DNA of 64,000 nucleotides from the IMG/VR virus record IMGVR_UViG_3300030419_005541, positions 1-64,000 of that record. One strand, 5' to 3'. The notes below the pieces were generated by a model. It did no database searches. It worked only from the letters and a program-made list of their open reading frames with translations, and was not told where the DNA came from. Source of the DNA: a virus. This document shows positions 1-64,000 of the stretch, piece after piece. Within the stretch, counting starts at the first letter, position 1. Each line of letters starts with the position of its first letter. The translations under genes were made by a program, and so were the position numbers.

Positions 1-71
1 ACAAGAAAGAGATTAAAACTAAAGTAGAAGAGTTTAATTGGGGAGATATCAGTATACCTAAGAAGTTCTAA
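1..71 (+). CDS. C-terminal end of an upstream gene (partial)
   Basis: An open frame runs in from the left edge and stops at TAA 69-71. The visible tail is about 23 residues, Lys/Glu-rich, ending in PKKF. It is followed directly by an AT-rich stretch without genes. The fragment is too short to assign a family; it is called a gene end only because the frame is open and the residue composition resembles the other proteins in the window. Confidence 0.5.
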   Translation, partial: KKEIKTKVEEFNWGDISIPKKF

Positions 72-229
72 TTTTTTGTTATTTTTGACAAACCTCAAAT
101 TTACGAAACTTTGTGTATATAAGTCAAGTCTTTTTTTCAGACGATATAATCTTTTTCTTAGTTTTATTTTCAACTGAGTTGACAATCCAAACCGGAGCTA
201 AAAAACTTTAAAAAAAGTGAAAAAAAAGC
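72..229. other. Intergenic stretch, nothing recognised
   Basis: AT-rich sequence between the end of the first partial gene and the first early promoter. It contains isolated TTGACA hexamers (85-90 and 179-184) and a TATAAT (145-150), but none of them has a partner box at a 16-18 base spacing. No ORF of useful length is seen here on either strand. Confidence 0.4.
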
Positions 230-259
230 TTGACACGTATATGTTTTTATAGCTATATT
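230..259 (+). promoter_or_regulatory. Early-type promoter (TTGACA-N18-TATATT)
   Basis: TTGACA at 230-235 and TATATT at 254-259, 18 bases apart, followed by TTAGACGTTGAT. Matches the repeated promoter family of this window (spacer beginning CGTAT and containing TTTTTAT). It precedes a structured, non-coding transcript rather than a protein gene. Confidence 0.8.
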
Positions 260-264
260 TAGAC

Positions 265-509
265 GTTGATTGAGATGATTACTTGACGAGGACTTAATTC
301 GATGCAGTGAGAACTTCTACGAGATTAAGTCGTTGAGATTGCACTTTCAAAGAAAGATAGCTTCTTAGTCTTTGAGTGACACGAGTACTGGATGAAAGGG
401 TTGCAATTGAGAGTTCGAGTCTCTCACATTCACAAAGAATCATCAATCTAAAAGAACGAGGCATCGTTTCAACAGAAGACTCAGAGTAATTAACTGAGTC
501 TTCTTTTTA
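265..509 (+). ncRNA. Candidate structured small RNA with a T-arm-like hairpin
   Basis: The unit lies between a strong promoter (230-259) and a strong terminator (474-509), so a transcript of about 245 nt is expected. No ORF with a plausible ribosome site is seen. Visible helices: GACTTAAT 291-298 with ATTAAGTC 324-331; TCAAAGA 347-353 with TCTTTGA 369-375; and a tRNA T-arm look-alike, GAGAG 409-413, loop TTCGAGT 414-420, CTCTC 421-425. The outer ends (GATTGA..TGATT near 268-280 and AATCATCAATC near 437-449) can also pair with a small bulge. No complete tRNA cloverleaf or CCA end could be built, so it is not called a tRNA; a degenerate tRNA/tmRNA-derived RNA is possible. Confidence 0.55.
474..509 (+). 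terminator. Rho-independent terminator of the first RNA unit
   Basis: Perfect 11-bp stem AGAAGACTCAG (474-484) / CTGAGTCTTCT (494-504) with a 9-base loop, followed by TTTTTAT. Textbook intrinsic terminator for plus-strand transcription. Confidence 0.85.
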
Positions 510-590
510 TATACAATAGTTTTGGACTTGGTCGCTATAATAATAATAAGCACCTCGTTTGTTAAATCACACATAGTGTGATACATACTA

Positions 591-598
591 TATAAATA
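591..598 (+). promoter_or_regulatory. T4-type late promoter octamer TATAAATA (candidate)
   Basis: TATAAATA, the T4 late promoter consensus, lies just after an inverted repeat TCACACAT/AGTGTGA near 567-581. The only downstream unit is the second candidate RNA. The structural genes of this window lack the octamer upstream, so this may be a chance match. Confidence 0.25.
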
Positions 599-614
599 AA
601 GATAAAGAAAATGC

Positions 615-644
615 TTGCCCTGTATATAGTTTTATGTGTATATT
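615..644 (+). promoter_or_regulatory. Early-type promoter (TTGCCC-N18-TATATT)
   Basis: TTGCCC 615-620 and TATATT 639-644 with the family's 18-base spacer (TGTATATAG...). The -35 box is weaker than in the other members. It drives the second RNA-like unit. Confidence 0.6.
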
Positions 645-650
645 CTTATA

Positions 651-809
651 CAATCAGAGAGAACTAAAAAAGGAGTTACTAAGTGAACTAATGACATTAT
701 AAAGCTCGTGTCTTATCAGATATAGCGAGAGAGCTGAAACAAGTGTGAAAGAGCGTAAACACACAACGACAAACTACAAGTAGACGAGGCTGTAGAAGTA
801 CAGCCTTTT
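651..809 (+). ncRNA. Candidate second small RNA unit
   Basis: Between a family promoter (615-644) and a terminator hairpin (788-809). It contains a good ribosome-site-like AAAAAAGGAGTTACT at 665-679, yet the frames after it close at once (GTG AAC TAA; ATG ACA TTA TAA), so it is either a 2-3 codon ORF or an RNA that only imitates a ribosome site. The same AAAGGAGT octamer is the ribosome site of the early genes, so this RNA could compete with them or act as a decoy; that is inference. Confidence 0.4.
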
Positions 810-846
810 CTGCTATCTACTCACACGACAAAAACACACAACGACT
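758..846 (+). repeat. Direct repeat of AACACACAACGAC
   Basis: The 13-mer AACACACAACGAC occurs at about 758-770 and again at about 834-846, flanking the terminator hairpin of the second RNA unit. No coding explanation is seen. Confidence 0.5.
788..809 (+). terminator. Hairpin terminator of the second RNA unit
   Basis: Perfect stem GGCTGTA (788-794) / TACAGCC (799-805) with a GAAG tetraloop, followed by TTTTCT. Flanking GTAGA/TCTAC can extend the pairing. Confidence 0.7.
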
Positions 847-937
847 TTTTCGTGAACTCAGCGGGGGAGGTGCTATTTGACCCGCTCAAACTCGTTTTCC
901 TATCGCGGACAATTTTTTCACCTATAGGAGGTTGATA
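810..937. other. Intergenic stretch with a GCGGG/CCCGC stem
   Basis: No gene is seen. The GC-rich patch 861-885 can form a GCGGG/CCCGC stem around GGAGGTGCTATTTGA, placing a GGAGG in the loop. This may be the leader of the small ORF at 938 or part of another RNA. Confidence 0.3.
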
Positions 938-1033
938 GTGGTTACCCATCAGGATGGTAAAAATAAATCAGCAAAATCGTATCCACCACCCTATATATTC
1001 GTGAACTTATATAATATTTATGAGTATGAATAG
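938..1033 (+). CDS. Small ORF, 31 aa, unknown
   Basis: GTG start preceded by a near-perfect ribosome site AGGAGG (927-931 region) at about 6 bases. The product is polar with a PPPYIF segment and ends just before the MscS-like gene. No family is recognised. It is supported by the ribosome site alone, so it may be a leader peptide or spurious. Confidence 0.35.
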   Translation: MVTHQDGKNKSAKSYPPPYIFVNLYNIYEYE

Positions 1034-1062
1034 AATAACCAAACAAGAAAGAGGAAACAATC

Positions 1063-1407
1063 ATGGAACAGATTCTACAAAAGGTTGTGGGAGAATATTC
1101 ATGGTTACTAATAAGTGGAATAGTTATCTTACTATTTCAGAATACCATCAGAGAAGCAGTAGATGGTATAATGGTTTTCTTGGGTAATGACTATAATGAG
1201 GATGATGTTGTTGAAGTAGACGGAGACCCAGGTCGTATAGTACGTGTAGGAATGTGGAAGACCGTATTCTTTATCTATCACGTAAAGAATGGAATGATAG
1301 TTGGTGGCAGTAAATTAGTTGTGGCTAATTCTAAACTTAAAGACCTTAAGATAGAGAAGCCCCTGCCTAATTTAGATTTGTCTAAGTATCAGGAAACTAA
1401 AAAATGA
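1063..1407 (+). CDS. MscS-like beta-domain membrane protein fragment
   Basis: A single hydrophobic segment (about residues 12-30) is followed by a sequence resembling the TM3/beta-domain junction of small-conductance mechanosensitive channels: LGNDYNEDDVVEV, then DGDPGRIVRVGMWKTVFF and VVANSKL, corresponding to the family's GD.V..G..G.V..I...T...PNs.l pattern. At 114 aa it lacks the other TM helices and the C-terminal cage of full MscS (about 280 aa). Good ribosome site GAGGAAAC before the ATG. It could make a minimal pore, poison host MscS heptamers, or be an unrelated small beta-barrel-like protein; function is inference. Confidence 0.55.
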   Translation: MEQILQKVVGEYSWLLISGIVILLFQNTIREAVDGIMVFLGNDYNEDDVVEVDGDPGRIVRVGMWKTVFFIYHVKNGMIVGGSKLVVANSKLKDLKIEKPLPNLDLSKYQETKK

Positions 1408-1547
1408 TTAGGCTCCTGAAGTCTATATTACTATATGAATTAAGAATGCCAAAGTTATTTAAGTCAAGAGAAGATGTGTTGAGATGGTTAAACTCACGAA
1501 AGCCTTTATCTCAACGCATCCGGGAGTATAACCGATTACATACGTAG
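1404..1547 (+). CDS. Small basic protein, 47 aa
   Basis: ATG overlaps the stop of the MscS-like gene (ATGA), indicating coupled translation. The product is rich in Arg/Leu/Lys (MIRLLKSILL start, ending RLHT) and predicted helical. No family recognised. Confidence 0.5.
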   Translation: MIRLLKSILLYELRMPKLFKSREDVLRWLNSRKPLSQRIREYNRLHT

Positions 1548-1595
1548 TGTCCTTGTGTATGGATAAACATATTTAGGTATCCACGAATTTTCCGG

Positions 1596-1625
1596 TTGTC
1601 CTATATAGTATTTCGTTGTTAACTT
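1596..1625 (+). promoter_or_regulatory. Early-type promoter, degenerate -10
   Basis: CCGG-TTGTCC at 1596-1601 with the family upstream CCGG and, at 18 bases, TAACTT at 1620-1625. The -10 is poor, so this is probably a weaker member of the family. It precedes the gene at 1632. Confidence 0.45.
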
Positions 1626-1631
1626 CTCATT

Positions 1632-2090
1632 ATGAACAATGCCGATTACGAAAACAATAAACGTATTTGTCGTGACTTGCGTAAAATACTCTCCGACACA
1701 TTGTATACGCCACAACCGCCAAATGAATATACTCGTATGTTATCTTCTATGTTACAACAACTTCATTCTATCCAAGGTGCATTTCGTAAAGAGAAAACTA
1801 ACATACCATTTAAAACGTTATCTAAGAAACAGATGGCCGTTGTTGATAAAGCCATTGTTAAGTATAAGAAATGGTTAACTAAAGATTCTGATGATGCCAA
1901 CTTTATATCTAATAAGAATGAACAGATGAGAAAGTTAAATAGTCTATTATCAATATGTGACCAATTCGATAGTAACAGAAAGATTATATTCTCTATGATA
2001 AACCAATTAGAGAAGAGAAAACTATTACTGACCAATAAACAAAAGTTATTGTGTAATAAAATGTTTAAAGAAATTAAAAAAACCGGTTGA
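1632..2090 (+). CDS. Hypothetical helical protein with an internal repeat
   Basis: 152 aa, Lys-rich and mostly helical. Two related segments are seen, LSKKQMAVVDKAIVKYKKW near residues 64-82 and LTNKQKLLCNKMFKEIKK at the C-terminus, suggesting a duplicated helix. No strong ribosome site precedes the ATG, which lies close to the promoter above, so translation may start on a very short leader. The TGA stop lies inside the -35 box of the next promoter. No function is recognised. Confidence 0.6.
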   Translation: MNNADYENNKRICRDLRKILSDTLYTPQPPNEYTRMLSSMLQQLHSIQGAFRKEKTNIPFKTLSKKQMAVVDKAIVKYKKWLTKDSDDANFISNKNEQMRKLNSLLSICDQFDSNRKIIFSMINQLEKRKLLLTNKQKLLCNKMFKEIKKTG

Positions 2091-2116
2091 CCTGTATTGG
2101 TTTTTATCACTATATT
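2087..2116 (+). promoter_or_regulatory. Early-type promoter for the cobT/cobS pair
   Basis: TTGACC 2087-2092, 18-base spacer, TATATT 2111-2116, preceded by AAAAAACCGG. The TGA of the -35 box is the stop codon of the upstream gene. Expected start of transcription is near 2123, so the ATG at 2125 would be practically at the 5' end. Confidence 0.85.
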
Positions 2117-2145
2117 TAGGTGTTATGAGAGACAAAAGGAGTTTT

Positions 2146-4137
2146 ATGTTTAATAGATTTACTGACAAAGGTTCGAGATATTCTTCGTTTTGGAGAACTG
2201 ATTTCGATACTGCGTCTATCTTTGATGACTTAGATTCATCTGAAGATAAACCAAAACGTAAGGGTAAAGATATTGTTGCTCTTGCGGCTCATCGTAGAGC
2301 CATTGCGAACTTTGTTCGTATCTGTACTTCTAAAGATATTCCTGTTCAATTCACAAGTGGTGGTGATTCTTATACTGATGGTGAGAAGGTTGTGTTGAGT
2401 GGTTCTGTTAATGATAAGAATTTTGATTCAACCGTTGGTCTTGCTCTTCACGAAGCATCTCACATCGTCAAGACCGATTTCGATGCTCTGAAAGATTTCA
2501 TTTTTAATCTACGTCACAATCTTGATGTTCCTAATGAAGATATTATGAATATCAAATCTATCGCCAATTATATCGAGGACAGAAGGATTGACTTTTATAT
2601 GTACAAGTCAGCCCCGGGATATATGGGTTACTATGATTCGATGTATGATAAGTACTTTCACTCTAAGCATATTGACAAAGCTCTCAAGTCTAATCATTGG
2701 GATGAGCAGACTTATGAGAACTATATGAATCACATTATTAATTTTACTAATATCAATCGTAATCTTGATTGTCTTCCAGGACTTCGTGAGATTTACAAAA
2801 TGATTGATATGAGAAATATTTCTCGACTCTCTAACACACAGGAAGTGCTTGAGTTGGCAAAGGAGATTCACGAGTTTATTATGAATCAACTTCCAACTCA
2901 AGATGCTTCTCAAGATGGTGAGGGTGAAGATTCTCAAGGACAAGATGGTGATGACTCTCAAGGCGGTAGTGGTGATGGTGACGGTACTGAAGTTGATTCA
3001 GGTGATAAGGAGATGACTCCTTCTGATGATGCTCAGACATCTAACTCTTCTGATTTGTCTGACCGTCAAAAGAAAATGATTGACAATGCTGTAGAGAAGC
3101 AAAAAGATTTTATCAATGATGGTCCACGTAAAACTAAGTTGTCTAAAAAAGATGCAAAGGCTGTCAATGCGATGGACAAGGCTGAGGCTCAAATTCACGA
3201 GGCAGGTGAGAAGTATGATGCTGATTATTATCGTAGGAGTGGTATCACAAGAGTTATCGAAATGGACTTAACAAAGTCTGCTGTTGAAAACGGACTCATT
3301 CCTTGTGCTTCTTCTCATCATTATTATAATACTGATAAAAGGCAAGAGGTCATTAACAAAGGTTTGAGTATGGGAACTATCTTAGGTCGTAAACTAAAGA
3401 TACGTAACGAGGAAACTTCAATTAAGAATACTCGCAGAGATACAGGACGTATCGATAGAAGATTGATTGCTGAGTTAGGTTTCGGTAATGATAGAGTTTT
3501 CTCTAATACTTTCAAGACCGAATACTCTGATGCTTTCATTCACATTAGCATTGATGTTTCAGGTTCAATGAGTGGTGACAAGTTTGACCAAGCGATGGTG
3601 AGTGCAGTAGCAGTTGCGAAGGCTTGTTCAATGATTGAAGGTATTGATGTGAAAATTAGTTTGAGGACTACTACTAATGATTACACTTATGGTCAATGTC
3701 TTCCATTCATTTTGAATGCTTATGATTCTCGTAAAGATTCAATTCAGAAAATCAAATCTATGTTTTGGATGTTACAATCATCAGGAACTACTCCTGAAGG
3801 ATTGTGTTTCGAGGCTGTTATGAAATCTATCATTAATGATTCAAAAGGTAAAGATTCTTACTTTGTGAACTATTCAGATGGAATGCCAATGTTCGGAAAC
3901 AATGACATCGAATATTATCACGATGGTGCTTTGAATCACACTAAGTCTCAGGTCGATACAATGAAGAGAAATGGTATCAAGGTTCTTTCTTATTTCATTG
4001 GTGGTGTTTACTCTGAGGAAGATGGTAGAGAATCAAGGGACTTTAAAAGAATGTATGGTTCAGATGCTCAGTACATTAATGTACAAAATGTATCAGCAGT
4101 CGCAAGAACTATCAATAAGAAAATGTTAGCTCAGTAA
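2146..4137 (+). CDS. cobT: CobT-like protein with VWA (MIDAS) domain
   Basis: Start chosen at 2146 because AAAAGGAG sits 4-5 bases upstream; an in-frame ATG at 2125 lies at the expected transcription start. About 663 aa. Near residue 105 is an HEASH motif (HExxH-like metal site). Residues about 245-305 form an acidic, Gly/Gln/Asp-rich linker, and a C-terminal VWA domain follows with the MIDAS DVSGSMS near residue 470, a TTPEG threonine and a YSDG aspartate. This order (N-terminal zincin-like part, acidic linker, VWA) matches CobT of aerobic cobaltochelatase and related MoxR-partner VWA proteins that occur in marine T4-like phages. It probably works with the AAA+ protein encoded next; whether it acts on cobalamin or as a protein-remodelling pair is unknown. 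Confidence 0.8.
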   Translation: MFNRFTDKGSRYSSFWRTDFDTASIFDDLDSSEDKPKRKGKDIVALAAHRRAIANFVRICTSKDIPVQFTSGGDSYTDGEKVVLSGSVNDKNFDSTVGLALHEASHIVKTDFDALKDFIFNLRHNLDVPNEDIMNIKSIANYIEDRRIDFYMYKSAPGYMGYYDSMYDKYFHSKHIDKALKSNHWDEQTYENYMNHIINFTNINRNLDCLPGLREIYKMIDMRNISRLSNTQEVLELAKEIHEFIMNQLPTQDASQDGEGEDSQGQDGDDSQGGSGDGDGTEVDSGDKEMTPSDDAQTSNSSDLSDRQKKMIDNAVEKQKDFINDGPRKTKLSKKDAKAVNAMDKAEAQIHEAGEKYDADYYRRSGITRVIEMDLTKSAVENGLIPCASSHHYYNTDKRQEVINKGLSMGTILGRKLKIRNEETSIKNTRRDTGRIDRRLIAELGFGNDRVFSNTFKTEYSDAFIHISIDVSGSMSGDKFDQAMVSAVAVAKACSMIEGIDVKISLRTTTNDYTYGQCLPFILNAYDSRKDSIQKIKSMFWMLQSSGTTPEGLCFEAVMKSIINDSKGKDSYFVNYSDGMPMFGNNDIEYYHDGALNHTKSQVDTMKRNGIKVLSYFIGGVYSEEDGRESRDFKRMYGSDAQYINVQNVSAVARTINKKMLAQ

Positions 4138-4262
4138 TGAGAAATAAAATTAAAAAACTAATAGCGGAACACGTTAAGAAAATGAGAAGGTCAATGTCCT
4201 GGTCAGGTGAGAATGATTATGTGGTGGAAAAAATAATGAAAATAATTGAAAAAAAAGGTTGA
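4137..4262 (+). CDS. Small basic protein, 41 aa
   Basis: ATG overlaps the cobT stop by one base. The product is Lys/Ile-rich and helical and ends KIIEKKG, like the end of the 152-aa protein upstream of cobT (KEIKKTG). Its TGA is again formed by the -35 box of the next promoter. No ribosome site is seen, so it depends on coupling. Unknown function. Confidence 0.4.
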   Translation: MRNKIKKLIAEHVKKMRRSMSWSGENDYVVEKIMKIIEKKG

Positions 4263-4288
4263 CCTGTATTAGTTTTTATGCTTATATT
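4259..4288 (+). promoter_or_regulatory. Early-type promoter before cobS-like gene
   Basis: TTGACC 4259-4264, 18-base spacer, TATATT 4283-4288. Same spacer start (TGTATTAG) as the cobT promoter; gives the AAA+ gene its own transcript. Confidence 0.85.
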
Positions 4289-4323
4289 TAGTTGTTATTC
4301 AAGAGATAAAAAAAGGAGTTCGA

Positions 4324-5490
4324 ATGAATAAATATCCAATGTTAATCAAAGTTGAAAGTGTGAATGGCAAGTTAGTCGCCATCGACTCTCAAAATAATGA
4401 TGTGACCGATATGGTCTCATACAGCACTCGGAAGAAGGCTGTTACTAACAATACTGCTCTTTACAAAGCAGATGAAAATTCAAAACTAAAGCAGGTAGCG
4501 TTAGAAGAGTTCGATAGAGCTTCTAATGTTCCTGTTGCTAATGAACCTGTTGATGTTCCTGATGAACAAGCAGAAGTGATGAATTTCATTTCTAATTCTT
4601 ACTCACTAAAGCCTGAGTCGCTTGTGATGAAAGAACTGAAGTGGAAGTATCTCATTCGGTCTGCTGTTCGTGGTCGTAACATTATGATGACAGGTCCTGC
4701 GGGTTGTGGTAAGACAATGGCCGCTAAGTCACTTGTCAATTCACTTGATAGACCTGACTTCTATTTTAATCTTGGAGCGACTCAAGACCCAAGAGCAACT
4801 CTAATTGGTAACACTCACTTTGATTCTGAGAAAGGTACTTACTTTTCTGAGGCATTGTTTGTCAAGGCGATTCAGACTCCTAATGCGGTTATTCTTCTTG
4901 ATGAGTTGACAAGGGCTCATCCTGATGCTTGGAATATTCTGATGACCGTTCTTGACCAAGGTCAAAGATATTTGAGACTTGACGAGGCTCAAGGTCAGGC
5001 GACTATTGAGGTAGCAGATGGAGTTACTTTCATTGCGACAGCAAACATAGGTAACGAATACACAGCGACTCGTACTCTTGACAAAGCATTGATGGACAGA
5101 TTCATTGTTGTTGAGATGGACTTGTTGAATGACTCTGAAGAGAAAGGTCTTCTTCAATATATGTTTCCTAATGTTGATTCGGATGAGTTAGGAAAGGTTG
5201 CAGAGATTGCTCACTTGACTCGTGTCGAGGCGATGTCCGAGAATGGTCGATTTACTTCAGGAGTTTCAACAAGGACTTCTGTTGAGATAGCAGGTCTTCT
5301 CTATGATGGCTTCTCACTTCAAGAGTCGGCTGAAGTATGTATCTACCCTCAGTACTCTGCTGATGGTGGGGCTGACTCAGAGAGAACTTTCGTCAAGCAG
5401 TTAGTTCAAAAGTATGTCGGTGAAGAAGGTGATGGTAATCTGTTCAATGATGTTGAGGATGAGGATAGTAGCGACAACGTAAGAGTCTAA
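4324..5490 (+). CDS. cobS: CobS-like / MoxR-type AAA+ ATPase
   Basis: 388 aa with a strong ribosome site AAAAAGGAG. Walker A GPAGCGKT near residue 125, Walker B VILLDELTRAHP near residue 190, a sensor-1-like TANIGNEY and an ALMDRF arginine-finger region near 260. The residues fit the CobS/MoxR class of AAA+ proteins that form hexamers with a VWA partner. The partner is encoded directly upstream. In cobalamin synthesis CobS powers cobalt insertion; in phages the pair is common but its substrate is not established. An acidic C-terminal tail is present. Two terminators follow. Confidence 0.85.
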   Translation: MNKYPMLIKVESVNGKLVAIDSQNNDVTDMVSYSTRKKAVTNNTALYKADENSKLKQVALEEFDRASNVPVANEPVDVPDEQAEVMNFISNSYSLKPESLVMKELKWKYLIRSAVRGRNIMMTGPAGCGKTMAAKSLVNSLDRPDFYFNLGATQDPRATLIGNTHFDSEKGTYFSEALFVKAIQTPNAVILLDELTRAHPDAWNILMTVLDQGQRYLRLDEAQGQATIEVADGVTFIATANIGNEYTATRTLDKALMDRFIVVEMDLLNDSEEKGLLQYMFPNVDSDELGKVAEIAHLTRVEAMSENGRFTSGVSTRTSVEIAGLLYDGFSLQESAEVCIYPQYSADGGADSERTFVKQLVQKYVGEEGDGNLFNDVEDEDSSDNVRV

Positions 5491-5505
5491 ATACAGACTC
5501 TCTTT

Positions 5506-5546
5506 AAGGGCCAGGTTTTACTCCTTTTTTTTCCTGGCCCTTTTTT
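5506..5546 (+). terminator. Strong terminator after cobS-like gene, anti-RBS loop
   Basis: Stem GGGCCAGG (5508-5515) / CCTGGCCC (5533-5540), extended by A-T pairs, then T6. The 17-base loop is TTTTACTCCTTTTTTTT, which is complementary over 13 bases to the ribosome site of the gene at 15451 (AAAAGGAGTAAAA) and over about 8 bases to most early-gene ribosome sites. A smaller hairpin AGAGTCT/AGACTCT (5482-5501) overlaps the stop codon. Confidence 0.9.
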
Positions 5547-5584
5547 GCATCCGGAATAAAAGGAAGTTTTTTGAAATTTAACTC

Positions 5585-5591
5585 TATTTAT
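5585..5591 (+). promoter_or_regulatory. TATTTAT element (candidate late promoter) before a short RNA
   Basis: CTATTTATTATTAATAG, very like the sequence before the structural gene at 49445. The only thing downstream before the next terminator is a pair of hairpins, so transcription from here would yield a short RNA of roughly 85-90 nt. Confidence 0.35.
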
Positions 5592-5597
5592 TATTAA

Positions 5598-5685
5598 TAG
5601 ATTTTGAGTGGGTTTGTGGTAGTCAAACTCACGGTGGTAGTGCCCCGGGTCTTTTATACTCCTTTCTCCTGGGGCACGTTTTTTT
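5598..5685 (+). ncRNA. Candidate small RNA with anti-ribosome-site loop
   Basis: Two adjacent hairpins and no ORF. The first is GTGGGTTTG 5608-5616 with CAAACTCAC 5624-5632. The second is the terminator at 5640-5685, whose single-stranded loop contains ATACTCCTTTCT, nearly identical to the 3' tail of bacterial 16S rRNA around the anti-Shine-Dalgarno. Either read-through from cobS or initiation at the TATTTAT element could produce it. Proposed role: bind AAAGGAGT ribosome sites of early mRNAs. This is inference from complementarity. Confidence 0.4.
5640..5685 (+). terminator. Second terminator in tandem, anti-RBS loop
   Basis: Stem GTGCCCCGGG (5640-5649) / CCTGGGGCAC (5668-5677, one G-T pair), then G and seven T. 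The loop 5650-5667 contains TTTTATACTCCTTTCT. It separates the early cob transcript from the nuclease gene. Confidence 0.85.
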
Positions 5686-5707
5686 AATTGAAAGGATGGA
5701 GTGTGTT

Positions 5708-6094
5708 ATGGGAAAACAAGTTTACAAGCATGGTTATAGTTGTAAGTTAGATAGAGTAGTTGATGGTGATACCTGTGATGCTTATATCGATTTAGGATTT
5801 GATGTTTGGGTTAAATCAAGAATTAGGTTCTATGGTGTTGATACTTGGGAAAGTAGAACAAGAGATTTAGCAGAAAAGGAAAAGGGATTAGCGGCAAAGG
5901 CTTACGTAAAAGATTTATTAGAAAATTCTGATGATGGTAAGTTTAGTATTATATCGCATGGTCGCGGTAAGTATGGAAGAGTCTTGGGAGAGATTTTTGT
6001 TAAAGGTCACGACAAATCAGTAAATGAATTACTTAAAGAAAACGGACACGCATACGAATATCACGGAGAAAAAAAGAAAGTCTTCGGAGAATAA
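5708..6094 (+). CDS. Staphylococcal-nuclease-like (SNase) endonuclease
   Basis: Start at 5708 preferred because GGAG lies 6 bases upstream; an in-frame ATG at 5696 has its purine run too close. About 128 aa. Family landmarks: VVDGDTCDAYIDLGF (metal-binding Asp), RIRFYGVDTWESRT (catalytic Arg and Asp/Glu), GKYGRVLGEIF (second catalytic Arg region) and VNELLKENGHA near the C-terminus. No signal peptide, so it probably acts in the cytoplasm, for example in host DNA or RNA breakdown. The next gene overlaps its 3' end in another frame. Confidence 0.85.
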   Translation: MGKQVYKHGYSCKLDRVVDGDTCDAYIDLGFDVWVKSRIRFYGVDTWESRTRDLAEKEKGLAAKAYVKDLLENSDDGKFSIISHGRGKYGRVLGEIFVKGHDKSVNELLKENGHAYEYHGEKKKVFGE

Positions 6095-6683
6095 TTTTTA
6101 TTGGGAAATTATTCCAAACGTCCTATCTTCTATTGAAGTACAGCAATTAAGACATATCGCTCTTAAAGCTAAAGACTTAGTTCTCAAATATAATAAAACT
6201 AAGAAAACTATTGGTAGTCCAAAGTATTGGCGTGGACTTGATATGGCGAGTAAGGATATTAATTTACATAAGTATTACCGCTCTTATCTTAATAACACTA
6301 TCCATTCCAAACGTTACACAAAAATAGCATCAGAGTATTTAAATCCTTTATATCTTTTCAATGACCAATTAGTTACTAAACTACCTAATGAAAACTTTTC
6401 TTTTGATATACATTATGATAATCAATTTGATATTGGAGATGATTATAATGGTATAACCTTAATGTTAATCTTAGATGACTTTACAAGTGTAAATGGTACG
6501 ATACAATGTTATGCGGGTGAGTGGGTAACTCTTTATCCTAAAGAAGGTGACATACTTGTTTTAAACGGAACTACCAAACACAGGTCTTCTATAAATCGTA
6601 GTAAAGATTCTCGCTCTACTTATATTCTACATTATACAGATGGTTTTATAAATCCACGTTTCCATAATGAAAGGTTAGTATAA
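6024..6683 (+). CDS. 2OG-Fe(II) oxygenase-like protein
   Basis: Up to 219 aa. Iron-binding facial triad visible as HYDNQFD (H-x-D near residue 129) and a distal TTKHRSSINRSKDSR segment with His and Arg near residue 187, typical of 2-oxoglutarate dioxygenases (PhyH / prolyl hydroxylase-like fold). The only in-frame ATG before the conserved part is at 6024, giving a 71-base overlap with the nuclease; an unusual start near the nuclease stop (after CGGAGAATAA) is possible. It sits next to a glycosyltransferase, so a hydroxylate-then-glycosylate role is conceivable, but the substrate is unknown. Confidence 0.65.
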   Translation: MNYLKKTDTHTNITEKKRKSSENNFYWEIIPNVLSSIEVQQLRHIALKAKDLVLKYNKTKKTIGSPKYWRGLDMASKDINLHKYYRSYLNNTIHSKRYTKIASEYLNPLYLFNDQLVTKLPNENFSFDIHYDNQFDIGDDYNGITLMLILDDFTSVNGTIQCYAGEWVTLYPKEGDILVLNGTTKHRSSINRSKDSRSTYILHYTDGFINPRFHNERLV

Positions 6684-7495
6684 TGTTTTTATCTGTAGTA
6701 GCTTGTTTCCGGAATGAATCTCATATACTTGAGGAATGGATTGAACATTATCTTAATGAAGGTGTAGACCAATTTATATTATGTGCTAACAGGAATGATG
6801 ATGACTATAAACATATAACGGACCGATATGACAATATTATAATGTATACTGATGATTCTGAATCTATACAATTAGAATGTAAACCACCACACAATAAATA
6901 CGGACCTAATATCTATTCTAAAATGATTTATGAAAATGATAGTGAATGGTTTATGATAGTTGATTTAGATGAGTTTATGTACTCAAGAGGAAAATATAAA
7001 ACTATAAAAGATTTATTAAAAGAACGTGGTTCAGAGTTCGACCAACTTATCGTGCCTAACCTTACGTTCCATAACAAGTTTCCAAATGAAATTAAAACAC
7101 AACCGGAAAGTGTTGTAGATACATTTACCAAATCTTCTTATAAAGACTTAGTAAAATCTATTGTTAAAAAAGAATCTTTACTTAGATGTTATTTACACGA
7201 ACATATAGTAAAAGGAAAAAGTGTTTGTGCTAATCTAAAAGATAGTTATGATTTACAATCTCCGTGGAAAGATAAAGATAAATGGAGAGAATACCCTACA
7301 GGAGAAGTTTTTATACATTCTAATCATTATAGATATCAAAGTAAAGATTTCTTTTTCAATACAAAAACTAATAGAGGATATGCGGATAGGGTGGATAATC
7401 ATAATAGATTAGAAGAGTGGCATTCTGCGAATAACTTAGATTATACAGACGATTTTCAATTAAAAAATAAAAAGAAAATGTATAAAAGAAAATAA
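6683..7495 (+). CDS. GT92/GT2-like glycosyltransferase
   Basis: 270 aa, starts inside the previous stop. N-terminal SVVACFRNESHILEEWIEHYL and a later WFMIVDLDEFMYS (DxD-like metal/sugar-nucleotide motif near residue 95) are characteristic of the DUF23/GT92 and related GT-A families. A region of His/Tyr residues (HSNHYRYQSKDFF) near 215-230 also fits the family. No membrane segments. Likely cytoplasmic transfer of a sugar to DNA, protein or a lipid-linked acceptor; acceptor unknown. Confidence 0.75.
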   Translation: MFLSVVACFRNESHILEEWIEHYLNEGVDQFILCANRNDDDYKHITDRYDNIIMYTDDSESIQLECKPPHNKYGPNIYSKMIYENDSEWFMIVDLDEFMYSRGKYKTIKDLLKERGSEFDQLIVPNLTFHNKFPNEIKTQPESVVDTFTKSSYKDLVKSIVKKESLLRCYLHEHIVKGKSVCANLKDSYDLQSPWKDKDKWREYPTGEVFIHSNHYRYQSKDFFFNTKTNRGYADRVDNHNRLEEWHSANNLDYTDDFQLKNKKKMYKRK

Positions 7496-7540
7496 GATTA
7501 TATTTATATTAGAACAACAAACTTACTTTAGGAGTAAACA

Positions 7541-7924
7541 ATGTTTGATAAATTTATTATTACATACGATGAAAACGGTAACTTCACAAGTTCCGCTCAT
7601 CCTAATGGTTGGAGTGAACAATTCTCAGGTTCATTTGCTGACCGTGCTTCCGTTCTTAAAGCTCAGATACAAGGATACTATCCTACTGCTTCAGTTGATT
7701 TAGTTTCAACAGGTTCTTCTGATTTTATTGTCGCTTGTCAAGTAGCAGATGGCGATGTAAGAAGTATATGGAATCGTCAAGAGCAAAGTAAATTTGATAC
7801 AGAAGATTACATTGCACAAGGATTGAGTACGAACAGAGTGATATATCAAACTATTCATAACGGGACTTTAGCTAAGTCTTGTGATAAATGGGTTGGCATA
7901 TATACCGCATCAATAGCTGAGTAA
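7541..7924 (+). CDS. Hypothetical protein, 127 aa
   Basis: Strong ribosome site TTAGGAG before the ATG and a TATTTAT element at 7501-7507. Neutral, beta-rich sequence beginning MFDKFIITYDENG with a conserved-looking HPNGWSEQFSGSF. Two Cys (near 68 and 113). No family recognised. It starts a new unit after a 45-base gap. Confidence 0.6.
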   Translation: MFDKFIITYDENGNFTSSAHPNGWSEQFSGSFADRASVLKAQIQGYYPTASVDLVSTGSSDFIVACQVADGDVRSIWNRQEQSKFDTEDYIAQGLSTNRVIYQTIHNGTLAKSCDKWVGIYTASIAE

Positions 7925-7954
7925 ACAATAAAACAATAAAATAAGAGGTTATAA

Positions 7955-8134
7955 ATGAGTAGACGAAAAATTTCTACCTTGTTAAAGGGTGAGAAACGTT
8001 TGGAGAATGAGTCCTATGAGGAATTCAAACTTAGACGTAAAGCAGAGAAATTATTATTAAAACAATATCTTAAAGGGCAACCTGTTGAACCTACACAAGG
8101 TGTTCCAAGAGAAAATCTAACATCTTGGAAATGA
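7955..8134 (+). CDS. Small basic protein, 59 aa
   Basis: Ribosome site AAGAGGT before ATG. The product is strongly charged (Arg/Lys/Glu), helical, with a Pro-containing C-terminal tail ending SWK. It overlaps the next gene by ATGA. No function recognised. Confidence 0.6.
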   Translation: MSRRKISTLLKGEKRLENESYEEFKLRRKAEKLLLKQYLKGQPVEPTQGVPRENLTSWK

Positions 8135-8307
8135 AACAAAAACTCAAACTAAAAGAAACTTACTTCTCACATAACGGAACTCTGTATAAAGGTGATAAAG
8201 TTCTCACTACAGACCCTATGTGGATGACTAAAGATATTGTCAAAGTGACAGACTTGTCAGGAAGAATTTACAGATTAGAAAGTAAGTTACTGACAGATAG
8301 TCACTAA
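8131..8307 (+). CDS. Small protein with KOW/SH3-like look, 58 aa
   Basis: Start set at ATG 8131 (ATGA overlap with the preceding stop). Sequence YFSHNGTLYKGDKVLTTDPMWMTKDIVKVTDLSGRIYRLESKLL resembles a small SH3-type beta barrel (a G-D-x-V turn followed by strands). No catalytic motif. Unknown role. Confidence 0.55.
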   Translation: MKQKLKLKETYFSHNGTLYKGDKVLTTDPMWMTKDIVKVTDLSGRIYRLESKLLTDSH

Positions 8308-8314
8308 ATTCTTA

Positions 8315-8341
8315 TTAGTATACTTTTTGTATATAATATAG
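8315..8341 (+). promoter_or_regulatory. Second-class promoter before hsp20
   Basis: TTAGTATACTTTTTGTATATAATATAG: a TATAAT-like -10 (8331-8338 region) with no TTGACA. The first 18 bases are almost identical to the sequence before the pilin cluster at 30772, which suggests a shared regulator or sigma specificity. Confidence 0.5.
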
Positions 8342-8404
8342 TAACGAATCGCTCAAGTGAGGATTCGAGTTAGTTCAAATGAATAACAACATAGGAGAAA
8401 TAAA

Positions 8405-8860
8405 ATGACTATATTTCATAAAATAGATAGAGACGCTTTCTTATCACCATTCGATAAAGTGTATGACCAAATGATGGAAGCACACTTTCCTGAAGTAGTA
8501 AAACAAGTTGGCGTAAATCCAATGCAAGGTACTGCATATCCAAAAGTTAATGTATACGAATATGAAGACAAGGTAGGTGTAATAGCTGAGATACCTGGTC
8601 TTGATAAGAAACATATCGACATCGAAGTTGAAGATGGCATCCTCACCGTCTCAGGTGACAAGCATGGTTTACCTGAAGATAACGGTGCTAAAGTAATTCG
8701 TAGAGAATTAAAGACCAGCTCTTTCAAGAGGTCGTTCACTCTCGGTGAAGAACTTGATGGCGATAGTATAGATGCTAACTTTAAAGATGGTATCTTATCT
8801 ATATCTATTCCGAAGATAGCTCCAAAAAAGCCAAAGGTTAATAAAGTTAAAATCAAGTGA
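8405..8860 (+). CDS. hsp20: Small heat shock protein Hsp20 (alpha-crystallin domain)
   Basis: 151 aa, ribosome site AGGAGA. The alpha-crystallin domain spans about residues 40-140: VNVYEYEDKVGVIAEIPGL, IEVEDGILTVSG, FKRSFTLGEELD and the signature ANFKDGILSISIPK (A-x4-G-x-L). C-terminal Lys/Pro tail. Hsp20 acts as an ATP-independent holdase; it is a regular feature of marine T4-like phages, probably protecting virion or host proteins during replication. It has its own second-class promoter. Confidence 0.95.
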   Translation: MTIFHKIDRDAFLSPFDKVYDQMMEAHFPEVVKQVGVNPMQGTAYPKVNVYEYEDKVGVIAEIPGLDKKHIDIEVEDGILTVSGDKHGLPEDNGAKVIRRELKTSSFKRSFTLGEELDGDSIDANFKDGILSISIPKIAPKKPKVNKVKIK

Positions 8861-9033
8861 GACTAATTCCCGTTAACGGAGAATTATATTTGCTTAAAGG
8901 CAAAGTGTCGGTTGATACTAACTTCACTACTGAAGAGTTGAAGAAGCAGTATTCAGCCGACACCGTGCTACGTAATAATAATAAATGGTATTTAGTAGAA
9001 AAAGTAATTGAGGCAGAATGGGAAGACTTGTAA
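8857..9033 (+). CDS. Small protein, 58 aa
   Basis: GTG start overlapping the hsp20 stop (GTGA), so translation is coupled. Sequence begins RLIPVNGELYLLKGKVSVD and contains NKWYLVEKVIEAEWEDL, a beta-rich fold. No family recognised. Confidence 0.55.
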   Translation: MRLIPVNGELYLLKGKVSVDTNFTTEELKKQYSADTVLRNNNKWYLVEKVIEAEWEDL

Positions 9034-9045
9034 CTATTTATTATT

Positions 9046-9255
9046 ATGAAAGACGGATTTATAACAATCACTAATTTCCTTAGTGAAAATAATATTGATA
9101 ACTTAGAGAAGTTTGTTACTAAACTTCCTGTATTTCCTAAATTCATACAAACTATATTAGCTCATAGACATCAAGATTATTCGTTTAGCAGAGAAGATAT
9201 GGATAGACTTTTTCTGTATTTAATGCGAGATGACGAGAATCAAGCGAGGGCTTAA
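9046..9255 (+). CDS. Hypothetical protein, 69 aa
   Basis: Preceded by TATTTATTATT (9035-9045) and no clear ribosome site. A FITITNFLSENN start and acidic C-terminal helix are visible. It overlaps the J-domain gene by one base. Unknown function. Confidence 0.5.
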   Translation: MKDGFITITNFLSENNIDNLEKFVTKLPVFPKFIQTILAHRHQDYSFSREDMDRLFLYLMRDDENQARA

Positions 9256-9767
9256 TGAATGAGTATGACATACTTCAATTAAAAAAACTAAAAGCAAAGC
9301 AAACATTTTTAGAATCAGTACACGAAGAAAAGAATTATATATTCCAATCTAAAGCAGTACCTATGTTCCATAAAGACTTTGCTGAAATTATTCCAAAACC
9401 TGAACAACAAAAATATAAGAATGAAAAAAAGAAACCACGTAAACTTGTAAATGATGTATTTAAAAAACTTTCTACAAAACTACATCCTGATAGAGGTGGT
9501 GATAAAGAACTATTTCAGAAAGCAAATGAAGCAAAAGAGAATAATAATCTATCAGAATTATTAGACATTGCTAATGAAGTTAATATCAAAATAGAAGATG
9601 ATGTGACTATGATACCAATATTAAAAGAAAAAAATAGTATAGTAGAGAAAACTATAGAGATGATTGATAAAAGTTTAGCGTGGCAATGGTATCATATGGG
9701 TGAAAAAGAGAAGGAACAAGCTTATCCTGTTTTCTTAGAAATATTAAAGAAAGAATTGTCTAAGTAA
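9255..9767 (+). CDS. J-domain (DnaJ-like) protein
   Basis: 170 aa. A minimal J-domain lies near residues 60-105: FKKLSTKLHPDRGGDKELFQKANEAKE, with the diagnostic HPD tripeptide flanked by the usual helices. N- and C-terminal parts are Lys/Glu-rich coils. No Gly/Phe or zinc domain, so it would be a type III J protein that recruits host DnaK to a phage-specific substrate. Confidence 0.75.
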   Translation: MNEYDILQLKKLKAKQTFLESVHEEKNYIFQSKAVPMFHKDFAEIIPKPEQQKYKNEKKKPRKLVNDVFKKLSTKLHPDRGGDKELFQKANEAKENNNLSELLDIANEVNIKIEDDVTMIPILKEKNSIVEKTIEMIDKSLAWQWYHMGEKEKEQAYPVFLEILKKELSK

Positions 9768-9780
9768 TATTTAATATTAT

Positions 9781-10668
9781 ATGTTAGAATCATTCAAAAA
9801 ATTCCCTGCCTTGGTGGGTGCTTCAGCATTTTTTGTAGCATTCAATGCGGCGTTCTTTTCAATATTCGGATTAAGTAAATTGTTCTCCGGAGCATTTTGG
9901 TCTGTAGTATTGATGGCTACTTCGTTAGAAGTTGGTAAACTTGTTACGGCAAGTTTTGTTTATCAGTATTGGAATAAGATTAGTAATCTAATGAAAACAT
10001 ATTTGATTACTGCTGTAGTCACATTAATACTTATTACATCTATAGGTATCTTTGGATTCTTATCAAATGCTTATCAAGGAGCTACATTAAACTTTACAAA
10101 AGAATCTACAGCACTATTAGCACTTGAAGAAAGATTAGACCAATTAGAAGAAGATAAACAATTTTTAAAAGAAGAATTAGATGCTCAGGTACAAGACTTA
10201 CCTGATAACTATCGTACTGCTCGTAGAAAATTACGTGAACAATATAATCCTATGATACAAGATGTATCTAAAAAGATTATAGATATGAAACAAGAAATAG
10301 CTGATGTAGAAATTGGTCTTGTACAAACAGGAGTTGATGTAGGACCAGCAATATTTGTAGCAAAAGTTTTTGGCACGGATGTAGATACCGTTGTCACTTG
10401 GTTGATTTTTATTTTTATATTTGTCTTTGACCCATTAGCAGTTGTGCTAACAATCGGTTTTAATATTGCATTAGGTACTCGTGAGATGGAAATGTATATT
10501 AAAGAAGAGGAAGAAGAGGAATCAACATCTGTTGAAATAGAACCTGACGTAGATGATATACCTGATATTGGAGAGGATAAGTCTGATGTACACGTTCCAT
10601 CTTCCTATGATGTAGTTGAGAAAGTAAAAGGAATATTTACAGGAAAAGACGGACACAAAATAAACTAA
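9781..10668 (+). CDS. Integral membrane protein with periplasmic/cytoplasmic coiled coil
   Basis: 295 aa. Hydrophobic segments at about 9-31, 37-62, 71-96 and 200-230; between the third and fourth lies a charged coiled coil (about 105-185), and the C-terminus is very acidic (EEEEEE, then DVDDIPDIGED). Similar four-TM proteins with an internal coil are conserved in marine T4-like phages without known function. Possible roles are membrane anchoring of replication or lysis control; not established. Confidence 0.6.
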   Translation: MLESFKKFPALVGASAFFVAFNAAFFSIFGLSKLFSGAFWSVVLMATSLEVGKLVTASFVYQYWNKISNLMKTYLITAVVTLILITSIGIFGFLSNAYQGATLNFTKESTALLALEERLDQLEEDKQFLKEELDAQVQDLPDNYRTARRKLREQYNPMIQDVSKKIIDMKQEIADVEIGLVQTGVDVGPAIFVAKVFGTDVDTVVTWLIFIFIFVFDPLAVVLTIGFNIALGTREMEMYIKEEEEEESTSVEIEPDVDDIPDIGEDKSDVHVPSSYDVVEKVKGIFTGKDGHKIN

Positions 10669-10676
10669 AAAAAAGG

Positions 10677-10705
10677 TTGTCCTGTATTAATATTTTTATT
10701 ATATT
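10677..10705 (+). promoter_or_regulatory. Early-type promoter before transglycosylase
   Basis: GGTTGTCC (-35 TTGTCC 10677-10682) and TATATT 10700-10705; spacer 17, TGTATTAATATTTTTAT as in the family. Confidence 0.7.
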
Positions 10706-10729
10706 CTCGTAAACAAACCAGGAGATGTA

Positions 10730-11305
10730 ATGAATAAAGAATCATTTATGTTGGGCGTTAGTCTAACCTGTTTATGTGTAATGTTAATAGGACCTAAGGT
10801 ACTAAACGTTTCACACACATTATGTGAAACAGAACCGGACACGTTGAAAGTAGAAGTTGTTCAACCAACACCAAACTTTCAATTAGAAGCTCATCAGATA
10901 AGTTCATCATTAAACAAATCAAAACTAAAACATTTACTAATATACACTTATGCTCTTTGTCAAGAGTATGATGTAGATTACAATTTAGTTAAGGCTATAA
11001 TCTCTACAGAATCAAGTTGGAATCATAAGGCAGTATCAAAGAGTGATGCACGTGGTCTTATGCAAATCAAACCACAAACAGCCTTTGCTGAGTTCAAAAC
11101 ACCATCAGGTGATTTATATGACCCTTATGTAAATGTAACATTAGGTGTTATGTATTTATCCAAGTTAACTCATAAGTATAGTATGAATACTTTAGAAAAA
11201 GTATTGACTGCTTATAGTCACGGACCGACAGCTACTAAAGGTTATAGTGGACATTATGTAGCGAGTAACTTTTACGTAAACAAAGTATTGGAGAATTTAA
11301 ATTAA
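10730..11305 (+). CDS. SLT-type lytic transglycosylase
   Basis: 191 aa, ribosome site CAGGAG. An N-terminal hydrophobic segment (about 8-24) could be a signal anchor or signal-arrest-release sequence. The catalytic domain starts near residue 78: VKAIISTESSWNHKAVSKSDARGLMQIKP contains the catalytic Glu (ES) and the GLMQ motif, and YDPYVNVTLGVMYLSKL and TAYSHGP follow, the three classic Slt motifs. It cleaves peptidoglycan between MurNAc and GlcNAc. Unlike a virion lysin it has its own early-type promoter, so it may serve host wall remodelling or lysis. Confidence 0.85.
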   Translation: MNKESFMLGVSLTCLCVMLIGPKVLNVSHTLCETEPDTLKVEVVQPTPNFQLEAHQISSSLNKSKLKHLLIYTYALCQEYDVDYNLVKAIISTESSWNHKAVSKSDARGLMQIKPQTAFAEFKTPSGDLYDPYVNVTLGVMYLSKLTHKYSMNTLEKVLTAYSHGPTATKGYSGHYVASNFYVNKVLENLN

Positions 11306-11313
11306 AAAACCGG

Positions 11314-11343
11314 TTGACCTGTATAGTAAAAAAGTGCTATATT
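11314..11343 (+). promoter_or_regulatory. Early-type promoter
   Basis: CCGGTTGACC with -35 TTGACC 11314-11319, 18-base spacer, TATATT 11338-11343. Drives the group of small genes from 11369. Confidence 0.85.
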
Positions 11344-11368
11344 CTGTTATGATTAAAAAGGAGTTATA

Positions 11369-11722
11369 ATGAATAAAATATATGATAGAGATTCATCGAT
11401 TGATTTTTGGGATGCAATCAATGAGTTACTTTCAAACATCAAAAAAGATTATTCTCGTTGGTCTGATTGGGACGAAGGTATCCAAAAATTCAATGAGGGT
11501 ATTGATTTCAAGATTGGTAAGAAATACACTAAGATACTTCAAGGAAGTTCTGTTTGGGGCTTTGTCGCTAATGGTGATGGAGTTCTAAAAGGGATACCTT
11601 ACAAGAAAGGTGATGTGTTCAAAGCCGCAGGTTGGGCTGCTCCCGCTAAATGGGCGAGAGGTAACATCTTTGATTCAAATCAAAATTACTTCAGATGGAC
11701 CGGTCCTGATTATTTAATTTAA
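11369..11722 (+). CDS. Hypothetical early protein, 117 aa
   Basis: Ribosome site AAAAAGGAG. Trp/Lys/Gly-rich sequence: helical N-terminal half, then a beta-like VWGFVANGDGVLKGIPYKKGDVFKAAGWAAPAK. No family recognised. First gene behind an early promoter, so likely an early host-takeover or replication accessory protein. Confidence 0.6.
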   Translation: MNKIYDRDSSIDFWDAINELLSNIKKDYSRWSDWDEGIQKFNEGIDFKIGKKYTKILQGSSVWGFVANGDGVLKGIPYKKGDVFKAAGWAAPAKWARGNIFDSNQNYFRWTGPDYLI

Positions 11723-11740
11723 CTAATTGGAGAATAGTAA

Positions 11741-12046
11741 ATGAACAATAACATAGTAGATAAGGTCGAGAATCACATCAAAGAGATGTACAGATTCAAT
11801 GACCCTTCAGTAAAAAATATAATGTTAGAAGTGAAAGATTCTAACGTTCCGATGCCTGTAAAGGTTCAATTGGTAACGAAGTTGAGTCAAGCTTCTGATA
11901 AAATAAGTGGAAAGTGGACACCTGCTTCTCAACTGATGAGAGCACCTAAGTTCTCTACGAGACATAGAAAGACTTCGTATAGAGCAAAGTACTCAGGTAA
12001 CTTCAGTGGTGGCGGTCCGGGCTCTGCTAAAAATACGAGGCAGTAA
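11741..12046 (+). CDS. Hypothetical protein, 101 aa, basic tail
   Basis: Ribosome site TGGAG. Helical N-terminal half and a basic, Ser/Gly-rich C-terminal tail (RHRKTSYRAKYSGNFSGGG) that could bind nucleic acid. Overlaps the next gene by one base. Confidence 0.5.
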   Translation: MNNNIVDKVENHIKEMYRFNDPSVKNIMLEVKDSNVPMPVKVQLVTKLSQASDKISGKWTPASQLMRAPKFSTRHRKTSYRAKYSGNFSGGGPGSAKNTRQ

Positions 12047-12249
12047 TGACTATAAATGAGTTAATAGAAAAACTTGAAGACATCGAAGGCACAGCAGGAG
12101 ATGCTTACTCTTGTTGTCCTGAAGGTGATATAGGTACAGACACATCAGATACTATGTACTATATTAATCACGTTCAAGATGAACTTGAAAAGTTGGTAAT
12201 AGAATTAAAAAAAGATAAGTATCAACTGACTAATGATGCAGGTTCTTGA
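12046..12249 (+). CDS. Small acidic protein, 67 aa
   Basis: TAATG overlap with the previous gene. Acidic, with a CC pair near residue 24 and two predicted helices (INELIEKLEDIEG; VQDELEKLVIELKKDK). Unknown function. Confidence 0.5.
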   Translation: MTINELIEKLEDIEGTAGDAYSCCPEGDIGTDTSDTMYYINHVQDELEKLVIELKKDKYQLTNDAGS

Positions 12250-12631
12250 TGTCTGTATAAATTACGGATGTAACAATAAGAGAGCATCAAGTGGTGCGAA
12301 GAGTAAGGGTGATAAACTTCGCCCTTATTGCGGTCGTTGCCATATGGCAGTTCGTGGTAAGACTACATATAAAGAAGGTGTAGTACCTGTAAAGAAAACT
12401 TATTGTGAAAACAAAGATGGTAGATTAGGATTTATATGTGCTACTAAAGGAGCTACATTGTTTTCGTGTATGTTAGATATGGACCACATAGAACCTGAAG
12501 CACAAGGCGGACAAAATGTTCCTGAGAACATACAAACACTTTGTAAGAATTGTCACGCACGTAAATCTTGGGAAGATGGTGATGGTAGAATACAAAGTCC
12601 AAGAAAAAATAGAAAGTTAATCTATAGTTAG
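12233..12631 (+). CDS. HNH endonuclease
   Basis: 132 aa starting within the end of the previous gene. HNH signature LDMDHIEPEAQGG..VPENIQTLCKNCHARKS near residues 80-110, with the catalytic DH, central Asn and CxxC. Additional zinc ligands CINYGC and YCGRCH upstream. Small stand-alone HNH proteins in T4-like phages are often free-standing homing endonucleases or packaging-associated nucleases. A second, related one is at 43223 (shared KxYCENxDGxLGFxC motif). Confidence 0.8.
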   Translation: MMQVLDVCINYGCNNKRASSGAKSKGDKLRPYCGRCHMAVRGKTTYKEGVVPVKKTYCENKDGRLGFICATKGATLFSCMLDMDHIEPEAQGGQNVPENIQTLCKNCHARKSWEDGDGRIQSPRKNRKLIYS

Positions 12632-12646
12632 ATATTTATATATATA

Positions 12647-13363
12647 ATGTTTTTAAGTGAGATATTACATCCCGTACATCCTCAAAAGTTTCGTGAAGAA
12701 ATATTAGGAAAAAGATATTACTATTGGAGAGCACCTGTAGGTGCAACTGATAGATATCAATCTTTATATTCTTGGCAACGCTTCGAAGATTATTTAAATG
12801 ATTGGCGTAATGCTAATCACGTTCAGTTAGCGGCTATGACATCTGAAGGAAAACCTAAACACGGTCATAAGTGGGATAAAGGTAAAGATGGTACACTTAG
12901 TAAATCAGATGTGTACAATTATTGGAGACACGGACATTCTATAGTTATACCTTTTTGTGAATTTCAATCACAAGAATTATGGACCGTTAATAATACTATT
13001 GAACGTGCTATGCCTTTTGGAAGAGGTTGTGCTAATATGTATTGTTCTTCACGACAAGGTGCAAAAACATTTGAACCACATAGAGATAGTACAGAAAACT
13101 TTTTATTTCATATAGACGGACAGGTTGAATGGACTTTTTATGAAAAGACTAACGACAAAAAGAATTTAAAGAAAAGTAATCAAGTAATATTAGGCACCGG
13201 AGATTTGTTATACATACCAATAGGTATGTGGCACTCGACTAAACCATTAGGACCAAGATTGACAGCGAGTGTACACTTTCAACCTGAACCGGGAAAGGTT
13301 GTTAGAGATAAGATGTATGATTGGTATAGATGGTTTGAGTATCAAAGGGAGATAAAACTATAA
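12647..13363 (+). CDS. JmjC/cupin-like Fe-2OG oxygenase
   Basis: 238 aa after a TATTTAT element (12633-12639). Double-stranded beta-helix landmarks: FEPHRDSTENFLFHIDGQVEWTF (H-x-D iron ligands near residue 147) and GDLLYIPIGMWHSTKPLG (distal His near 190), as in JmjC/cupin-8 hydroxylases such as ribosomal oxygenases. Probable hydroxylation of a protein side chain or nucleotide; substrate unknown. Confidence 0.7.
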   Translation: MFLSEILHPVHPQKFREEILGKRYYYWRAPVGATDRYQSLYSWQRFEDYLNDWRNANHVQLAAMTSEGKPKHGHKWDKGKDGTLSKSDVYNYWRHGHSIVIPFCEFQSQELWTVNNTIERAMPFGRGCANMYCSSRQGAKTFEPHRDSTENFLFHIDGQVEWTFYEKTNDKKNLKKSNQVILGTGDLLYIPIGMWHSTKPLGPRLTASVHFQPEPGKVVRDKMYDWYRWFEYQREIKL

Positions 13364-14074
13364 ATGAAAATAGATGTATTAGATAAAGGATTTATTGAAG
13401 TAGTAGATTCACTTGGAAATGATTTAACGGTTGTTAATTCTGCTCGTGTATCATTTGGTAAAAGAAAATCTGTATGGTCATCTGCGGATAGAAGGTTGTG
13501 TCACTACTTAGCAAAACATAAACACTACTCACCATTCAGACACTTACAGGTTCAGTTCCACTTAAAGGCACCTGAGTTCGTAATGCGACAATGGTATAAA
13601 CACGTTGTAGGTATTGAGACTACTTCTAATGCTTCAACTAAAGACCACGCTTGGAATGAGATAAGTGGTAGGTATGTTCCTGTAGAAGAATTTTATATAC
13701 CATCTGTTTGGAGAAAACAATCAGAAGATAATAAACAAGCTTCTGAAGGTGAGTTAGATGACCTACAACAGAAACGTATGAATATGACTTACAATGTATT
13801 TATGAATCAAGTTGAAATGGCTTACGATAGAATGATTGAAGCGGGTGTTGCAAAAGAACAAGCAAGAATAATGTTACCACTTTCACAATACACCGAAGTA
13901 TATTGGACAGCATCATTTCAAGCTATTATGAATTTTATTGAGTTACGAAATGAACAAACGTCACAATGGGAGATACAGGAATATGCTAAAGCATTATTGG
14001 AATGTATGTATGATACTTTTCCAAAGATAACTGAGATATGGGCGAAAGCACATGGTTGGGATGAGACAAGATAA
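13364..14074 (+). CDS. thyX: Flavin-dependent thymidylate synthase ThyX
   Basis: 236 aa, adjacent to the previous stop. ThyX landmarks: HKHYSPFRHLQVQFHLKAP, RQWYKH, then NEISGRYVP near residue 92, and RIMLPLSQYTEVYWTASFQAIMNFIELR. The canonical RHRx7S motif is stretched here by an inserted VVGIETTSNASTKDHAW segment between RQWYKH and NEISGRY. ThyX methylates dUMP using methylene-THF and FAD, feeding dTTP to phage DNA. Confidence 0.9.
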   Translation: MKIDVLDKGFIEVVDSLGNDLTVVNSARVSFGKRKSVWSSADRRLCHYLAKHKHYSPFRHLQVQFHLKAPEFVMRQWYKHVVGIETTSNASTKDHAWNEISGRYVPVEEFYIPSVWRKQSEDNKQASEGELDDLQQKRMNMTYNVFMNQVEMAYDRMIEAGVAKEQARIMLPLSQYTEVYWTASFQAIMNFIELRNEQTSQWEIQEYAKALLECMYDTFPKITEIWAKAHGWDETR

Positions 14075-14270
14075 AATTTATAACAGACCAAACAACGAAG
14101 TTTTAGTTAAATCTGAAGATAACAAACTTTATATAATCTGTCACAAAAAAGAACAGATGCAAAATGTTATAGATAGAATGACTACAGATAATTGTAAGTT
14201 AACCGAATACGAGGAATGGGATGGACAATATCTTATGACATTTGAAGTAGGAGAAGATATTCCAAATTAA
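14052..14270 (+). CDS. Small protein, 72 aa
   Basis: Overlaps the end of thyX; ATG 14061 is an alternative start. Polar, mixed alpha/beta (EVLVKSEDNKLYIICHKKEQMQNVIDRM). No family recognised. Confidence 0.5.
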   Translation: MVGMRQDKIYNRPNNEVLVKSEDNKLYIICHKKEQMQNVIDRMTTDNCKLTEYEEWDGQYLMTFEVGEDIPN

Positions 14271-14283
14271 TTTAAAAAAACGG

Positions 14284-14313
14284 TTGACACGTATTGGTTT
14301 TTATTACTATATT
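14284..14313 (+). promoter_or_regulatory. Early-type promoter (consensus copy)
   Basis: TTGACA 14284-14289, 18-base spacer, TATATT 14308-14313, followed by TAAGTGTTATGAGAGA. From -35 to the start region it is nearly identical to the promoter at 34211. Confidence 0.9.
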
Positions 14314-14321
14314 TAAGTGTT

Positions 14322-14414
14322 ATGAGAGAGAAAGGAAAGACATTGAAATCGAGAAAATTTAAAAATAGAAAACAAATGCTTAATTTTTTCAAACAACTAA
14401 AGGAGTCTAAATGA
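14322..14414 (+). CDS. Possible 30-aa basic leader ORF
   Basis: ATG at 14322 lies at the expected transcription start, so a leaderless start or the in-frame TTG at 14343 (with AAAGGA upstream) would be needed. It ends in an ATGA overlap with the next gene. Lys/Arg/Phe-rich. Low support. Confidence 0.25.
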   Translation: MREKGKTLKSRKFKNRKQMLNFFKQLKESK

Positions 14415-14653
14415 CTATAAATGAAATAATTATCGAGGCGTTACACGACCCTGATAATTGGACTGCAGATGGTTCTGTAGATTGGAACTTTATTGATTCT
14501 GATTTATGGCTTCATCCTGAGTCAAAGAAGTTCTCTGATGAAGAGAAGATTTTAGGGTTGGATAATTTTCCTGATGAGTTGATTCCGCAAACGGAATTGA
14601 TTGATGGTGTTCATACACCAATCAATGCTCGTCAGACTCATCCACTACCTTAG
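14411..14653 (+). CDS. Hypothetical early protein, 80 aa
   Basis: Ribosome site AAAGGAG. Acidic, Trp/Asp-rich (NWTADGSVDWNFIDSDLWLHP). No family recognised; first well-supported gene behind the consensus early promoter. Confidence 0.55.
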   Translation: MTINEIIIEALHDPDNWTADGSVDWNFIDSDLWLHPESKKFSDEEKILGLDNFPDELIPQTELIDGVHTPINARQTHPLP

Positions 14654-14661
14654 GAGTTAAA

Positions 14662-15045
14662 ATGAAAAGAATATCATTATCTTGGTTGCATATCCTTATA
14701 GTAGCGGTAGCATTTTTATATTCATTTACAAAAGGTCAAGACTATCCGTATATGATACCTGACCCGATACTATTACAGGAACAAGCTAATTCAGTTGAAC
14801 GACCTGAGATTATAGCATATCAGTTAGTACCTGGTAGAGATTTATATTGTCACTTTGAAATACAAATTGTAGAAGCATTTGCTTGGAATAATATACCTGA
14901 GATGCAACGTGAGGAAACAAAAGAAATTGTTATAGATAGAATTGTTTTTGAACATACTAATCCTTGGGCGGTTAATGAAATGTTCTACATAGATGATAAG
15001 GCATATTTCTTAGTACGTGTTCCTTATCAAGGACACGAATGGTAA
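14662..15045 (+). CDS. Exported or membrane-anchored protein, 127 aa
   Basis: N-terminal MKRISLSWLHILIVAVAFLY is a signal peptide or anchor; the rest is hydrophilic with a QLVPGRDLYCHFEIQIVEAF strand region and a single Cys. Ribosome site TAGGAG. Unknown function outside or at the inner membrane. Confidence 0.55.
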   Translation: MKRISLSWLHILIVAVAFLYSFTKGQDYPYMIPDPILLQEQANSVERPEIIAYQLVPGRDLYCHFEIQIVEAFAWNNIPEMQREETKEIVIDRIVFEHTNPWAVNEMFYIDDKAYFLVRVPYQGHEW

Positions 15046-15197
15046 AACTTCAAACGTGTAAACGTTGTAAAAAGAAAGTTCAACATTTAGCAATAACTCA
15101 TTTTCCCCAAACACTCTACACAATATGTTTTGATTGTTTGATTGAGTTAGATATTAATCATAAAGATTATAGTAAGTATGAAAAAAATAAGACATAG
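15039..15197 (+). CDS. Small zinc-ribbon protein, 52 aa
   Basis: Overlaps the previous stop. Two CxxC knuckles, CKRC (residues 7-10) and CFDC (30-33), give a four-Cys zinc site typical of small DNA/RNA-binding or adaptor proteins in T4-like phages. No further family assignment. Confidence 0.55.
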   Translation: MVKLQTCKRCKKKVQHLAITHFPQTLYTICFDCLIELDINHKDYSKYEKNKT

Positions 15198-15402
15198 TAA
15201 ATTACCAATAACTTTAGAATGTTCTGATATATTAGATTATGATATGTTATATGCAATACAATTAAATCTAATGTATGATGAACAAGATAGTAGAAATGAA
15301 AATCAAGGTTGTTGGAGTGCTTGGATAGATGAATATGGTAATTGGTTCAATCCATATAAACCTAATCCAAATCAATTAGAATTATTTAATGAAAACGGTT
15401 GA
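15178..15402 (+). CDS. Hypothetical protein, 74 aa
   Basis: Overlaps the zinc-ribbon gene by 20 bases. Sequence ends NPNQLELFNENG and its TGA is the TGA inside the -35 box of the next promoter. A QLELF-type motif resembles clamp-binding peptides (QLxLF of beta-clamp interactors), so binding to a host or phage sliding clamp is possible but speculative. Confidence 0.5.
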   Translation: MKKIRHSKLPITLECSDILDYDMLYAIQLNLMYDEQDSRNENQGCWSAWIDEYGNWFNPYKPNPNQLELFNENG

Positions 15403-15428
15403 CACGTATTACTTTTTATTGTTATATT
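15399..15428 (+). promoter_or_regulatory. Early-type promoter
   Basis: TTGACA 15399-15404, 18-base spacer, TATATT 15423-15428. Overlaps the stop codon of the upstream gene. Confidence 0.85.
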
Positions 15429-15450
15429 CAGTAATATTAAAAGGAGTAAA

Positions 15451-15597
15451 ATGAAATTTAAACACATGGATTGGAAAGGCGCTGTTGTATTCTTCAACGG
15501 CTTTATGGCTAAAGTTGTAGACTTTGATGGCGTAGATAAATTTAAAATCTCTATCCACAAAGGATGGATTCACAAAGACCTTATTGTTTGGAGTTAG
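15451..15597 (+). CDS. Small early protein, 48 aa
   Basis: Ribosome site AAAAGGAG directly before the ATG; the string AAAAGGAGTAAAA is the exact complement of the terminator loop at 5516-5532. Product MKFKHMDWKGAVVFFNGFM... is a short beta-type fold. No family recognised. Confidence 0.55.
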   Translation: MKFKHMDWKGAVVFFNGFMAKVVDFDGVDKFKISIHKGWIHKDLIVWS

Positions 15598-15598
15598 T

Positions 15599-16105
15599 AT
15601 GAAAAAGACTATTATATTTGACCTTGATGGCACTCTTGCTGACATTGATGTTAGAAGGAGTAAGTCTCTTAAACCTAACGGCAAACTTGATTGGGATATT
15701 TTTGCTGACCCTAAGTCAATACTTGATTGGGATAAACCTAATCTTCCTGTAATCAAGATGGCTCAACTTTTCAAAGCTGACGGATTCAAGATTGTTATTT
15801 TTTCAGGTAGGAACGATAGGGGCTTCTTTGCAACTAAGGATTGGCTCAAGAAACACGATGTTCCTTTCGACCTTCTTGTTCTTAGGCCCGATAAGTTCAA
15901 AGACAAGTCTTGGCCGATTGCTGATGGTAATCCTGCGACAGCAGATATGAGGTTTATGCCTGATGACATTCTCAAGAAGAAGATGCTCGATACTTTCGTA
16001 GATATCAACGATGTCTTTCTTGTTGTGGATGATAGGCAAAAGGTTGTCGATATGTGGAGGAGTCTTGGTCTCAACACTTTTCAAGTCGCACCAGGAGACT
16101 TCTAA
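15599..16105 (+). CDS. HAD-family phosphatase (PNKP 3'-phosphatase-like)
   Basis: Start at ATG 15599 (GGAG upstream); 168 aa. HAD motif I IIFDLDGTLADID (residues 5-17), motif II IVIFSGRND near 66, and a late DDRQKVVDMWRS motif IV region near 148. Pattern and length resemble the C-terminal 3'-phosphatase domain of T4 polynucleotide kinase and stand-alone phage relatives. It probably removes 3' phosphates from nucleic acid ends or hydrolyses a nucleotide; no kinase domain is present. Confidence 0.75.
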   Translation: MKKTIIFDLDGTLADIDVRRSKSLKPNGKLDWDIFADPKSILDWDKPNLPVIKMAQLFKADGFKIVIFSGRNDRGFFATKDWLKKHDVPFDLLVLRPDKFKDKSWPIADGNPATADMRFMPDDILKKKMLDTFVDINDVFLVVDDRQKVVDMWRSLGLNTFQVAPGDF

Positions 16106-16110
16106 TTAAT

Positions 16111-16182
16111 ATGCACGGAAAAGCTATCCTTCTTCATTCTCCAAAGGTTATTGTTCCCCGAAGGAGGATAGCGTGCAATTAG
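16111..16182 (+). CDS. Possible 23-aa leader peptide upstream of uvsE
   Basis: ATG 16111 opens a 23-codon frame that runs through both arms of the hairpin at 16123-16172 and stops at TAG 16180-16182, just past the uvsE GTG. A translating ribosome would melt the hairpin that hides the uvsE ribosome site. The nearest purine-rich site (GGAG 16093-16096) is rather far upstream. Confidence 0.35.
   Translation: MHGKAILLHSPKVIVPRRRIACN
16123..16172 (+). promoter_or_regulatory. Hairpin burying the uvsE ribosome binding site
   Basis: GCTATCCTTCTTC (16123-16135) pairs with GAAGGAGGATAGC (16160-16172), 13 consecutive pairs including one G-T, around a 24-base loop. The 3' arm contains the entire AAGGAGG ribosome site and ends at the base before the GTG start of uvsE. 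It is not followed by a T run, so it is a translation control element rather than a terminator. Confidence 0.7.
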
Positions 16183-17102
16183 GTTATGCTTGTATAAATA
16201 TGGAACTTAGTTATCCACCTAAAGGTGTGCAACGAAGAACCACAGGTCGTTCTATGATTAAACGAACATTTGAATCTAAAGGCTTGGACTATGTAAGTGA
16301 ATTATCTTTAAAGAATGCTCGTGACCTACATCATATTATGACGTGGAATGTTCTGAACAATTACAAGTTCTTCCGTATAGGTAGTGACTTGTTTCCTTGG
16401 GCGAGTGAATATAAAATATCTGAACTAAAAGATATTGAACAAATTAAGATGTGGTTACATTCTGCAGGTACGATGGCAAAGACACACGGAGTTAGGTTGA
16501 CATCACATCCCGGACCATTCAATGTATTGGTATCCCCACATCAACACGTAGTAGAAAAATGTGTTGTTGATTTATCTATCCATGGTGACCTATTTGATAT
16601 GATTGGTCTAAGTCGCACACCTTACAACAAGATTAACATACATCTTGGTGGTGTATATGGAGACAAAGAATCTGCTATGGATAGATTCTGTAAGAATTTC
16701 GAACTACTACCTAAGAGTGTAAGTAGTCGCTTAACCGTCGAGAATGACGACAAAGAATCAATGTATTCAGTAAAGGACTTATATTATGGAATCTACAATC
16801 GTATTGGCGTGCCCATCGTGTTCGACTACCATCACCACCGTTTTTGTGATGGCGGGCTTAGTGAACAAGACGCTTTGGAAATGGCTATATCAACTTGGCC
16901 TGAAGGCATCACACCAGCTACTCACTATAGCGAAAGTCGCAGTACCGAACAACTTGACGAATCAATTAGACCTCAGGCCCATTCTGATTATGTCTACAAT
17001 TACATTAATACTTATGGTAATGACATTGATGTTATGGTAGAGGCAAAGAAGAAGGAGTTAGCAGTTGCGAAATATCTTGAGTTACACGGTCAACATAATT
17101 AA
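16173..17102 (+). CDS. uvsE: UV damage endonuclease UvsE/UvdE
   Basis: 309 aa, GTG start with AAGGAGG at 6 bases. TIM-barrel landmarks of UVDE: LGYACINMEL at the N-terminus, FFRIGSDLFPW near residue 70, LTSHPGPFNVL near 112, INIHLGGVYGDK near 150, LTVENDD near 187 and VFDYHHHRF near 213, supplying the His/Glu/Asp metal ligands. It nicks 5' of UV photoproducts and other lesions in duplex DNA, starting excision repair; T4 uses DenV instead. Translation appears to be gated by the hairpin directly upstream. Confidence 0.9.
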   Translation: MQLGYACINMELSYPPKGVQRRTTGRSMIKRTFESKGLDYVSELSLKNARDLHHIMTWNVLNNYKFFRIGSDLFPWASEYKISELKDIEQIKMWLHSAGTMAKTHGVRLTSHPGPFNVLVSPHQHVVEKCVVDLSIHGDLFDMIGLSRTPYNKINIHLGGVYGDKESAMDRFCKNFELLPKSVSSRLTVENDDKESMYSVKDLYYGIYNRIGVPIVFDYHHHRFCDGGLSEQDALEMAISTWPEGITPATHYSESRSTEQLDESIRPQAHSDYVYNYINTYGNDIDVMVEAKKKELAVAKYLELHGQHN

Positions 17103-17112
17103 ACAAACTATA

Positions 17113-17187
17113 ATGCTTTGGATGTACAAACGACATTTGAAAAAAAGAATTGAAAAGAATAACTTTGGAAGGAGAGAAGAATGGTAG
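17113..17187 (+). CDS. Possible 24-aa basic ORF
   Basis: Lies between uvsE and the PC4-like gene and overlaps the start of the latter. Lys/Arg-rich. No clear ribosome site; may only be a leader. Confidence 0.2.
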   Translation: MLWMYKRHLKKRIEKNNFGRREEW

Positions 17188-17396
17188 AAATCAAAAAGAA
17201 TAATACTGAGATTATTCGTATAAAACAAAGTGAGTTCAAAGGAAACAAGTTTATTGATTGTAGAGTATTCTACGAAAAGGATGGTGAATACTTACCTACT
17301 AAAAAAGGTATTGCATTTAGTCCATCAGTAACACAAAAAATAGTAGAGGGAATATTAGAAGTCCACGAAGAAATTAATTGGGATGAATTTAAATAA
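17181..17396 (+). CDS. PC4-like single-stranded DNA-binding protein
   Basis: 71 aa, ribosome site AAGGAGA. Sequence IIRIKQSEFKGNKFIDCRVFYEKDGEYLPTKKGIAFSP matches the transcriptional coactivator PC4/p15 fold (I.i..seFKG..yidiR.yy...Ge..PTkKGI). These small dimeric proteins bind ssDNA or melted duplexes and occur in some phages. It could assist replication or transcription. Confidence 0.75.
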   Translation: MVEIKKNNTEIIRIKQSEFKGNKFIDCRVFYEKDGEYLPTKKGIAFSPSVTQKIVEGILEVHEEINWDEFK

Positions 17397-17407
17397 GGAG
17401 AATATTT

Positions 17408-17545
17408 ATGAAAGAGATAATTAAAAAAGTATTAGATAGACATAAGGATAGTCAAGTCAATATGGCATCAGATGCATTTCGTCAAATGTTAGCAACTGAA
17501 ATAGAAGCAGTGCTATTGAACGAAGGAAGGAAATCAAACAGATGA
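17408..17545 (+). CDS. Small helical protein, 45 aa
   Basis: Ribosome site AAGGAG before the ATG. Helical (MKEIIKKVLDRHKDSQ; FRQMLATEIEAVLL). Overlaps the next gene by ATGA. Unknown function. Confidence 0.55.
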   Translation: MKEIIKKVLDRHKDSQVNMASDAFRQMLATEIEAVLLNEGRKSNR

Positions 17546-17697
17546 ATAAGTTTATAAAAGTATTAAATGATGTACACGAGTTTATTGTAGGTGGTATAGA
17601 AAAACGACCTGAAAAAGCAAAGATGGGTTTTGTTTCAGAAAAACCAAAACGTAAGTACACACGTAGAAAGCCAACAAGAAGGAAATCTAAAAAATGA
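17542..17697 (+). CDS. Small basic protein, 51 aa
   Basis: ATGA-coupled to both neighbours. C-terminal half is strongly basic (KPKRKYTRRKPTRRKSKK), suggesting nucleic acid or membrane-surface binding. Unknown function. Confidence 0.55.
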   Translation: MNKFIKVLNDVHEFIVGGIEKRPEKAKMGFVSEKPKRKYTRRKPTRRKSKK

Positions 17698-17954
17698 TTA
17701 TGAAAATACTACGGACAATATGTTGGCCGTTAATAAAATTAAAAGAATGGACAGACCCAAACTATTGGGCTGAACGAGTAGGTGAGAGTAGTGGTCTATA
17801 TGATAAGGCAAGAAACTCTAAAACTCGTCAATGGGTTGATAGTTTAGAAGGTTGGAAATGGTGGGCCTGGCAGATAGTTGGTGGTTTAGTCGGTGTAATT
17901 ATAATCGAGTTCTTACTGAATAAAGTAGGGATGACAATGTTACCTTGGAGATAA
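17694..17954 (+). CDS. Membrane protein, 86 aa
   Basis: One hydrophobic segment (about residues 57-80) plus an amphipathic N-terminus; Trp-rich (EGWKWWAWQIVGGLVGVIII). Could be a small inner membrane or holin-like protein. ATGA overlap with the preceding gene. Confidence 0.5.
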   Translation: MIMKILRTICWPLIKLKEWTDPNYWAERVGESSGLYDKARNSKTRQWVDSLEGWKWWAWQIVGGLVGVIIIEFLLNKVGMTMLPWR

Positions 17955-17955
17955 T

Positions 17956-18549
17956 ATGGTATTAGATAGTTTATTAGCAGGTGTAATGTTATTTACATCA
18001 TTCGCCGCAAGAACACCAAACGTTCAACCTAATCCTGATGACTATGAAGTTAGTATTGGATTTAGTCACAAGAATGTTTATGTAAATCGTCAATGGGAAA
18101 GAGAACTTGGTGAGTTTTATATTGATGATTTAGTATGGGCTAAGTTAGAAAATGGTGTTTACTTCAAACCGGAATATATGAACAAGGAAAGTCAAGGTGT
18201 AAAGTATTTCAAAATGGATTGGAGAAATAAATGGAAAGATTGGTCGTATGGATTTACAAGTCGTAATAGCGATGATAATGTTTTCAGTAAAAACTTTGAG
18301 ACATTCTTTTCTTTTGGTATGAGTAAAAAGACAAAGTATTACGATGATAAAGTAGAAGTTGATATTTCATTTGATGGATACTTTCCGCCAAGTCAAGAAG
18401 ATGAAAGAGATACATTTGAGTTTGAAGATAAGTTCAAAATATCTTATAAACTTACTGAAAAAATTAGACTATATAATCTTGGAGAAATTTCTAAATTACA
18501 AGGTAAACAATTTTACAAAGCTAAAATTGGAGTGGAGATATCTCTGTAG
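17956..18549 (+). CDS. Exported beta-rich protein, 197 aa
   Basis: N-terminal MVLDSLLAGVMLFTSFAART looks like a signal peptide. The mature part is rich in aromatic and charged residues in alternating strands (FYIDDLVWAKLENGVYFKPEY; VEVDISFDGYF), ending GKQFYKAKIGVEISL, which resembles a small outer-membrane beta-barrel strand pattern. No family recognised. Confidence 0.5.
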   Translation: MVLDSLLAGVMLFTSFAARTPNVQPNPDDYEVSIGFSHKNVYVNRQWERELGEFYIDDLVWAKLENGVYFKPEYMNKESQGVKYFKMDWRNKWKDWSYGFTSRNSDDNVFSKNFETFFSFGMSKKTKYYDDKVEVDISFDGYFPPSQEDERDTFEFEDKFKISYKLTEKIRLYNLGEISKLQGKQFYKAKIGVEISL

Positions 18550-18572
18550 AAAAAATAATTGATGAGGTACTT

Positions 18573-19076
18573 TTGTATCTTGTATGGTTACAGACACCTA
18601 ACGAAACTTTCAACGGTATGCCTGTATGTCCTTTTATCAAAAAAGATTTGGACAATGACGAAATACTATTTCTTGTACAAACTAAAAAAGATGAGTTTAT
18701 TGATTTAGTAAAGAAGTGGGATGAGTCAGGTAAAAAGACAGGTCTAATTATTCAAATGAATATGCCTCAGTATGGTGATAAAAGAAGAAAGTATCAAGTC
18801 TTACTGAATCGAAAAATAAAAAAAGTTTGGCCTAGGAGTGCTGACCAACCTAAAGTATTAGTATTTGACCCTACAGAAAATTGGAGTCTTGCTGATGTTG
18901 AGACACGAAAGAAAGCACCTACACTTTTGATTAATTTAGCAAGAAGAAAAGATTTGGCTGATGCACATAAAACGTTAACTAAAACTAAATGGTATGACAA
19001 ACTCTCAAATGAAGATTTAAAACAATTAGCAATGGAACCTAAAGATGAACAAACTATACCTAGCGATAATAGCTAA
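18573..19076 (+). CDS. Hypothetical protein, at least 167 aa, start uncertain
   Basis: The first standard start is TTG 18573, but the frame is open back to 18525 and the residues upstream (VEKIIDEVLLYLVWLQ) look like genuine protein, so the real start may be non-standard within 18525-18572. Lys-rich C-terminal half with several helices. Overlaps the next gene. No family recognised. Confidence 0.5.
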   Translation: MYLVWLQTPNETFNGMPVCPFIKKDLDNDEILFLVQTKKDEFIDLVKKWDESGKKTGLIIQMNMPQYGDKRRKYQVLLNRKIKKVWPRSADQPKVLVFDPTENWSLADVETRKKAPTLLINLARRKDLADAHKTLTKTKWYDKLSNEDLKQLAMEPKDEQTIPSDNS

Positions 19077-19386
19077 TTTCATAGCAAGTATACTTGCTTT
19101 CTTTCAATTACAAGGACACTACGTTTGGAAACAGCCTTGGTTAAAATCACTATGGTTTATTTATGTAACAAGTTTATTGATTGCACCATTATATTGGTAT
19201 TCTACTAAATGGTCATATGAACACTTCGGTGCGTTTTGGAATATGAGACTTGCCGGATTTGGAATTGGTACACTTACATTTGGTTTGTTGACTTGGTTCT
19301 TGATTGGAGAAGTTCCTACCTTAAAAACTGCTATAACACTTTTGTTAGCAGTATCGATTATATTAATTCAGATAACTAATTTATAA
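19045..19386 (+). CDS. Four-helix membrane protein, DMT/SMR-like
   Basis: 113 aa with about four hydrophobic segments (4-22, 34-54, 66-88, 92-112). The C-terminal half (GIGTLTFGLLTWFLIGEVPTLK... then ILIQI) resembles the last helices of small multidrug resistance/EamA-type transporters, where GE precedes the final helix. Transport substrate unknown; it could alter host membrane physiology. Confidence 0.45.
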   Translation: MNKLYLAIIANFIASILAFFQLQGHYVWKQPWLKSLWFIYVTSLLIAPLYWYSTKWSYEHFGAFWNMRLAGFGIGTLTFGLLTWFLIGEVPTLKTAITLLLAVSIILIQITNL

Positions 19387-19424
19387 CTTGACTTGTAACA
19401 AATTATTTTGTAATTTATAACATT

Positions 19425-19934
19425 ATGAATTATAACTTTACAAATGATTGGACACATACACGCTACATAGATTCTCGTTTTAAAAAACGTTGTTTAGAAA
19501 TTGGTGCGTATGAAGGTCGTACAACTATTGAACTTGCAGATAAATATGAATTTGTAGATGTAGTTGACCCGTGGGAAGACTATTGGGATATTCCTGATGT
19601 ATCTAAAGCATATGATAGATTTAAATATAACACACAAAATTTTGACAACATTAATGTTTATAAAGATAAGAGTGAAAATGTTTTACCTAAATTAACAGAA
19701 AAATATGACTTGATTTATATTGACGGAGACCATAAATTAGACTCTGTTTATAATGACATCAAGATGAGTTGTAATCTATTAACAGAAGATGGTGTTATAG
19801 TTGTTGATGATTATGGAATATCAACTCATCCTGAAGTAAGAATAGCTGTTATTAGATGGTTAGAAGAAGATAATAATTTATACAATATACATTTTCAAAG
19901 TGATGATAGACAATGTTGTTTTAAATTTAAATGA
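19425..19934 (+). CDS. Class I SAM-dependent methyltransferase
   Basis: 169 aa. Motif I CLEIGAYEGRTT (residues 23-34), a later acidic VVDPW, then YDLIYIDGDHKLDSV near 95 and GVIVVDDYG near 123, the Methyltransf_24 arrangement. Target not evident; neighbours do not suggest a recognition domain, so a small molecule or protein substrate is as likely as nucleic acid. Confidence 0.7.
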   Translation: MNYNFTNDWTHTRYIDSRFKKRCLEIGAYEGRTTIELADKYEFVDVVDPWEDYWDIPDVSKAYDRFKYNTQNFDNINVYKDKSENVLPKLTEKYDLIYIDGDHKLDSVYNDIKMSCNLLTEDGVIVVDDYGISTHPEVRIAVIRWLEEDNNLYNIHFQSDDRQCCFKFK

Positions 19935-19947
19935 TATATTTATTAAT

Positions 19948-20169
19948 ATGAGAGATACAAAAATGAAAGCAAGACAATTTGCAAGTGGTGAAGAAAAAGC
20001 ACAACCATTAGATATGGGTTTGTTTAGATATGAATGTGAACACGTTTTAGGTATGGAAGATTTAGATGAAGATGAACTTTATATGTTAGCACGTTATTTA
20101 ATCGAACATTATTATCTTGTTCCTAAACGAGACAGAGGATATCTTAGATACTCTGTAACGGAGGCTTAA
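19948..20169 (+). CDS. Small acidic protein, about 73 aa
   Basis: Start set at ATG 19948, just after TATTTATTAAT (19937-19947); the longer frame from 19900 overlaps the methyltransferase and is less likely. Acidic with helical segments (LDEDELYMLARYLIEHYYL). Unknown function. Confidence 0.5.
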   Translation: MRDTKMKARQFASGEEKAQPLDMGLFRYECEHVLGMEDLDEDELYMLARYLIEHYYLVPKRDRGYLRYSVTEA

Positions 20170-20170
20170 T

Positions 20171-20656
20171 ATGGGCGCAGATGTAATTGGTAGTGCAAGT
20201 AGAAATCTTCTCAAAGGAATACCTGAGATACAAGCTCCTATTACACAATTACTTCCTAATATCCAATCCGTTGCTTCTTCAGGTAATGTTGTTGGTGATG
20301 AGGCACAACAAGTAACACAAACATTAGTACCAGGATTCTTTACTCTACAAGCTAACAAATGTATTCCTTTAATTGTAGAATGTAACAAAGCATTATCAAA
20401 ACTTCCGCCTGTCACTCCACCATCAGCTAAGATACAAAGAAAATGGTTTACACAAATGAGGTCTGAATTACAAACATTACAGACACAAACATTTCCAACA
20501 TTAGAGACTAATATAAATACTTTCTATACGGTTCCTGAAGCCGCAACCAAATTAACTGCTCTAACAAATATAGTAGGTCAGCTACCAAGTATCATACAAA
20601 GTTTTGTCGTAATGACAGCTAATTTAGTAAAAACAAAAATGGCATTAAGAATATGA
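20171..20656 (+). CDS. Hypothetical protein, 161 aa, possible virion component
   Basis: Ribosome site ACGGAGG. Ser/Thr/Gln/Pro-rich with few charges, long helical heptads (LKGIPEIQAPITQLLPNIQSV; LQTLQTQTFPTLETNI). Composition differs from the Lys-rich early proteins and resembles structural or tail-associated proteins. No family recognised. Confidence 0.45.
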   Translation: MGADVIGSASRNLLKGIPEIQAPITQLLPNIQSVASSGNVVGDEAQQVTQTLVPGFFTLQANKCIPLIVECNKALSKLPPVTPPSAKIQRKWFTQMRSELQTLQTQTFPTLETNINTFYTVPEAATKLTALTNIVGQLPSIIQSFVVMTANLVKTKMALRI

Positions 20657-21165
20657 GAAATTGTAAATCTTGTGGTCAGTTCATTCCGAACGCACGTATT
20701 CATTTAGGTTATAAAGAATGTACAAAATGTTCTAAGGTAGAACAATACTCTGCACACGTAGTGTATCCTCATAAAACAGGAGGCTATGTACAACCTGTAA
20801 CAAAAGAAACTAAAGAAAGTCTACAAGGATTAGATAGACGTTCAGTAAAGAAAGGTAAGGTTGGTCGTTCAACATCATCTTGGGATAGATGGTTAAAACA
20901 ATTTGAAGAGAACAAGACTACACCTAAGCCTACAAGAAAATTACATTCTACACAAACATTTAACTATTTATTATTAGAGGACGCAACAAATCAAGTAATG
21001 GATGTTTACGAAAGTCTTGGATACTATAAGGCCGTAGACAAGATTAATGAGTTGTATGGCCAAGAGAAAATTAGTTTAATGATGAAGAGTAATATAAATA
21101 ATAAACTTGTTGAATGGCAAATGATGACAAGTAAACAACGCAAATGGCAGAGGAAACTAAAATGA
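20653..21165 (+). CDS. Zinc-knuckle basic protein, 170 aa
   Basis: ATGA overlap with the previous gene. N-terminal CKSCGQF...CTKC (four Cys within residues 4-26) forms a zinc ribbon; the remainder is Lys/Arg-rich. C-terminal helix-rich region. Probable nucleic-acid-binding protein of unknown role. Confidence 0.55.
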   Translation: MRNCKSCGQFIPNARIHLGYKECTKCSKVEQYSAHVVYPHKTGGYVQPVTKETKESLQGLDRRSVKKGKVGRSTSSWDRWLKQFEENKTTPKPTRKLHSTQTFNYLLLEDATNQVMDVYESLGYYKAVDKINELYGQEKISLMMKSNINNKLVEWQMMTSKQRKWQRKLK

Positions 21166-21440
21166 AACAGATATTAAAAAATCTCAAAGACGTAGTTGAT
21201 AGAAGAGATAAACTACATAAACAAGGAAAAGCATTTCATCCTGATACACCAAAAGATTTACAAGTAGCAATCGATACATTTTTTGTACATTGTAAAAATA
21301 TGATTGAATACGATTTAGATTTTATACCAGGTGAAGCACTTGCAGATTTGTGTGAAGTGTTAGCTAAATATCCTAAGTATCATCATATTGCCGGAGACTT
21401 GGTAGAGACTTTGAACAATGATTATAATATGAACGTGTGA
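21162..21440 (+). CDS. Hypothetical helical protein, 92 aa
   Basis: Start at ATG 21162 chosen because AGGA lies about 7 bases upstream and the ATGA overlaps the previous stop; ATG 21144 is an alternative. Helical, with FHPDTPKDLQVAIDTFF and an acidic C-terminus. Unknown function. Confidence 0.55.
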   Translation: MKQILKNLKDVVDRRDKLHKQGKAFHPDTPKDLQVAIDTFFVHCKNMIEYDLDFIPGEALADLCEVLAKYPKYHHIAGDLVETLNNDYNMNV

Positions 21441-21571
21441 TGAAGTGGACTATTACAACATCATATAACATACCAATTAACTATGAAAGACAAAAGAACA
21501 AGAAAAGAAAAGTTAAAGAGTTACAAGCCGACAATGGCCGAGTTACCTATACCTACTACGAAAGTTCATAA
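21440..21571 (+). CDS. Small basic protein, 43 aa
   Basis: TGATG junction with the previous gene. MKWTITTSYNIPINYERQK start, Lys/Arg-rich centre. A competing 56-aa frame (21483-21653) overlaps it and also the next gene; this one fits the coupled-gene pattern better. Confidence 0.4.
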   Translation: MKWTITTSYNIPINYERQKNKKRKVKELQADNGRVTYTYYESS

Positions 21572-21591
21572 AAACAAAAAGAGAAAAAGCC

Positions 21592-21915
21592 GTGCCAAGG
21601 AAAAAGAAATACTTGCCAAAGAACTTAAGCAAGTTCTACGTGAAGACTTCTGATAGGAATGACCATTTTGAAGATTGGAGACCATTTAAAGATGACCCTG
21701 TAGCAAGATTATTCACTTGGGAAGATTGTTGTTTTCGTAAGATGAAAGATGGTTGGATGTTCTTATGGCAACCTCCCGGTAATCAATACTCTAAAGGTTT
21801 TGCAGGATACGATAAAGTAGAAGCATTTGATAAAATGGTTGATTGGTTAGACCACAGAAGAAGACAAGCATTTAAAGAATTAGAAAAGGGCAAGTTACGA
21901 TTATCTAATGTATGA
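21592..21915 (+). CDS. Hypothetical protein, 107 aa
   Basis: GTG start without a good ribosome site. Trp/Phe/Lys-rich: NDHFEDWRPFKDDPVARLF, WMFLWQPPGNQYSKG. The aromatic pattern suggests a compact globular domain. Ends within the start of the radical SAM-QueC gene. Unknown function. Confidence 0.55.
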   Translation: MPRKKKYLPKNLSKFYVKTSDRNDHFEDWRPFKDDPVARLFTWEDCCFRKMKDGWMFLWQPPGNQYSKGFAGYDKVEAFDKMVDWLDHRRRQAFKELEKGKLRLSNV

Positions 21916-23602
21916 TTTAAGATATTTAAGACAAATAGATGTTAACCTAACAGACCTGTGTAATAAAACTTGTAGTTTCTGTCCAAGACATAGTCCTGAA
22001 GTTTATCCAAATAATAATCAACATATGACACTTGATTTATTTGAGAAGATAATTAACGAGTGTCTTGATATAGGTTTCAAAGCAGATATACTTCTTTGTG
22101 GTAGAGGAGAACCTGCTACACATAGAGAATATAAAAAAGTACTTGAGTTATTACACCATCCTGACCGAACTTGGAAAACTTGCTTAACTACTAATGGATA
22201 TAAATTTGAAGAGTATTGGGATTTCTATACTAACAATTTTGATAGTATTATTTTAAACACATATTCTACAAAAGAAGAGTATGATGAAAGAGTTGAAAAA
22301 TATGGATGGAAATTAAATACTTCAGGTAAGCAAGGTGAAAAACTACATAACATAAATAATCTTGAACATTATTATAAACCTGATTTACACGAAGATGGAA
22401 CTGCTGTTAGTGTCAAAGATGTGAATGAAGCAGAGTTTGGTTCACCATACAAAGGATTTAAATTACCATCATCTGATTCTACTTGGAAACTTTCTTTTAA
22501 TAGTAGATGCGGTTTACAAGATGAAGTAAAAGAAAATCCTTATGTACGTTGGGGATGTACACACGCTCTTGATTTTTTATTTTTAAATTTTGATGGTAAG
22601 ATTCATATGTGTTGTAATGATTGGGGCGATGGTGGTGGAAAAAATCAAACCGTAGTAGGTGACTTTACAAAAAATAATATCTTTCAACAATACAGGAGAA
22701 GTAAAAAACGTGCTAAGATAAATCACGCATTACTTAATGGAAGAAGACATTTGATTGAAGCTTGTTCTAAATGTGATGTACATAATAAAAAAGAAGATAA
22801 ATTAGCTAAAAAATTAATCAGAGAAAAAGACCCTATGTTAGCTAACTACTTAGGGAAACTTATGATGAGTAAAGAACCTTATTTTAGAAACGAAAGAGAT
22901 TTAGAGTTTATTGATAGAAAAGAAAACGAATCTAAAAAAGATAAGACAATCGTATTGTGGTCAGGCGGATGTGATTCTACTGCCGCTCTGTATAAAGTGT
23001 TAAAAGATTATGATGATGAAGTTATTGCACATCATATAAATTTTAAGAATTGGGAAAACAGATGGGAAGTAGAAAAAGAACGTATAGATAAAATGCTTCC
23101 TTGGTTAAGAAAAAATGTTAGAGATTTTAAATATTCAGAATCTTCTATCGAGATGGATTTGAATAACGTTGGTTGGGATATTCATCACGCTATGTATATG
23201 AGTGGTGTTGTGATTGCTAATGAAAAAAAAGATAATCGATATGAAGGTGATTATGGAAGTACTCAATATAAAAGATACAAATTAATTTTAGGAATACATA
23301 AAGACGAATTTAATTTAGAGAAATGGGATGCTTGGAGATTAAATTCTTCACAGATGTTATCGATGATGGGAAATTTAAAAAACCCACAAGAGTCTCAAGA
23401 CATACCTTATATTTGGCAAATATTTACAAAATACTCTAAAGAAGAAGTATGGAATATACTTCCTGAGTTTTTACAGAAAAACGTATGGGCTTGTCGTAGA
23501 CCACTTAAAGAAGACACTACTTGGATTGAATGTGGTGAGTGTGTAGCCTGTAAAGAAATAAATAAAATAAGAGAACCAAATGTTAAAAGTAATCGGACAT
23601 AG
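21908..23602 (+). CDS. queC: Radical SAM/SPASM protein fused to QueC-like PP-loop synthase
   Basis: 564 aa. N-terminal radical SAM cluster motif CNKTCSFC (Cys 18, 22, 25), then LLCGRGEP near residue 62; a SPASM-like auxiliary-cluster region follows with FDGKIHMCCND near 235 and EACSKC near 280. From about residue 345 a QueC domain begins: PP-loop SGGCDST at 352-358 and a C-terminal zinc site formed by Cys 529, 542, 545 and 548 (C-x12-C-x2-C-x2-C). QueC converts 7-carboxy-7-deazaguanine to preQ0 with ATP and ammonia. A separate QueE is at 41640, so the radical SAM half probably does something else to the base or its precursor. The fusion is not one I recognise from characterised 7-deazaguanine systems. 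No sign of a broken frame. Confidence 0.8.
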   Translation: MYDLRYLRQIDVNLTDLCNKTCSFCPRHSPEVYPNNNQHMTLDLFEKIINECLDIGFKADILLCGRGEPATHREYKKVLELLHHPDRTWKTCLTTNGYKFEEYWDFYTNNFDSIILNTYSTKEEYDERVEKYGWKLNTSGKQGEKLHNINNLEHYYKPDLHEDGTAVSVKDVNEAEFGSPYKGFKLPSSDSTWKLSFNSRCGLQDEVKENPYVRWGCTHALDFLFLNFDGKIHMCCNDWGDGGGKNQTVVGDFTKNNIFQQYRRSKKRAKINHALLNGRRHLIEACSKCDVHNKKEDKLAKKLIREKDPMLANYLGKLMMSKEPYFRNERDLEFIDRKENESKKDKTIVLWSGGCDSTAALYKVLKDYDDEVIAHHINFKNWENRWEVEKERIDKMLPWLRKNVRDFKYSESSIEMDLNNVGWDIHHAMYMSGVVIANEKKDNRYEGDYGSTQYKRYKLILGIHKDEFNLEKWDAWRLNSSQMLSMMGNLKNPQESQDIPYIWQIFTKYSKEEVWNILPEFLQKNVWACRRPLKEDTTWIECGECVACKEINKIREPNVKSNRT

Positions 23603-23807
23603 AATTCCTCCTGGAGACAGATGGCAACTTGAAACCGTTGACGGACACGTTTATAATTCACTTACAGAAGCATTGAATGAAGTTTATAAACAATTTCAAT
23701 GTACTGAATTTATTATGAACGCCGCGAAAGGCACGATAGAAATTGACGATGGAAAAGAAGCTCCACCTGAACCTCCAAAAACTTGGGATTTATACGGCGA
23801 GAAGTAA
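23580..23807 (+). CDS. Hypothetical protein, 75 aa
   Basis: Starts 23 bases inside the end of the previous gene. MLKVIGHRIPPGDRWQLETVDGHVYNS has a small beta-barrel look; Pro-rich C-terminus. Unknown function. Confidence 0.5.
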   Translation: MLKVIGHRIPPGDRWQLETVDGHVYNSLTEALNEVYKQFQCTEFIMNAAKGTIEIDDGKEAPPEPPKTWDLYGEK

Positions 23808-23832
23808 GTATATATCATATTTATAATTGAAT

Positions 23833-23857
23833 GGTTATGTTAAGGTCTTAACTAACC
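23833..23857 (+). promoter_or_regulatory. Inverted repeat in the phoH leader
   Basis: GGTTA..TTAA with TTAA.TAACC, one bulge and a GGTC loop, directly upstream of the ribosome site CTAAGGAG. A TATTTAT element lies at 23818-23824. No T run follows, so it is a leader structure or operator rather than a terminator. Confidence 0.35.
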
Positions 23858-23872
23858 TAAGGAGATTATGAT

Positions 23873-24706
23873 ATGGCACGAGCCGCAAAACACAAAGTAA
23901 AGACCATCACTCAGGTTAAATCTGAACAACCTTGTCAGAATAAACGCCAGGCCCTTTCACAGATAAGAAGAATCAAGTGGAACATAGATTTTCGAAGTGA
24001 AAATCAACATCACTTTTGGAAAACTATTGATACTAATGATATAACTTTTTGTGCAGGACCTGCGGGGTGTGGTAAAACGTTTATATCAGTATACTACGCA
24101 TTACAAATGTTAGCTCAAAAGAAATTTGAGTCTATCATTTTAACTAAGCCTTTAGTCGAGGCAGGAGGTGAAAAACTCGGCTTCTTACCCGGTGATGTCG
24201 ATGAAAAGACAGAACCATTTATGATGTCTTTCTATTATAATATGGAACAGATAATTGGTAAACAGAGATTAGATGTTCTAAGAAATTCAGGTGTAATCAA
24301 AGTTATACCTTTAGCTTATATGCGTGGATTGACATTAACAAACACTTGTGTAATTCTTGACGAAGCACAGAATACGTTACCAATTCAAATTAAGACCTTT
24401 TTAACACGTATCGGTCAAGGTAGTAAGTTTATTGTTAATGGTGATTTATTACAAACAGACATTCATCACGAAAATGGTTTAGAAGATTCGATAAAAAGAT
24501 TAGCAGGAGTTAGAGGACTCGGTATGAGTCGATTTACTTCTGAAGATATTGTAAGGCATCCTATTGTTGGAGATGTACTTGCAAGATACGCACCTGATTG
24601 GAAAGTATCACACGAATCAGCTGAAACAACTATGTCTAATTACATTGAGAACGGACAAGCATTTGCTCTTAAAGTACGTGAGAAAATAAACAAATATTAT
24701 AATTAG
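23873..24706 (+). CDS. phoH: PhoH-like P-loop ATPase
   Basis: 277 aa, ribosome site AAGGAG. Walker A GPAGCGKT near residue 63, TKPLVEAGGEKLGFLPGD near 100 and Walker B CVILDEAQN near 160, all PhoH landmarks, with TRIGQGSKFIVNGDLLQTD following. PhoH-like proteins are markers of marine phages; they are predicted RNA-associated ATPases/helicases and are linked to phosphate stress in hosts, but the phage role is not settled. Confidence 0.9.
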   Translation: MARAAKHKVKTITQVKSEQPCQNKRQALSQIRRIKWNIDFRSENQHHFWKTIDTNDITFCAGPAGCGKTFISVYYALQMLAQKKFESIILTKPLVEAGGEKLGFLPGDVDEKTEPFMMSFYYNMEQIIGKQRLDVLRNSGVIKVIPLAYMRGLTLTNTCVILDEAQNTLPIQIKTFLTRIGQGSKFIVNGDLLQTDIHHENGLEDSIKRLAGVRGLGMSRFTSEDIVRHPIVGDVLARYAPDWKVSHESAETTMSNYIENGQAFALKVREKINKYYN

Positions 24707-24712
24707 ATATAT

Positions 24713-25078
24713 ATGGTAGAAGTAGCAGGTATATTAATTCATTACAAAGATGAAGTCCTTTTATTCAAACGTTCTAACAAAGTACGTTATAACGGAAATT
24801 GGAGTGTGGCAGGAGGTCATATTGAAATGAATGAATCCGCAGAAGGCGCGGCTAAGCGTGAAGTCTTTGAAGAAACATTGCTTATGATTTCAGGACCTAT
24901 AGAAGAAGTAGGTATCTATGATGACAGATATGCATTATTCTCAAAAGAACTTGATTCTAAAGTAGAACCTGTTATTGATGAAGAACACGATGATTGGGGA
25001 TGGTTTAACAAAAGTAATTTACCATCCCCAACCGCATCTTTCGTTAAAGAAGCTATAGGAGAAATTTATGCCGAGTAA
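24713..25078 (+). CDS. Nudix hydrolase
   Basis: 121 aa. Complete Nudix box at about residues 36-58: GGHIEMNESAEGAAKREVFEETL (G-x5-E-x7-RE-x2-EE). N-terminal strand VAGILIHYKDEVLLFKRS is typical. Hydrolyses a nucleoside-diphosphate-linked compound; candidates are oxidised dNTPs, ADP-ribose or a nucleotide sugar. Overlaps the next gene by 11 bases. Confidence 0.85.
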   Translation: MVEVAGILIHYKDEVLLFKRSNKVRYNGNWSVAGGHIEMNESAEGAAKREVFEETLLMISGPIEEVGIYDDRYALFSKELDSKVEPVIDEEHDDWGWFNKSNLPSPTASFVKEAIGEIYAE

Positions 25079-25376
25079 GAGTGTAGATGAAAAAGTTATA
25101 GACCAAAAACATTATATAAATTCTAAATTAGTAGAGATTATGGAATACAGACAATCACGAAAGTGGTATGTTAGTATTGCTGTAGTAGGGTTGTTTTCTT
25201 TTATATTGGCATTGATGATTTTCTTTATGGCTCAAGGTAAAGATGTAACTGAGGGTTGGAAAGAAATACTATTGTTGATGTTAGGCGGATTTGTAGGTTC
25301 ATTTGCTAAAGTAATTGATTTTTGGTTTAACAATCAAGAGAACGATAATAAATTATTAGAACACGCTGACGATTAA
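25068..25376 (+). CDS. Two-helix membrane protein, holin-like candidate
   Basis: 102 aa with hydrophobic segments about 33-55 and 67-86, charged N-terminus and acidic/Asn-rich C-terminus. Size and topology match class II holins, but also small anchors. No lysin is adjacent. Confidence 0.45.
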   Translation: MPSKSVDEKVIDQKHYINSKLVEIMEYRQSRKWYVSIAVVGLFSFILALMIFFMAQGKDVTEGWKEILLLMLGGFVGSFAKVIDFWFNNQENDNKLLEHADD

Positions 25377-25428
25377 TCTTTCTGATTATCTTTATATTTA
25401 TAATTGTATAACTAACTTGGAGATGACA

Positions 25429-25470
25429 ATGTGTGATTGTTGTGATTGCTGTAATTGTTGCTGTAAATAG
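25429..25470 (+). CDS. 13-aa cysteine-rich micropeptide
   Basis: ATG with a good ribosome site TTGGAG 6 bases upstream, reading MCDCCDCCNCCCK and stopping at TAG 25468-25470. Eight of thirteen residues are Cys. The stop overlaps the ribosome site AGGAGA of the next gene, so it lies at the head of the envelope-gene island, after a TATTTAT element (25395-25401). It may be a metal-binding peptide or a Cys-codon leader peptide that senses cysteine supply. Support comes from the ribosome site and position only. Confidence 0.5.
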   Translation: MCDCCDCCNCCCK

Positions 25471-25479
25471 GAGAAACAG

Positions 25480-26778
25480 ATGTTAAAGAAAATATTATTA
25501 GGATTAATCCTAACTTCATCTTTGTTCGCAGAGAATGAGATATGGAAGTTTTTTAAATACTCAACTGCTTATGGTAGTTTTAGTTTAAATGCACCACGTC
25601 ACCAAGACGATAGATTTGCTATTGTTGGAGGATTATCCTCAGGTATTCTACAAGTAGAAAGAACAGAAAGAGAGTTAAAACCTGATTTTCAAACATCATT
25701 TGGTTTAAGAAAGATTGGTAGATTTCAATACGAACCAAAACGAGGTGTACGAAATGCAGGTAAAGGCGGTAAGTGGTATGATGGTTCTGAACAAAACGCT
25801 AACGAGAGTGCTACATTCGGTCCTGTAAAAGGTTGGGAATATTTAATTAAATTTTCAGAAGGTCGTCAATGGGGCAACGAATATGTAAATCAAGAATATT
25901 GGGTACGATATATTGGTGAATGGGCGATGGCTAAAGTTGGTATGACAGAATTAGGTCTTGAAGATATTAGTTACGTACACGGAGATTTAAGATTACATCT
26001 TACACCTGAAGTTTTAAATGAGAAATTACATTTCAGTATAGGTTTGAAACATAGACAACATCCTGTATACGGATTTGATGCTATGGTTCTTGATACTACT
26101 TGGTATAAAGGACAATGGTGGAACTTTGCTGAAGATGCTTTTGGTATTGATGACAATATGTGGTTTGATTCAACTATGGTTGACCCTGACTCACCGACAG
26201 GTTGGGATAGTAGAACACTTTATGAAGTAGACCCTGTAACAGGTGAACTTAGAGAGATAGAAGGTTCAGGTCCATTTTGGAATGAAGGTGGAGAGTATTG
26301 GGGTCACGATTGGTTATGGAGAGATGTTGATGGTAGAATATTTGCTTACACAGATAGAGAATACTTTATATATCACTTTCCAAGAATGTTAGAAAAATAT
26401 ATTAATGGTAAGAAAAATGATTTAGGATATCAAGGTGAAACATCAATCGTATTAGGAATAGATTGGTATCATTATGATGAGGCTTGGTGGTTACACGCTT
26501 GGGGTAATTGGTTACCATATCATTATGGTCATACTGATTATGCTTATCACAATGCCGCACATTATGCGACACATTTAGAAGAGGGTGGTGAACCATCTGA
26601 TTTTATGTTTATGGAACCAATGTGGCATAGTTGGAATGATTATGATTTTGGTGCTATCTTTGGTGTAAAGATTAAAGATAACTTAGGTGTCTTTACAGAA
26701 GGTAGATATTTAAACTATTGGGAAAGACCAGCTTATGATATTAAGTTTGGTATGAACTATCAATTTGTGGGGTGGTAA
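25480..26778 (+). CDS. Exported, probable outer-membrane or surface protein, 432 aa
   Basis: Signal peptide MLKKILLGLILTSSLFA (cleavage about residue 17/18). The mature part is very rich in Trp, Tyr, His and Gly, with alternating strand patterns and an aromatic C-terminal end (KFGMNYQFVGW), as in outer-membrane beta-barrels whose last strand ends in an aromatic residue. His-rich WHYGHTDYAYHNAAHYATH-like region near 350-370 could bind metal. No family recognised. It heads a block of envelope-directed genes. Confidence 0.6.
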   Translation: MLKKILLGLILTSSLFAENEIWKFFKYSTAYGSFSLNAPRHQDDRFAIVGGLSSGILQVERTERELKPDFQTSFGLRKIGRFQYEPKRGVRNAGKGGKWYDGSEQNANESATFGPVKGWEYLIKFSEGRQWGNEYVNQEYWVRYIGEWAMAKVGMTELGLEDISYVHGDLRLHLTPEVLNEKLHFSIGLKHRQHPVYGFDAMVLDTTWYKGQWWNFAEDAFGIDDNMWFDSTMVDPDSPTGWDSRTLYEVDPVTGELREIEGSGPFWNEGGEYWGHDWLWRDVDGRIFAYTDREYFIYHFPRMLEKYINGKKNDLGYQGETSIVLGIDWYHYDEAWWLHAWGNWLPYHYGHTDYAYHNAAHYATHLEEGGEPSDFMFMEPMWHSWNDYDFGAIFGVKIKDNLGVFTEGRYLNYWERPAYDIKFGMNYQFVGW

Positions 26779-26779
26779 G

Positions 26780-26974
26780 ATGCCAGGATTAGAAGATATG
26801 ATAAACAAAAGTATGTTTAATAAAGGTGCCGGTAAGAAACAGAAAAAAGTTACTTTTGGTAAAGGTACTTTTAAAAACATAGAACAAGCTTATAATAAAG
26901 ATACATCATCTACTAATAAGCCAAATCAGATTTGGTGGGATGACGATGATGATGTTCAATTTGACGAAGATTAA
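26780..26974 (+). CDS. Small charged protein, 64 aa
   Basis: Start at ATG 26780. Basic middle (KGAGKKQKKVTFGKGTFK) and very acidic end (WWDDDDDVQFDED). Intrinsically disordered look. Unknown function. Confidence 0.5.
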   Translation: MPGLEDMINKSMFNKGAGKKQKKVTFGKGTFKNIEQAYNKDTSSTNKPNQIWWDDDDDVQFDED

Positions 26975-27006
26975 ATTTTATTAATAGACAACGCAAGGAG
27001 CGAATA

Positions 27007-27201
27007 ATGAAATCAATACTAACAGGAATACTTTCACTTTTTATTTTCTTTGGTGCTGTTCCTACTGCTAATGCTTCAGATATGAATATGGCAGGAATGG
27101 AAGAAGTTAAGAAGAAGAAAAAGAAGAAAGGTAAAAAACTTTCTGAAAAAGGTAAAAAGAAGAAAAAGGGTTTCTTCTCAAAAGTCTTTGGAAGTAAGTA
27201 G
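27007..27201 (+). CDS. Exported polycationic mini-protein A, 64 aa
   Basis: Ribosome site AAGGAG. Signal peptide of about 23 residues ending ANAS; the mature peptide starts DMNMAGMEEV and is then dominated by Lys (KKKKKKKGKK repeats). Shares the AGMEE(V/I)KKKKKK core with the next gene, so the two are tandem paralogues. Exported polycations could bind LPS, cell wall or nucleic acid outside the membrane, or act in lysis; function unknown. Confidence 0.6.
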   Translation: MKSILTGILSLFIFFGAVPTANASDMNMAGMEEVKKKKKKKGKKLSEKGKKKKKGFFSKVFGSK

Positions 27202-27212
27202 AAAGGCAATAA

Positions 27213-27419
27213 ATGAAGAACATATTCAGATTATTACTCGCATCTTTTATTCTAATTGGTTCAGTTCCTACACTACAAGCAGATAGTTCTGCAGGTATGG
27301 AAGAAATCAAAAAGAAGAAAAAGAAAAATAAAAACAAGAAGTCCAAAGCCGGTAAAGGTAAAAAAGGCGGATGGGGTAAATGGAAGTCTAAATGGAAGAA
27401 GAGTAAGAAAAGTGAATAA
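27213..27419 (+). CDS. Exported polycationic mini-protein B, 68 aa
   Basis: Paralogue of the preceding gene. Signal peptide MKNIFRLLLASFILIGSVPTLQA, then DSSAGMEEIKKKKKK and a Lys/Gly/Trp tail (GKGKKGGWGKWKSKWKKSKK). The regular Trp-Lys spacing suggests an amphipathic, membrane-active segment. Overlaps the next gene. Confidence 0.6.
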   Translation: MKNIFRLLLASFILIGSVPTLQADSSAGMEEIKKKKKKNKNKKSKAGKGKKGGWGKWKSKWKKSKKSE

Positions 27420-27705
27420 TCCGATAGCAAAGTTTTATCAATGGCAAGTCGCATCAGGCGCCTTGGATGGATGGACATCTTACCATTTAGCCGCAGGTTT
27501 GTTTATAGCAAAAGTAGCGCAGTGGTTAGGTGCTTCTGATTTTTGGGCCGTGATGTGGGTTGCCATTATCGGAGTAGCTTGGGAAATATTTGAAGTGTAT
27601 GTTGAAGGCATGGAAGAAACTTATGGCACACGAAAGAAGTGGGCTTGGAACACAGGTACTGATATATTTGTTGAAGTAGCCGCAGCATGGTGGATGGTAT
27701 TATGA
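27412..27705 (+). CDS. Membrane protein, 97 aa
   Basis: GTG 27412 overlapping the previous stop gives NNPIAKFYQWQV... with two hydrophobic segments (about 24-45 and 48-62) and a Trp-rich end. The GVAWEIFEVYVEGMEETYGTRKKWAWNTGTDIFVE stretch faintly resembles VanZ-like/DUF2238 membrane proteins. ATGA overlap with the next gene. Confidence 0.5.
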   Translation: MNNPIAKFYQWQVASGALDGWTSYHLAAGLFIAKVAQWLGASDFWAVMWVAIIGVAWEIFEVYVEGMEETYGTRKKWAWNTGTDIFVEVAAAWWMVL

Positions 27706-28139
27706 TACTACAAATTTTATTTTGTTTACTGATAATCTTATATTGGTTTAGTGAAGGTGTAACTGAAGGTTGGACTTGGTCTACTAAAAAGAGAAAAGAA
27801 ACCAATAAACTTATACATCCTAACAATCATAAGAACGGGATATTTGATTATCATATGTGGAGAATTTTAGAGAACGTTGGTATATGGGGTGCTGTAATTG
27901 TAGCATTTCTTATGGAAGGTTCTTTTGAAAAGTTCTTTTGGTTAGGTGTTGGTAGTTGGTTCATAGGAACATTTTGTTATGAAGCGGCGTTGAATCACGT
28001 AAACAAAGGAACGATTTATAAACCAATAGATTACAAATGGCACATCTTGGGATATGATATCCCTTGGTGGGGAGGAAAAAAGATATTCATTTTACCTGCT
28101 ACAGGATTAGCAGTATTGATTTATGGAGTTTTAATATGA
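27702..28139 (+). CDS. Membrane protein, 145 aa
   Basis: ATG 27702 in an ATGA overlap. About four hydrophobic segments (2-18, 54-71, 75-93, 128-145). Contains HPNNHKNGIFDYHMWRILENVG between the first two. No family recognised; it pairs with the preceding membrane protein. Confidence 0.5.
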   Translation: MILQILFCLLIILYWFSEGVTEGWTWSTKKRKETNKLIHPNNHKNGIFDYHMWRILENVGIWGAVIVAFLMEGSFEKFFWLGVGSWFIGTFCYEAALNHVNKGTIYKPIDYKWHILGYDIPWWGGKKIFILPATGLAVLIYGVLI

Positions 28140-28741
28140 GACACGAAGAGATATATAATAATGTAAGAGTTGTATTAGGTTCATTTTTATTATTTGCAAT
28201 GTTTATGATGCCAAGTTGTGAAGACGATAGAGTAGAAGAACCATTAGAAGAAAACATTCAGATGTATGTTAATGGTTCAGAAATTGTACCTCGTGAATAT
28301 TATGAAAGTGTAACTACATATGGAGCATCATCAGTACAAGAAGATGGTTCTATAAAAAAGATATTTGTAATTCATTTTCAAAAAGAATTTGGTAGAGTAT
28401 CACCTGAGAAAGAACATTATGCTTTGATTATGTATGATAATAATGGTGCAGACAATGGTCAACTAATAGATGAAAAGATATATGTAGGTGGTACAGAAGC
28501 TGATTCATTACTATTAGAAAGTACAAGTGGAAGAGTAACATTAGAGATTGTAGGTTTATCTGATTACACAGAATTTGGACAAGGTTCAATTACAAAGTAT
28601 GAAGATGGTAAAGTGAATGGTATGGTAGATGGTTACTTTTATAATCCATATGCAGATATAATGCAACACGGTATAATTATTTTTGAGAACGTAGAGATAG
28701 GTACAGACCCTGAGGCTACTTTTTATCAAGGAGTATATTAG
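28136..28741 (+). CDS. Lipoprotein, 201 aa
   Basis: Start at ATG 28136 (GGAG upstream; ATGA overlap). N-terminal hydrophobic stretch followed by a lipobox, FMMPSC-EDD, near residue 24, so the Cys would be lipidated. Asp/Glu follow the Cys, as in lipoproteins with inner-membrane retention in some bacteria. Mature part beta-rich (VTLEIVGLSDYTEFGQG). No family recognised. Confidence 0.6.
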   Translation: MRHEEIYNNVRVVLGSFLLFAMFMMPSCEDDRVEEPLEENIQMYVNGSEIVPREYYESVTTYGASSVQEDGSIKKIFVIHFQKEFGRVSPEKEHYALIMYDNNGADNGQLIDEKIYVGGTEADSLLLESTSGRVTLEIVGLSDYTEFGQGSITKYEDGKVNGMVDGYFYNPYADIMQHGIIIFENVEIGTDPEATFYQGVY

Positions 28742-29418
28742 TGAGTGATGGAGTTAAATTAGGACAACTCTTATGTGATGCTGATATAATTACAAAGAGA
28801 CAATTAAGTAAAGCCTTACAAGCACAAGTCAAAGGTAACAAAGGAACCATTGGTGAAATTCTCGTAGAGATGAACTTTTGTGACTTTGATGATATTACAG
28901 ATGCTTTATTAAATTCTCAAACAAATACTCAAAAACACGAAGAGAAACACGAAGAGATTCATAACGAACCAATTCAACCTGAAGTGGTTACAGGACTTCC
29001 ACCAAATAAACCTGAACCTGTAAAAGAAGAACCAAAGAAAGATGAACCAATAGAAGTATCCGAAGAAAAGATTATGGGTACTAAGTTCACAATGTCTTTA
29101 CAAACATTAGGAGCGTTAGTTGCTTTGTTAGCAAGTGGTATAGGTGGTTACTATATGTTACTACAAGAGATTGAAGAAGCAAAGAACTTACCTGAACCAC
29201 CATCGATTGAATCTATATTTGGTGATGAGTATCCATCTAAACCTGATGGTCATAATTGGCCACGTTCTTATGAACAATACAAAACACAGGTTGGTGGTCT
29301 ACAAAAAGATATGGATGAAGTCTATGATTACATAGATGAGTTTGAAGAAAAGATTGAAGATTTAGAAAAGTTAGTAGCTAATCTCAGAGTAGAAGTTGCA
29401 AAGAAGAAAGACAAGTAG
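28741..29418 (+). CDS. MshEN/T2SSE-N-like domain protein with TM and coiled coil
   Basis: GTG start with AAGGAG. Residues 5-60 (KLGQLLCDADIITKRQLSKAL; GTIGEILVEMNFCDFDDITDALL) match the MshEN / T2SSE N-terminal domain of type IV pilus and type II secretion ATPases such as PilB and MshE (a motif of paired GxxLxxxxxI..xQL elements that can bind c-di-GMP). The ATPase core is absent: an acidic/Pro linker, one TM helix (about 118-140) and a C-terminal coiled coil follow. Located just before the pilin genes, it might compete with or redirect the host assembly ATPase. Confidence 0.6.
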   Translation: MSDGVKLGQLLCDADIITKRQLSKALQAQVKGNKGTIGEILVEMNFCDFDDITDALLNSQTNTQKHEEKHEEIHNEPIQPEVVTGLPPNKPEPVKEEPKKDEPIEVSEEKIMGTKFTMSLQTLGALVALLASGIGGYYMLLQEIEEAKNLPEPPSIESIFGDEYPSKPDGHNWPRSYEQYKTQVGGLQKDMDEVYDYIDEFEEKIEDLEKLVANLRVEVAKKKDK

Positions 29419-29428
29419 GAGTCGTAAT

Positions 29429-29803
29429 ATGAAGAAGATACTAAGTTTATTATTATTTCTATCTGTAGGTTTTGGTCAGATAACAGATAAGAATTTTAAA
29501 TCAGAAATTAATGGTGGTGTTACACTTGCTGTATTTGAATCAGAATGGCAAGAACAACCATTTGATAAAGATATAATTAGTGGTGTAAAAGGATATGAAG
29601 ATTGTGAAATCATTTATGTCAAGAGTGAAGAGGCACCAAGAGCAACAAAAAAATTAAGATTAAGGAATTTTCCTTCTATGGTTTTGTTTTATGATGGTTC
29701 TAAAAAAGAAACTTGGAAAGCAGATATGGATGGTGAATTAGATTGTGATAGTAAAGAAATCAAAAACGCCATAAGTGATATAATTAGTGGCGATGTATTT
29801 TAG
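29429..29803 (+). CDS. Exported thioredoxin-fold-like protein, 124 aa
   Basis: Start at ATG 29429 (AGGAG upstream). Signal peptide MKKILSLLLFLSVGFGQ. Mature part has a thioredoxin-like order: strand VTLAVFESEW, CEIIYVKSEE, then LRLRNFPSMVLFYDG (cis-Pro-like strand) and a C-terminal helix. The usual CxxC is not present at the expected place, so it is not an obvious disulfide oxidoreductase. A pair of Cys (near 47 and 109) remains. Confidence 0.55.
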   Translation: MKKILSLLLFLSVGFGQITDKNFKSEINGGVTLAVFESEWQEQPFDKDIISGVKGYEDCEIIYVKSEEAPRATKKLRLRNFPSMVLFYDGSKKETWKADMDGELDCDSKEIKNAISDIISGDVF

Positions 29804-29812
29804 GAGGATATT

Positions 29813-29992
29813 ATGAGTAGTAAAGATTTATATAATGATTTAAAAGAACTTTGGGAAGAGTTCGAATCTAACCACGATGCGTTTGCAGATAAAGGTAACA
29901 AAGCCGCAGCAGGTCGTGCGAGAAAAGCGATTGGCGAAATTAAAAAACTTGTTACTGAATATAGGAAAGCATCTGTATCTGAATGTAAATAA
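29813..29992 (+). CDS. Histone H1-like Hc1-type small protein, 59 aa
   Basis: Strong ribosome site TAGGAGG. The segment KGNKAAAGRARKAIGEIKKLVTEYRKASV resembles the N-terminal helical pair of chlamydial histone-like Hc1 and related small proteins (GNKAA..R.R....KLEK....YRK.S). It lacks the basic Lys/Ala tail of Hc1, so DNA compaction is uncertain. Cytoplasmic, unlike its neighbours. Confidence 0.5.
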   Translation: MSSKDLYNDLKELWEEFESNHDAFADKGNKAAAGRARKAIGEIKKLVTEYRKASVSECK

Positions 29993-30643
29993 ATGAACAT
30001 CGCAACGTTAGCAGGGCACTTAGCATTTGGACTAATTGCCTTTTCTTTTTTAGTCAAAGATATATTTTGGCTAAGAATCGTTTCTATACTCGCAAGTTTA
30101 TTTTCAGTATTTTATAATTACTTCATACCTGCTGACCCGATGTGGTTAGCTATTAATTGGAACTTTGTATTCATTGTTGTAAACGTATATCATATAGGTG
30201 TTATCTTATATGAGAAACGACAAGTTAAAATGGATGCTAAAAATGAAGAGTTATATTCTACTTTGTTTAAAGAAATGACTCCTGTTGAATATCTAAAGAT
30301 TAGTCGAGCCGCAGAATGGAAAACTTTTAAAGCAGGTGAAACTATTATAACACAAGAACATCTTGTAAAAGATTTAGTACTCATATATAACGGAACCGTT
30401 GATGTTGCAGTTGATGGTCAACGAATAGCTGAACTTAGAGATGGTGAGTTTGTAGGTGAGATGTCTTTTCTAACAGAAAAATCAGCAACAGCAACTTGTA
30501 TAGTTAAACACGATGCCGAGTGTTTAGTATGGAAACAAAGAGAGTTTAAAGACTTATTAAAACGTAATCCATCATTATACTTTACTATACAATCTGTATT
30601 ATCAGCACAAGTATCTGATAAACTCGTAAAATCACATAAGTAA
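29993..30643 (+). CDS. Popeye-like membrane protein with cyclic-nucleotide-binding domain
   Basis: 216 aa. Three hydrophobic helices in residues 1-75 (LAGHLAFGLIAFSFLV; IVSILASLFSVFYNYFI; WNFVFIVVNVYHIGVIL), then a cNMP-binding beta-roll from about 88: FKAGETIITQEHLVKDLVLIYNGTVDV, LRDGEFVGEMSFLTEKSATAT (phosphate-binding cassette position) and a C-terminal helix. The PBC lacks the canonical RxA arginine, as in Popeye proteins. It could sense cAMP/c-di-nucleotides, or be a structural membrane protein. Confidence 0.65.
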   Translation: MNIATLAGHLAFGLIAFSFLVKDIFWLRIVSILASLFSVFYNYFIPADPMWLAINWNFVFIVVNVYHIGVILYEKRQVKMDAKNEELYSTLFKEMTPVEYLKISRAAEWKTFKAGETIITQEHLVKDLVLIYNGTVDVAVDGQRIAELRDGEFVGEMSFLTEKSATATCIVKHDAECLVWKQREFKDLLKRNPSLYFTIQSVLSAQVSDKLVKSHK

Positions 30644-30650
30644 ACAAAAG

Positions 30651-30684
30651 ATAACAAATTGTTACAGGTGTAATATTTTGTTAT
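30651..30684 (+). promoter_or_regulatory. Inverted repeat after the Popeye-like gene
   Basis: ATAACAAA (30651-30658) and TTTGTTAT (30677-30684) with an 18-base centre containing TTGTTAC..GTAATA. It lies in the longest gap of the island, upstream of a T-rich tract (30740-30757) and the pilin promoter. Possible operator or weak terminator. Confidence 0.35.
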
Positions 30685-30771
30685 TATTAAACGTTTACTT
30701 TATGTGTGTCTCTATATTCACATATAAAACAACTTAAATTTTTTTTTATTTTTTTTCTAAAAATCGAGCGG

Positions 30772-30799
30772 TTTAGTACACTTTTTGTATTATATAGTG
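30772..30799 (+). promoter_or_regulatory. Second-class promoter before the pilin cluster
   Basis: TTTAGTACACTTTTTGTATTATATAGTG, nearly the same as the hsp20 promoter at 8315. A TATTAT/TATATA -10 is visible and no TTGACA. It precedes about 75 bases of leader and the first pilin-like gene. Confidence 0.55.
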
Positions 30800-30854
30800 T
30801 AGAAAGACGAAATCACAAGGATTAAAGTCTATAAACAAACATAGGAGAACTGAA

Positions 30855-31523
30855 ATGTTCGAAACAATAAAAAATCTTATAAAATCATTTATGAGAACAA
30901 TCAAAAGTACAAAAGGTAATTCACTTGCTGAATTTGCAGTTACTACAGCTATGATGGCTACCTTAGCAACAACAGCCGCACCCAAGTTTGGTCAAGTCGG
31001 TGCAGGAGCTAAAGAAAAGAAGACAATGAATAACATTGATAAAATTCTAACCGTTGCAAATAATTTTTATAACCAAACACTATCTGAAGAAGGAAAAGGA
31101 AGATTTCCAGGACAAGAAAAGTATGATGTTGAAGTAGGTGGAGTTACACTTTCTGAAGGTCAACTTACAGATGAAGCATTAGAAATATATGTTGAAACTA
31201 TTCTTGATGCTAAAGATTCATATACATCAGATTTAGGTGAGTTTGTATATGTATTTTCACCATCTGTAGATGATGATGATGCTATTGATGGTGATTGGAT
31301 GAGTCTTGAAACATCAGTATCATTTGATGGTAACTCTGAAGTCGGTGCTCTTGACTTTAAAAGAGACTTTGGTAATAATGGTATGACAAGTCCTTTTCAG
31401 GATGGTTCATACGCATACTTAGTAATACCTGGTAGTGGTTCAGGTACATCTGCACAAGCACCTGTTATGGTCGTGATTGATACAGAGAACCCTTCAAAAC
31501 TTCATAAGACTTTAGTACCTTAA
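30855..31523 (+). CDS. Pilin-like protein 1 (long leader, divergent)
   Basis: 222 aa, ribosome site AGGAGA. A class III-type leader of about 21 residues ending KG is followed by NSLAEFAVTTAMMATLATTAA, so Glu is at position +5 of the mature protein, the hallmark needed for pilin assembly. N1 of the mature form is Asn rather than the usual Phe/Met. Larger than the three that follow; C-terminal region Asp/Gly/Ser-rich and beta-like. It resembles TadE/Flp- or T2SS-type pilins only in the N-terminal helix. Confidence 0.6.
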   Translation: MFETIKNLIKSFMRTIKSTKGNSLAEFAVTTAMMATLATTAAPKFGQVGAGAKEKKTMNNIDKILTVANNFYNQTLSEEGKGRFPGQEKYDVEVGGVTLSEGQLTDEALEIYVETILDAKDSYTSDLGEFVYVFSPSVDDDDAIDGDWMSLETSVSFDGNSEVGALDFKRDFGNNGMTSPFQDGSYAYLVIPGSGSGTSAQAPVMVVIDTENPSKLHKTLVP

Positions 31524-31558
31524 TCGATAACAGAACGTAAGTTCGGAAAGAGAAACAA

Positions 31559-32008
31559 ATGAAGAAACTAAAAAACAAAAACGGATTCACTTTGATAGAG
31601 TTAATTATGGTAATGATTATCTTAGGGATTTTAGGAGCAGTAGCTATTCCACGATATATGGAAACTATTGACAATGCTGAAATCGCCGCAGAAGATGCAG
31701 TTATTACTAATGTCGAAGCCGCACTCGAAAACTATGCAATACATAAACTGATTGCTGATGGTCGTAGAATTTGGCCCGATAATCCTTTTGACGCATTAAA
31801 GCAGAAACCTCAAACATACACACAGGATGGTACAAACGCTGACTCAGACCAAGAGTGGACTTTTGTAGATGGTAATCCTGCATACATTACCCATCAACGT
31901 TCAGATAATTCACGTTGGAAGTGGGAGTATGATGCAGGTATCAATACAGGCACAGATGCCGATACTACAGGATTCCTTGGTTCGAGAGAAAGTTTGACCA
32001 ATGAGTAA
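31559..32008 (+). CDS. Type IV pilin / pseudopilin-like protein 2
   Basis: 149 aa. Leader MKKLKNKNG, then the prepilin signature FTLIELIMVMIILGILGAVAI with Glu +5. The C-terminal domain has the motif WPDNPFDAL...EWTF...YITHQRSDNSRWKWEYD, shared with the next two genes. A prepilin peptidase must cut after the Gly; none is encoded here, so host PilD would be needed. Cell-surface or periplasmic filament subunit by family. Confidence 0.8.
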   Translation: MKKLKNKNGFTLIELIMVMIILGILGAVAIPRYMETIDNAEIAAEDAVITNVEAALENYAIHKLIADGRRIWPDNPFDALKQKPQTYTQDGTNADSDQEWTFVDGNPAYITHQRSDNSRWKWEYDAGINTGTDADTTGFLGSRESLTNE

Positions 32009-32468
32009 CAGGAAGGGATTCACGTTGATAGAGTTAATTATGGTAATGGTAATAATTGGCATATTAGCGGCGGTATCAATTCCTAGGTTCGCAACTATTG
32101 TAAGACAATCCGAAGCCGCATCAGAACAAGGTGTTCTCATCAGTATGGTAGCGGCTTTGGATACTTACTCTCACGAAAGATTTGTTGAAGATGGTGTATT
32201 ACAATGGCCAACAAATCCTTTCGATGCTTTAAATAAAGTTCCACCCTCTTATGATAAGACTAATACTACTTTGATGAGAGAGATGACCGATAGTGATTGG
32301 ATATATACCGGCGATGGTGATGAATATCCTAAACATATTGTTCATAGAAGAAAGGAAGATAGTTTAGCTATTTGGCCTTATAATCCTTTAACAGGTGAAA
32401 TCGGATACGATGACCCACCTTATCAACCTTCAGGTATGTTATACAGACCTAATTTGGAGATACAATAA
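32001..32468 (+). CDS. Type IV pilin / pseudopilin-like protein 3
   Basis: 155 aa. Short leader MSNRKG and FTLIELIMVMVIIGILAAVSI. Shares WPTNPFDAL...DWIY...HIVHRRKEDSLAIWPYNP with its neighbours. Overlaps the previous gene by 8 bases and the next by 1, so the three are made as one coupled unit. Confidence 0.8.
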   Translation: MSNRKGFTLIELIMVMVIIGILAAVSIPRFATIVRQSEAASEQGVLISMVAALDTYSHERFVEDGVLQWPTNPFDALNKVPPSYDKTNTTLMREMTDSDWIYTGDGDEYPKHIVHRRKEDSLAIWPYNPLTGEIGYDDPPYQPSGMLYRPNLEIQ

Positions 32469-32923
32469 TGTTTAAAACTTTTAAGAAAGTTATAAATGAT
32501 AAAATGAACGAAGGGTTTACCTTAGTTGAATTAGTAATGGTTATGATTATACTTGGTATTTTAGCCGCAGTCGCCGCACCAAAGATGACTAACGTTTTAA
32601 ACCAAGCAACGGTTAGAGCCGAAAAGACCACGGTAGATATGATATGGTCAGGTTGTGAATCTTATGCGGGTGATAAACTCATTGAGACAGGCACAGAATC
32701 CTGGCCATACAATCCATTAACAACATTTGGTAGAACAAGAAACTTAAAAATTAATTTAGAACTTGGTGTACCTGATGAAGATAATGAGTGGCAATTTAGT
32801 TTAATAGATGCAGGAGAACCTGCTATATTTCATCACAGACCTGATGATGAGATTTACTATTATACTTATGATTCTACTAACTTTGAGTTAGCAGAAGAAC
32901 CTGTTAGATACATCGCAAACTAA
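32468..32923 (+). CDS. Type IV pilin / pseudopilin-like protein 4
   Basis: 151 aa. Leader of 16 residues ending EG, then FTLVELVMVMIILGILAAVAA. C-terminal WPYNPLTTF...EWQF...IFHHRPDDEIYYYTYD again fits the shared pattern. The three C-terminal domains differ by more than half, so they are diverged paralogues rather than recent copies, as expected for a major/minor pilin set. Confidence 0.8.
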   Translation: MFKTFKKVINDKMNEGFTLVELVMVMIILGILAAVAAPKMTNVLNQATVRAEKTTVDMIWSGCESYAGDKLIETGTESWPYNPLTTFGRTRNLKINLELGVPDEDNEWQFSLIDAGEPAIFHHRPDDEIYYYTYDSTNFELAEEPVRYIAN

Positions 32924-32934
32924 TAGTTATTAAT

Positions 32935-33378
32935 ATGAATATATCAGAACACGATAAAAACGTATTTAAAGAAATAGGTTTAATGTTTGGTATCGTAGTC
33001 TTATTGGGTTATGTAATTCTCGGACCTGATAAAGATGCTTTGCCAAATATTCAAACACCTTCAATGGAAGACTTTTATGAACATCCAATAGTAGCTTGGT
33101 CAGCATACGATAATAAAGGCGGTGCTTGTATAAAAGTTAGATATTCTGTACAGAGAAATAAAACAAAATTATATATGTTTGATTCAGAAGGAACTATCGT
33201 TCATCAGACTCCTTTATCTTTGAGTCCTTTCAAAGATGGTAGAGAAAGAACTGAAACTTATGTATGGAAGTTATATAGAACAGAATGGTCAGATTTTATA
33301 GAACCGGGTGTGTATACAATCATAGTCGGTACTGAATATGACAAACGTGGTATAGGTACTGAAATAGAAGTATTATGA
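32935..33378 (+). CDS. Membrane-anchored protein, 147 aa
   Basis: One N-terminal TM helix (about 14-31) then a beta-sandwich-like domain (IKVRYSVQRNKTKLYMFDSEG; PGVYTIIVGTEYD). Topology fits a pilus-associated or periplasmic protein. Overlaps the next gene by ATGA. Confidence 0.5.
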   Translation: MNISEHDKNVFKEIGLMFGIVVLLGYVILGPDKDALPNIQTPSMEDFYEHPIVAWSAYDNKGGACIKVRYSVQRNKTKLYMFDSEGTIVHQTPLSLSPFKDGRERTETYVWKLYRTEWSDFIEPGVYTIIVGTEYDKRGIGTEIEVL

Positions 33379-34001
33379 AGTATCTAACACTTATCCTATT
33401 ATTAAGTGTTACGTATTCTCAAGTTGATGAACAAGTTTTCATAGACCAAGATATCCAAAGAACATCAGAATTTAAAAGAGATGTTGCCTACGGACAAGAT
33501 TGTGATGATACAGAATATAGAGATTACAAAGGTTCACCTGCTTGGAAAGGTTATGGTGGTTGGTTATCTGAATGTGATTCAATTCGTTCAGTAAACTTAG
33601 ATAGAGAGTTTGCTGAAAAAGCAAAAATACGAGCAAGAGAAAAAGCAATCCAAGATAGTATTGATTTAGCATCTGTAGAAGATATAGATTTTGATTTAGA
33701 TGCTATGTGGGATAATACGGTTTGGGTTGAGATTCAAGATATAGAAGAAGAAATTGTATACGAAACAGAACAGGTAACTGCAGTTGCGGGAGTTCGCGGG
33801 GCGGAAGCAGAAGATGAAGCATTGGCCTTGTTATATTACAGAAGAAGTATGAAGGGTTTGGCTTTAATTGATTTACAAAAGGCCTACGGTAAATTACGAA
33901 ATACAAGAGATGGCCTTATGAAAGTTGACCCTAATCATCCTAAACTCGAAAAGATAAATAATCTCATATATCAATTAGAAATAAAAATGAAAAAAGTTTA
34001 A
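33375..34001 (+). CDS. Exported coiled-coil protein, 208 aa
   Basis: Signal peptide MKYLTLILLLSVTYSQ. Mature part acidic with Cys pair near 36 and 58 and long helices in the C-terminal half (ALALLYYRRSMKGLALIDLQKAYGKL). Last gene of the envelope island; an early promoter follows at once. Unknown function. Confidence 0.55.
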   Translation: MKYLTLILLLSVTYSQVDEQVFIDQDIQRTSEFKRDVAYGQDCDDTEYRDYKGSPAWKGYGGWLSECDSIRSVNLDREFAEKAKIRAREKAIQDSIDLASVEDIDFDLDAMWDNTVWVEIQDIEEEIVYETEQVTAVAGVRGAEAEDEALALLYYRRSMKGLALIDLQKAYGKLRNTRDGLMKVDPNHPKLEKINNLIYQLEIKMKKV

Positions 34002-34009
34002 AAAACCGG

Positions 34010-34039
34010 TTGACACATATATGTATTTATGTATATATT
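34010..34039 (+). promoter_or_regulatory. Early-type promoter (first of a pair)
   Basis: CCGGTTGACA: -35 34010-34015, 18-base spacer, TATATT 34034-34039. Only a short unit without a long ORF follows before the next promoter. Confidence 0.85.
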
Positions 34040-34044
34040 TAAGT

Positions 34045-34200
34045 GTTATTTGATAAGAAAAGAATTTGATGGCTCTATTGCCGAAAGAGGAGTAGGAATA
34101 GAGTGCTGTGAGAAGCTTAAAATGTCAGACACAGGTCAACTCGGAGTAAAAAAGAATCGGCCGATAACTTTTTGAAACAGACCATCATCTAAAATTTTTA
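34045..34200 (+). ncRNA. Untranslated unit between two early promoters (candidate RNA)
   Basis: No ORF longer than 17 codons. CTCTATT/AATAGAG can form a 7-bp stem around 34073-34103, with GAAAGAGGAG in the loop region. It is transcribed from the promoter at 34010 and would read into the next gene. It could be a long leader or a small RNA; there is no terminator before the next promoter. Confidence 0.3.
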
Positions 34201-34210
34201 AAAAAACCGG

Positions 34211-34240
34211 TTGACACGTATTGGTTTTTATTACTATATT
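34211..34240 (+). promoter_or_regulatory. Early-type promoter (consensus copy)
   Basis: TTGACA 34211-34216, 18-base spacer, TATATT 34235-34240; essentially the same sequence as the promoter at 14284. Confidence 0.9.
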
Positions 34241-34277
34241 TAGATGTAAGTTAAAGAGAAAAGAAAAGGAGTTCTAA

Positions 34278-34631
34278 ATGGCTTATATGAATCAAGAGAA
34301 AAAAAAGAAATTGGCTCCCAAGATTAAAGATATCTTGAAGAGACACAATATGAAAGGCACACTTAGTGTCGATAATTACTCATCATTAAGATTGACTCTT
34401 CAATCAGGGTCGATTGATTTTGGTACTGACTCAATCAATGAGTATTGGTACAAAGACCACTTTGCTGATAATCCTAAAGCACTTAACTTTCTTAGTGAAG
34501 TTATTCCTGCGATGAATGTTGGAAATCACGATAATTCAGACCCAATGACAGATTACTTTGATGTCGGTTGGTATATCTCTGTTAATCTCGGAAGATGGGA
34601 TAAGCCTTACGTTTACAACGGAGGTAAGTAA
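34278..34631 (+). CDS. Conserved hypothetical early protein, 117 aa
   Basis: Ribosome site AAAAGGAG. LAPKIKDILKRHNMKGTLSVDNYSSLRLTLQSGSIDF is a pattern I associate with small conserved phage/plasmid proteins of unknown function. C-terminal FDVGWYISVNLGRWDKPY. Early expression suggests host takeover. Confidence 0.6.
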   Translation: MAYMNQEKKKKLAPKIKDILKRHNMKGTLSVDNYSSLRLTLQSGSIDFGTDSINEYWYKDHFADNPKALNFLSEVIPAMNVGNHDNSDPMTDYFDVGWYISVNLGRWDKPYVYNGGK

Positions 34632-34632
34632 T

Positions 34633-34902
34633 ATGTGGAAAGAAATGAAATCATTTAGGTTTCTTCTTAGAAACAAACTCAATGGAAAGACCTTTAGTTA
34701 CACAGACCATTTAAATATTGCAGATAAGACTAAAGAATGGTACATCACTTGGGTAATGCAAAAACATTTTCTTAGTGACAACTTAGAAGTGGTTAGGATA
34801 TCTAAAGATGTTAGTGGACTTGGTCGTAGATTTGAAATGGTTTATTCTGAGTCAAAAGGTTGGCTTGAAGGTGACTTAACACAGGTTAATCCTTATGCTT
34901 AG
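34633..34902 (+). CDS. Hypothetical protein, 89 aa
   Basis: Start at ATG 34633 with GGAGGT upstream. Basic N-terminus, FEMVYSESKGWLEGDL near the end. No family recognised. Confidence 0.55.
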   Translation: MWKEMKSFRFLLRNKLNGKTFSYTDHLNIADKTKEWYITWVMQKHFLSDNLEVVRISKDVSGLGRRFEMVYSESKGWLEGDLTQVNPYA

Positions 34903-35131
34903 AATTACTGAAATTAAAGATGAGAACATTTACTTTAATAATGGTAAGTACATTTGGATACTTTACTATCAAGGTTTATCTGCTCTCGGTAAAGGTCCAA
35001 ACTTGTGTACTGAAGATTGTATCAAAGTAGGTAAGGCTATGGGTGAGATTGGTTATGGTGATGCAGACATTGATGAATACAGAGAAGAGTTGAGATTTGA
35101 AAATCCGGAGGCGATGTATGGCGATGTCTAA
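34895..35131 (+). CDS. Hypothetical protein, 78 aa
   Basis: Overlaps the previous gene by 8 bases. Beta-rich N-terminus (RITEIKDENIYFNNGKYIWILYY) and acidic helical end. Unknown function. Confidence 0.5.
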   Translation: MLRITEIKDENIYFNNGKYIWILYYQGLSALGKGPNLCTEDCIKVGKAMGEIGYGDADIDEYREELRFENPEAMYGDV

Positions 35132-35363
35132 TCAAGCCTTAATAGATTTAGTTATTGAGAAGTTTGATGGAAGTATTGTAGAAGATAACAAATGGAGGGT
35201 TGATGGTTCTAAAGGTAATCACTATTGGGTAGAGTGGCATCCATTTCATAAACATTATAGTTGTGGATGTAAAGGTTATGCTTTCAGAAAAAAATGTAGA
35301 CACATTACAGAGGTTAGTAATCAATTTAAAAATAATTTAAAAAACCGGTTGACCTGTGTATGA
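35118..35363 (+). CDS. SWIM-type zinc finger protein, 81 aa
   Basis: Start at ATG 35118 (GGAGG at 6 bases). VEWHPFHKHYSCGCKGYAFRKKCRHI is a SWIM finger, CxC...CxH, found in proteins binding DNA or partner proteins. The frame runs through the -35 box of the next promoter before ending. Confidence 0.7.
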   Translation: MAMSNQALIDLVIEKFDGSIVEDNKWRVDGSKGNHYWVEWHPFHKHYSCGCKGYAFRKKCRHITEVSNQFKNNLKNRLTCV

Positions 35364-35377
35364 TTTTGTCCTTATAT
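35348..35377 (+). promoter_or_regulatory. Early-type promoter
   Basis: CCGGTTGACC: -35 35348-35353, 18-base spacer, TATATT 35372-35377. Embedded in the 3' end of the SWIM protein gene. Confidence 0.8.
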
Positions 35378-35420
35378 TCTAATATGAGTTTTGAGTTAAA
35401 TATAAAGAATAGGAGTTTTA

Positions 35421-35690
35421 ATGACTTATGTTTATGAAACAACAATGGCAGGTAGAGCACTTGTTGTAGAATATTGCCATTCGTCTGTTACTGATTCCAT
35501 CAAAGTTGTCGATATGACTTGTGATGGTGAATATCACAGATTGAATTGGATGAATGATTATGGTAGAGAAACTTTGTTAGCAGAGTTAGAAGCAGATATG
35601 ACAGATAGAATGTGTGGAACAGGTGACTATGCTGACATTCCTGGATTCGAAGGAACTTTAGAAAATCTAAATGAAATAGGAGTTGCTTAA
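35421..35690 (+). CDS. Hypothetical early protein, 89 aa
   Basis: Ribosome site AGGAG. Acidic, Cys/Met-containing (VEYCHSSVTDSIKVVDMTCDGEYHRL). No family recognised. Overlaps the next gene by one base. Confidence 0.55.
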   Translation: MTYVYETTMAGRALVVEYCHSSVTDSIKVVDMTCDGEYHRLNWMNDYGRETLLAELEADMTDRMCGTGDYADIPGFEGTLENLNEIGVA

Positions 35691-35956
35691 TGAGATGTTC
35701 AATGGATAGATTTATTGATGAATTAACAATGGCATCTTATGAATCTGAGATGGACTTAGATAGAGATATGCCAGGTGATGAAGCATTTTTAGAATTTAAC
35801 AATATGGTAGATAATGATGAGGAAGATGTGATTACAGGCCATTTTGATGTTGATGTAGATGAAAATGGTCCTTTCATTACTCAATCATTTGATGATTATT
35901 TAGATGCTCATCCTGATTTTAATGCGGCATTAAATGGTCATCCGGATTGGATATAG
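35690..35956 (+). CDS. Hypothetical acidic protein, 88 aa
   Basis: Very acidic (pI low), beta/alpha mix with repeated HPD-like strings at the end (DAHPDFNAALNGHPDWI). An acidic early protein could mimic DNA, but that is speculation. Confidence 0.5.
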   Translation: MRCSMDRFIDELTMASYESEMDLDRDMPGDEAFLEFNNMVDNDEEDVITGHFDVDVDENGPFITQSFDDYLDAHPDFNAALNGHPDWI

Positions 35957-36022
35957 TGGTAGAGCCTGCAGGTGCGTAGAGTCCACTCAAATAAACGGCA
36001 AAATGCAAGGCGTTTTTTCTAA

Positions 36023-36052
36023 GCGGTTTTTAGCCTTATAATAAAAAACCGC
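36023..36052 (+). terminator. Hairpin after the early pair
   Basis: GCGGTTTTT (36023-36031) / AAAAACCGC (36044-36052) around AGCCTTATAATA. The T-rich 5' arm and A-rich 3' arm mean it would terminate minus-strand transcripts better than plus-strand ones; an upstream AACG..CGTTTTTT (35995-36017) could end plus-strand transcripts. Confidence 0.5.
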
Positions 36053-36075
36053 CTCACTCTTTACAAAGGAAAGAT

Positions 36076-36408
36076 ATGAAAGAAACTTATTTTAATAATA
36101 TGTATAAATTAGGCAAACACGAAAGTGGTGGCATAACTGATATTGGTTTCATTGATTATATTAAAGAATTAGGATTCGTTGATAAAAATGAATTTATTAT
36201 TAGTGTTGGTGTTGTTTGGGAACGCAAAGATGACGAAATTCACATAGAACATATTTACGATAATACAGGTGTTCACGATGCTTCACCGGGTAAAGGTATA
36301 TTAGTAGATTTTAGTGATTGTTATCCTGACAATACTTATTCTAAAGAACACGAAGATTTATATGAGAGTATACTTATGTATGCTGAGTTAGATGAAACAT
36401 TTTTATAA
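36076..36408 (+). CDS. Hypothetical protein, 110 aa
   Basis: Ribosome site AAGGAAAG. Acidic mixed fold (FIISVGVVWERKDDEIHIEHIYDNTGVHDASPGKG). No family recognised. Confidence 0.55.
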   Translation: MKETYFNNMYKLGKHESGGITDIGFIDYIKELGFVDKNEFIISVGVVWERKDDEIHIEHIYDNTGVHDASPGKGILVDFSDCYPDNTYSKEHEDLYESILMYAELDETFL

Positions 36409-36425
36409 TAATAAAGGAGAGTAAT

Positions 36426-36806
36426 ATGTTAAGATGTTTAAAATGTCAAATGGTTGCAACAGATAGGGTGAGTTCAACAGCTCATAGTTATATCTGTTCA
36501 AGTTGTGTCACACGAATGATTCCGTTTGAACAAGACAAACCTAAACGTGTATCATCAGGTCGTCCTTCAGGTTGGCACTTTATGAAAGAATTTGTGGACA
36601 AAGATGGAAAGGTTTTTCATAAGGGCGTGGAACAACCTAAGTTGTTTGGCACACTGCCCGCTACTATAGTCAAGCCTAAGAAGAAGACAAAGCGCAGAAG
36701 TCAAGAAGAAATTCTATTAGCACGTAATGCTGAGAAGAAGGCCGCTATCAGAGATGCACTCAAGAAACAAAAAGACTTTATTAATCATAAGTTAGGAGAT
36801 ATCTAA
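36426..36806 (+). CDS. Zinc-ribbon basic protein, 126 aa
   Basis: Ribosome site AGGAG. CLKCQM...CSSC (residues 4-31) forms a four-Cys knuckle; the C-terminal half is basic (KPKKKTKRRSQEEILLARNAEKKAA). Probably a nucleic-acid-binding protein. Confidence 0.6.
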   Translation: MLRCLKCQMVATDRVSSTAHSYICSSCVTRMIPFEQDKPKRVSSGRPSGWHFMKEFVDKDGKVFHKGVEQPKLFGTLPATIVKPKKKTKRRSQEEILLARNAEKKAAIRDALKKQKDFINHKLGDI

Positions 36807-36952
36807 TGCCGAAGAAAAAAACTAAGAAGAAAATTTGGGGCGGGTACAATGTATACACTTACCTTGATAAAGATGGTAATGCTGTTAAATTTTTAGCACG
36901 TGATGATTCTGACGCAGATTTGTACAGAAATAAAATAGGAGCTACTGCTTGA
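36806..36952 (+). CDS. Small basic protein, 48 aa
   Basis: TAATG overlap. MPKKKTKKKIWGGYNVYTYLDKDG with a basic head and acidic tail. Unknown; coupled to the deformylase gene. Confidence 0.5.
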   Translation: MPKKKTKKKIWGGYNVYTYLDKDGNAVKFLARDDSDADLYRNKIGATA

Positions 36953-37572
36953 AAAAAGTAATTGATTGTACTAAAAATGTTAATACATTAATTCATAAAA
37001 GACTCAAGGAGGTTACGGTTGAAGAAGGATTGGCTATCGCAACAGAATTATTTCAGATACTTAACGAAAGAAAAGACGGGATTGGGCTTGCGGCGAATCA
37101 AGTGGGAATTGATGCACAAGTGGCCGTTGTCAATGTTCGTGAACCTTTGGTACTCATCAACCCTAAGATTGTTAAGAAGGACAATGAGATTAAGTATTAT
37201 GAAGGTTGTTTATCTTTTCCAAGCAAAGGAGTACACACCAAAAGATACGAAACGATAGAAGTTAAAACGGAGCAGGTAGAAGGCAGTTGGATATTTAGTG
37301 GTGTTGAAACAGGTGGCGGTAAAGGAAGTTGGGAATCTGATGATAGTAAAAATAGTCGTGATTTAAGATTGTTAGAAGCTGTATGTGTCCAGCACGAGAT
37401 AGACCACTTGAATGGTATTGTTTGTATGGACAGAAAAATAGATACTACTTACAGAGCAGAAAAGAAAATTGGTCGTAATGAATTGGTCACAATTAAAAAA
37501 GGTGATGCTGTCAAAGTTTTAAAATACAAGAAAGTAAAAAATTTATTAAATGAAGGTTGGGTAATTGAGTAA
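36949..37572 (+). CDS. def: Peptide deformylase
   Basis: 207 aa from TTG 36949 (TTGA overlap, AGGAG upstream). Three PDF motifs: GIGLAANQVG near residue 43, EGCLSFP near 84 and QHEIDHLNG near 147, giving the Cys/His/His metal site and catalytic Glu. An insertion rich in Gly/Ser (ETGGGKGSWESDDSKNS) separates motifs 2 and 3. It removes formyl groups from nascent proteins; marine phages encode it, possibly to support photosystem or general phage protein maturation. Confidence 0.9.
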   Translation: MKKVIDCTKNVNTLIHKRLKEVTVEEGLAIATELFQILNERKDGIGLAANQVGIDAQVAVVNVREPLVLINPKIVKKDNEIKYYEGCLSFPSKGVHTKRYETIEVKTEQVEGSWIFSGVETGGGKGSWESDDSKNSRDLRLLEAVCVQHEIDHLNGIVCMDRKIDTTYRAEKKIGRNELVTIKKGDAVKVLKYKKVKNLLNEGWVIE

Positions 37573-37717
37573 AGGATTAGCACAATTTATAAGAGATAAA
37601 ATGACTCGCGGTTATCCACATAGACCTTTATTAAATTGTTATAAAAGTTATTGTCAAGTACCGACAATAGAGATGTTAGAAAAATGGATTAAACAATATG
37701 CAGAAAAAAATAAATGA
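37565..37717 (+). CDS. Small protein, 50 aa
   Basis: TTG start inside the end of def, read as SKGLAQFIRDKMTRGYPHRP; ends 20 bases into mazG. Two Cys. Weak start context but the frame fills the gap exactly. Confidence 0.4.
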   Translation: MSKGLAQFIRDKMTRGYPHRPLLNCYKSYCQVPTIEMLEKWIKQYAEKNK

Positions 37718-37964
37718 TAAATTAGATTATAATACAGAGTTGATGTTAATCACAATGGAAGAGTGTGGTGAACTTATTGAAGCGTGTTCAAAGGCAGTAA
37801 GATGTGAAGACTACACGATTGATAAACTTACAGAAGAAGCGGGTGATGTTTTGTGTATGATTAATCTAATGATTGAAAAAGGTATCCTTAACGACAGAGA
37901 ATTGAATAATAGAATACAAACTAAAAAAATGAAACTATTGAAATGGAGTAATCTAATTAAGTGA
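37698..37964 (+). CDS. mazG: MazG-like nucleotide pyrophosphohydrolase
   Basis: 88 aa. All-helical MazG core: ITMEECGELIEACSKAVR and LTEEAGDVLCMINLMIE, carrying the ExxE and ExxD metal ligands. Short single-domain form as in marine phages. It may hydrolyse non-canonical dNTPs or (p)ppGpp-like alarmones; substrate not shown by sequence. Confidence 0.75.
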   Translation: MQKKINDKLDYNTELMLITMEECGELIEACSKAVRCEDYTIDKLTEEAGDVLCMINLMIEKGILNDRELNNRIQTKKMKLLKWSNLIK

Positions 37965-38842
37965 AAAATTTAGTTTTTACATCTGCCGGTAAACGTGAAT
38001 TTAGAGATAAAGATAATAAGCCTTTACTAAATAATAATCCTATAGATGAATGGACTAAAGGTTTAAAAGATTTTGATTTAGTAACTTATTGTTATGATGA
38101 TAGTGAGATTGGAAAAAACAAATCTAATCTTTGGGTATATAAACCTGGATTTACAAAGTATCAAAACTTTTGGCATTATGCTACTTTATATCCTGAACAT
38201 TTAGAGCAGTATGATTATGTTTGGGTTGTAGATGATGATATGTTTATGTCTACGGAAGATATTAATAAGATGTTTCAGATGATGGAAGATTATAATCTTG
38301 ATTTAGCACAACCATCTATAAGTGTAGATGGTATGAATTACATTCGTATATTTCAACATCATTCTAAATACATATTAAGATATACTGATTATATTGAATG
38401 TTGTGCTATGTTACTTAGTAAACGAGGATTAGATAAAGTTAAAAGTACTTTTAGTGAAACTATTACAGGATGGGGATGGGATGCACTTGTAAGTGATATG
38501 ATTTTTGAAGAAGGTCAAAACAATGTTGCTATTCTTGATGCTGTACAAGCATATCACGGAATGTCTATGTCTTCTATTAATAGAGTTATGACAAGAGAAT
38601 TACATAGAGTAGAAGGAACTAATTTATTAAAAAAATATAATAAGGAAAAATTGATATTAGGTAACCATAAGGTTCTTGGTGGTATACAACTAAATGGTAA
38701 ACCTTTAGATATAGTATCATATAAACCTGAAGCAAAATCACAATATTTTGTAAAAGTAAATCTTGGTGATGTAGTAACTTGGAAACCTAAATTATTACAA
38801 CACGGCGGTAGACCGCAAGTGAAGGCAGGAGGAGAAAAATGA
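37961..38842 (+). CDS. GT-A-like glycosyltransferase (DUF707-like)
   Basis: 293 aa, GTG start (GTGA overlap). N-terminal LVFTSAGKREFRDKDNKP; VWVVDDDMFMS near residue 90 carries the DxD motif; ITGWGWDALVSDMIFEE near 168 and AYHGMSM follow, resembling DUF707 and related nucleotide-sugar-dependent enzymes. Acceptor unknown. Confidence 0.6.
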   Translation: MKNLVFTSAGKREFRDKDNKPLLNNNPIDEWTKGLKDFDLVTYCYDDSEIGKNKSNLWVYKPGFTKYQNFWHYATLYPEHLEQYDYVWVVDDDMFMSTEDINKMFQMMEDYNLDLAQPSISVDGMNYIRIFQHHSKYILRYTDYIECCAMLLSKRGLDKVKSTFSETITGWGWDALVSDMIFEEGQNNVAILDAVQAYHGMSMSSINRVMTRELHRVEGTNLLKKYNKEKLILGNHKVLGGIQLNGKPLDIVSYKPEAKSQYFVKVNLGDVVTWKPKLLQHGGRPQVKAGGEK

Positions 38843-39033
38843 AACCTATAGAAGTAATTAAACAATTAGTAAAAGATAATCCTAATGATATGCAGTTAGG
38901 AGAACTTGTTAGACAATATATTCGAGAACTCGAACCTCCTATGAATTGGATAGAGGGTATGTCTCGTGAACGGAAAGGCACGTGGCCTGGAACTGATGCT
39001 ATTTTAAATGGAGCTAATGTTGATAAAAAATAA
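38839..39033 (+). CDS. Small protein, 64 aa
   Basis: ATGA overlap, AGGAG upstream. Helical N-terminus (MKPIEVIKQLVKDNPND) and a polar end. Unknown function. Confidence 0.5.
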   Translation: MKPIEVIKQLVKDNPNDMQLGELVRQYIRELEPPMNWIEGMSRERKGTWPGTDAILNGANVDKK

Positions 39034-39139
39034 AAGTCTTATACTAAATTTATTTGTATGGTTAATTTTTATACCAGGTATGTCTGTATTGTCTTGGTAT
39101 GGAGTTTATAAATTAGTGATGTGGTTATTATATGGGTAA
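39017..39139 (+). CDS. Small membrane protein, 40 aa
   Basis: Overlaps both neighbours. Hydrophobic stretch ILNLFVWLIFIPGMSVLSWY spans a membrane. Unknown function. Confidence 0.45.
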   Translation: MLIKNKSLILNLFVWLIFIPGMSVLSWYGVYKLVMWLLYG

Positions 39140-39248
39140 AAAATATTCTGATGCAGGTAAAGGTGATAAAAGCCGAGTAACTAACAAAAAGAAATATGCC
39201 GAAAATTGGGAGAAGATTTTTGGTAAAAAGAAGAAAGGAAAAAAATGA
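39132..39248 (+). CDS. Small conserved Lys-rich protein, 38 aa
   Basis: MGKKYSDAGKGDKSRVTNKKKYAENWEKIFGKK: the DAGKGDKxRxxNxKKYxENxxxIFG pattern is one seen in many tailed phages as a tiny conserved protein of unknown function. ATGA overlap with the next gene. Confidence 0.6.
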   Translation: MGKKYSDAGKGDKSRVTNKKKYAENWEKIFGKKKKGKK

Positions 39249-39565
39249 TAGCAACGTATTTTATAATGGGTGTTTTAGCACCATCGATTTTAAATTTAAT
39301 ACATTTAGTTATGGGAATTTATGTTGTAGTGGCACGAGGTAATATAATGAGTTTAGGATTTTCTGCTATGGGATTCTTAACCAAAACAATAGGTATGTTA
39401 TTTTTAACTTGGTTAGGTATTGAGATAGTTGGATTAGATTATAGAATCTATGTTCCAATACTTACATTTGTTTGGTTCTTCTCTCACGTAGCAGAAGCAT
39501 TTGTGATACAACATTATATGGAAAAGAATGTACCTGAACGGTTACAAAAATTACAAGTTAAATAG
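39245..39565 (+). CDS. Membrane protein, 106 aa
   Basis: Three to four hydrophobic segments (about 3-29, 36-62, 67-90). ATGA-coupled. A Trp/Phe-rich last helix followed by a basic tail. No family recognised. Confidence 0.5.
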   Translation: MIATYFIMGVLAPSILNLIHLVMGIYVVVARGNIMSLGFSAMGFLTKTIGMLFLTWLGIEIVGLDYRIYVPILTFVWFFSHVAEAFVIQHYMEKNVPERLQKLQVK

Positions 39566-39574
39566 GAGTTAATT

Positions 39575-39673
39575 ATGATGGAAATATATATAAGTCTTTC
39601 AGCATTTGCTGTAGTATTTGTATTGTCAATGGTTTTATATTGGTCAGATATTGAGGACTTTTTTAAATTCTAA
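39575..39673 (+). CDS. Mini membrane protein, 32 aa
   Basis: Ribosome site AGGAG. One helix IYISLSAFAVVFVLSMVLYW with an acidic end. Ends in the ATG of the next gene. Confidence 0.45.
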   Translation: MMEIYISLSAFAVVFVLSMVLYWSDIEDFFKF

Positions 39674-40881
39674 TGAAAAAAGCATTTACATTTGATGATG
39701 TACAAATTGTACCTCGATACTCTGAGTTAAAGTCTCGTGAAAAAGTAAATTTAGATTCTAAGTTTACACCTAATACTACTTTATCATTACCATTAGTAGC
39801 ATCACCTATGGACACTATTTGTGAATATAAGATGGCTAATGAAATGTTAGACGTAGGTGGTGTTGGTGTTATACATAGATTTCAAAGTATTGAAAAACAA
39901 GCAATGGATATGAAGAGACTTTGGAATCGATGGGATGGTTGGTACAATATAGGTGATGCGGATAAAGATAGAACAGACCATACACAAGCATTTGAAGATT
40001 GGTATAATCGTTTAAGCCATTGGAATCATCCGCCTACTAAATCTGATTACGAAGACTTACACGAATCACTTTGGTTTGTAGATGAGGCTGTTAAGGATGA
40101 AGACTATTGGAGTAAAAGACCTCTATGTGCGGCAGTTGGTGTTACAGGTGACTATCTTGAACGAGCGCAAGAATTAGTCAATAATGGTTGTAATGTACTA
40201 CTTATAGATGTAGCACATGGTCATCACAAATTAGTCAAAGACGCTCTAAGGAGAATCAAAAATGAAATCAAATCAACAAGAACCTTGGAGACGGTGGTTG
40301 GGTCAATCGCCACTAAGGAATCAGCAAGAGATTGTATTGAATGGGGCGCAGACGCTCTCCGAGTTGGAATCGGAAATGGTTCATTATGCGAAACAAGAAT
40401 CAGGACCGGTGTCGGAATACCTCAGGTTACTGCTCTTATTGATGTGTGTTCCATTGCTGACGATGTTGGTATTCCTATCATCGCTGATGGTGGTTGTAGG
40501 TATGTGGGTGATGTGGCTAAGTCATTGGGTCTTGGAGCCTCTTCAGTTATGGTTGGCTCGTTATTTGCCGGGACAAAAGAAACACCAGGAGAAATAATTA
40601 AACAAGGAGAATGGCCAAATGAACGACTTTATAAAAAATATAGGGGGAGCGCTTCTCTCGATAGTAAATCACACAGAAGAGAATATGGCAACATTGAAGG
40701 AAACTCTAAAATCATTGAATACAAAGGTAAAGTCTTCAGGATTATATCTGATATTCGTGATGGTCTTCGCTCAGCTTTTTCATATGTTGGCGCGGGTGAT
40801 GTTTTGGATTTTCAAGCCAAGGCAAAATTCGTACAAATCACAGAGTCCGGTAGAATCGAAGCGAAACCACACTTATTATGA
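39673..40881 (+). CDS. IMP dehydrogenase / GMP reductase family enzyme
   Basis: 402 aa. TIM barrel start FTFDDVQIVPRYSEL and PLVASPMDTICEYKMA; catalytic loop GNGSLCETRIRTGVGIPQ with Cys near residue 239; phosphate-binding IIADGGCRYVGDVAKSL and VMVGSLFAGTKETPGE; flap-side KYRGSASLDS and DGLRSAFSYVGAGDVLDF. No CBS domains; a Trp-rich stretch around 90-140 replaces them. The YVGA end resembles GMP reductase, the overall length lies between the two enzymes. It would adjust guanine nucleotide supply, and it stands directly upstream of the 7-deazaguanine genes that start from GTP. Confidence 0.85.
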   Translation: MKKAFTFDDVQIVPRYSELKSREKVNLDSKFTPNTTLSLPLVASPMDTICEYKMANEMLDVGGVGVIHRFQSIEKQAMDMKRLWNRWDGWYNIGDADKDRTDHTQAFEDWYNRLSHWNHPPTKSDYEDLHESLWFVDEAVKDEDYWSKRPLCAAVGVTGDYLERAQELVNNGCNVLLIDVAHGHHKLVKDALRRIKNEIKSTRTLETVVGSIATKESARDCIEWGADALRVGIGNGSLCETRIRTGVGIPQVTALIDVCSIADDVGIPIIADGGCRYVGDVAKSLGLGASSVMVGSLFAGTKETPGEIIKQGEWPNERLYKKYRGSASLDSKSHRREYGNIEGNSKIIEYKGKVFRIISDIRDGLRSAFSYVGAGDVLDFQAKAKFVQITESGRIEAKPHLL

Positions 40882-41168
40882 TGAAGACATTTTGGGAATC
40901 TAACAAGATATGGTTGTTAGGCAGGTTATTATGGTTAGTTACATTTCTTGTAGTTAGTGGAATTATTTTTGGAATATTAAAAGTTTTTTTTAATTTTTCT
41001 TTTACATTCACCTATTTACAAGTATGTATGGCACATTTTTTAGTAAGAATACTTAAAGCAGACTTACCTGTAGAAACTATTCCAAGTCTGTTTCAACAAA
41101 AACAAGTTACTGATGTAAAAACACATTTAGATGAACTCGAAAAACAAATAAAAAAAATAAATTTTTAG
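40878..41168 (+). CDS. Membrane protein, 96 aa
   Basis: ATGATG overlap with the previous stop. Two hydrophobic segments (about 12-36, 42-58) and a C-terminal coiled coil (HLDELEKQIKKINF). Unknown function. Confidence 0.5.
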   Translation: MMKTFWESNKIWLLGRLLWLVTFLVVSGIIFGILKVFFNFSFTFTYLQVCMAHFLVRILKADLPVETIPSLFQQKQVTDVKTHLDELEKQIKKINF

Positions 41169-41205
41169 GTTGACATTAATATTAAATTGGAGTTAGATTA
41201 GCACT

Positions 41206-41652
41206 ATGTATTATTCGTATAAACGTATAGGTCCTATTAGTACAGGACATAGACAATGGAAAGCAAAATCACATTGTCGTTGGGTTCACGGCTATGGTCG
41301 TTATGTAGAATTAAAATTCGCTTGTGATGAAAGAGATGAAAAGGGTTGGGTTTATAACTTTGGTGGATTAAAATGGTTTAAGAAATGGTTAGAAGAACAA
41401 TGGGACCATAAACTATTAGTAGCACACGATGACCCTGCCTTGTTAAGATTAAGAGAAATGGAAGCAGAAGACATTATCAGTTTAAACGTAATGCCTGAAG
41501 AGTATGGTCCGGGTATTGAAGATAGTTGTAGATATGTATTTGATTATGCGAATCCTGAGATTATAAATCAAACAAGTGGTAGAGTTTGGTTAGAAAGAGT
41601 TCGTATTTGGGAAACAGAAAATAATTATGCGGAGTATGTTTGGGTAAAGTAG
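41206..41652 (+). CDS. queD: QueD-like 6-carboxy-tetrahydropterin synthase
   Basis: 148 aa. T-fold landmarks: TGHRQWKAKSHCRWVHGYGRYVELKF carries the first zinc His, the catalytic Cys and the HGY (usually HGH) pair; WVYNFGGLKWFKKWLEEQWDHKLLVAHDDP corresponds to the family's DF..LK......LDH..LN. C-terminal VWLERVRIWETENNYAEY supplies the Glu. It converts dihydroneopterin triphosphate to 6-carboxytetrahydropterin. The second His of HGH is Tyr here, so zinc binding is altered or uses another ligand. Confidence 0.8.
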   Translation: MYYSYKRIGPISTGHRQWKAKSHCRWVHGYGRYVELKFACDERDEKGWVYNFGGLKWFKKWLEEQWDHKLLVAHDDPALLRLREMEAEDIISLNVMPEEYGPGIEDSCRYVFDYANPEIINQTSGRVWLERVRIWETENNYAEYVWVK

Positions 41653-42383
41653 CAATAGGTGAAATGTATCCTTGTCTTCAAGGCGAGGGTAAGTTCATTG
41701 GTATTCCTCATTTGTTGATAAGGGTTTCGGGATGTAAATTGAGATGTCAATTTGCTGAGTCGTTTTGTGATACACCTTTTGCAAGTTGGGCACCTGAGAA
41801 AGGTAAATTTACTTTAGATGATGTTAGAGATTTGTATAGACAATATCCTCAAATTAAATATACAATGATTACAGGTGGTGGTCCTACAGCACACGCTGAT
41901 TTGTTAAAACAATTATGTGATATAGCAGTTAATCAATATAATCATTATGTTACAATCGAAACAGAAGGTTCAGAGTTTGTACAAACAGATGCTCAGTTTA
42001 TTTCATTATCACCTAAGTTGTCTAATAGTACACCTAGGCCTGGTACAATGAATCCGTATACAGGAAAATTAGTTACAGAAGCAAACAAGAAACAACACGA
42101 GAAATGGCGTTGTAATTATGATGCTATGAAAGAATTACTAAACAATCACGAAGACTTTCAAGTCAAACCTGTGATATCAAACAAAAATGAATTAGAAGAA
42201 TTTAGAGCACTTCAAAAGATATTAAGTGTTCCTAACGATAAAGTCTATCTAATGCCTGAAGGGTTGAATAGAGAACAATTAAGAAGACGGAGACAATGGT
42301 TGTCGGAAGTAGCAGTAGAAATGGGTTACAATTTTACAGATAGATTACATATAATAACTTATGGAGATAAACGTGGAGTATAA
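41640..42383 (+). CDS. queE: QueE-like 7-carboxy-7-deazaguanine synthase (radical SAM)
   Basis: 247 aa from TTG 41640 (GGAG upstream, overlapping queD). MYPCLQGEGKFIGIPHLLIRVSGCKLRCQFAESFCDT contains the QueE Q-GEG and an expanded cluster motif C-x3-C-x6-C instead of C-x3-C-x2-C; TMITGGGPTAHADL and VTIETEGS follow, then FISLSPKLSNS. It rearranges carboxytetrahydropterin to CDG. The cluster spacing variant is of a kind known in QueE families. Confidence 0.85.
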   Translation: MGKVAIGEMYPCLQGEGKFIGIPHLLIRVSGCKLRCQFAESFCDTPFASWAPEKGKFTLDDVRDLYRQYPQIKYTMITGGGPTAHADLLKQLCDIAVNQYNHYVTIETEGSEFVQTDAQFISLSPKLSNSTPRPGTMNPYTGKLVTEANKKQHEKWRCNYDAMKELLNNHEDFQVKPVISNKNELEEFRALQKILSVPNDKVYLMPEGLNREQLRRRRQWLSEVAVEMGYNFTDRLHIITYGDKRGV

Positions 42384-42384
42384 T

Positions 42385-42603
42385 ATGATAGTTGAATATA
42401 TAGGTTGGTTAGGATTTGTCTTAATACTCTTTGGCTACTACTATAACGCACAACAGAAACTCTTCTGTTTTTATATATGGGGCATCGGCAATATATTTTT
42501 TTTAATATATGCTTTGCTAATACAAGCTATGCCCCAAGTAGCTATGTCAATATTTGTATTAGGTATGAATATCTATGGTTGGAATCAATGGAGAAAAAAA
42601 TGA
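42385..42603 (+). CDS. Small membrane protein, 72 aa (PnuC/PQ-loop-like)
   Basis: ATG 42385 after GGAG. Three hydrophobic segments: IGWLGFVLILFGYYYNA, FYIWGIGNIFFLIYALLI, VAMSIFVLGMNIYGW. The helix pattern with N/Y/W resembles half of a PnuC or SemiSWEET carrier. Being between queE and folE it might import a base precursor, but this is speculative. Confidence 0.5.
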   Translation: MIVEYIGWLGFVLILFGYYYNAQQKLFCFYIWGIGNIFFLIYALLIQAMPQVAMSIFVLGMNIYGWNQWRKK

Positions 42604-43223
42604 AATCAAACGGAAATAAACCACTTACAGAACATCAAAAGAAAATCACAATAAATAATGCGGCTAAACGTTATGGTCAATTTATGTCGTCACTTGGTTT
42701 TGAATGGGAAACTGACCCTAATTCATCCGACACACCTATGAGAGTTGCTAAGGCTTGGGTAAATGATTTAGCAGAAGGATGTTTCAATCACCCACCTAAG
42801 ATTACAGCATTTGATAATGTTGATAAATACGATGGTATGGTATTTGAAGGAAATATTCAAGTACATTCAATGTGTTCACATCATCATCTTCCTTTCTTTG
42901 GTGTAGCTCACGTTGCGTACATCGCTAAGCCTGAAGGTAAGATTATTGGTTTAAGTAAATTAAATCGTACGGTTGAGTTTTATTCACGTAGACCTCAAGT
43001 ACAAGAAAATCTTACAATGCAGATACACGACCACTTAGATGAAGTATTAGAAGTTCATGGTGGTATAGCTGTAATGGTAAGTGCTAAACATTTATGTGCT
43101 TGTTTACGTGGTGTTAAACATCCTCACTCTGCTATGAAAACATCAAAGTTAAGTGGTGCATTCAGAGATGGTGATGTTAGTGTTCGTCAAGAATTTTATA
43201 ATTTCGTAAAGGATATGAAGTAA
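42600..43223 (+). CDS. folE: GTP cyclohydrolase I FolE
   Basis: 207 aa, start ATG 42600 in an ATGA overlap with GGAG upstream. Zinc/active-site region SMCSHHHLPFFG (Cys and His ligands near residue 92), IGLSKLNRTVEFYSRRPQVQENLT, and MVSAKHLCACLRGV with the second Cys near 160; SGAFR ends the fold. Converts GTP to dihydroneopterin triphosphate, the first step of the 7-deazaguanine route. Confidence 0.95.
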   Translation: MKSNGNKPLTEHQKKITINNAAKRYGQFMSSLGFEWETDPNSSDTPMRVAKAWVNDLAEGCFNHPPKITAFDNVDKYDGMVFEGNIQVHSMCSHHHLPFFGVAHVAYIAKPEGKIIGLSKLNRTVEFYSRRPQVQENLTMQIHDHLDEVLEVHGGIAVMVSAKHLCACLRGVKHPHSAMKTSKLSGAFRDGDVSVRQEFYNFVKDMK

Positions 43224-43822
43224 TGAAAAGAAAAAAATGGCTACCTGACCCGAATCACCCTATATGTTGTTATCCAGGATGTGATAGAAAAGTTCACGTT
43301 ATGAGAGTGATATCAAATGATAATTCAAAAAAACCTATTGAAGTTCCTTCGGCTTATAGAGTATTTAGAGCTGTATGTAAGATGCATCACGAATATAATT
43401 GGAACGAAAAAATGAAAAGAAGAATTGACGGAGTAGGTTTGAAAACTATTAAACTTCTTAAAAAAGATTATTGTGAAAATTATGATGGACATCTTGGATT
43501 TAAATGTTGTACAAAACACGACAAAAGTAAAATTAATATGATGCAAGAAACGGGTGTGTTAGAATCAAGAAAACTTGACTTAGACCATAAAGATGGTGAC
43601 CACTTTAATAATGACCCATCTAATATACAGACACTATGTAAATCTTGTCACGCTACAAAAACTCATATTAATGGTGATTCTAAATATAGAGGAAAAAATC
43701 AATTTGTTGGTCAAAAGAAAAAAGAGAATTTTAATTGCCACCCGTTAGGTCCAAATGGAACAAAACCTTTAAAACATATAAATCCAAGTTTCTTTTTTAA
43801 AACTACAAAAGAGGAAAAGTAA
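43223..43822 (+). CDS. HNH endonuclease
   Basis: 199 aa. HNH core LDLDHKDGDHFNNDPSNIQTLCKSCHATKTH near residues 115-145. Shares the YCENYDGHLGFKC element with the HNH at 12233, indicating one family. It interrupts the 7-deazaguanine cluster between folE and a conserved hypothetical, a typical place for a free-standing homing endonuclease, although a host- or self-DNA nicking role is equally open. Confidence 0.8.
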   Translation: MKRKKWLPDPNHPICCYPGCDRKVHVMRVISNDNSKKPIEVPSAYRVFRAVCKMHHEYNWNEKMKRRIDGVGLKTIKLLKKDYCENYDGHLGFKCCTKHDKSKINMMQETGVLESRKLDLDHKDGDHFNNDPSNIQTLCKSCHATKTHINGDSKYRGKNQFVGQKKKENFNCHPLGPNGTKPLKHINPSFFFKTTKEEK

Positions 43823-44166
43823 TGCAAACAAATATAATTGTAAAACTACAAGTAGAAGGTACTCATAATTGGCCTACTGCAGGTGACTTTGAACCTACTA
43901 TGAAATATCTTGAACATCAACATAGACATATGTTTCACATTGATGCACGTAGAGAAGTATTTCACGATGATAGAGATGTAGAGTTTATTGTATTCAAACG
44001 TAAAATTAAAAACTATCTTGAAATGAAATATTATAATTCAGAAATAGATTGTTGTGACTTTGGTTCTCAATCTTGTGAGATGTTAGCATCTGAAATTTAT
44101 AAAGAGTTTGAATTATGTTATTGTGCAGTTTATGAAGATAATGAAAATGGAGCAGAAGTATATTAA
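43822..44166 (+). CDS. Conserved phage hypothetical, 114 aa
   Basis: Sequence features HNWPTAG, HQHRHMFHI, VFHDDRDVEFIVFKRKI, CCDFGSQSCEMLASEIY and VYEDNENGAEV. I recognise this as a widely conserved phage protein of unknown function. Fold may be T-fold-like given HRH and DRDVEF, but this is a guess. TAATG junctions on both sides. Confidence 0.6.
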   Translation: MQTNIIVKLQVEGTHNWPTAGDFEPTMKYLEHQHRHMFHIDARREVFHDDRDVEFIVFKRKIKNYLEMKYYNSEIDCCDFGSQSCEMLASEIYKEFELCYCAVYEDNENGAEVY

Positions 44167-44957
44167 TGTCTGATGTAATAATACATAAACCGGTACCTGA
44201 TATTAAGTGGCCACATAGAATTGTAGATAATTTCTTTTCAGAAAAAGAATTAAATTGGATACGAAAATCATTTAACAAAGGTTACAGAGATTTAGAAAAA
44301 AGATTTCCTAAGTGTTTTGAGAATGGTAAAATGAAACCGTATGAGAAAATTAAACATATGGGAGGAGATAAAGATGTACTTCTTACAGGATTTAGTGCTT
44401 ACGTTCCTTTTTGGTCTACTGAAAGAGTTTCAGAAGCTATAGATGATGTTTGGAAAGAAGCGATAGAAATATATCCATATAAAAAAGATAAGAATATAAA
44501 AAGAAAAGATTTTTTTAGTTATCTTGAACTTAATATTTATCCTGTAGGATTAACTTACAATAGACATTTAGATGTTAATTATAAATCATTTACCGGAGTA
44601 GTTTATATAGGAAAAGAAGGCGATGGTACTACACTAATATGTGGTGAACGAGAAATTGATGTACATTGGCAAGATAATCGTAGCGTATTATTTATGAATG
44701 TTGATGAAGAACGTAGAGATAAAAGAGATTATGATGATAAATTAAGTTCTTGGCATAGATATGCTAATAAAGGAAATGACGTTAGATTTGCTATAAACTT
44801 TAATATGACACATATGGATGATGTAGGTCCTTTAATAGGAAACTTTTTACATCGTGATAAAAAAATATTTTCCCCGTTTGAAAAAGAACAAAGAGAAGTT
44901 CCTAAATTTGGTCCAATATTAGTTAGTTGGGCACCTGTAGCTAAGGAGATGTTATGA
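44166..44957 (+). CDS. 2OG-Fe(II) oxygenase
   Basis: 263 aa. YNRHLDVNYKSFTGVVYIG contains the H-x-D iron ligands near residue 136, and SWHRYANKGNDVRFAINFNM gives the distal His and the 2OG-binding Arg near 210. Family resembles prolyl-4-hydroxylase/2OG oxygenases common in marine phages. Between folE/queD and dpdA it could oxidise a modified base or nucleotide. Confidence 0.75.
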   Translation: MSDVIIHKPVPDIKWPHRIVDNFFSEKELNWIRKSFNKGYRDLEKRFPKCFENGKMKPYEKIKHMGGDKDVLLTGFSAYVPFWSTERVSEAIDDVWKEAIEIYPYKKDKNIKRKDFFSYLELNIYPVGLTYNRHLDVNYKSFTGVVYIGKEGDGTTLICGEREIDVHWQDNRSVLFMNVDEERRDKRDYDDKLSSWHRYANKGNDVRFAINFNMTHMDDVGPLIGNFLHRDKKIFSPFEKEQREVPKFGPILVSWAPVAKEML

Positions 44958-45358
44958 AAAAATATATTAGTTGGGATGAGTTAGAAAGATTAGTTGATGA
45001 ACTTTGTGATATGATTCCTGATAATCAATACGAAGGTATTTATGCAATACCAAGAGGTGGTTTGATTATAGGAGTTATGATGAGTCACAAATTAGGTTTG
45101 CCGATGATAGATAGATTACAAAGTTATTATGGTAAAAAGTTTTTAATTGTAGATGACATAGCAGATACAGGAGAGACTTTAGAAAAATTAAAAGCAGAGA
45201 TATTTGCAAATGCACATACAGCAACAATACACTATCATAAACAATCTGTAGTTGAACCTTCTTTTTGGGTAGAAGAAAAAGGTGATGATTGGATTGTTTA
45301 TCCTTGGGAACAAGAAGATAGTGAAGAAATACAAGATTATTTGAAGGAGACAAAATGA
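44954..45358 (+). CDS. Phosphoribosyltransferase-like protein
   Basis: 134 aa, ATGA overlap. IYAIPRGGLIIGVMMSHKLGLPMI and the PRPP loop FLIVDDIADTGETLEKL (two acidic residues, then DxADTG) are type I PRTase signatures; WIVYPWE at the end matches hypoxanthine/xanthine enzymes. The short hood domain makes substrate prediction impossible. It may convert a purine or 7-deazapurine base to a nucleotide. Confidence 0.75.
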   Translation: MKKYISWDELERLVDELCDMIPDNQYEGIYAIPRGGLIIGVMMSHKLGLPMIDRLQSYYGKKFLIVDDIADTGETLEKLKAEIFANAHTATIHYHKQSVVEPSFWVEEKGDDWIVYPWEQEDSEEIQDYLKETK

Positions 45359-46386
45359 AGTTATATTTAGTTGATTTAGAACCTATCGAAAAACGATACA
45401 CTAAACAATGGCAAGAATGGATACCTAAATTAGTAAAGAAGTATGGTGGTAAGAAATTTGATGTAGAAACTATTTCAGGTAAATCAGATGGTGAAATTAA
45501 ATCAGGACAATTTCTTGATATTAACAGAACACAAACTTATAAAAGTGAACAGATAATAGAGATTGCTAATTTGTTCGAAGAAGGTAAAGTTAGTGATGGT
45601 GATGTATTTTTATTTTATGATGGTTGGCATTATGGTATACAGGCTTTACGTTATATGTCTCAATGTCAAGATATCGATGTAAAGATATATGCTATATGGC
45701 ACGCGGGTACTTACGATGAGTGGGATTTATTGGCACAGAAAGGTCTTGGATATTGGGGTGCTAATTTTGAGCGTTCTTTATTTGAAGCAACTGATGGTGT
45801 ATTCTCTTCTACAGAATTTCATAAAAATTTGATATCGACTACTCGTAATGTTCCGGCTGAGAAAATACACGTAACAGGATATCCTTTCTCACACGATTGG
45901 TTAAAAGATTATGATACATCTAAGAAAGAAAACATTGTTGTCTTTCCACACAGGACTGCTCCTGAAAAAAGACACGATATCTTTTTAGAGATTGCAAAGA
46001 AAATGAAAAAGTCAAAAATAGAATTTATAACTACTACAGATGTAACAGAAACAAAAGATGATTATTATAAATTATTAGCTAAATCAAAAGTTAGTTGGTC
46101 AGGTGGTTTACAAGAAACTTGTGGTATATCTACTTTTGAAAGTATGTGGTTAGGTAATATCGTAATGGTTCCGGATAGATTATCTTATCAAGAAATGTAT
46201 TTTGATATGTTTAAATATGAACCGCATTTAGATTCTGATGTAGATACACAATGTCAAATGATTCAATTTGCTATAGAAAATTATGATGAATATGTAGATT
46301 CTATAAAAGAAAATGCAGAAAAATTAAAAGATGAACAAGGTCCTACAGCAGTACAAAGAATGTTAAAAATTATATCGGAGGCGTAA
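45355..46386 (+). CDS. GT-B-like glycosyltransferase (GT4-type)
   Basis: 343 aa. C-terminal part: VVFPHRTAPEKRHDIFLEIAKKM near 200, SGGLQETCGISTFESMWLGNIVMVPD near 250, the E-x7-E-like nucleotide-sugar motif of GT4. N-terminal half FLFYDGWHYGIQAL and AIWHAGTYDEWDLL. Directly upstream of dpdA (overlapping TAATG). A plausible glycosylation of modified base or of DNA, by position; not shown by sequence. Confidence 0.7.
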   Translation: MKLYLVDLEPIEKRYTKQWQEWIPKLVKKYGGKKFDVETISGKSDGEIKSGQFLDINRTQTYKSEQIIEIANLFEEGKVSDGDVFLFYDGWHYGIQALRYMSQCQDIDVKIYAIWHAGTYDEWDLLAQKGLGYWGANFERSLFEATDGVFSSTEFHKNLISTTRNVPAEKIHVTGYPFSHDWLKDYDTSKKENIVVFPHRTAPEKRHDIFLEIAKKMKKSKIEFITTTDVTETKDDYYKLLAKSKVSWSGGLQETCGISTFESMWLGNIVMVPDRLSYQEMYFDMFKYEPHLDSDVDTQCQMIQFAIENYDEYVDSIKENAEKLKDEQGPTAVQRMLKIISEA

Positions 46387-47600
46387 TGAACAAAAAGATT
46401 GGTAAATTTAAATACTTCCCTTCTTTCTCAGCAGGTGAGTTCGGACACGGGTTATTAAAGAATCATAAATTTAAAGATGAACTAACTTGTAGATTTTATA
46501 CAGAAGAGTTTCCTGAAGAATTTAGATATACAGATTTTTTAATTACAGCAGGTGCTCATAGGACACGTAAAGATTTCTATAATGAATTAGGATTCAAACG
46601 TGACACAAATCTAATTATGGGTGACTCAGGTGGTTATCAAATAGCATCAGGTGCAATCAAATGGAAACCTGAGTTGAAGACTCAAGTATTTGAATGGTTA
46701 GAAAACAATTCTGATATTGCTATGAATCTTGATATACCACCAAGATTAAAATACACAGGTAAGTTCAGAGAGTGTTTTGATATTTCAATGGAAAACTTTA
46801 AATACTTTAATGAGAATCAATCAGGTAGAACTAAATTCTTAAATGTATTACAAGGTGAAGATGATACTACATATCAAGAATGGTATAACGCTGTAAAAGG
46901 ATTTGACTTTCAAGGTTGGTCTATTGGTGGTACTGCAGGTGACATATTTAGATTTATGGCAAGTGTATGTACTCTATTAGAAGGTAGAGAACACGAAAAG
47001 AAATCAAATGAGTATCTACATATTTTAGGTACATCACGTATTCAAGATTTCTTTATGTTATTACAATTACAGAAGTCACTTGAAGATGTAGGTTCTAATT
47101 TAGTAATTACTACTGATTCATCTACTCCGGACAGAGCAGTTGTGTTTGGTTTGTATTATACTTCTTTCTCTTTTAAAGATGCAAGATTCGAAGCATTTAA
47201 TATGCCAAGAGAAAAACATCTACCTGAGATGCCTCAGATGTTAGATGAATTAAAAACACAAAATCTGATTGGTGTAAATGACTTCGATAGATTTATTGAG
47301 AAATGGGCTGATATGAGAGATGTATGTGATTGGAATTGGGATGGTCAGTTTAGAATGAGACTACATAACTTTTATTTGTTCTTAGATACTATTGAACTGA
47401 TTGAACAATCAATATATGGTATCAGACATAACTTAGAACAAATGATACCTAAAGAATTAGCTCAAGTGTTAAGGTCTATTGATGAAATGGTTAAATCAGA
47501 TAACCCTCGTAAAGTATTTGATAGATATAAAAAATTATACAACAAAGTTTCTAATGTAAAGAAAAGTCTTGTTGTAAAAGAAAATAACTTTTTTGGATAA
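46386..47600 (+). CDS. dpdA: DpdA-like tRNA-guanine-transglycosylase homolog for DNA
   Basis: 404 aa. TGT-like TIM barrel: MGDSGGYQIASG near residue 80 (nucleophile-region Asp and GGYQ), DIAMNLDIPP near 118, FLNVLQGEDD near 157, GWSIGGTAGD near 180, ILGTSRIQDF near 218. C-terminal zinc motif of queuosine TGT is absent, as in phage DpdA proteins. These enzymes exchange guanine in DNA for a 7-deazaguanine base such as preQ0. With FolE, QueD, QueE and QueC encoded here the pathway is complete on paper. Confidence 0.85.
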   Translation: MNKKIGKFKYFPSFSAGEFGHGLLKNHKFKDELTCRFYTEEFPEEFRYTDFLITAGAHRTRKDFYNELGFKRDTNLIMGDSGGYQIASGAIKWKPELKTQVFEWLENNSDIAMNLDIPPRLKYTGKFRECFDISMENFKYFNENQSGRTKFLNVLQGEDDTTYQEWYNAVKGFDFQGWSIGGTAGDIFRFMASVCTLLEGREHEKKSNEYLHILGTSRIQDFFMLLQLQKSLEDVGSNLVITTDSSTPDRAVVFGLYYTSFSFKDARFEAFNMPREKHLPEMPQMLDELKTQNLIGVNDFDRFIEKWADMRDVCDWNWDGQFRMRLHNFYLFLDTIELIEQSIYGIRHNLEQMIPKELAQVLRSIDEMVKSDNPRKVFDRYKKLYNKVSNVKKSLVVKENNFFG

Positions 47601-47609
47601 GGAAATAAA

Positions 47610-48410
47610 ATGAAATTAAAAGTAGACGACTTACAAGAACGTATGCAGTATATTCGTGACCACGTTGAGGCTTTCAACACGGAAGAACGTACTGATGCGT
47701 TAAATAAAATGTATGACCATTTTGAAGAACGTATGATGTTAGCTCCTGCTTCATCTACAGATTATTTTCATAACTCTTGGCCTGGTGGATATATAGACCA
47801 CGTTATGAATATAACTGAAGCAGGTAAAAAATTGTTTGAACTTTATAAAGACTTTGGCTTTAAACTATCATACGATTTAGATTCTGTAGTGTTCTGTACG
47901 ATGCACCACGACTTAGGTAAACTTGGTAGTCTTGATGAAGACTATTACAGACCTAATCCTTCTGAATGGCATAGAATCAATCAAGGTAAGATGTACGAAG
48001 TCAATCCTAACTTACACAATATGACCGTTACTGATAGAGCAGTTTATACGTTGAGTCAATTTGGTGTAACATATTCTGAACAAGAGTATTTAGGATTAAG
48101 ACTTGCAGATGGTATGTACGAAGAAGGTAACAAAGCATATTTGATGGGATTCGGTGAATCTAAAAAAATAAAAACAAATATTGCTCAGTTAGTACATCAA
48201 GCAGATATGATTGCAACTCGTTATGAGATGGAACGTTATATGTTTAGTGATGATGCTAACATACCTTATGCTGATATTTTAGGTATTGAAAAAGACGAAC
48301 CGGTTGAAGTTAAAGAAGAAGTAAAGAAGATTGAAAAGAAAGAAAAACCTAAAGTAGATAAGGATTACAAGAACCAATTATTTGAAGACTTATTTGGAGA
48401 TAAAAAATGA
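47610..48410 (+). CDS. HD-domain phosphohydrolase
   Basis: 266 aa. Motifs WPGGYIDHVMNI, FCTMHHDLGKLG (the HD pair, near residue 100), and a C-terminal LVHQADMIATRYEME provide the metal-binding His/Asp set. The C-terminal tail is Lys/Glu-rich. Such proteins in T4-like phages are annotated as metal-dependent phosphohydrolases acting on nucleotides. Adjacent to dpdA, so it may act on a deaza-nucleotide or dGTP pool. Confidence 0.7.
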   Translation: MKLKVDDLQERMQYIRDHVEAFNTEERTDALNKMYDHFEERMMLAPASSTDYFHNSWPGGYIDHVMNITEAGKKLFELYKDFGFKLSYDLDSVVFCTMHHDLGKLGSLDEDYYRPNPSEWHRINQGKMYEVNPNLHNMTVTDRAVYTLSQFGVTYSEQEYLGLRLADGMYEEGNKAYLMGFGESKKIKTNIAQLVHQADMIATRYEMERYMFSDDANIPYADILGIEKDEPVEVKEEVKKIEKKEKPKVDKDYKNQLFEDLFGDKK

Positions 48411-48673
48411 TTATTGAAGGAATATTAGGTATACTATTAATTACAAGTATAACCGCTAATCTAATTCAACTGAAACGACAAGAGACTTTAGAGTCTTGGT
48501 TTGAGGAGATGTCAATAGATTTAAATCAAGTACAATCAGAAATAAAAATAATTGATGAAAAAGAATGGTTTGAAAAAGATGATGAAGTAGGTGATACTTT
48601 CAGACAATTAAAAGAAACAATTAACAAATTAGATAAATTCACAGGAGTAGAAGACGATGCCGAAGAAGCGTAG
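48407..48673 (+). CDS. Small membrane-anchored coiled-coil protein, 88 aa
   Basis: ATGA overlap with the HD gene. N-terminal TM (IIEGILGILLITSITANLIQL) and a long acidic helix. Overlaps the sigma-factor gene. Resembles i-spanin/Rz-type topology, but a partner is not seen. Confidence 0.5.
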   Translation: MIIEGILGILLITSITANLIQLKRQETLESWFEEMSIDLNQVQSEIKIIDEKEWFEKDDEVGDTFRQLKETINKLDKFTGVEDDAEEA

Positions 48674-49382
48674 AAAGAAAAGTAAAATGTATTTTGGTCA
48701 AGTGACCGAAGATGCGATAGTAAAGTATAACTCAATGGAACCAGGTGACCCTGAAAGAGATAAACTTTTTACAGAAAAAATTTATGCACCTATTAGAAAG
48801 ATTGCAGAAAATTTAATTCATACTTATAAATTTTATTACTTTGACAATCCTACTGAAGAAGTAATAGATGAAGTAGTTGCTAATATGGTTATTAATATGC
48901 ACAAGTATAAACAAGATAAAGGTAAAGCCTTTAGTTACTTTTCTGTAGTTGCTAAAAATTATTTAATTTTAAATAACAATAAGAATTATAAGATGGGTAA
49001 AATTCACGACCAACTTGATGTTATGGATTTCAACAGAAAGACAACTGAAGAAAAAAATATGGTTGATGTTACTGATTTTAAATTTGAAGTATTTAATCAA
49101 ATGTATCAGTATTGGGAAGATAATTTTATGCGTATCTTTAAAAAGAAAAAAGATTTAGCAGTAGTAGATGCTATATTATATCTAATGAAGAACAATAAAA
49201 GTATTGAGAACTTCAATAAGAAAGCACTCTATATCTTAATTCGTGAGATGAGTGGTTCTAATACTCAACACATAACAAGAGTTATAAATGCGATGAAACG
49301 TAAACAAAACGCATTAATTCGTGACTTTAGAGATAAAGGTATAGCATTTAAACAAAATGCTACCGGTTCTGTATTCACATAA
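48657..49382 (+). CDS. gp55: gp55-like late transcription sigma factor
   Basis: 241 aa. Sequence order fits T4 gp55 and related sigma-2-domain proteins: YNSMEPGDPERDKLFTEKIY, IRKIAENLIHTYKFYYFDNPTEEVIDEVVANMVINMHKYKQDKGKAFSYFSVVAKNYLI is the sigma region 2-like helical core. Directs host RNA polymerase to late promoters, recognising only a -10-type element. Located just before the virion structural genes it would control. Confidence 0.75.
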   Translation: MPKKRRKKSKMYFGQVTEDAIVKYNSMEPGDPERDKLFTEKIYAPIRKIAENLIHTYKFYYFDNPTEEVIDEVVANMVINMHKYKQDKGKAFSYFSVVAKNYLILNNNKNYKMGKIHDQLDVMDFNRKTTEEKNMVDVTDFKFEVFNQMYQYWEDNFMRIFKKKKDLAVVDAILYLMKNNKSIENFNKKALYILIREMSGSNTQHITRVINAMKRKQNALIRDFRDKGIAFKQNATGSVFT

Positions 49383-49395
49383 ACACATAAAAAAC

Positions 49396-49442
49396 GTATC
49401 TTTCTTGATTAATATATATTTATTATTAATTAAGGAAGATAC
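49396..49442 (+). promoter_or_regulatory. Long hairpin with a TATTTAT loop over the first structural gene's RBS
   Basis: GTATCTTTCTTGATTAAT (49396-49413) pairs with ATTAATTAAGGAAGATAC (49425-49442): 18 consecutive pairs including two G-T. The 3' arm contains the ribosome site AAGGAAG of the gene at 49445. The loop holds TATTTAT (49417-49423), the candidate late element. A transcript beginning near 49430 would lack the 5' arm and be translatable; a longer one would be blocked. Confidence 0.65.
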
Positions 49443-49444
49443 AT

Positions 49445-49846
49445 ATGTCAGATTCTTATGAAGTTTTTGAAGGCAAATCCTTAGCGGATGTCTTCAAAGA
49501 TATCTATACAAATTCGGAAGAAAACAAAAAACAAATAGAAGTCCTAATGAAGGACTTGTTAAAATTTGTTACAGATACTGCATCTGCAGTTGCACTCGTG
49601 CCTATCCTAAAAGATTATCTTGATGTTGCTGTAAAAAACGATGAGCAGTTAATTAAAGTAGCGGCTATTGTTCAAAAACTTGCAAGTGCAGAAGCTAAAG
49701 GTTCAGATAGTGAGTTTGGATTAAGTGAACTTGAAAAAGAACAACTTATGTCCGGTCTATCAGATTCTATTGCAGAGATACAGGAAGAGAGCGATAGAAT
49801 AAATGAGGATATAGATTCTAAACAATCTAAGTTTCCGGAGAGTTAG
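49445..49846 (+). CDS. Structural-region protein, 133 aa
   Basis: Ribosome site AAGGAAG inside the hairpin. Helical and acidic (VFKDIYTNSEENKKQIEVLMKDLLKF; LSELEKEQLMSGLSDSIAEIQEESD). First of the late block; likely virion or assembly component, not identified. Confidence 0.55.
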   Translation: MSDSYEVFEGKSLADVFKDIYTNSEENKKQIEVLMKDLLKFVTDTASAVALVPILKDYLDVAVKNDEQLIKVAAIVQKLASAEAKGSDSEFGLSELEKEQLMSGLSDSIAEIQEESDRINEDIDSKQSKFPES

Positions 49847-49848
49847 TA

Positions 49849-51072
49849 ATGTCTACTAATAAGTCTTACAAAGATAGTGGCATTCTAAACTTTGACCGAG
49901 CATATCATTTTGTAAAAAATGAAATAGCAAGTTTAAAAAACTCTATTCAAAATATAAAACCTAAAGTTCCGTTCGGAAAAGTTAAGAGTGAAAACAAACC
50001 TGAAGATGCTCAATCAATAGTATCTGTACAGAATCTTGAAGAGAATACAAATAAACCAGCTAAGCCATCATCATTTCATTTCATATCAGTTCCTACAGCA
50101 GGTGAGTTTGTTCCTATTTACAATTATAAAGATGATATTTTTTACGGAAACTCTTTACCTATATTTGACTCATTAGTTAATAACGCAAAAGTATTACCTA
50201 AAGGAAGCAAACGATTTAAACCTGATTTTTCAATTAATCCTTTACAAGTAACACCTGGCGATGTAGTTGTACAAGGTAGATATGGTCACGGTATGATGTT
50301 TAGTGATGCTAAAGGCCAACCAACTTTTAGAATTGGTAATTCATTTAGAAGTAGACCTAAAGAAGATGTAGACCAATTTCTTAGTGATACACCTGTCTTA
50401 CAAAAAAAGATACGTTCAGATGTGAGTATGCCTATTTTTTATAATCCTAATATAGATGGTAGTTCTTTTTATATGTTAAAAAGAATACCTGCGGGTGTAG
50501 ACTTAGATAGTGAAACCGTTTTAGCTAAAAAGAAACATTATACAGATTATAAAGATAATGTATTACGACAAACTTTTAATGATTGGGATGGTCGTTCAGA
50601 TTCAAAAATATTTATGTCTTCAGATTCATTATTGTTTTATACAAAAGGATTAAATAATAATTCAGGTCACGATATCTCAATGTTATCATCAGGAAATATT
50701 TTTCTAAATTCTTTTAGAAATGTATTTATTACTACACCGGAAATAACTTACAAAGACAATGATGTAAATATTCCGGAAGGACGTATTTCTTTAGGTAGTC
50801 ACAGAGACCCTGGCACTTCACCAAACTCTGTAGTACAACCGGTGGTAAGAGGATTAAATTATCAAGAAACAATAAGTGACATTTTAGATACATTAAAATT
50901 TATAACTGAAAATTTTAAAAATCTTGCTGATGGTGGTGTAGCAGTAGATAAAGATGGTAGTGCGGTAACAGGAGATGCGCAGGCTCCTATAATAAATTTA
51001 CTTAACGACAAGATAGATAGTATACAAGATAAATTAAATAATGATTTAAGTAAAAAGGTATTTACAACATAA
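49849..51072 (+). CDS. Baseplate hub/spike-region protein, 407 aa
   Basis: N-terminal linker then an OB-fold-like beta domain (PLQVTPGDVVVQGRYGHGMMFSDAKGQPTFRIGNSF), with further strands and a C-terminal helix. The GD.V..GR.G....F pattern resembles gp5/gpV-type spike OB-fold proteins. Position before the gp25/gp6 homologues supports a baseplate hub role. No lysozyme domain is present. Confidence 0.55.
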   Translation: MSTNKSYKDSGILNFDRAYHFVKNEIASLKNSIQNIKPKVPFGKVKSENKPEDAQSIVSVQNLEENTNKPAKPSSFHFISVPTAGEFVPIYNYKDDIFYGNSLPIFDSLVNNAKVLPKGSKRFKPDFSINPLQVTPGDVVVQGRYGHGMMFSDAKGQPTFRIGNSFRSRPKEDVDQFLSDTPVLQKKIRSDVSMPIFYNPNIDGSSFYMLKRIPAGVDLDSETVLAKKKHYTDYKDNVLRQTFNDWDGRSDSKIFMSSDSLLFYTKGLNNNSGHDISMLSSGNIFLNSFRNVFITTPEITYKDNDVNIPEGRISLGSHRDPGTSPNSVVQPVVRGLNYQETISDILDTLKFITENFKNLADGGVAVDKDGSAVTGDAQAPIINLLNDKIDSIQDKLNNDLSKKVFTT

Positions 51073-51731
51073 TGGGACTAACAAAACCAATATTAGATAA
51101 GGTAATGCAACCTATTGACTCTATACGTGAGTATAAAGATAATGAAATACCTAAAATGCAAAAAGAAGCTGATGAAGGTAGAACACCACCCAATCTTGAT
51201 AAAGATATTGAGAGAATGGAAAAATTTAAAAAGTTAGCTGAAAAAATACCACCACTTGTTAGAACGGTACGAAATGCTATTGTTGCGATTGAAACTGCTA
51301 AGGCAATCGCAGAAGCAGCTAAAGATGCGGGTAAGATTGGTTCCGCATTAGTTCCGCCTGTAGCGGCCGCAGGAGTTCTACAAGAAAAAATTGTAGAGAA
51401 AGTAAAAGAAGAATTAGCTAAAGCAAAAGCAGAATTACCTGTTGTATCTTTAGTAACAAAAGAATTAAAAGGATTAGCAATAGCAGTCTTAATAGCTTTA
51501 TTAGCTATAAAAGTAAAGAATGGTAAAAAAGGTGCCGGTGATGGAAGCGATGGTGATAAGACTGCGCAAGATGAATTAGATGCGTTATTATCAGAACAAC
51601 AAGATATATTAGAAAGTGATGATGACGATGACGGCACAGGCGTCACAAGAATTGTAAGAACAACAACTGCTACAGGTACAACGAGTACAGGCGGAATCGG
51701 TGGAGGTTCCGGTGGTGGCGGTGGATATTAA
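51072..51731 (+). CDS. Structural-region protein with Gly-rich C-terminus, 219 aa
   Basis: Long helices (IAAE.. region rich in Ala/Glu: VAIETAKAIAEAAKDAGKI; EKIVEKVKEELAKAKAELPV), a hydrophobic segment near 150 and a disordered end finishing GGGSGGGGGY. Shares the Gly-rich ...GY ending with the gp25- and gp6-like proteins. Function unknown. Confidence 0.5.
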   Translation: MGLTKPILDKVMQPIDSIREYKDNEIPKMQKEADEGRTPPNLDKDIERMEKFKKLAEKIPPLVRTVRNAIVAIETAKAIAEAAKDAGKIGSALVPPVAAAGVLQEKIVEKVKEELAKAKAELPVVSLVTKELKGLAIAVLIALLAIKVKNGKKGAGDGSDGDKTAQDELDALLSEQQDILESDDDDDGTGVTRIVRTTTATGTTSTGGIGGGSGGGGGY

Positions 51732-51746
51732 CATACAGGAGTTAAA

Positions 51747-52103
51747 ATGAAGGCAAACGAGTTAAAGAAAATAATCAATAGATTAGTTAGTGAAGAAGTC
51801 AAAAAACAACTCGGCGAGATATTTATTAATGAAATTAAGTCTAAAAGGTCTACGCCAATTCAAGAGTCTGTTGAGACAAAAGAAGAATATCCAACAATGG
51901 GTGGAAAAACTTTCACGACAAATGATATGGCTGATTTATTAGGCTATGGTGATTTGAAACCAAACGGAGGCGGTATGAGTAATGCAGGTGTAGCAGAGAT
52001 AGCCCAAAAAGCAGGAGTAGCACCTGACCAAGTAGACCCTGACGTACAGAAAGCAATCACTAAAGATTATCGTGAACTTATGAATAAAATGAATAATAAA
52101 TGA
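51747..52103 (+). CDS. Small structural-region protein, 118 aa
   Basis: Ribosome site AGGAG. Helical N-terminus (LKKIINRLVSEEVKKQLGEIF) and a QKAGVAPDQVDPDVQKAITKDYRELM end. Overlaps gp25-like gene by ATGA. Probably an assembly or baseplate accessory protein. Confidence 0.5.
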   Translation: MKANELKKIINRLVSEEVKKQLGEIFINEIKSKRSTPIQESVETKEEYPTMGGKTFTTNDMADLLGYGDLKPNGGGMSNAGVAEIAQKAGVAPDQVDPDVQKAITKDYRELMNKMNNK

Positions 52104-52567
52104 GTATCAAAGAAATAGATTTAAATCCGGATAAACAATTTGGAATTGGGTTTCCTCTAAACTATGATAGACAGAGCTATGGGTTCTTTAAACAAAATAG
52201 AACTTATTATCAACAATTACAAGATAATATTAAAAATCTTATAATGACTAAAATAGGTGAGAGACCCGGTAATGTTAGATTTGGATGTCGTATACACGAA
52301 GTTATTTTTGAAGCAAACGAACCTGGTGTACTAAAAACTAAAATTGAAGAATCAATAAAAGAAGCATTATTTAATTGGATGCCTCACGTTAAGTTGATAG
52401 ACACTCGTGTTTCTTCTAATAATAATACTTTAAATATAGCGGCACAATTTTCTTCTGATTTTAATGAAGGTATAATAGAACAAGTTTTAGAGTTCAATAA
52501 TACTTTTAGTGAAAGTGGAGAAACAGGAGACAATACAACAACCGGCGGTACCGGAGGCGGGTATTAA
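52100..52567 (+). CDS. gp25: gp25-like baseplate wedge protein
   Basis: 155 aa. QNRTYYQQLQDNIKNLIMTKIGERPGNVRFGCRIHEVIFEANEPG is the GPW/gp25 signature (QN...LLLT..GER....FG..L...LFE). C-terminal TGGTGGGY extension beyond T4 gp25 (132 aa). Forms part of the inner baseplate wedge and the sheath-initiation site. Confidence 0.9.
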   Translation: MSIKEIDLNPDKQFGIGFPLNYDRQSYGFFKQNRTYYQQLQDNIKNLIMTKIGERPGNVRFGCRIHEVIFEANEPGVLKTKIEESIKEALFNWMPHVKLIDTRVSSNNNTLNIAAQFSSDFNEGIIEQVLEFNNTFSESGETGDNTTTGGTGGGY

Positions 52568-52577
52568 GGAGAATTAA

Positions 52578-54554
52578 ATGGCTCAAGCAGTAAAACAAAA
52601 AGAAGTCAAATATCTTAACAAAGATTTTAATCAGTTTAAAGAATCATTAATAGAACACGCAAAGACTTACTTTCCTAATTCTTATAATGACTTCAATGAA
52701 GCGTCTCCTGGTATGATGTTTATTGAAATGGCCGCATATGTTGGTGATGTTCTTTCTTATTATGTAGATAATCAATTTAAAGAATCTTTGTTAGCATACG
52801 CAGAAGAAACTAAAAGTGTTTATCAAATTGCACAAGCTATGGGATATAAACCAAGACTTGTTTCTGCCGCAAATGCTTCAGTAGATGTATTTCAAACGGT
52901 ACCGGCTATAGGTTCCGGTACAGACAATAGACCTGATTTAAGATTTGGTCAAGTTTTAAAAGCAGGTAGTGAATTTTCTTCTACTTCAGGAATAAAATTT
53001 TATTCAACTGAAGATGTTAGTTTTCAATATACATCAAGTGCTTCACCAATGACTATTAGTGTATATGAAAGTTCTGCTGGTTCACCTGTAAGTTACTTAT
53101 TAAAAAAACCTGTAACTGCTATGTCCGGTACTCAAAAATCAGAACAATTTGTTTTTAACAATGCAAAGAGATATGATAAAATAAGATTGTCACAAACAGG
53201 AATAACTGAAATAGTTTCTTGTACAGATAGTGATGGTAACTCTTGGTATGAAGTTCCTTTCTTAGCACAAGACACGGTTTTTATTGAATCAAACAATACA
53301 GCAGATTTGAGTCCACAAGATTCACAATTCGCAGATAAAGCTCCTTACTTATTAAAGTTAAAAAAGACTTCGAGAAGATTTACTACTTATATAACAACAG
53401 AAGGATTTACAGAGCTAAGATTTGGTGCGGGTAATAGTACTAATCCTGATGAAGAAATAATTCCAAATCCTGATAATGTTGGTTCAAGTTTACCGAGTGG
53501 TATAGCAAGTATAGATAGAACATTTGACCCAAGTAACTTTTTAAATACAAAAGCATACGGACTCGCACCGGCTAATACTACGTTAACTATAGTATATAGA
53601 TATGGTGGCGGATTAACTCACAATGTACAAGCTACTTCTATTAATAAAGTTACTAATGCTTTATTTGGGCCTCCAGCAGCTCCTAACTTATCTTCTCAAA
53701 TAATTAACTCCGTACAGAGTTCTATTGCTTGTTCAAACGAATTACCTGCCGCAGGCGGTCGTGGTCAAGAAAGTGTTCTTGAAGTAAAAGAAAATGCTCT
53801 TGCTTATTTTCAAGCACAAGGTAGAACTATAACTAAAGAAGATTATATGATGAGAGTATACACTATGCCATCACGATTTGGTAGTGTTGCGAAAGTTTAT
53901 ATTGTTCAAGATGAACAAATACAAGCAGGTAAAGATTTAGACCCTAACACAGGTGGTAAGGCAGGTAAGAATTTACCAACAGCTAACACAAGAGTAGCAA
54001 ATCCTTTAGCTCTGAATATGTATGTTTTAGGATATACTCAAACTAAAAAATTAACTACACTAAATAGTGTAGTAAAAAGAAATCTTGCAACTTATTTAAG
54101 TGAATATAGACCTGTTACAGATGCAGTAAATATTAAAGATGCTTACATTATAAATATTGGTATTAGATTTAGTATTGTAGCAAGAGTAGGATATAATAAA
54201 CAAGAAGTGTTATTAAGATGTATAGACGCAGTAAAATTATTTTTTGCACCTGACAAGTGGCAAATAAATCAACCAATTGTAACGCAAGATTTAATTCAAG
54301 ATATAGCATTAGTAGATGGTGTAGCATCAGTTGTACCACCTGTTGAAGACAATCCTGAAAAAAGTCAAATACTTGTTTTTAATCGTTATGAAAAAGGTTC
54401 AGGTTACTCAGGAAATATTTTTGATTTAGATTCTGCAACTAAAGATGGAGTTATTTACACTTCACTTGACCCAAGTATTTTTGAATTGAAGTTTCCTTCA
54501 AAAGACATTGAGGCAAATTGTGTAGGTGATTCTTCATCCGGCGCAGGATATTAG
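52578..54554 (+). CDS. gp6: gp6-like baseplate wedge protein
   Basis: 658 aa, close to T4 gp6 (660 aa), ribosome site AAGGAG. YLNKDFNQFKESLIEHAKTYFPNSYNDFNEASPGMMFIEMAAYVGDVLSYYVDNQFKE is typical of the gp6/BaseplateJ N-terminus; later VKENALAYFQAQGRTITKEDYMMRVY and VDGVASV. Ends SSSGAGY. Wedge protein that dimerises to form the baseplate inner ring. Confidence 0.9.
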   Translation: MAQAVKQKEVKYLNKDFNQFKESLIEHAKTYFPNSYNDFNEASPGMMFIEMAAYVGDVLSYYVDNQFKESLLAYAEETKSVYQIAQAMGYKPRLVSAANASVDVFQTVPAIGSGTDNRPDLRFGQVLKAGSEFSSTSGIKFYSTEDVSFQYTSSASPMTISVYESSAGSPVSYLLKKPVTAMSGTQKSEQFVFNNAKRYDKIRLSQTGITEIVSCTDSDGNSWYEVPFLAQDTVFIESNNTADLSPQDSQFADKAPYLLKLKKTSRRFTTYITTEGFTELRFGAGNSTNPDEEIIPNPDNVGSSLPSGIASIDRTFDPSNFLNTKAYGLAPANTTLTIVYRYGGGLTHNVQATSINKVTNALFGPPAAPNLSSQIINSVQSSIACSNELPAAGGRGQESVLEVKENALAYFQAQGRTITKEDYMMRVYTMPSRFGSVAKVYIVQDEQIQAGKDLDPNTGGKAGKNLPTANTRVANPLALNMYVLGYTQTKKLTTLNSVVKRNLATYLSEYRPVTDAVNIKDAYIINIGIRFSIVARVGYNKQEVLLRCIDAVKLFFAPDKWQINQPIVTQDLIQDIALVDGVASVVPPVEDNPEKSQILVFNRYEKGSGYSGNIFDLDSATKDGVIYTSLDPSIFELKFPSKDIEANCVGDSSSGAGY

Positions 54555-54563
54555 GAGTAAACA

Positions 54564-55679
54564 ATGCACTTATTTACATACGCAACAGAAGATTCAAGTT
54601 TATATGAAGCATCATCGTCAAATAACTTTGGTTTAGATGAGATTCTTGAAATAAGAAAAGATGTAGATGCGGCAGGTGTGACCGTAGATGTATCAAGAAT
54701 AGTAATAAATTTTAACTTAACTCATCTTAGTGAAAGTATTTATGCCGCAGGAGCAGGTAGTTCTGCGAGATATTATTTAAATATGTATGATGCGGGTAGT
54801 GATAATTTAACTACTTCACAAAGTATTTATGCTTATCCTGTTAGTCAATCTTGGCAAATGGGTAGAGGTAAAAAAGTATATGACCCTGCAGTAACAGAAG
54901 GAGTTAGTTGGGATTATAGGTCAGGTAAAAATGAAGAATTATTTTGGAACGGTGGTGTAAAAGATAAGGGTGGTACTTGGTTTAGTGGTTCAGGTTTCGA
55001 AGCGTCTCAAAGTTTTATACATACAGATACGCAACTTGATATGAGAATGGATGTAACTAATATTGTAAATAAATGGTTAAGCGGTACTATTCCTAATAAC
55101 GGATTTATAGTAAAACGTTCAGGTTCTATGGGTAACGATAATGTAGACCTTGATGAAGGTTCAAGTGCTCAGTTAGGAAATTTTAAATTCTTTTCTCGTG
55201 ATACACATACAATTTATACACCAAGATTAGAAGCAGTTTGGAATTCACATTCTTGGTCAACAGGTAGTTTAAGTGGTCTTGATGGTAGAGAAATAGAAGA
55301 TTTACAAATTTATAGTCCAAATCTAAAATCAAAGTATAGTATAAATTATGATGGTAAACTTAGAATTGTAGGTAGAGCTAATTTTCCTGTATTGACTAAT
55401 TCACCATCATCATCTGCTTATACTGATGTAAAGTATTTGCCTTCAGGCTCTCAATATAGTATAATAGATAATTACACAGACGATGTAGTTGTACCATATG
55501 GTTCAGGTTCATTGATATCTTGTGACTCACGTGGTAATTATATAGATTTAAATACAAGTGGATTACAAGAACAAAGAGAATATAAACTATTAGTAAAAGT
55601 TATTAGTGGTTCATATGCTGGTAGTTCGGGAACAGACACCGAAGTTATAGATAACAATTTTACATTTTTTATAAGATAA
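54564..55679 (+). CDS. Structural protein with DNRLRE-like repeats, 371 aa
   Basis: Ribosome site AGGAG. DVTNIVNKWLSGTIPNNGFIVKRSG near residue 170 has the DNRLRE/carbohydrate-module pattern (DVT..V..W..G...N.GF.L). Repeated in the N-terminal half as YAYPVSQSWQMGRGK. Conserved in marine T4-like phages as a virion or tail-fibre-associated protein. Ends with FTFFIR. Confidence 0.55.
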   Translation: MHLFTYATEDSSLYEASSSNNFGLDEILEIRKDVDAAGVTVDVSRIVINFNLTHLSESIYAAGAGSSARYYLNMYDAGSDNLTTSQSIYAYPVSQSWQMGRGKKVYDPAVTEGVSWDYRSGKNEELFWNGGVKDKGGTWFSGSGFEASQSFIHTDTQLDMRMDVTNIVNKWLSGTIPNNGFIVKRSGSMGNDNVDLDEGSSAQLGNFKFFSRDTHTIYTPRLEAVWNSHSWSTGSLSGLDGREIEDLQIYSPNLKSKYSINYDGKLRIVGRANFPVLTNSPSSSAYTDVKYLPSGSQYSIIDNYTDDVVVPYGSGSLISCDSRGNYIDLNTSGLQEQREYKLLVKVISGSYAGSSGTDTEVIDNNFTFFIR

Positions 55680-55990
55680 TGCCTTATACAAAAGAACAAC
55701 TTGCAAACAACGAGTACTTTCAGAACTTGAAACTTCAAGCTTCTAAAGAATATGAAGAAGAGAAAGCAAGAATGACTGCTGAGTTCGCAGCATCTTCTTC
55801 TTTAGATGACAATAATCAATTATTAAGACAAGGTCCCGGTGGTCCTATTTTGAGTTATGAAGACCCTGAAACAGGTAATGCGCAAGATGACCCGACAGGT
55901 TGGATAAAGATAGATAGAAAACAACCAAAACTTAAACGCGGAGATGGTCTTGAAGAAGTTATAGATAGAAATTTTAATGAGTTAATATAA
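55679..55990 (+). CDS. Structural-region protein, 103 aa
   Basis: TAATG junction. Coiled-coil N-terminus (LANNEYFQNLKLQASKEYEEEKARM), GPGGPILSYEDPETG in the middle, ending LEEVIDRNFNEL. Possibly a baseplate or fibre-attachment connector. Confidence 0.5.
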   Translation: MPYTKEQLANNEYFQNLKLQASKEYEEEKARMTAEFAASSSLDDNNQLLRQGPGGPILSYEDPETGNAQDDPTGWIKIDRKQPKLKRGDGLEEVIDRNFNELI

Positions 55991-58900
55991 TGTCAAGTAA
56001 ATTATCAGAAAGAGATAAGCAAATATTAAAAGTAGGAGGAACGTTTATTCCTGGTACTCGTAGATTCGAAGGCGGTCCTTTTGGTAACGGTGAAGAAAAT
56101 GATTACATTAAATTATCTATAATAGAACCTACTACTAATCGTATCATAACTTCTAAAGAAGTAGCACCAAATATAATAGATAGTCAAATTGTTGTAAAGC
56201 CAGGTATAGATATAAGAGAGATGGGTTTTGCTTCAGGTAGATTTAATTTTAGATACGAGTTTTTTAGAAGGTTAGCAGGTAGTGAAGATGTAGTATTGAT
56301 TAATACTAAAGAAGGTAATTTAGGTGATATTTATAACGGTCCTTATTTTTTAAAACCTAATGGTGACTATCACGCAGGTACACCTGCTCAGTTAAGAGAA
56401 TCAGGTGATGAAGTAGCATTCCAATTAATGCCAAAAAAGATGAATTACGAAGTTGCTGAGATTTCACCATCAAGAACTGAAATAAGAATACGTGCTAAAC
56501 AAATAAATGATGATGTTTACAAAGACGATTTATATGATAGAGGATTTGCATTTAAAACTTTTATTTCAGATGATGATTATAGACACAGAACTAATACAGA
56601 ACCTGTAGTAAGATTTTATAATCCATTTAATCCTGATATGACTTCACCTTCTAATGCAGGATTTGGTGCACATTCAGGCGGACCGCCTGTTGATGATGAC
56701 CCTACTGCTACACATTTATTATTAGAAAATGGTGCTGGTTTTAGTTTCAAACCAATAATGCAAGATGCGTCTATTAGAATAAAAGATGCTTATGTAATAG
56801 GTGAACGTGAAGAAATCGTAATTACTGAAAATAATATTTTAAGTAATCCAAGTGGTGATACGATTATATTTGATGATAATCTTAATCCACAAAAACCTAC
56901 AGGTGTACAAGATATAGAATTACATACTGATGCTATAAAAGTAGAAGCTTGGTCTGATGGAATCTTAGGTTATAATAATCCTCAACAAGGATTTTATGGA
57001 ACAGGACCTATAGGTTATCACGCAAAATGGGTAAAGGGTGAAGGTCGTAATGGCGGTCAATGTATAAAGTTTATTGATAGAAATGCTATTTACAGAAACG
57101 ACACACAATGGCCAGGTGAACAAGGTGTACACAGACCATTAGTAATTACATCAGGACTTCCTGCTATTTCAAATTATGGTGTTAGTCCAGGACAAGATTT
57201 ATTTTATATAACATATTTTCAAAAATCATCAGACATAAATAAAGGTGCTAATATTAGTATTAAATATGGTGCAGGATTTGGTGTTGGCGAACCGAGACCT
57301 ACTGAACCACCTGCAGGATTTCATATACCAGGAACAGACGTAGGTGAAGTTCCTGATTCTTTACCTTCAGGTTATTTAGCAGAACCTACTGAAGAAAGAC
57401 CGTCTGATGAACTACAAGGTAATTCAGGCGAAGGTTTATTATCACCTGGAAAACAATGGTTTGTTTCTTCTATACAAAACGGATTGTATGTATGGGAACC
57501 AAACTATGCACAATACAATACTGATGATGGTGCTTCTCAAGGAGTTCTTGGTATAAGAAAAGTTGGTGCTCAAACACAAACATCAGGTGAAGATGGTACA
57601 AATCGTACTTGGATATGGAGAGGTACTACTTGGTTGCCTGAGATACCTGCTGTTATACCTGGATGTACAGACCCTTCTGCTTTAAATTATCAAAGTTATG
57701 CACAAGAAGATGATGGTAGTTGTGTGTTTGAACAATCTATTTTACCATCAACAGGTGATTTTGATGTAGTATTTAAATGTAGACATAAAGAATTTTTTAA
57801 AATCAATCCGTGGAATACTTTTTCAGGAAATGAATCTACATTCTTTTTAAAATACGATGAGACATTAGGTGATTATCATATTTGGCAATCTCGATTTGGA
57901 GGTGCTGAAAATGCGGTTAATTATAGATTTGGTATAGAATCTTTGTTTGGTAATAAAAGCCAACCGTCAGGTCATTCTTATTCAGGTGATGGCTCTTTTG
58001 GATGTATAAAAGCATCAGGTAATAAAGTTAGTACAGAAGATAGAGGTCTTGATAATGGATTTCAAGGCTTGATACCATTAATGAAACGATATGGTAGAAT
58101 AAAAGATATTGCAGAGTATTGGAGAACAAGTGGTAGTAATAAGAAAAAAATTCTAATTATTTACATTTCTTTTACTGAAGAGTATAGAGAAGTTCTTAAA
58201 GATTTAGGTGCAACTGAAGACCAAGCTCAAGGTATTATAGTAGAATATAATCAAAGAAATGATGGTGAAGTAGAAAACATTGACTTCTTTTCTGCAGAAA
58301 CTAAACAAGAAAATGATATAGGAACATTAGATGAATTTGTAACTTCAGTTTTTGAAGATGGTGGTGGTAGTGACCCAAGATATTGGTTATTAAATACAAC
58401 AGGTACACCTGCAAGAGCAAAAACTGCAAGTGGTGCTCGTATTATTGACCCGTTTAAAAATAATGATGACTACTTCCAACCTTGGTTTGGACAAGGAATA
58501 ACTCAATGGGATGCTATTTGGGGTGATGATAATTCAGACAAAATTCTTGGTGTAATTGGTGACCAAGTATATGCAACAGAAAATTCTGTTGGCGATAATA
58601 TCACTTCTTATTTATCAGGATACCCAAAACCAATATCAGATGTGTATCCGGGTGTTGGTGAAAAAGATTTATATGTAAATAGAGGTTGTGCTAATCCTTT
58701 TGCAAACAATTATGGTGAAATATCTGAAGGTGATGACGCTGGTGATAATCCTGTAATACAGATGAGAGAGTTTATAGAATCAAGAGAAGTAGGTGATAAC
58801 GTTCCGTTTGGTGGTTTAGTTAAGATAGTAGCAGAAAATGCACAAGAAAGATTACCGGATATATTTGGTGGAAGACCTTACCTTGAACAAAGAAAGTCTA

Positions 58901-61900
58901 CTTTGTTAAATAGATTAAATGCACCGAGTTATGGTTTAAGAAGGTCATTAAACATACCAAATGTCAATGGTGGTAATTGTGATTTCTCTGTTAGTAATGA
59001 CCCGTTAAAAAATGGTACAATGTCGCCTAATGGTTTTTGGAAATGGAATGGTCCTGATGCAGTTTGGGAATATCAAGGTGAAACTCCAGCCGCTATAGAA
59101 TATAAGACTATAGAACTTAATGGTCAAGCAAATTCTGTAGTTAATGATTGGGAAATGATGGAAGGTACAGCTCCAATACCTGAAGATATGTTAACAAACG
59201 AACCAATGGAATTAATAGTAGAAGGACATAGAATAGGCGGTGAAGATGGAAATTCAACACAAGGAATTGTTTGGGTAGATGATTTTGATTTAAGATTTCA
59301 AAAACCAGGAGAAACTACAAATCAAAATATTTATGCAGATTACATAGGTACGATAAAACAAGTTCAAGGTAATGACTTAGTTAAACTTGATAGAAGTTTT
59401 GATGAAGTAGGTACAGAGTTAGGTGCATTACAAGTACCATCAAACACAGGAAGAGAAAATAGAACACGGGGCGGTCAACCTGTAGATGTAACTCGACCAT
59501 TTAAAAATTTTGAAATACGTTATCGTGTTAATGATGATGAAGAACTTAGAACTTACGTTGAAGTTCGTGGTCAAAAATATTTAACTACTAACTTTAAAAT
59601 TGATAGAAAATCTACACCTGAGTATCCACACGCTGTAGATTATAAATTATATACTGCTTTAGAATCTTCAGTTTCAAAGTTTGACTCTATAAGTATTATA
59701 AAAGAGATGGCAGAACCATATGAAGATACTATAGACATTATTGATTATGTTCCACAAGATATAAAAGGTACCGTTTTATTAAGTCCAAAACTTGAAGATT
59801 CAGAAAGTCCGTTGAGAGCGAGACCTACTACATTTCATAATGAAAATACTTTATTAACATCTAATGTAGATATAAAAGAAAAATTACAAAATGTTATATT
59901 ATCAGGTTCTTTAGAAGAAACAGAACTAAATGTACCACACGACAAAGGTTTTAGAGAGTTTATACATTTTTCTTCTGCTGAAAAAAGAATTAGAAATTTT
60001 AAATACAAATTAGAATTGATAGAAAGTTATACACAAAGTTCTGCAAGTAGTGCGGCTATAACTCAAGCAAGTTACGGAACAGAAAAGAAAGACAAAGACA
60101 TTTGGCATCAAAGAATTAGAAATGTTAAAAATGGTTTTGATACATTTGAAAAATATATGTATGAACAATCGAGTTCTTTTTATTCTTCTTCTATGGGTAC
60201 GTTTTATGACAATTCTTGGCCAAAGGTAAGTGGTGCAGGTACAATGAATAGTCCTTATGTTCTTGCTCATACTACGTCTTCACAAGCAACTACGTGGTTT
60301 AATAATCAAATAGTTAGTTCTTCTGAATACGATAGTAGAAATGGAAGTTATCTTGTAAACAATATGCCTGAGTTTGTTAATAGTCAAGAAAATCAAGCGT
60401 ATGTAGATTTTGTTAAAATGATGGGGCAGATGTTTGATAAAATTTGGTTGTACATTAATCAAGTAGGTATGATTAATGATAGAAGGTCAAGTATATCTGA
60501 AGGACTTTCAAAACAATTATATTATTCTGTAGCTAAAAGTCTTGGATGGGGTTTAGCAGATGGTAAAGACTTAGTAGACTTACCTAATTTTATTTTAGGT
60601 CAACGTGCAAGTGGTTCTGCGGGAACATTTGAAGAAATAGAAAGAACTGAACAAGATATATCAAGAGAGATATGGTCACGTATTGTATCTAATATGCCAT
60701 ACTTTTTAAAGAATAAAGGAACCGTAAGAGCATTGAAAGGATTGATTAATTGTTATGGTATACCAAGTTCAATATTAAGAGTAAAAGAATATGGCGGGCC
60801 TGATACACCAAGTTCTGTAAACTTTGAAATAAATAGAAAATTTACAAAAGCACTTGGATTCAGAGGAGGTCAACGAGTACATTTTAGTTGGCAAGAAGCT
60901 TCTGCTTCTATAGCAACTGATAAACCACAATTTCCTGATACGGTAGAATGGAGATTTAGAGCACCATTTAGTCAAAATCAAGTTATATGGAATAAGTCTG
61001 ATAACAAGATGGGTATAGTAATGAAAGATAATAACAATGCTGATAACATTGGTAGTTTATTATTTTACTTGTCAGGTTCAGATGGTTGGAAAGCAACATC
61101 TTCTTCATTAATGCCAATATATGATAATGAATATTATAGTGCTATGATTAGAAGAACTCCACAAAGTGCATCTATACAAAATAGTGTAGACTATAATTTA
61201 GTAGTAAAAAAATATGATGCGGGTATAGATAGATTTCAATATGTGTCTTCTAATACGTTAACTATTAATGGTGCTACTGCGGCCGGTAAAACTTATAATT
61301 CATCTTGGGATAGTTTTGGCAGATTTGATATTGGTGGTGCGGCTGTTATATCAGGTGCAATAACAGGTTCTGTTAATTTTAATAAATTACCAATACAAAG
61401 ATTTTCAGGTTCATTAATGGAAGTTCGTGTTTGGACAGAAACTTTAAACACAGGTTCTTTTGATAATCACGCAAACAATCCAAAAGCGTATGATGGTAAT
61501 AGTATTTCTTCATCATATGAACACATTGTTTCTCGATATTCTTTTGACGATGATAAAAATTTACAAACAGATACTTCTGTTAGAGATGTATCTGCTAAGA
61601 CAACAGAAACTCAAAATGCTACTGCAGTAGGATTCACAGGAAACTTCTTTGAGTCTGTAGTAGATAGAACAAAAACTTTAGTACCAAACTTAGGTCCATC
61701 AAAAGTAAGTTCTAATAAAATTAGAATAGAAGCAAATGTTGTTAGACCTGAGTTTCAATATATTAGTGGTAGTGATGGTATGTATACTGAATTACAATCT
61801 GAAAAACCAATTGGCAGAGGTAGATATGATTTTGCACCAACTGATAGTAATAAACTTGGGATATATTTTTCACCAAGTGATGCCATAAATCAAGATATAA

Positions 61901-62808
61901 TAGAATCATTAGCTAATATTGATTTTGGTAATTATCTCGGTGACCCTCGTGACAGATATTCAGAAACATATCGAGGTCTCGAAGCGGCACAAGATAAATA
62001 TTGGCAGAAGTATAATGCACCATTTAATTTTTGGCAGTACTTAAAATTATTAAAAACATACGACCAAAGTATTTTTCCACAACTTAAAAAATTAACACCT
62101 GCTCGTGCTAATGCAAGATTTGGTATTTTAGTAGAACCTAATATACTTGAAAGAGCAAGAGAAGTAGTTGGTAAACAACCTATATTTGAAAATACATATT
62201 ATGAAACTTTACTACCAATTAGTGAATCATATTATGCACCAGGAATATCAGAGTTTAGAATGTACGGTCAACCAAATTCACCATCAACAGATACATCTTT
62301 TGATGAGATAAATCAATCAATAAAATTTTATACTAATGACCCAAGTTCGAGTGCTATGGTTATTCGAGGAGAGAATAAATTTTATGAGGGTGTGATTTCA
62401 CAAAGTAGAATGGAAAATTTTGAACATAGTATACTTGAAAGAAAAGGACAACCGGGAGATATTTATGCTTCAGCATCTGTAACATTTGGTGATTCGTTTA
62501 AAGACCAACAACCTTTACAGCCTAATGTTACAGGTTCAAGACTTAATCCTTTAAAAGGTAGAATTAAATTATTTTATAGTAGTCAATTTAGTGCATCATA
62601 TGAAATGCCTTCAAGTTTTTCATATGAACCAGCTGAAATTAACGTTCCTGCTGATTCATCTACTGCTATGAGAAGATTATTTTTTGAAGGAATTAAAAAT
62701 ACTAAACTTACAACACAAGATGGTGGATTACCTGTTGAAGTAACATTGACTTCACCAACAAGAATTGTAACAAAAGAACCAGGAGATTCAAAACTTGACA
62801 TTGAATAG
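55990..62808 (+). CDS. Giant baseplate/tail-fibre protein, 2272 aa
   Basis: Single open frame. N-terminal 150 residues beta-rich; around residue 557 it contains GCTDPSALNYQSYAQEDDGSC, a motif known from surface proteins of Bacteroidota and other marine bacteria, and near 897 a degenerate copy GCANPFANNYGEISEGDDAG. From about 1350 the sequence resembles conserved marine-myovirus tail proteins: helical stretches (IRNVKNGFDTFEKYMYEQSS; YVDFVKMMGQMFDKIWLYINQVG; LPNFILGQRASG; FLKNKGTVRALKGLINCYGIPSSILRVKEYGG), LamG/ConA-like WRFRAPFSQNQVIWNK near 1655. It probably forms the peripheral wedge or long fibre proximal part, replacing several T4 genes. Confidence 0.75.
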   Translation: MSSKLSERDKQILKVGGTFIPGTRRFEGGPFGNGEENDYIKLSIIEPTTNRIITSKEVAPNIIDSQIVVKPGIDIREMGFASGRFNFRYEFFRRLAGSEDVVLINTKEGNLGDIYNGPYFLKPNGDYHAGTPAQLRESGDEVAFQLMPKKMNYEVAEISPSRTEIRIRAKQINDDVYKDDLYDRGFAFKTFISDDDYRHRTNTEPVVRFYNPFNPDMTSPSNAGFGAHSGGPPVDDDPTATHLLLENGAGFSFKPIMQDASIRIKDAYVIGEREEIVITENNILSNPSGDTIIFDDNLNPQKPTGVQDIELHTDAIKVEAWSDGILGYNNPQQGFYGTGPIGYHAKWVKGEGRNGGQCIKFIDRNAIYRNDTQWPGEQGVHRPLVITSGLPAISNYGVSPGQDLFYITYFQKSSDINKGANISIKYGAGFGVGEPRPTEPPAGFHIPGTDVGEVPDSLPSGYLAEPTEERPSDELQGNSGEGLLSPGKQWFVSSIQNGLYVWEPNYAQYNTDDGASQGVLGIRKVGAQTQTSGEDGTNRTWIWRGTTWLPEIPAVIPGCTDPSALNYQSYAQEDDGSCVFEQSILPSTGDFDVVFKCRHKEFFKINPWNTFSGNESTFFLKYDETLGDYHIWQSRFGGAENAVNYRFGIESLFGNKSQPSGHSYSGDGSFGCIKASGNKVSTEDRGLDNGFQGLIPLMKRYGRIKDIAEYWRTSGSNKKKILIIYISFTEEYREVLKDLGATEDQAQGIIVEYNQRNDGEVENIDFFSAETKQENDIGTLDEFVTSVFEDGGGSDPRYWLLNTTGTPARAKTASGARIIDPFKNNDDYFQPWFGQGITQWDAIWGDDNSDKILGVIGDQVYATENSVGDNITSYLSGYPKPISDVYPGVGEKDLYVNRGCANPFANNYGEISEGDDAGDNPVIQMREFIESREVGDNVPFGGLVKIVAENAQERLPDIFGGRPYLEQRKSTLLNRLNAPSYGLRRSLNIPNVNGGNCDFSVSNDPLKNGTMSPNGFWKWNGPDAVWEYQGETPAAIEYKTIELNGQANSVVNDWEMMEGTAPIPEDMLTNEPMELIVEGHRIGGEDGNSTQGIVWVDDFDLRFQKPGETTNQNIYADYIGTIKQVQGNDLVKLDRSFDEVGTELGALQVPSNTGRENRTRGGQPVDVTRPFKNFEIRYRVNDDEELRTYVEVRGQKYLTTNFKIDRKSTPEYPHAVDYKLYTALESSVSKFDSISIIKEMAEPYEDTIDIIDYVPQDIKGTVLLSPKLEDSESPLRARPTTFHNENTLLTSNVDIKEKLQNVILSGSLEETELNVPHDKGFREFIHFSSAEKRIRNFKYKLELIESYTQSSASSAAITQASYGTEKKDKDIWHQRIRNVKNGFDTFEKYMYEQSSSFYSSSMGTFYDNSWPKVSGAGTMNSPYVLAHTTSSQATTWFNNQIVSSSEYDSRNGSYLVNNMPEFVNSQENQAYVDFVKMMGQMFDKIWLYINQVGMINDRRSSISEGLSKQLYYSVAKSLGWGLADGKDLVDLPNFILGQRASGSAGTFEEIERTEQDISREIWSRIVSNMPYFLKNKGTVRALKGLINCYGIPSSILRVKEYGGPDTPSSVNFEINRKFTKALGFRGGQRVHFSWQEASASIATDKPQFPDTVEWRFRAPFSQNQVIWNKSDNKMGIVMKDNNNADNIGSLLFYLSGSDGWKATSSSLMPIYDNEYYSAMIRRTPQSASIQNSVDYNLVVKKYDAGIDRFQYVSSNTLTINGATAAGKTYNSSWDSFGRFDIGGAAVISGAITGSVNFNKLPIQRFSGSLMEVRVWTETLNTGSFDNHANNPKAYDGNSISSSYEHIVSRYSFDDDKNLQTDTSVRDVSAKTTETQNATAVGFTGNFFESVVDRTKTLVPNLGPSKVSSNKIRIEANVVRPEFQYISGSDGMYTELQSEKPIGRGRYDFAPTDSNKLGIYFSPSDAINQDIIESLANIDFGNYLGDPRDRYSETYRGLEAAQDKYWQKYNAPFNFWQYLKLLKTYDQSIFPQLKKLTPARANARFGILVEPNILERAREVVGKQPIFENTYYETLLPISESYYAPGISEFRMYGQPNSPSTDTSFDEINQSIKFYTNDPSSSAMVIRGENKFYEGVISQSRMENFEHSILERKGQPGDIYASASVTFGDSFKDQQPLQPNVTGSRLNPLKGRIKLFYSSQFSASYEMPSSFSYEPAEINVPADSSTAMRRLFFEGIKNTKLTTQDGGLPVEVTLTSPTRIVTKEPGDSKLDIE

Positions 62809-62853
62809 TGAAGAAAAACTTAATGAACCAATATTTAATATAGAAGAATAGTC

Positions 62854-62860
62854 TATTTAT
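62854..62860 (+). promoter_or_regulatory. TATTTAT element (candidate late promoter)
   Basis: GTCTATTTATCTAATAGGAG, 18 bases before the ATG at 62878, in the only other sizeable gap of the structural block; compares with the element in the hairpin loop at 49417. Confidence 0.4.
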
Positions 62861-62877
62861 CTAATAGGAGTCTAATT

Positions 62878-63543
62878 ATGGGATTTTTAAATAATACAAA
62901 TATTACCGTTGATGCTGTACTTACAAAGAAGGGCAGAGAACTTTTAGCCAAAGGTGAGAATCAGTTCAACATAACAAAGTTTGCTTTAGCAGACGATGAA
63001 GTCGATTATCGTTTGTGGGATGTTACACATCCTAATGGTAGTGATTTCTACGGCAACGTAATTGAGAGTATGCCTTTACTTGAAGCATTTCCTGATGAAA
63101 ATCACGTTATGCGATATAAGTTAGTAACTCTACCTAAATCAACACAAGCAATGCCGATACTTGAAGTAGCACAAAGTGCAATTACTCTGAGAAGATTAAA
63201 TTCTGTTAGTATCATAAATCCATCTACACAGAATGGTTCAGATGATACATTAGGCTATACTTTTATTCTTCATAATCAATCTATGGCGAGACTCAGAGTT
63301 AGAGCAGGTGCACAAGTAACTGCAGGTGGTACAACGGTACCATTTTTCTTAGATGAAGACGATTTACCAAATAGTATTTCAGTAGTAGGTAAAAGTGTTG
63401 AAATAAGGCCAAAAAGATTGACAAGAACACAAACTACACAAATAACCGTAGTAGGTAATGAGACAGCCGCTACTACTACTCTAAACTTAACCGTTAGACG
63501 TAATAGAACATTCGGTGTGATGTCTGCTGCGGGTCCATTATAA
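62878..63543 (+). CDS. Marine T4-like structural protein, 221 aa
   Basis: Ribosome site AGGAG. MGFLNNTNITVDAVLTKKGRELLAKGENQFNITKFALADDEVDY is a pattern seen at the N-terminus of virion proteins in T4-like cyanophages and relatives (VDAVLTKKGRELL..G...F.I..F.L.DDE.DY). C-terminal part Thr-rich beta. Role in tail/baseplate not established. Confidence 0.65.
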   Translation: MGFLNNTNITVDAVLTKKGRELLAKGENQFNITKFALADDEVDYRLWDVTHPNGSDFYGNVIESMPLLEAFPDENHVMRYKLVTLPKSTQAMPILEVAQSAITLRRLNSVSIINPSTQNGSDDTLGYTFILHNQSMARLRVRAGAQVTAGGTTVPFFLDEDDLPNSISVVGKSVEIRPKRLTRTQTTQITVVGNETAATTTLNLTVRRNRTFGVMSAAGPL

Positions 63544-63557
63544 GGGAGGAATGACTA

Positions 63558-64000
63558 ATGGCGATTTATCAACGATTTCAAACAGAAGCTGAAAATCCTG
63601 AGAATCCTGATGTGATTTCAGGACTCAGAGATGTTATCTCTTCCGGAATGTGGAGCGGCGGAGCAGGTACATTAACTACATTCTTCACTTCATCAACACA
63701 ATCAGGTTCGACAGGTGACTATTACTTAGATGTTTATAAAGCAGACCCTGATGCGGATTCTACTGCTGAAGTTCAGTTTAGTATAGCTTATTGTCACTAT
63801 AATGGTAGTGGTTCTTTAGGAAACAGAGGAGCTACAGGTAAAAGAGCATCTGCGGCATTATATGGTCAGTTTTCAAATATATTATTAGGACCAGGTGAAG
63901 ATAAATTCACAATGGCAAGTAATCACGTTTTGAATCACGCATATGTTATTTCTCTACAAAGAGCGAGACTACGTGAAAAGATGGACCCAGGTAATTGGGA
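63558..64000 (+). CDS. Structural protein (truncated by window end)
   Basis: ATG 63558 with GGGAGGAATGACTA upstream; ATG 63551 is in another frame that is less protein-like. MAIYQRFQTEAENPENPDVISGLRDVISSGMWSGGAGTLTTFF, then GDYYLDVYKADPDADSTAEVQFSIAYCHYNGSGSLG. Open to the right edge. Likely another virion protein by context. Confidence 0.65.
   Translation, partial: MAIYQRFQTEAENPENPDVISGLRDVISSGMWSGGAGTLTTFFTSSTQSGSTGDYYLDVYKADPDADSTAEVQFSIAYCHYNGSGSLGNRGATGKRASAALYGQFSNILLGPGEDKFTMASNHVLNHAYVISLQRARLREKMDPGNW

What the first reader, a model, noticed from the sequence alone, without database searches (positions are those of the whole stretch)
21908..23602. Radical SAM/SPASM enzyme fused to QueC
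One 564-aa ORF joins a radical SAM domain (CNKTCSFC, GRGEP, later Cys-rich SPASM-like region) to a complete QueC domain (SGGCDST; C529/C542/C545/C548). A separate QueE radical SAM enzyme is also present, so this is not the CDG-forming step. The fusion suggests a new chemical step applied to CDG or preQ0, giving an uncharacterised 7-deazaguanine base. I do not know of a described enzyme with this architecture.
Basis: partly seen in the sequence, partly recalled or inferred. Interest (0 to 1): 0.8.

Follow-up and report, generated by a model that had tools for sequence, protein, structure and literature searches.

The report
Viral radical-SAM enzyme fused to QueC-like ligase
A marine virus encodes one protein that joins a radical-chemistry enzyme to an ATP-using enzyme resembling the queuosine enzyme QueC; the join is real and the same two enzymes sit side by side in other phages, but the QueC-like half lacks the residues that recognise 7-deazaguanine, so it probably makes or attaches something else.

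Summary
Window 21908-23602 is one unbroken 564-aa ORF with a radical SAM core (CxxxCxxC, GRGEP), a SPASM/twitch region and a QueC-like PP-loop domain (SGGCDS; C529/C542/C545/C548). Codon usage is uniform across the join, which falls where a 53%-identical standalone viral homologue ends.

The C-terminal domain is QueC-like but not canonical QueC: YxQxHxxE, VPxRN, YPDC and the zinc-loop Tyr are all absent. Its nearest relatives are phage QueC-like singletons, mostly beside virion genes. It lies 18 kb from the virus's QueD-QueE-FolE-DpdA cluster, which lacks QueC in the closest relatives.

New here: in at least ten other marine-phage contigs the two enzymes are adjacent, overlapping genes beside a carbamoyltransferase; no QueE was found in those records. 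The rSAM half folds most like BtrN, a twitch radical-SAM sugar-alcohol dehydrogenase.

Best reading: a two-step tailoring enzyme coupling a radical step (probably oxidation) to ATP-dependent activation, on a substrate other than 7-deazaguanine. Use of the QueC half as a substitute QueC is not excluded. It is a new architecture built from known families; substrate and reaction are untested.

The parts
21908..23602 (+). Fusion ORF, 564 aa: radical SAM/SPASM(twitch) + QueC-like N-type ATP pyrophosphatase
21941..22309 (+). Radical SAM core (residues 12-134): C18xxxC22xxC25, GRGEP 65-69, TTNG 94-97
   Evidence: PF04055 38.6 bits; invariant columns in 8 viral homologues
22556..22777 (+). SPASM/twitch region (residues 217-290): C217, C235, C236, C286, C289, conserved CCNDW motif
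   Evidence: PF13186 21.4 bits, just under cutoff; conserved cysteines; best structural match BtrN
22778..22936 (+). Linker and join (residues 291-343); the standalone homologue in L004 ends here
   Evidence: alignment A2; one search matches residues 1-341
22937..23575 (+). QueC-like PP-loop domain (residues 344-556)
   Evidence: phrog_1550 E 1.5e-15; PF06508 on the first 50 residues only
22961..22978 (+). PP-loop SGGCDS (residues 352-357)
23492..23551 (+). Zinc motif C529-x12-C542-xx-C545-xx-C548 with WxCRRP signature
41206..41652 (+). QueD (virus's own 7-deazaguanine pathway, context)
   Evidence: PF01242 82 bits; TIGR03367 E 3.5e-11
41640..42383 (+). QueE (context)
   Evidence: phrog_2076 E 3e-38; TIGR QueE models
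42477..43223 (+). FolE, GTP cyclohydrolase I (context)
   Evidence: PF01227 167 bits
46386..47600 (+). DpdA-like transglycosylase (context; weak TGT match, assignment mainly by context)
   Evidence: PF01702 E 0.0038; 22% match to TGT-domain proteins of Vibrio phages; no NCBIfam hit

Best explanation
The protein is a natural fusion of two parts. One is a largely virus-specific, BtrN-like twitch radical SAM enzyme. The other is a divergent phage QueC-like N-type ATP pyrophosphatase (WxCRRP subfamily). Together they form a two-step tailoring module that also exists as two adjacent genes in other marine phages. Shown by sequence: the ATP-loop and zinc motifs, the radical SAM and auxiliary-cluster cysteines, the clean join, the recurring pairing, and the absence of QueC's CDG motifs. 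Inferred: the radical SAM half abstracts a hydrogen from its substrate and, with the auxiliary cluster as electron acceptor, most likely oxidises an alcohol (BtrN/SpeY-like). The PP-loop half then adenylates a carbonyl or carboxyl group with ATP and couples a nitrogen nucleophile (amide, amidine or conjugate). Neither step has been assayed. The substrate is probably a sugar-like group, a nucleoside or a protein-linked group of the phage rather than CDG or preQ0, and the product would decorate a virion, glycan or nucleic-acid component.
For: 1) Clean domain ends: the L004 standalone homologue (53% identity) aligns to residue 341 and then stops. 2) Pairing: in the L135-L147/L187-L196 contigs the rSAM gene is followed, with a ~25-nt overlap, by a QueC-like gene. 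That gene was found by the A1 HMM, which excluded these sequences (best E ~5e-8), passes the PF06508 cutoff (30 vs 22 bits), matches A1 by hhalign at 96.6% over the zinc region, and has a paralogue whose only hit among the window genome's ORFs is the fusion (E 1e-5). 3) Those cassettes carry a carbamoyltransferase and an acetyltransferase-like gene, and no QueE was found. 4) BtrN is the best structural match (E 1e-11, TMt 0.73-0.78), followed by other twitch/SPASM enzymes including SpeY, BlsE and DesII. 5) CDG/preQ0 motifs absent. 6) Nearest C-domain relatives (PIS 136, E 6e-18; Muddy, 2e-5) sit in virion gene modules. 7) Hutinet et al. (PMC6884629) already suspected that phage QueC singletons are functionally unrelated N-type ATP-PPases.
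Against: The paired genes in other phages are distant (rSAM ~30%, QueC-like ~22% identity) and their PP-loop is altered (SGGLEC), so they may not do the same reaction. Most standalone rSAM relatives have no QueC-like gene. The C-domain structural model is poor (pLDDT 49), so its substrate site was not modelled. The virus has the genes to make CDG and no other QueC. Substrate and reaction are inferred from fold and neighbours only.
Confidence: 0.5

Rival explanations
1. The QueC-like half is the virus's working QueC: it supplies preQ0 (or ADG) to the DpdA-like enzyme, and the radical SAM half is an accidental or unrelated fusion partner.
For: FolE, QueD, QueE and a DpdA-like gene are present but no other QueC in the 126.5-kb record. 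More distant dpdA viruses do carry a QueC or QueC-like gene next to dpdA. PP-loop and zinc cysteines are intact.
Against: YxQxHxxE, VPxRN, YPDC and the CY tyrosine, reported as needed for preQ0 synthesis or CDG recognition (PMC13329287, PMC13279940), are all missing. The gene is 18 kb from the cluster. The closest dpdA relatives also lack QueC within the fetched flanks, so their pathway may not need it. The pair exists in records without QueE.
Confidence: 0.2
2. One reading: the fusion performs a new step on CDG or preQ0 and yields an uncharacterised 7-deazaguanine base in the DNA.
For: CDG pathway and DpdA-like gene in the same genome; a QueC-like domain in the same polypeptide as a radical SAM enzyme; no other QueC.
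Against: CDG-recognition residues (Y and D of YPD) absent. No genomic linkage to dpdA. Closest standalone rSAM homologue is in a record without QueE. No dpdA relative was found with the fusion, although those records are fragments.
Confidence: 0.13
3. Protein deazaguanylation: like Cap9, the QueC-like half joins virus-made CDG to the N-terminus of a protein (for example a virion protein) that the radical SAM half also modifies.
For: QueC-family proteins Cap9 (shown) and QatC (proposed) modify protein N-termini (PMC13279940, PMC13329287). The nearest phage relatives lie beside virion genes. SPASM enzymes often act on peptides (established knowledge). The virus has the genes to make CDG.
Against: Cap9 keeps the CDG motifs that are missing here; PADLOC's QatC model does not match. 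PIS 136 and Muddy have no QueE gene annotated in the stretches read. No partner protein identified.
Confidence: 0.1
4. Assembly or sequencing artefact joining two genes.
For: Only one contig carries the fusion.
Against: Open frame, uniform codon usage and GC, join at natural gene ends, and adjacency of the same two genes elsewhere.
Confidence: 0.05

Closest known systems
Canonical QueC (PF06508 cluster 1; E. coli and B. subtilis QueC)
   Same: N-type ATP-PPase fold start, SGGxDS loop, C-terminal C...CxxCxxC zinc motif, domain length
   Different: No YxQxHxxE, VPxRN or YPDC; CRRP in place of CY; fused to radical SAM; not in a que operon
Phage QueC-like singletons (Saccharomonospora phage PIS 136 ExsB, Mycobacterium phage Muddy gp16, Vibrio phages VCPH and YC; within phrog_1550)
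   Same: SGGxDS and WxC[R/E]x-P...CxxCxxC signature; PIS 136 aligns over the whole domain at 26% identity
   Different: Not fused; PIS 136, Muddy and VCPH genes lie among virion structural genes; function unknown
BtrN (2-deoxy-scyllo-inosamine dehydrogenase) and other twitch/SPASM radical SAM enzymes (SpeY, BlsE, DesII)
   Same: Closest solved folds to the rSAM half; CxxxCxxC plus an auxiliary-cluster cysteine set
   Different: About 10-16% identity in the structural alignments; substrate residues not compared; none is known to carry a PP-loop domain
Adjacent rSAM/SPASM + QueC-like gene pair in IMG/VR marine phages (L135-L147, L187-L196)
   Same: Same two families, same order, overlapping genes
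   Different: Separate genes, altered PP-loop (SGGLEC), next to carbamoyltransferase and acetyltransferase-like genes
Gat-QueC of phage 9g and archaea
   Same: QueC-type domain in a fused viral protein
   Different: Partner is a glutamine amidotransferase and the protein works in the dG+ pathway (PMC6884629)

Membership tests
Canonical QueC (7-cyano-7-deazaguanine synthase) | SGGxDS pyrophosphate loop | tested here: met
   SGGCDS at 352-357
Canonical QueC (7-cyano-7-deazaguanine synthase) | C-terminal C(x)nCxxCxxC zinc motif | tested here: met
   C529/C542/C545/C548
Canonical QueC (7-cyano-7-deazaguanine synthase) | YxQxHxxE, VPxRN and YPDC motifs (Y35, R99, Y131 essential in E. coli QueC) | tested here: not met
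   None found in the C-domain; all three present in L032, L091 and L092 by the same search (motifs from PMC13329287)
Canonical QueC (7-cyano-7-deazaguanine synthase) | Essential Tyr in the zinc loop (Y189) | tested here: not met
   C529 is followed by RRP; no C[YF] in the domain
Canonical QueC (7-cyano-7-deazaguanine synthase) | NCBIfam equivalog score | tested here: not met
   TIGR00364 15.4 bits vs cutoff 150.3; note that the viral QueC L032, with all motifs, also falls short (130.7)
Canonical QueC (7-cyano-7-deazaguanine synthase) | Converts CDG to preQ0 | not testable with these tools
   needs enzyme assay
Cap9 / QatC protein-modifying QueC family | Cap9: CDG-recognition Y and D (YxD) retained | tested here: not met
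   The only Y.D in the domain is YDD at 368, far upstream of the YPDC position
Cap9 / QatC protein-modifying QueC family | Match to QatC model | tested here: not met
   PADLOC search returned QueC weakly but not QatC for P0001
Cap9 / QatC protein-modifying QueC family | Partner protein with N-terminal glycine acceptor | not tested
   no partner identified
Radical SAM enzyme | CxxxCxxC, GGE-type motif and Radical_SAM fold | tested here: met
   C18/C22/C25, GRGEP, PF04055 above cutoff; cysteines, G65, R66 and E68 invariant in relatives
SPASM / twitch subfamily | C-terminal auxiliary-cluster cysteines and PF13186 | tested here: inconclusive
   21.4 bits vs 21.5 cutoff; C217/C235/C286/C289 conserved; paired homologue L142 passes clearly, 41.4 bits
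BtrN-type twitch dehydrogenase | Overall fold | tested here: met
   Foldseek to 4m7t E 1.4e-11, TMt 0.73; 4m7s TMt 0.78; rSAM core blocks mostly pLDDT 75-97
BtrN-type twitch dehydrogenase | Substrate oxidation | not testable with these tools
   needs enzyme assay; substrate residues not compared

The most novel reading that the evidence does not exclude
A previously undescribed viral biochemical module, twitch radical SAM plus QueC-like ATP ligase, occurs fused or as neighbouring genes and installs an unknown modification on a phage component, unrelated to queuosine or 7-deazaguanine. Many phage genes annotated 'QueC-like queuosine biosynthesis' would then be a different enzyme class.
Probability: 0.35. 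Interest if true: 0.75.

Novelty: new variant of a known kind. Interest (0 to 1): 0.55.

Why it matters
The fusion and its unfused pair link two enzyme families in phages for which no joint role was found in the papers searched. If the pair acts together, it names a concrete two-step reaction to look for. It also warns that phage genes labelled QueC may not be queuosine enzymes: in these marine viruses a QueC with the CDG motifs can be told from this divergent type by sequence. It leaves a sharp open question for the dpdA viruses that seem able to make CDG but lack canonical QueC: which 7-deazaguanine is in their DNA.

Tried and rejected
A1 (QueC-like) alignment scan of viral contigs: no conserved stretch long enough. 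C-domain single-protein scan: no relatives. P0001 in bacterial/archaeal genomes: none. A7 rSAM alignment there: one weak Campylobacterales MAG hit. PhoH-neighbour approach to find syntenic relatives of the fusion: no fusion among 45 records; two long-ORF phrog_1550 hits (G024, G066) were asparagine synthase-like, not fusions. DNA hypermodification by carbamoylation of hydroxymethylcytosine (PMC8670742), considered because of the carbamoyltransferase neighbour: no thymidylate-synthase-like (PF00303) or C5-methyltransferase gene in the paired-gene records, so not favoured. C-domain structure (pLDDT 49) gave only generic PP-loop matches at E>=0.02, not used to assign function. The rSAM tree could not say whether the pairing arose once or twice.

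Full report
1. Observation. Window 21908-23602 encodes one 564-aa protein without stops. It has a Radical_SAM domain (12-134), a SPASM-like region (217-290, a hair under Pfam's cutoff) and a QueC-like region (Pfam only 346-395; phrog_1550 over 340-556, E 1.5e-15). Codon usage of the two halves fits the genome and their GC agrees. The record is an IMG/VR virus of 126,522 bases.

2. The join. The closest relative of the N-terminal half is a standalone 323-aa protein in another virus (L004; 53% identity over residues 1-341), which simply ends at the join. That 70-kb record has no QueC-like gene and no QueE. So the fusion joins two whole genes. No second copy of the fusion was found in IMG/VR, in GTDB genomes, or in 45 records reached through the neighbouring PhoH gene; many of those viral records are fragments.

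3. The QueC-like half is not canonical QueC. A 2026 study of the family (PMC13329287) defines canonical QueC by YxQxHxxE, VPxRN and YPDC plus an essential Tyr in the zinc loop. QatC work (PMC13279940) shows that Y and D of YPD hold the 7-deazaguanine base. All are missing here, while the same search finds YxQxHxxE, VPxRN and YPDC in QueCs encoded next to dpdA in related viruses (L032, L091, L092). The nearest relatives are phage singletons: PIS 136 ExsB (26% over 92% of the domain, E 6e-18), Muddy gp16 and VCPH. They share W-x-C-R-[R/N]-P...CxxCxxC. Muddy gp16 directly follows the annotated major tail protein gene; VCPH lies in a tail module; the PIS 136 gene follows pas16, which looks like a major tail protein by eye only. 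Hutinet et al. 2019 (PMC6884629) noted that singleton phage QueCs may be functionally unrelated ATP pyrophosphatases.

4. The dpd pathway in this virus. QueD (41206), QueE (41640), FolE (42477) and a DpdA-like gene (46386; weak TGT similarity, assigned mainly by context) lie together 18 kb downstream of the fusion. Close relatives (DpdA 51-97% identity; L011-L028) show no QueC within the fetched flanks; in the four read gene by gene (L014, L016, L022, L025) the rest of the cluster is kept. More distant ones (L029, L032, L091-L093) have a QueC or QueC-like gene beside dpdA. The window virus has no QueC other than the fusion. Hence either the base is CDG-derived, the host supplies QueC, or the fusion substitutes; the motifs argue against the last but do not exclude it.

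5. The pair elsewhere. Among the best 80, L135-L138, L140-L144 and L147 carry a QueC-like gene (225-230 aa; two copies cut by contig ends) right behind the rSAM gene. A scan with that gene found 14 contigs, and in all five loci examined gene by gene the two genes overlap by about 25 nt. Homology to the fused domain is distant but supported four ways. The cassette adds an acetyltransferase-like gene (no Pfam match; by eye), a carbamoyltransferase (PF02543/PF16861) and a DUF6071-like protein, and sits between two genes that look by eye like halves of a NAD+ DNA ligase. No QueE was found in those records, the largest 88 kb. The PP-loop is altered there (SGGLEC), a caution. On the rSAM tree the fused and paired forms lie in one 13-row clade (99/96) that also holds unpaired groups, with the order unresolved.

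6. Fold of the rSAM half. The full-length model is good for the core (blocks mostly pLDDT 75-97) and poor for the C half. Foldseek's best matches are BtrN (E 1.4e-11, TMt 0.73-0.78), followed by a sactipeptide enzyme, BlsE, EpeE, anSME, SuiB, SpeY and DesII. BtrN, SpeY and DesII act on sugar-like compounds (established knowledge); several of the others act on peptides, so a peptide substrate is also within the fold's range. The wider viral family also lies near Kdo-type and glycosyltransferase-like genes in several viruses. A sugar-type oxidation is therefore the favoured guess, not a finding.

7. Mechanism. Step A (inferred): SAM cleavage, H-atom abstraction and oxidation through the auxiliary cluster. 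Step B (inferred): adenylation by the PP-loop domain and nitrogen coupling. The physical fusion suggests the product of one half feeds the other, but no order, substrate or product has been tested.

8. Verdict. Real, unusual, and not found in the papers searched (most subscription literature is not covered). It is a new architecture of known families. The 7-deazaguanine interpretation is not supported by the motifs or the context but is not ruled out.

Noticed in passing
window 41206-48410 and L011-L028: dpdA viruses with FolE, QueD, QueE and a DpdA-like enzyme but no QueC near it; a glycosyltransferase-like gene (45355) directly precedes dpdA in several. Their DNA base may be CDG-derived.
   Followed up: partly
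window 43822-44166: 114-aa protein (phrog_17812, unknown) inside the cluster, resembling a minimal second QueD-like T-fold (HxH pattern by eye); conserved in L014, L016 and L022.
   Followed up: no
L032, L091, L092: Phage QueCs with all canonical substrate motifs but without the C-terminal CxxCxxC zinc motif.
   Followed up: no
L029 9222-9992, L054, L093: A different QueC-like type next to dpdA: SAGMDS loop, VPIRN and zinc motif kept, weak QatC similarity (NF041925 E 4e-7).
   Followed up: no
L096 8019-8705, L097 4028-4579: In phages PIS 136 and Muddy a QueC-like gene follows a major tail (or tail-like) gene, suggesting a tail-linked role for this subfamily.
   Followed up: partly
L136, L142, L191 (about 2.6-10.9 kb): What looks like a NAD+ DNA ligase gene split into two ORFs with a five-gene tailoring cassette between them.
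   Followed up: no
L199 / L203: The same phage (L142 record) has a second QueC-like gene (GGGIET loop) beside a sulfotransferase-like gene and a paralogue of the acetyltransferase-like gene.
   Followed up: partly
window genome 120581-121492 (L007 16581-17492): Paralogous standalone radical SAM/SPASM gene beside a DAHP/KDO8P-synthase-family gene and glycosyltransferase-like genes.
   Followed up: partly
window genome 110990-116962 (L007 6990-12962): 1990-aa protein made almost wholly of Thr/Ser-rich short repeats (TTYNTTKSTIT), near structural-type genes.
   Followed up: no
window 30855-32923: Run of pilin-like proteins (N-terminal methylation motif, PF07963 in 31559-32008) in a virus genome; also present in L004.
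   Followed up: no
L100 (Campylobacter phage CJLB-12): Several radical SAM genes in a row in a Campylobacter phage.
   Followed up: no
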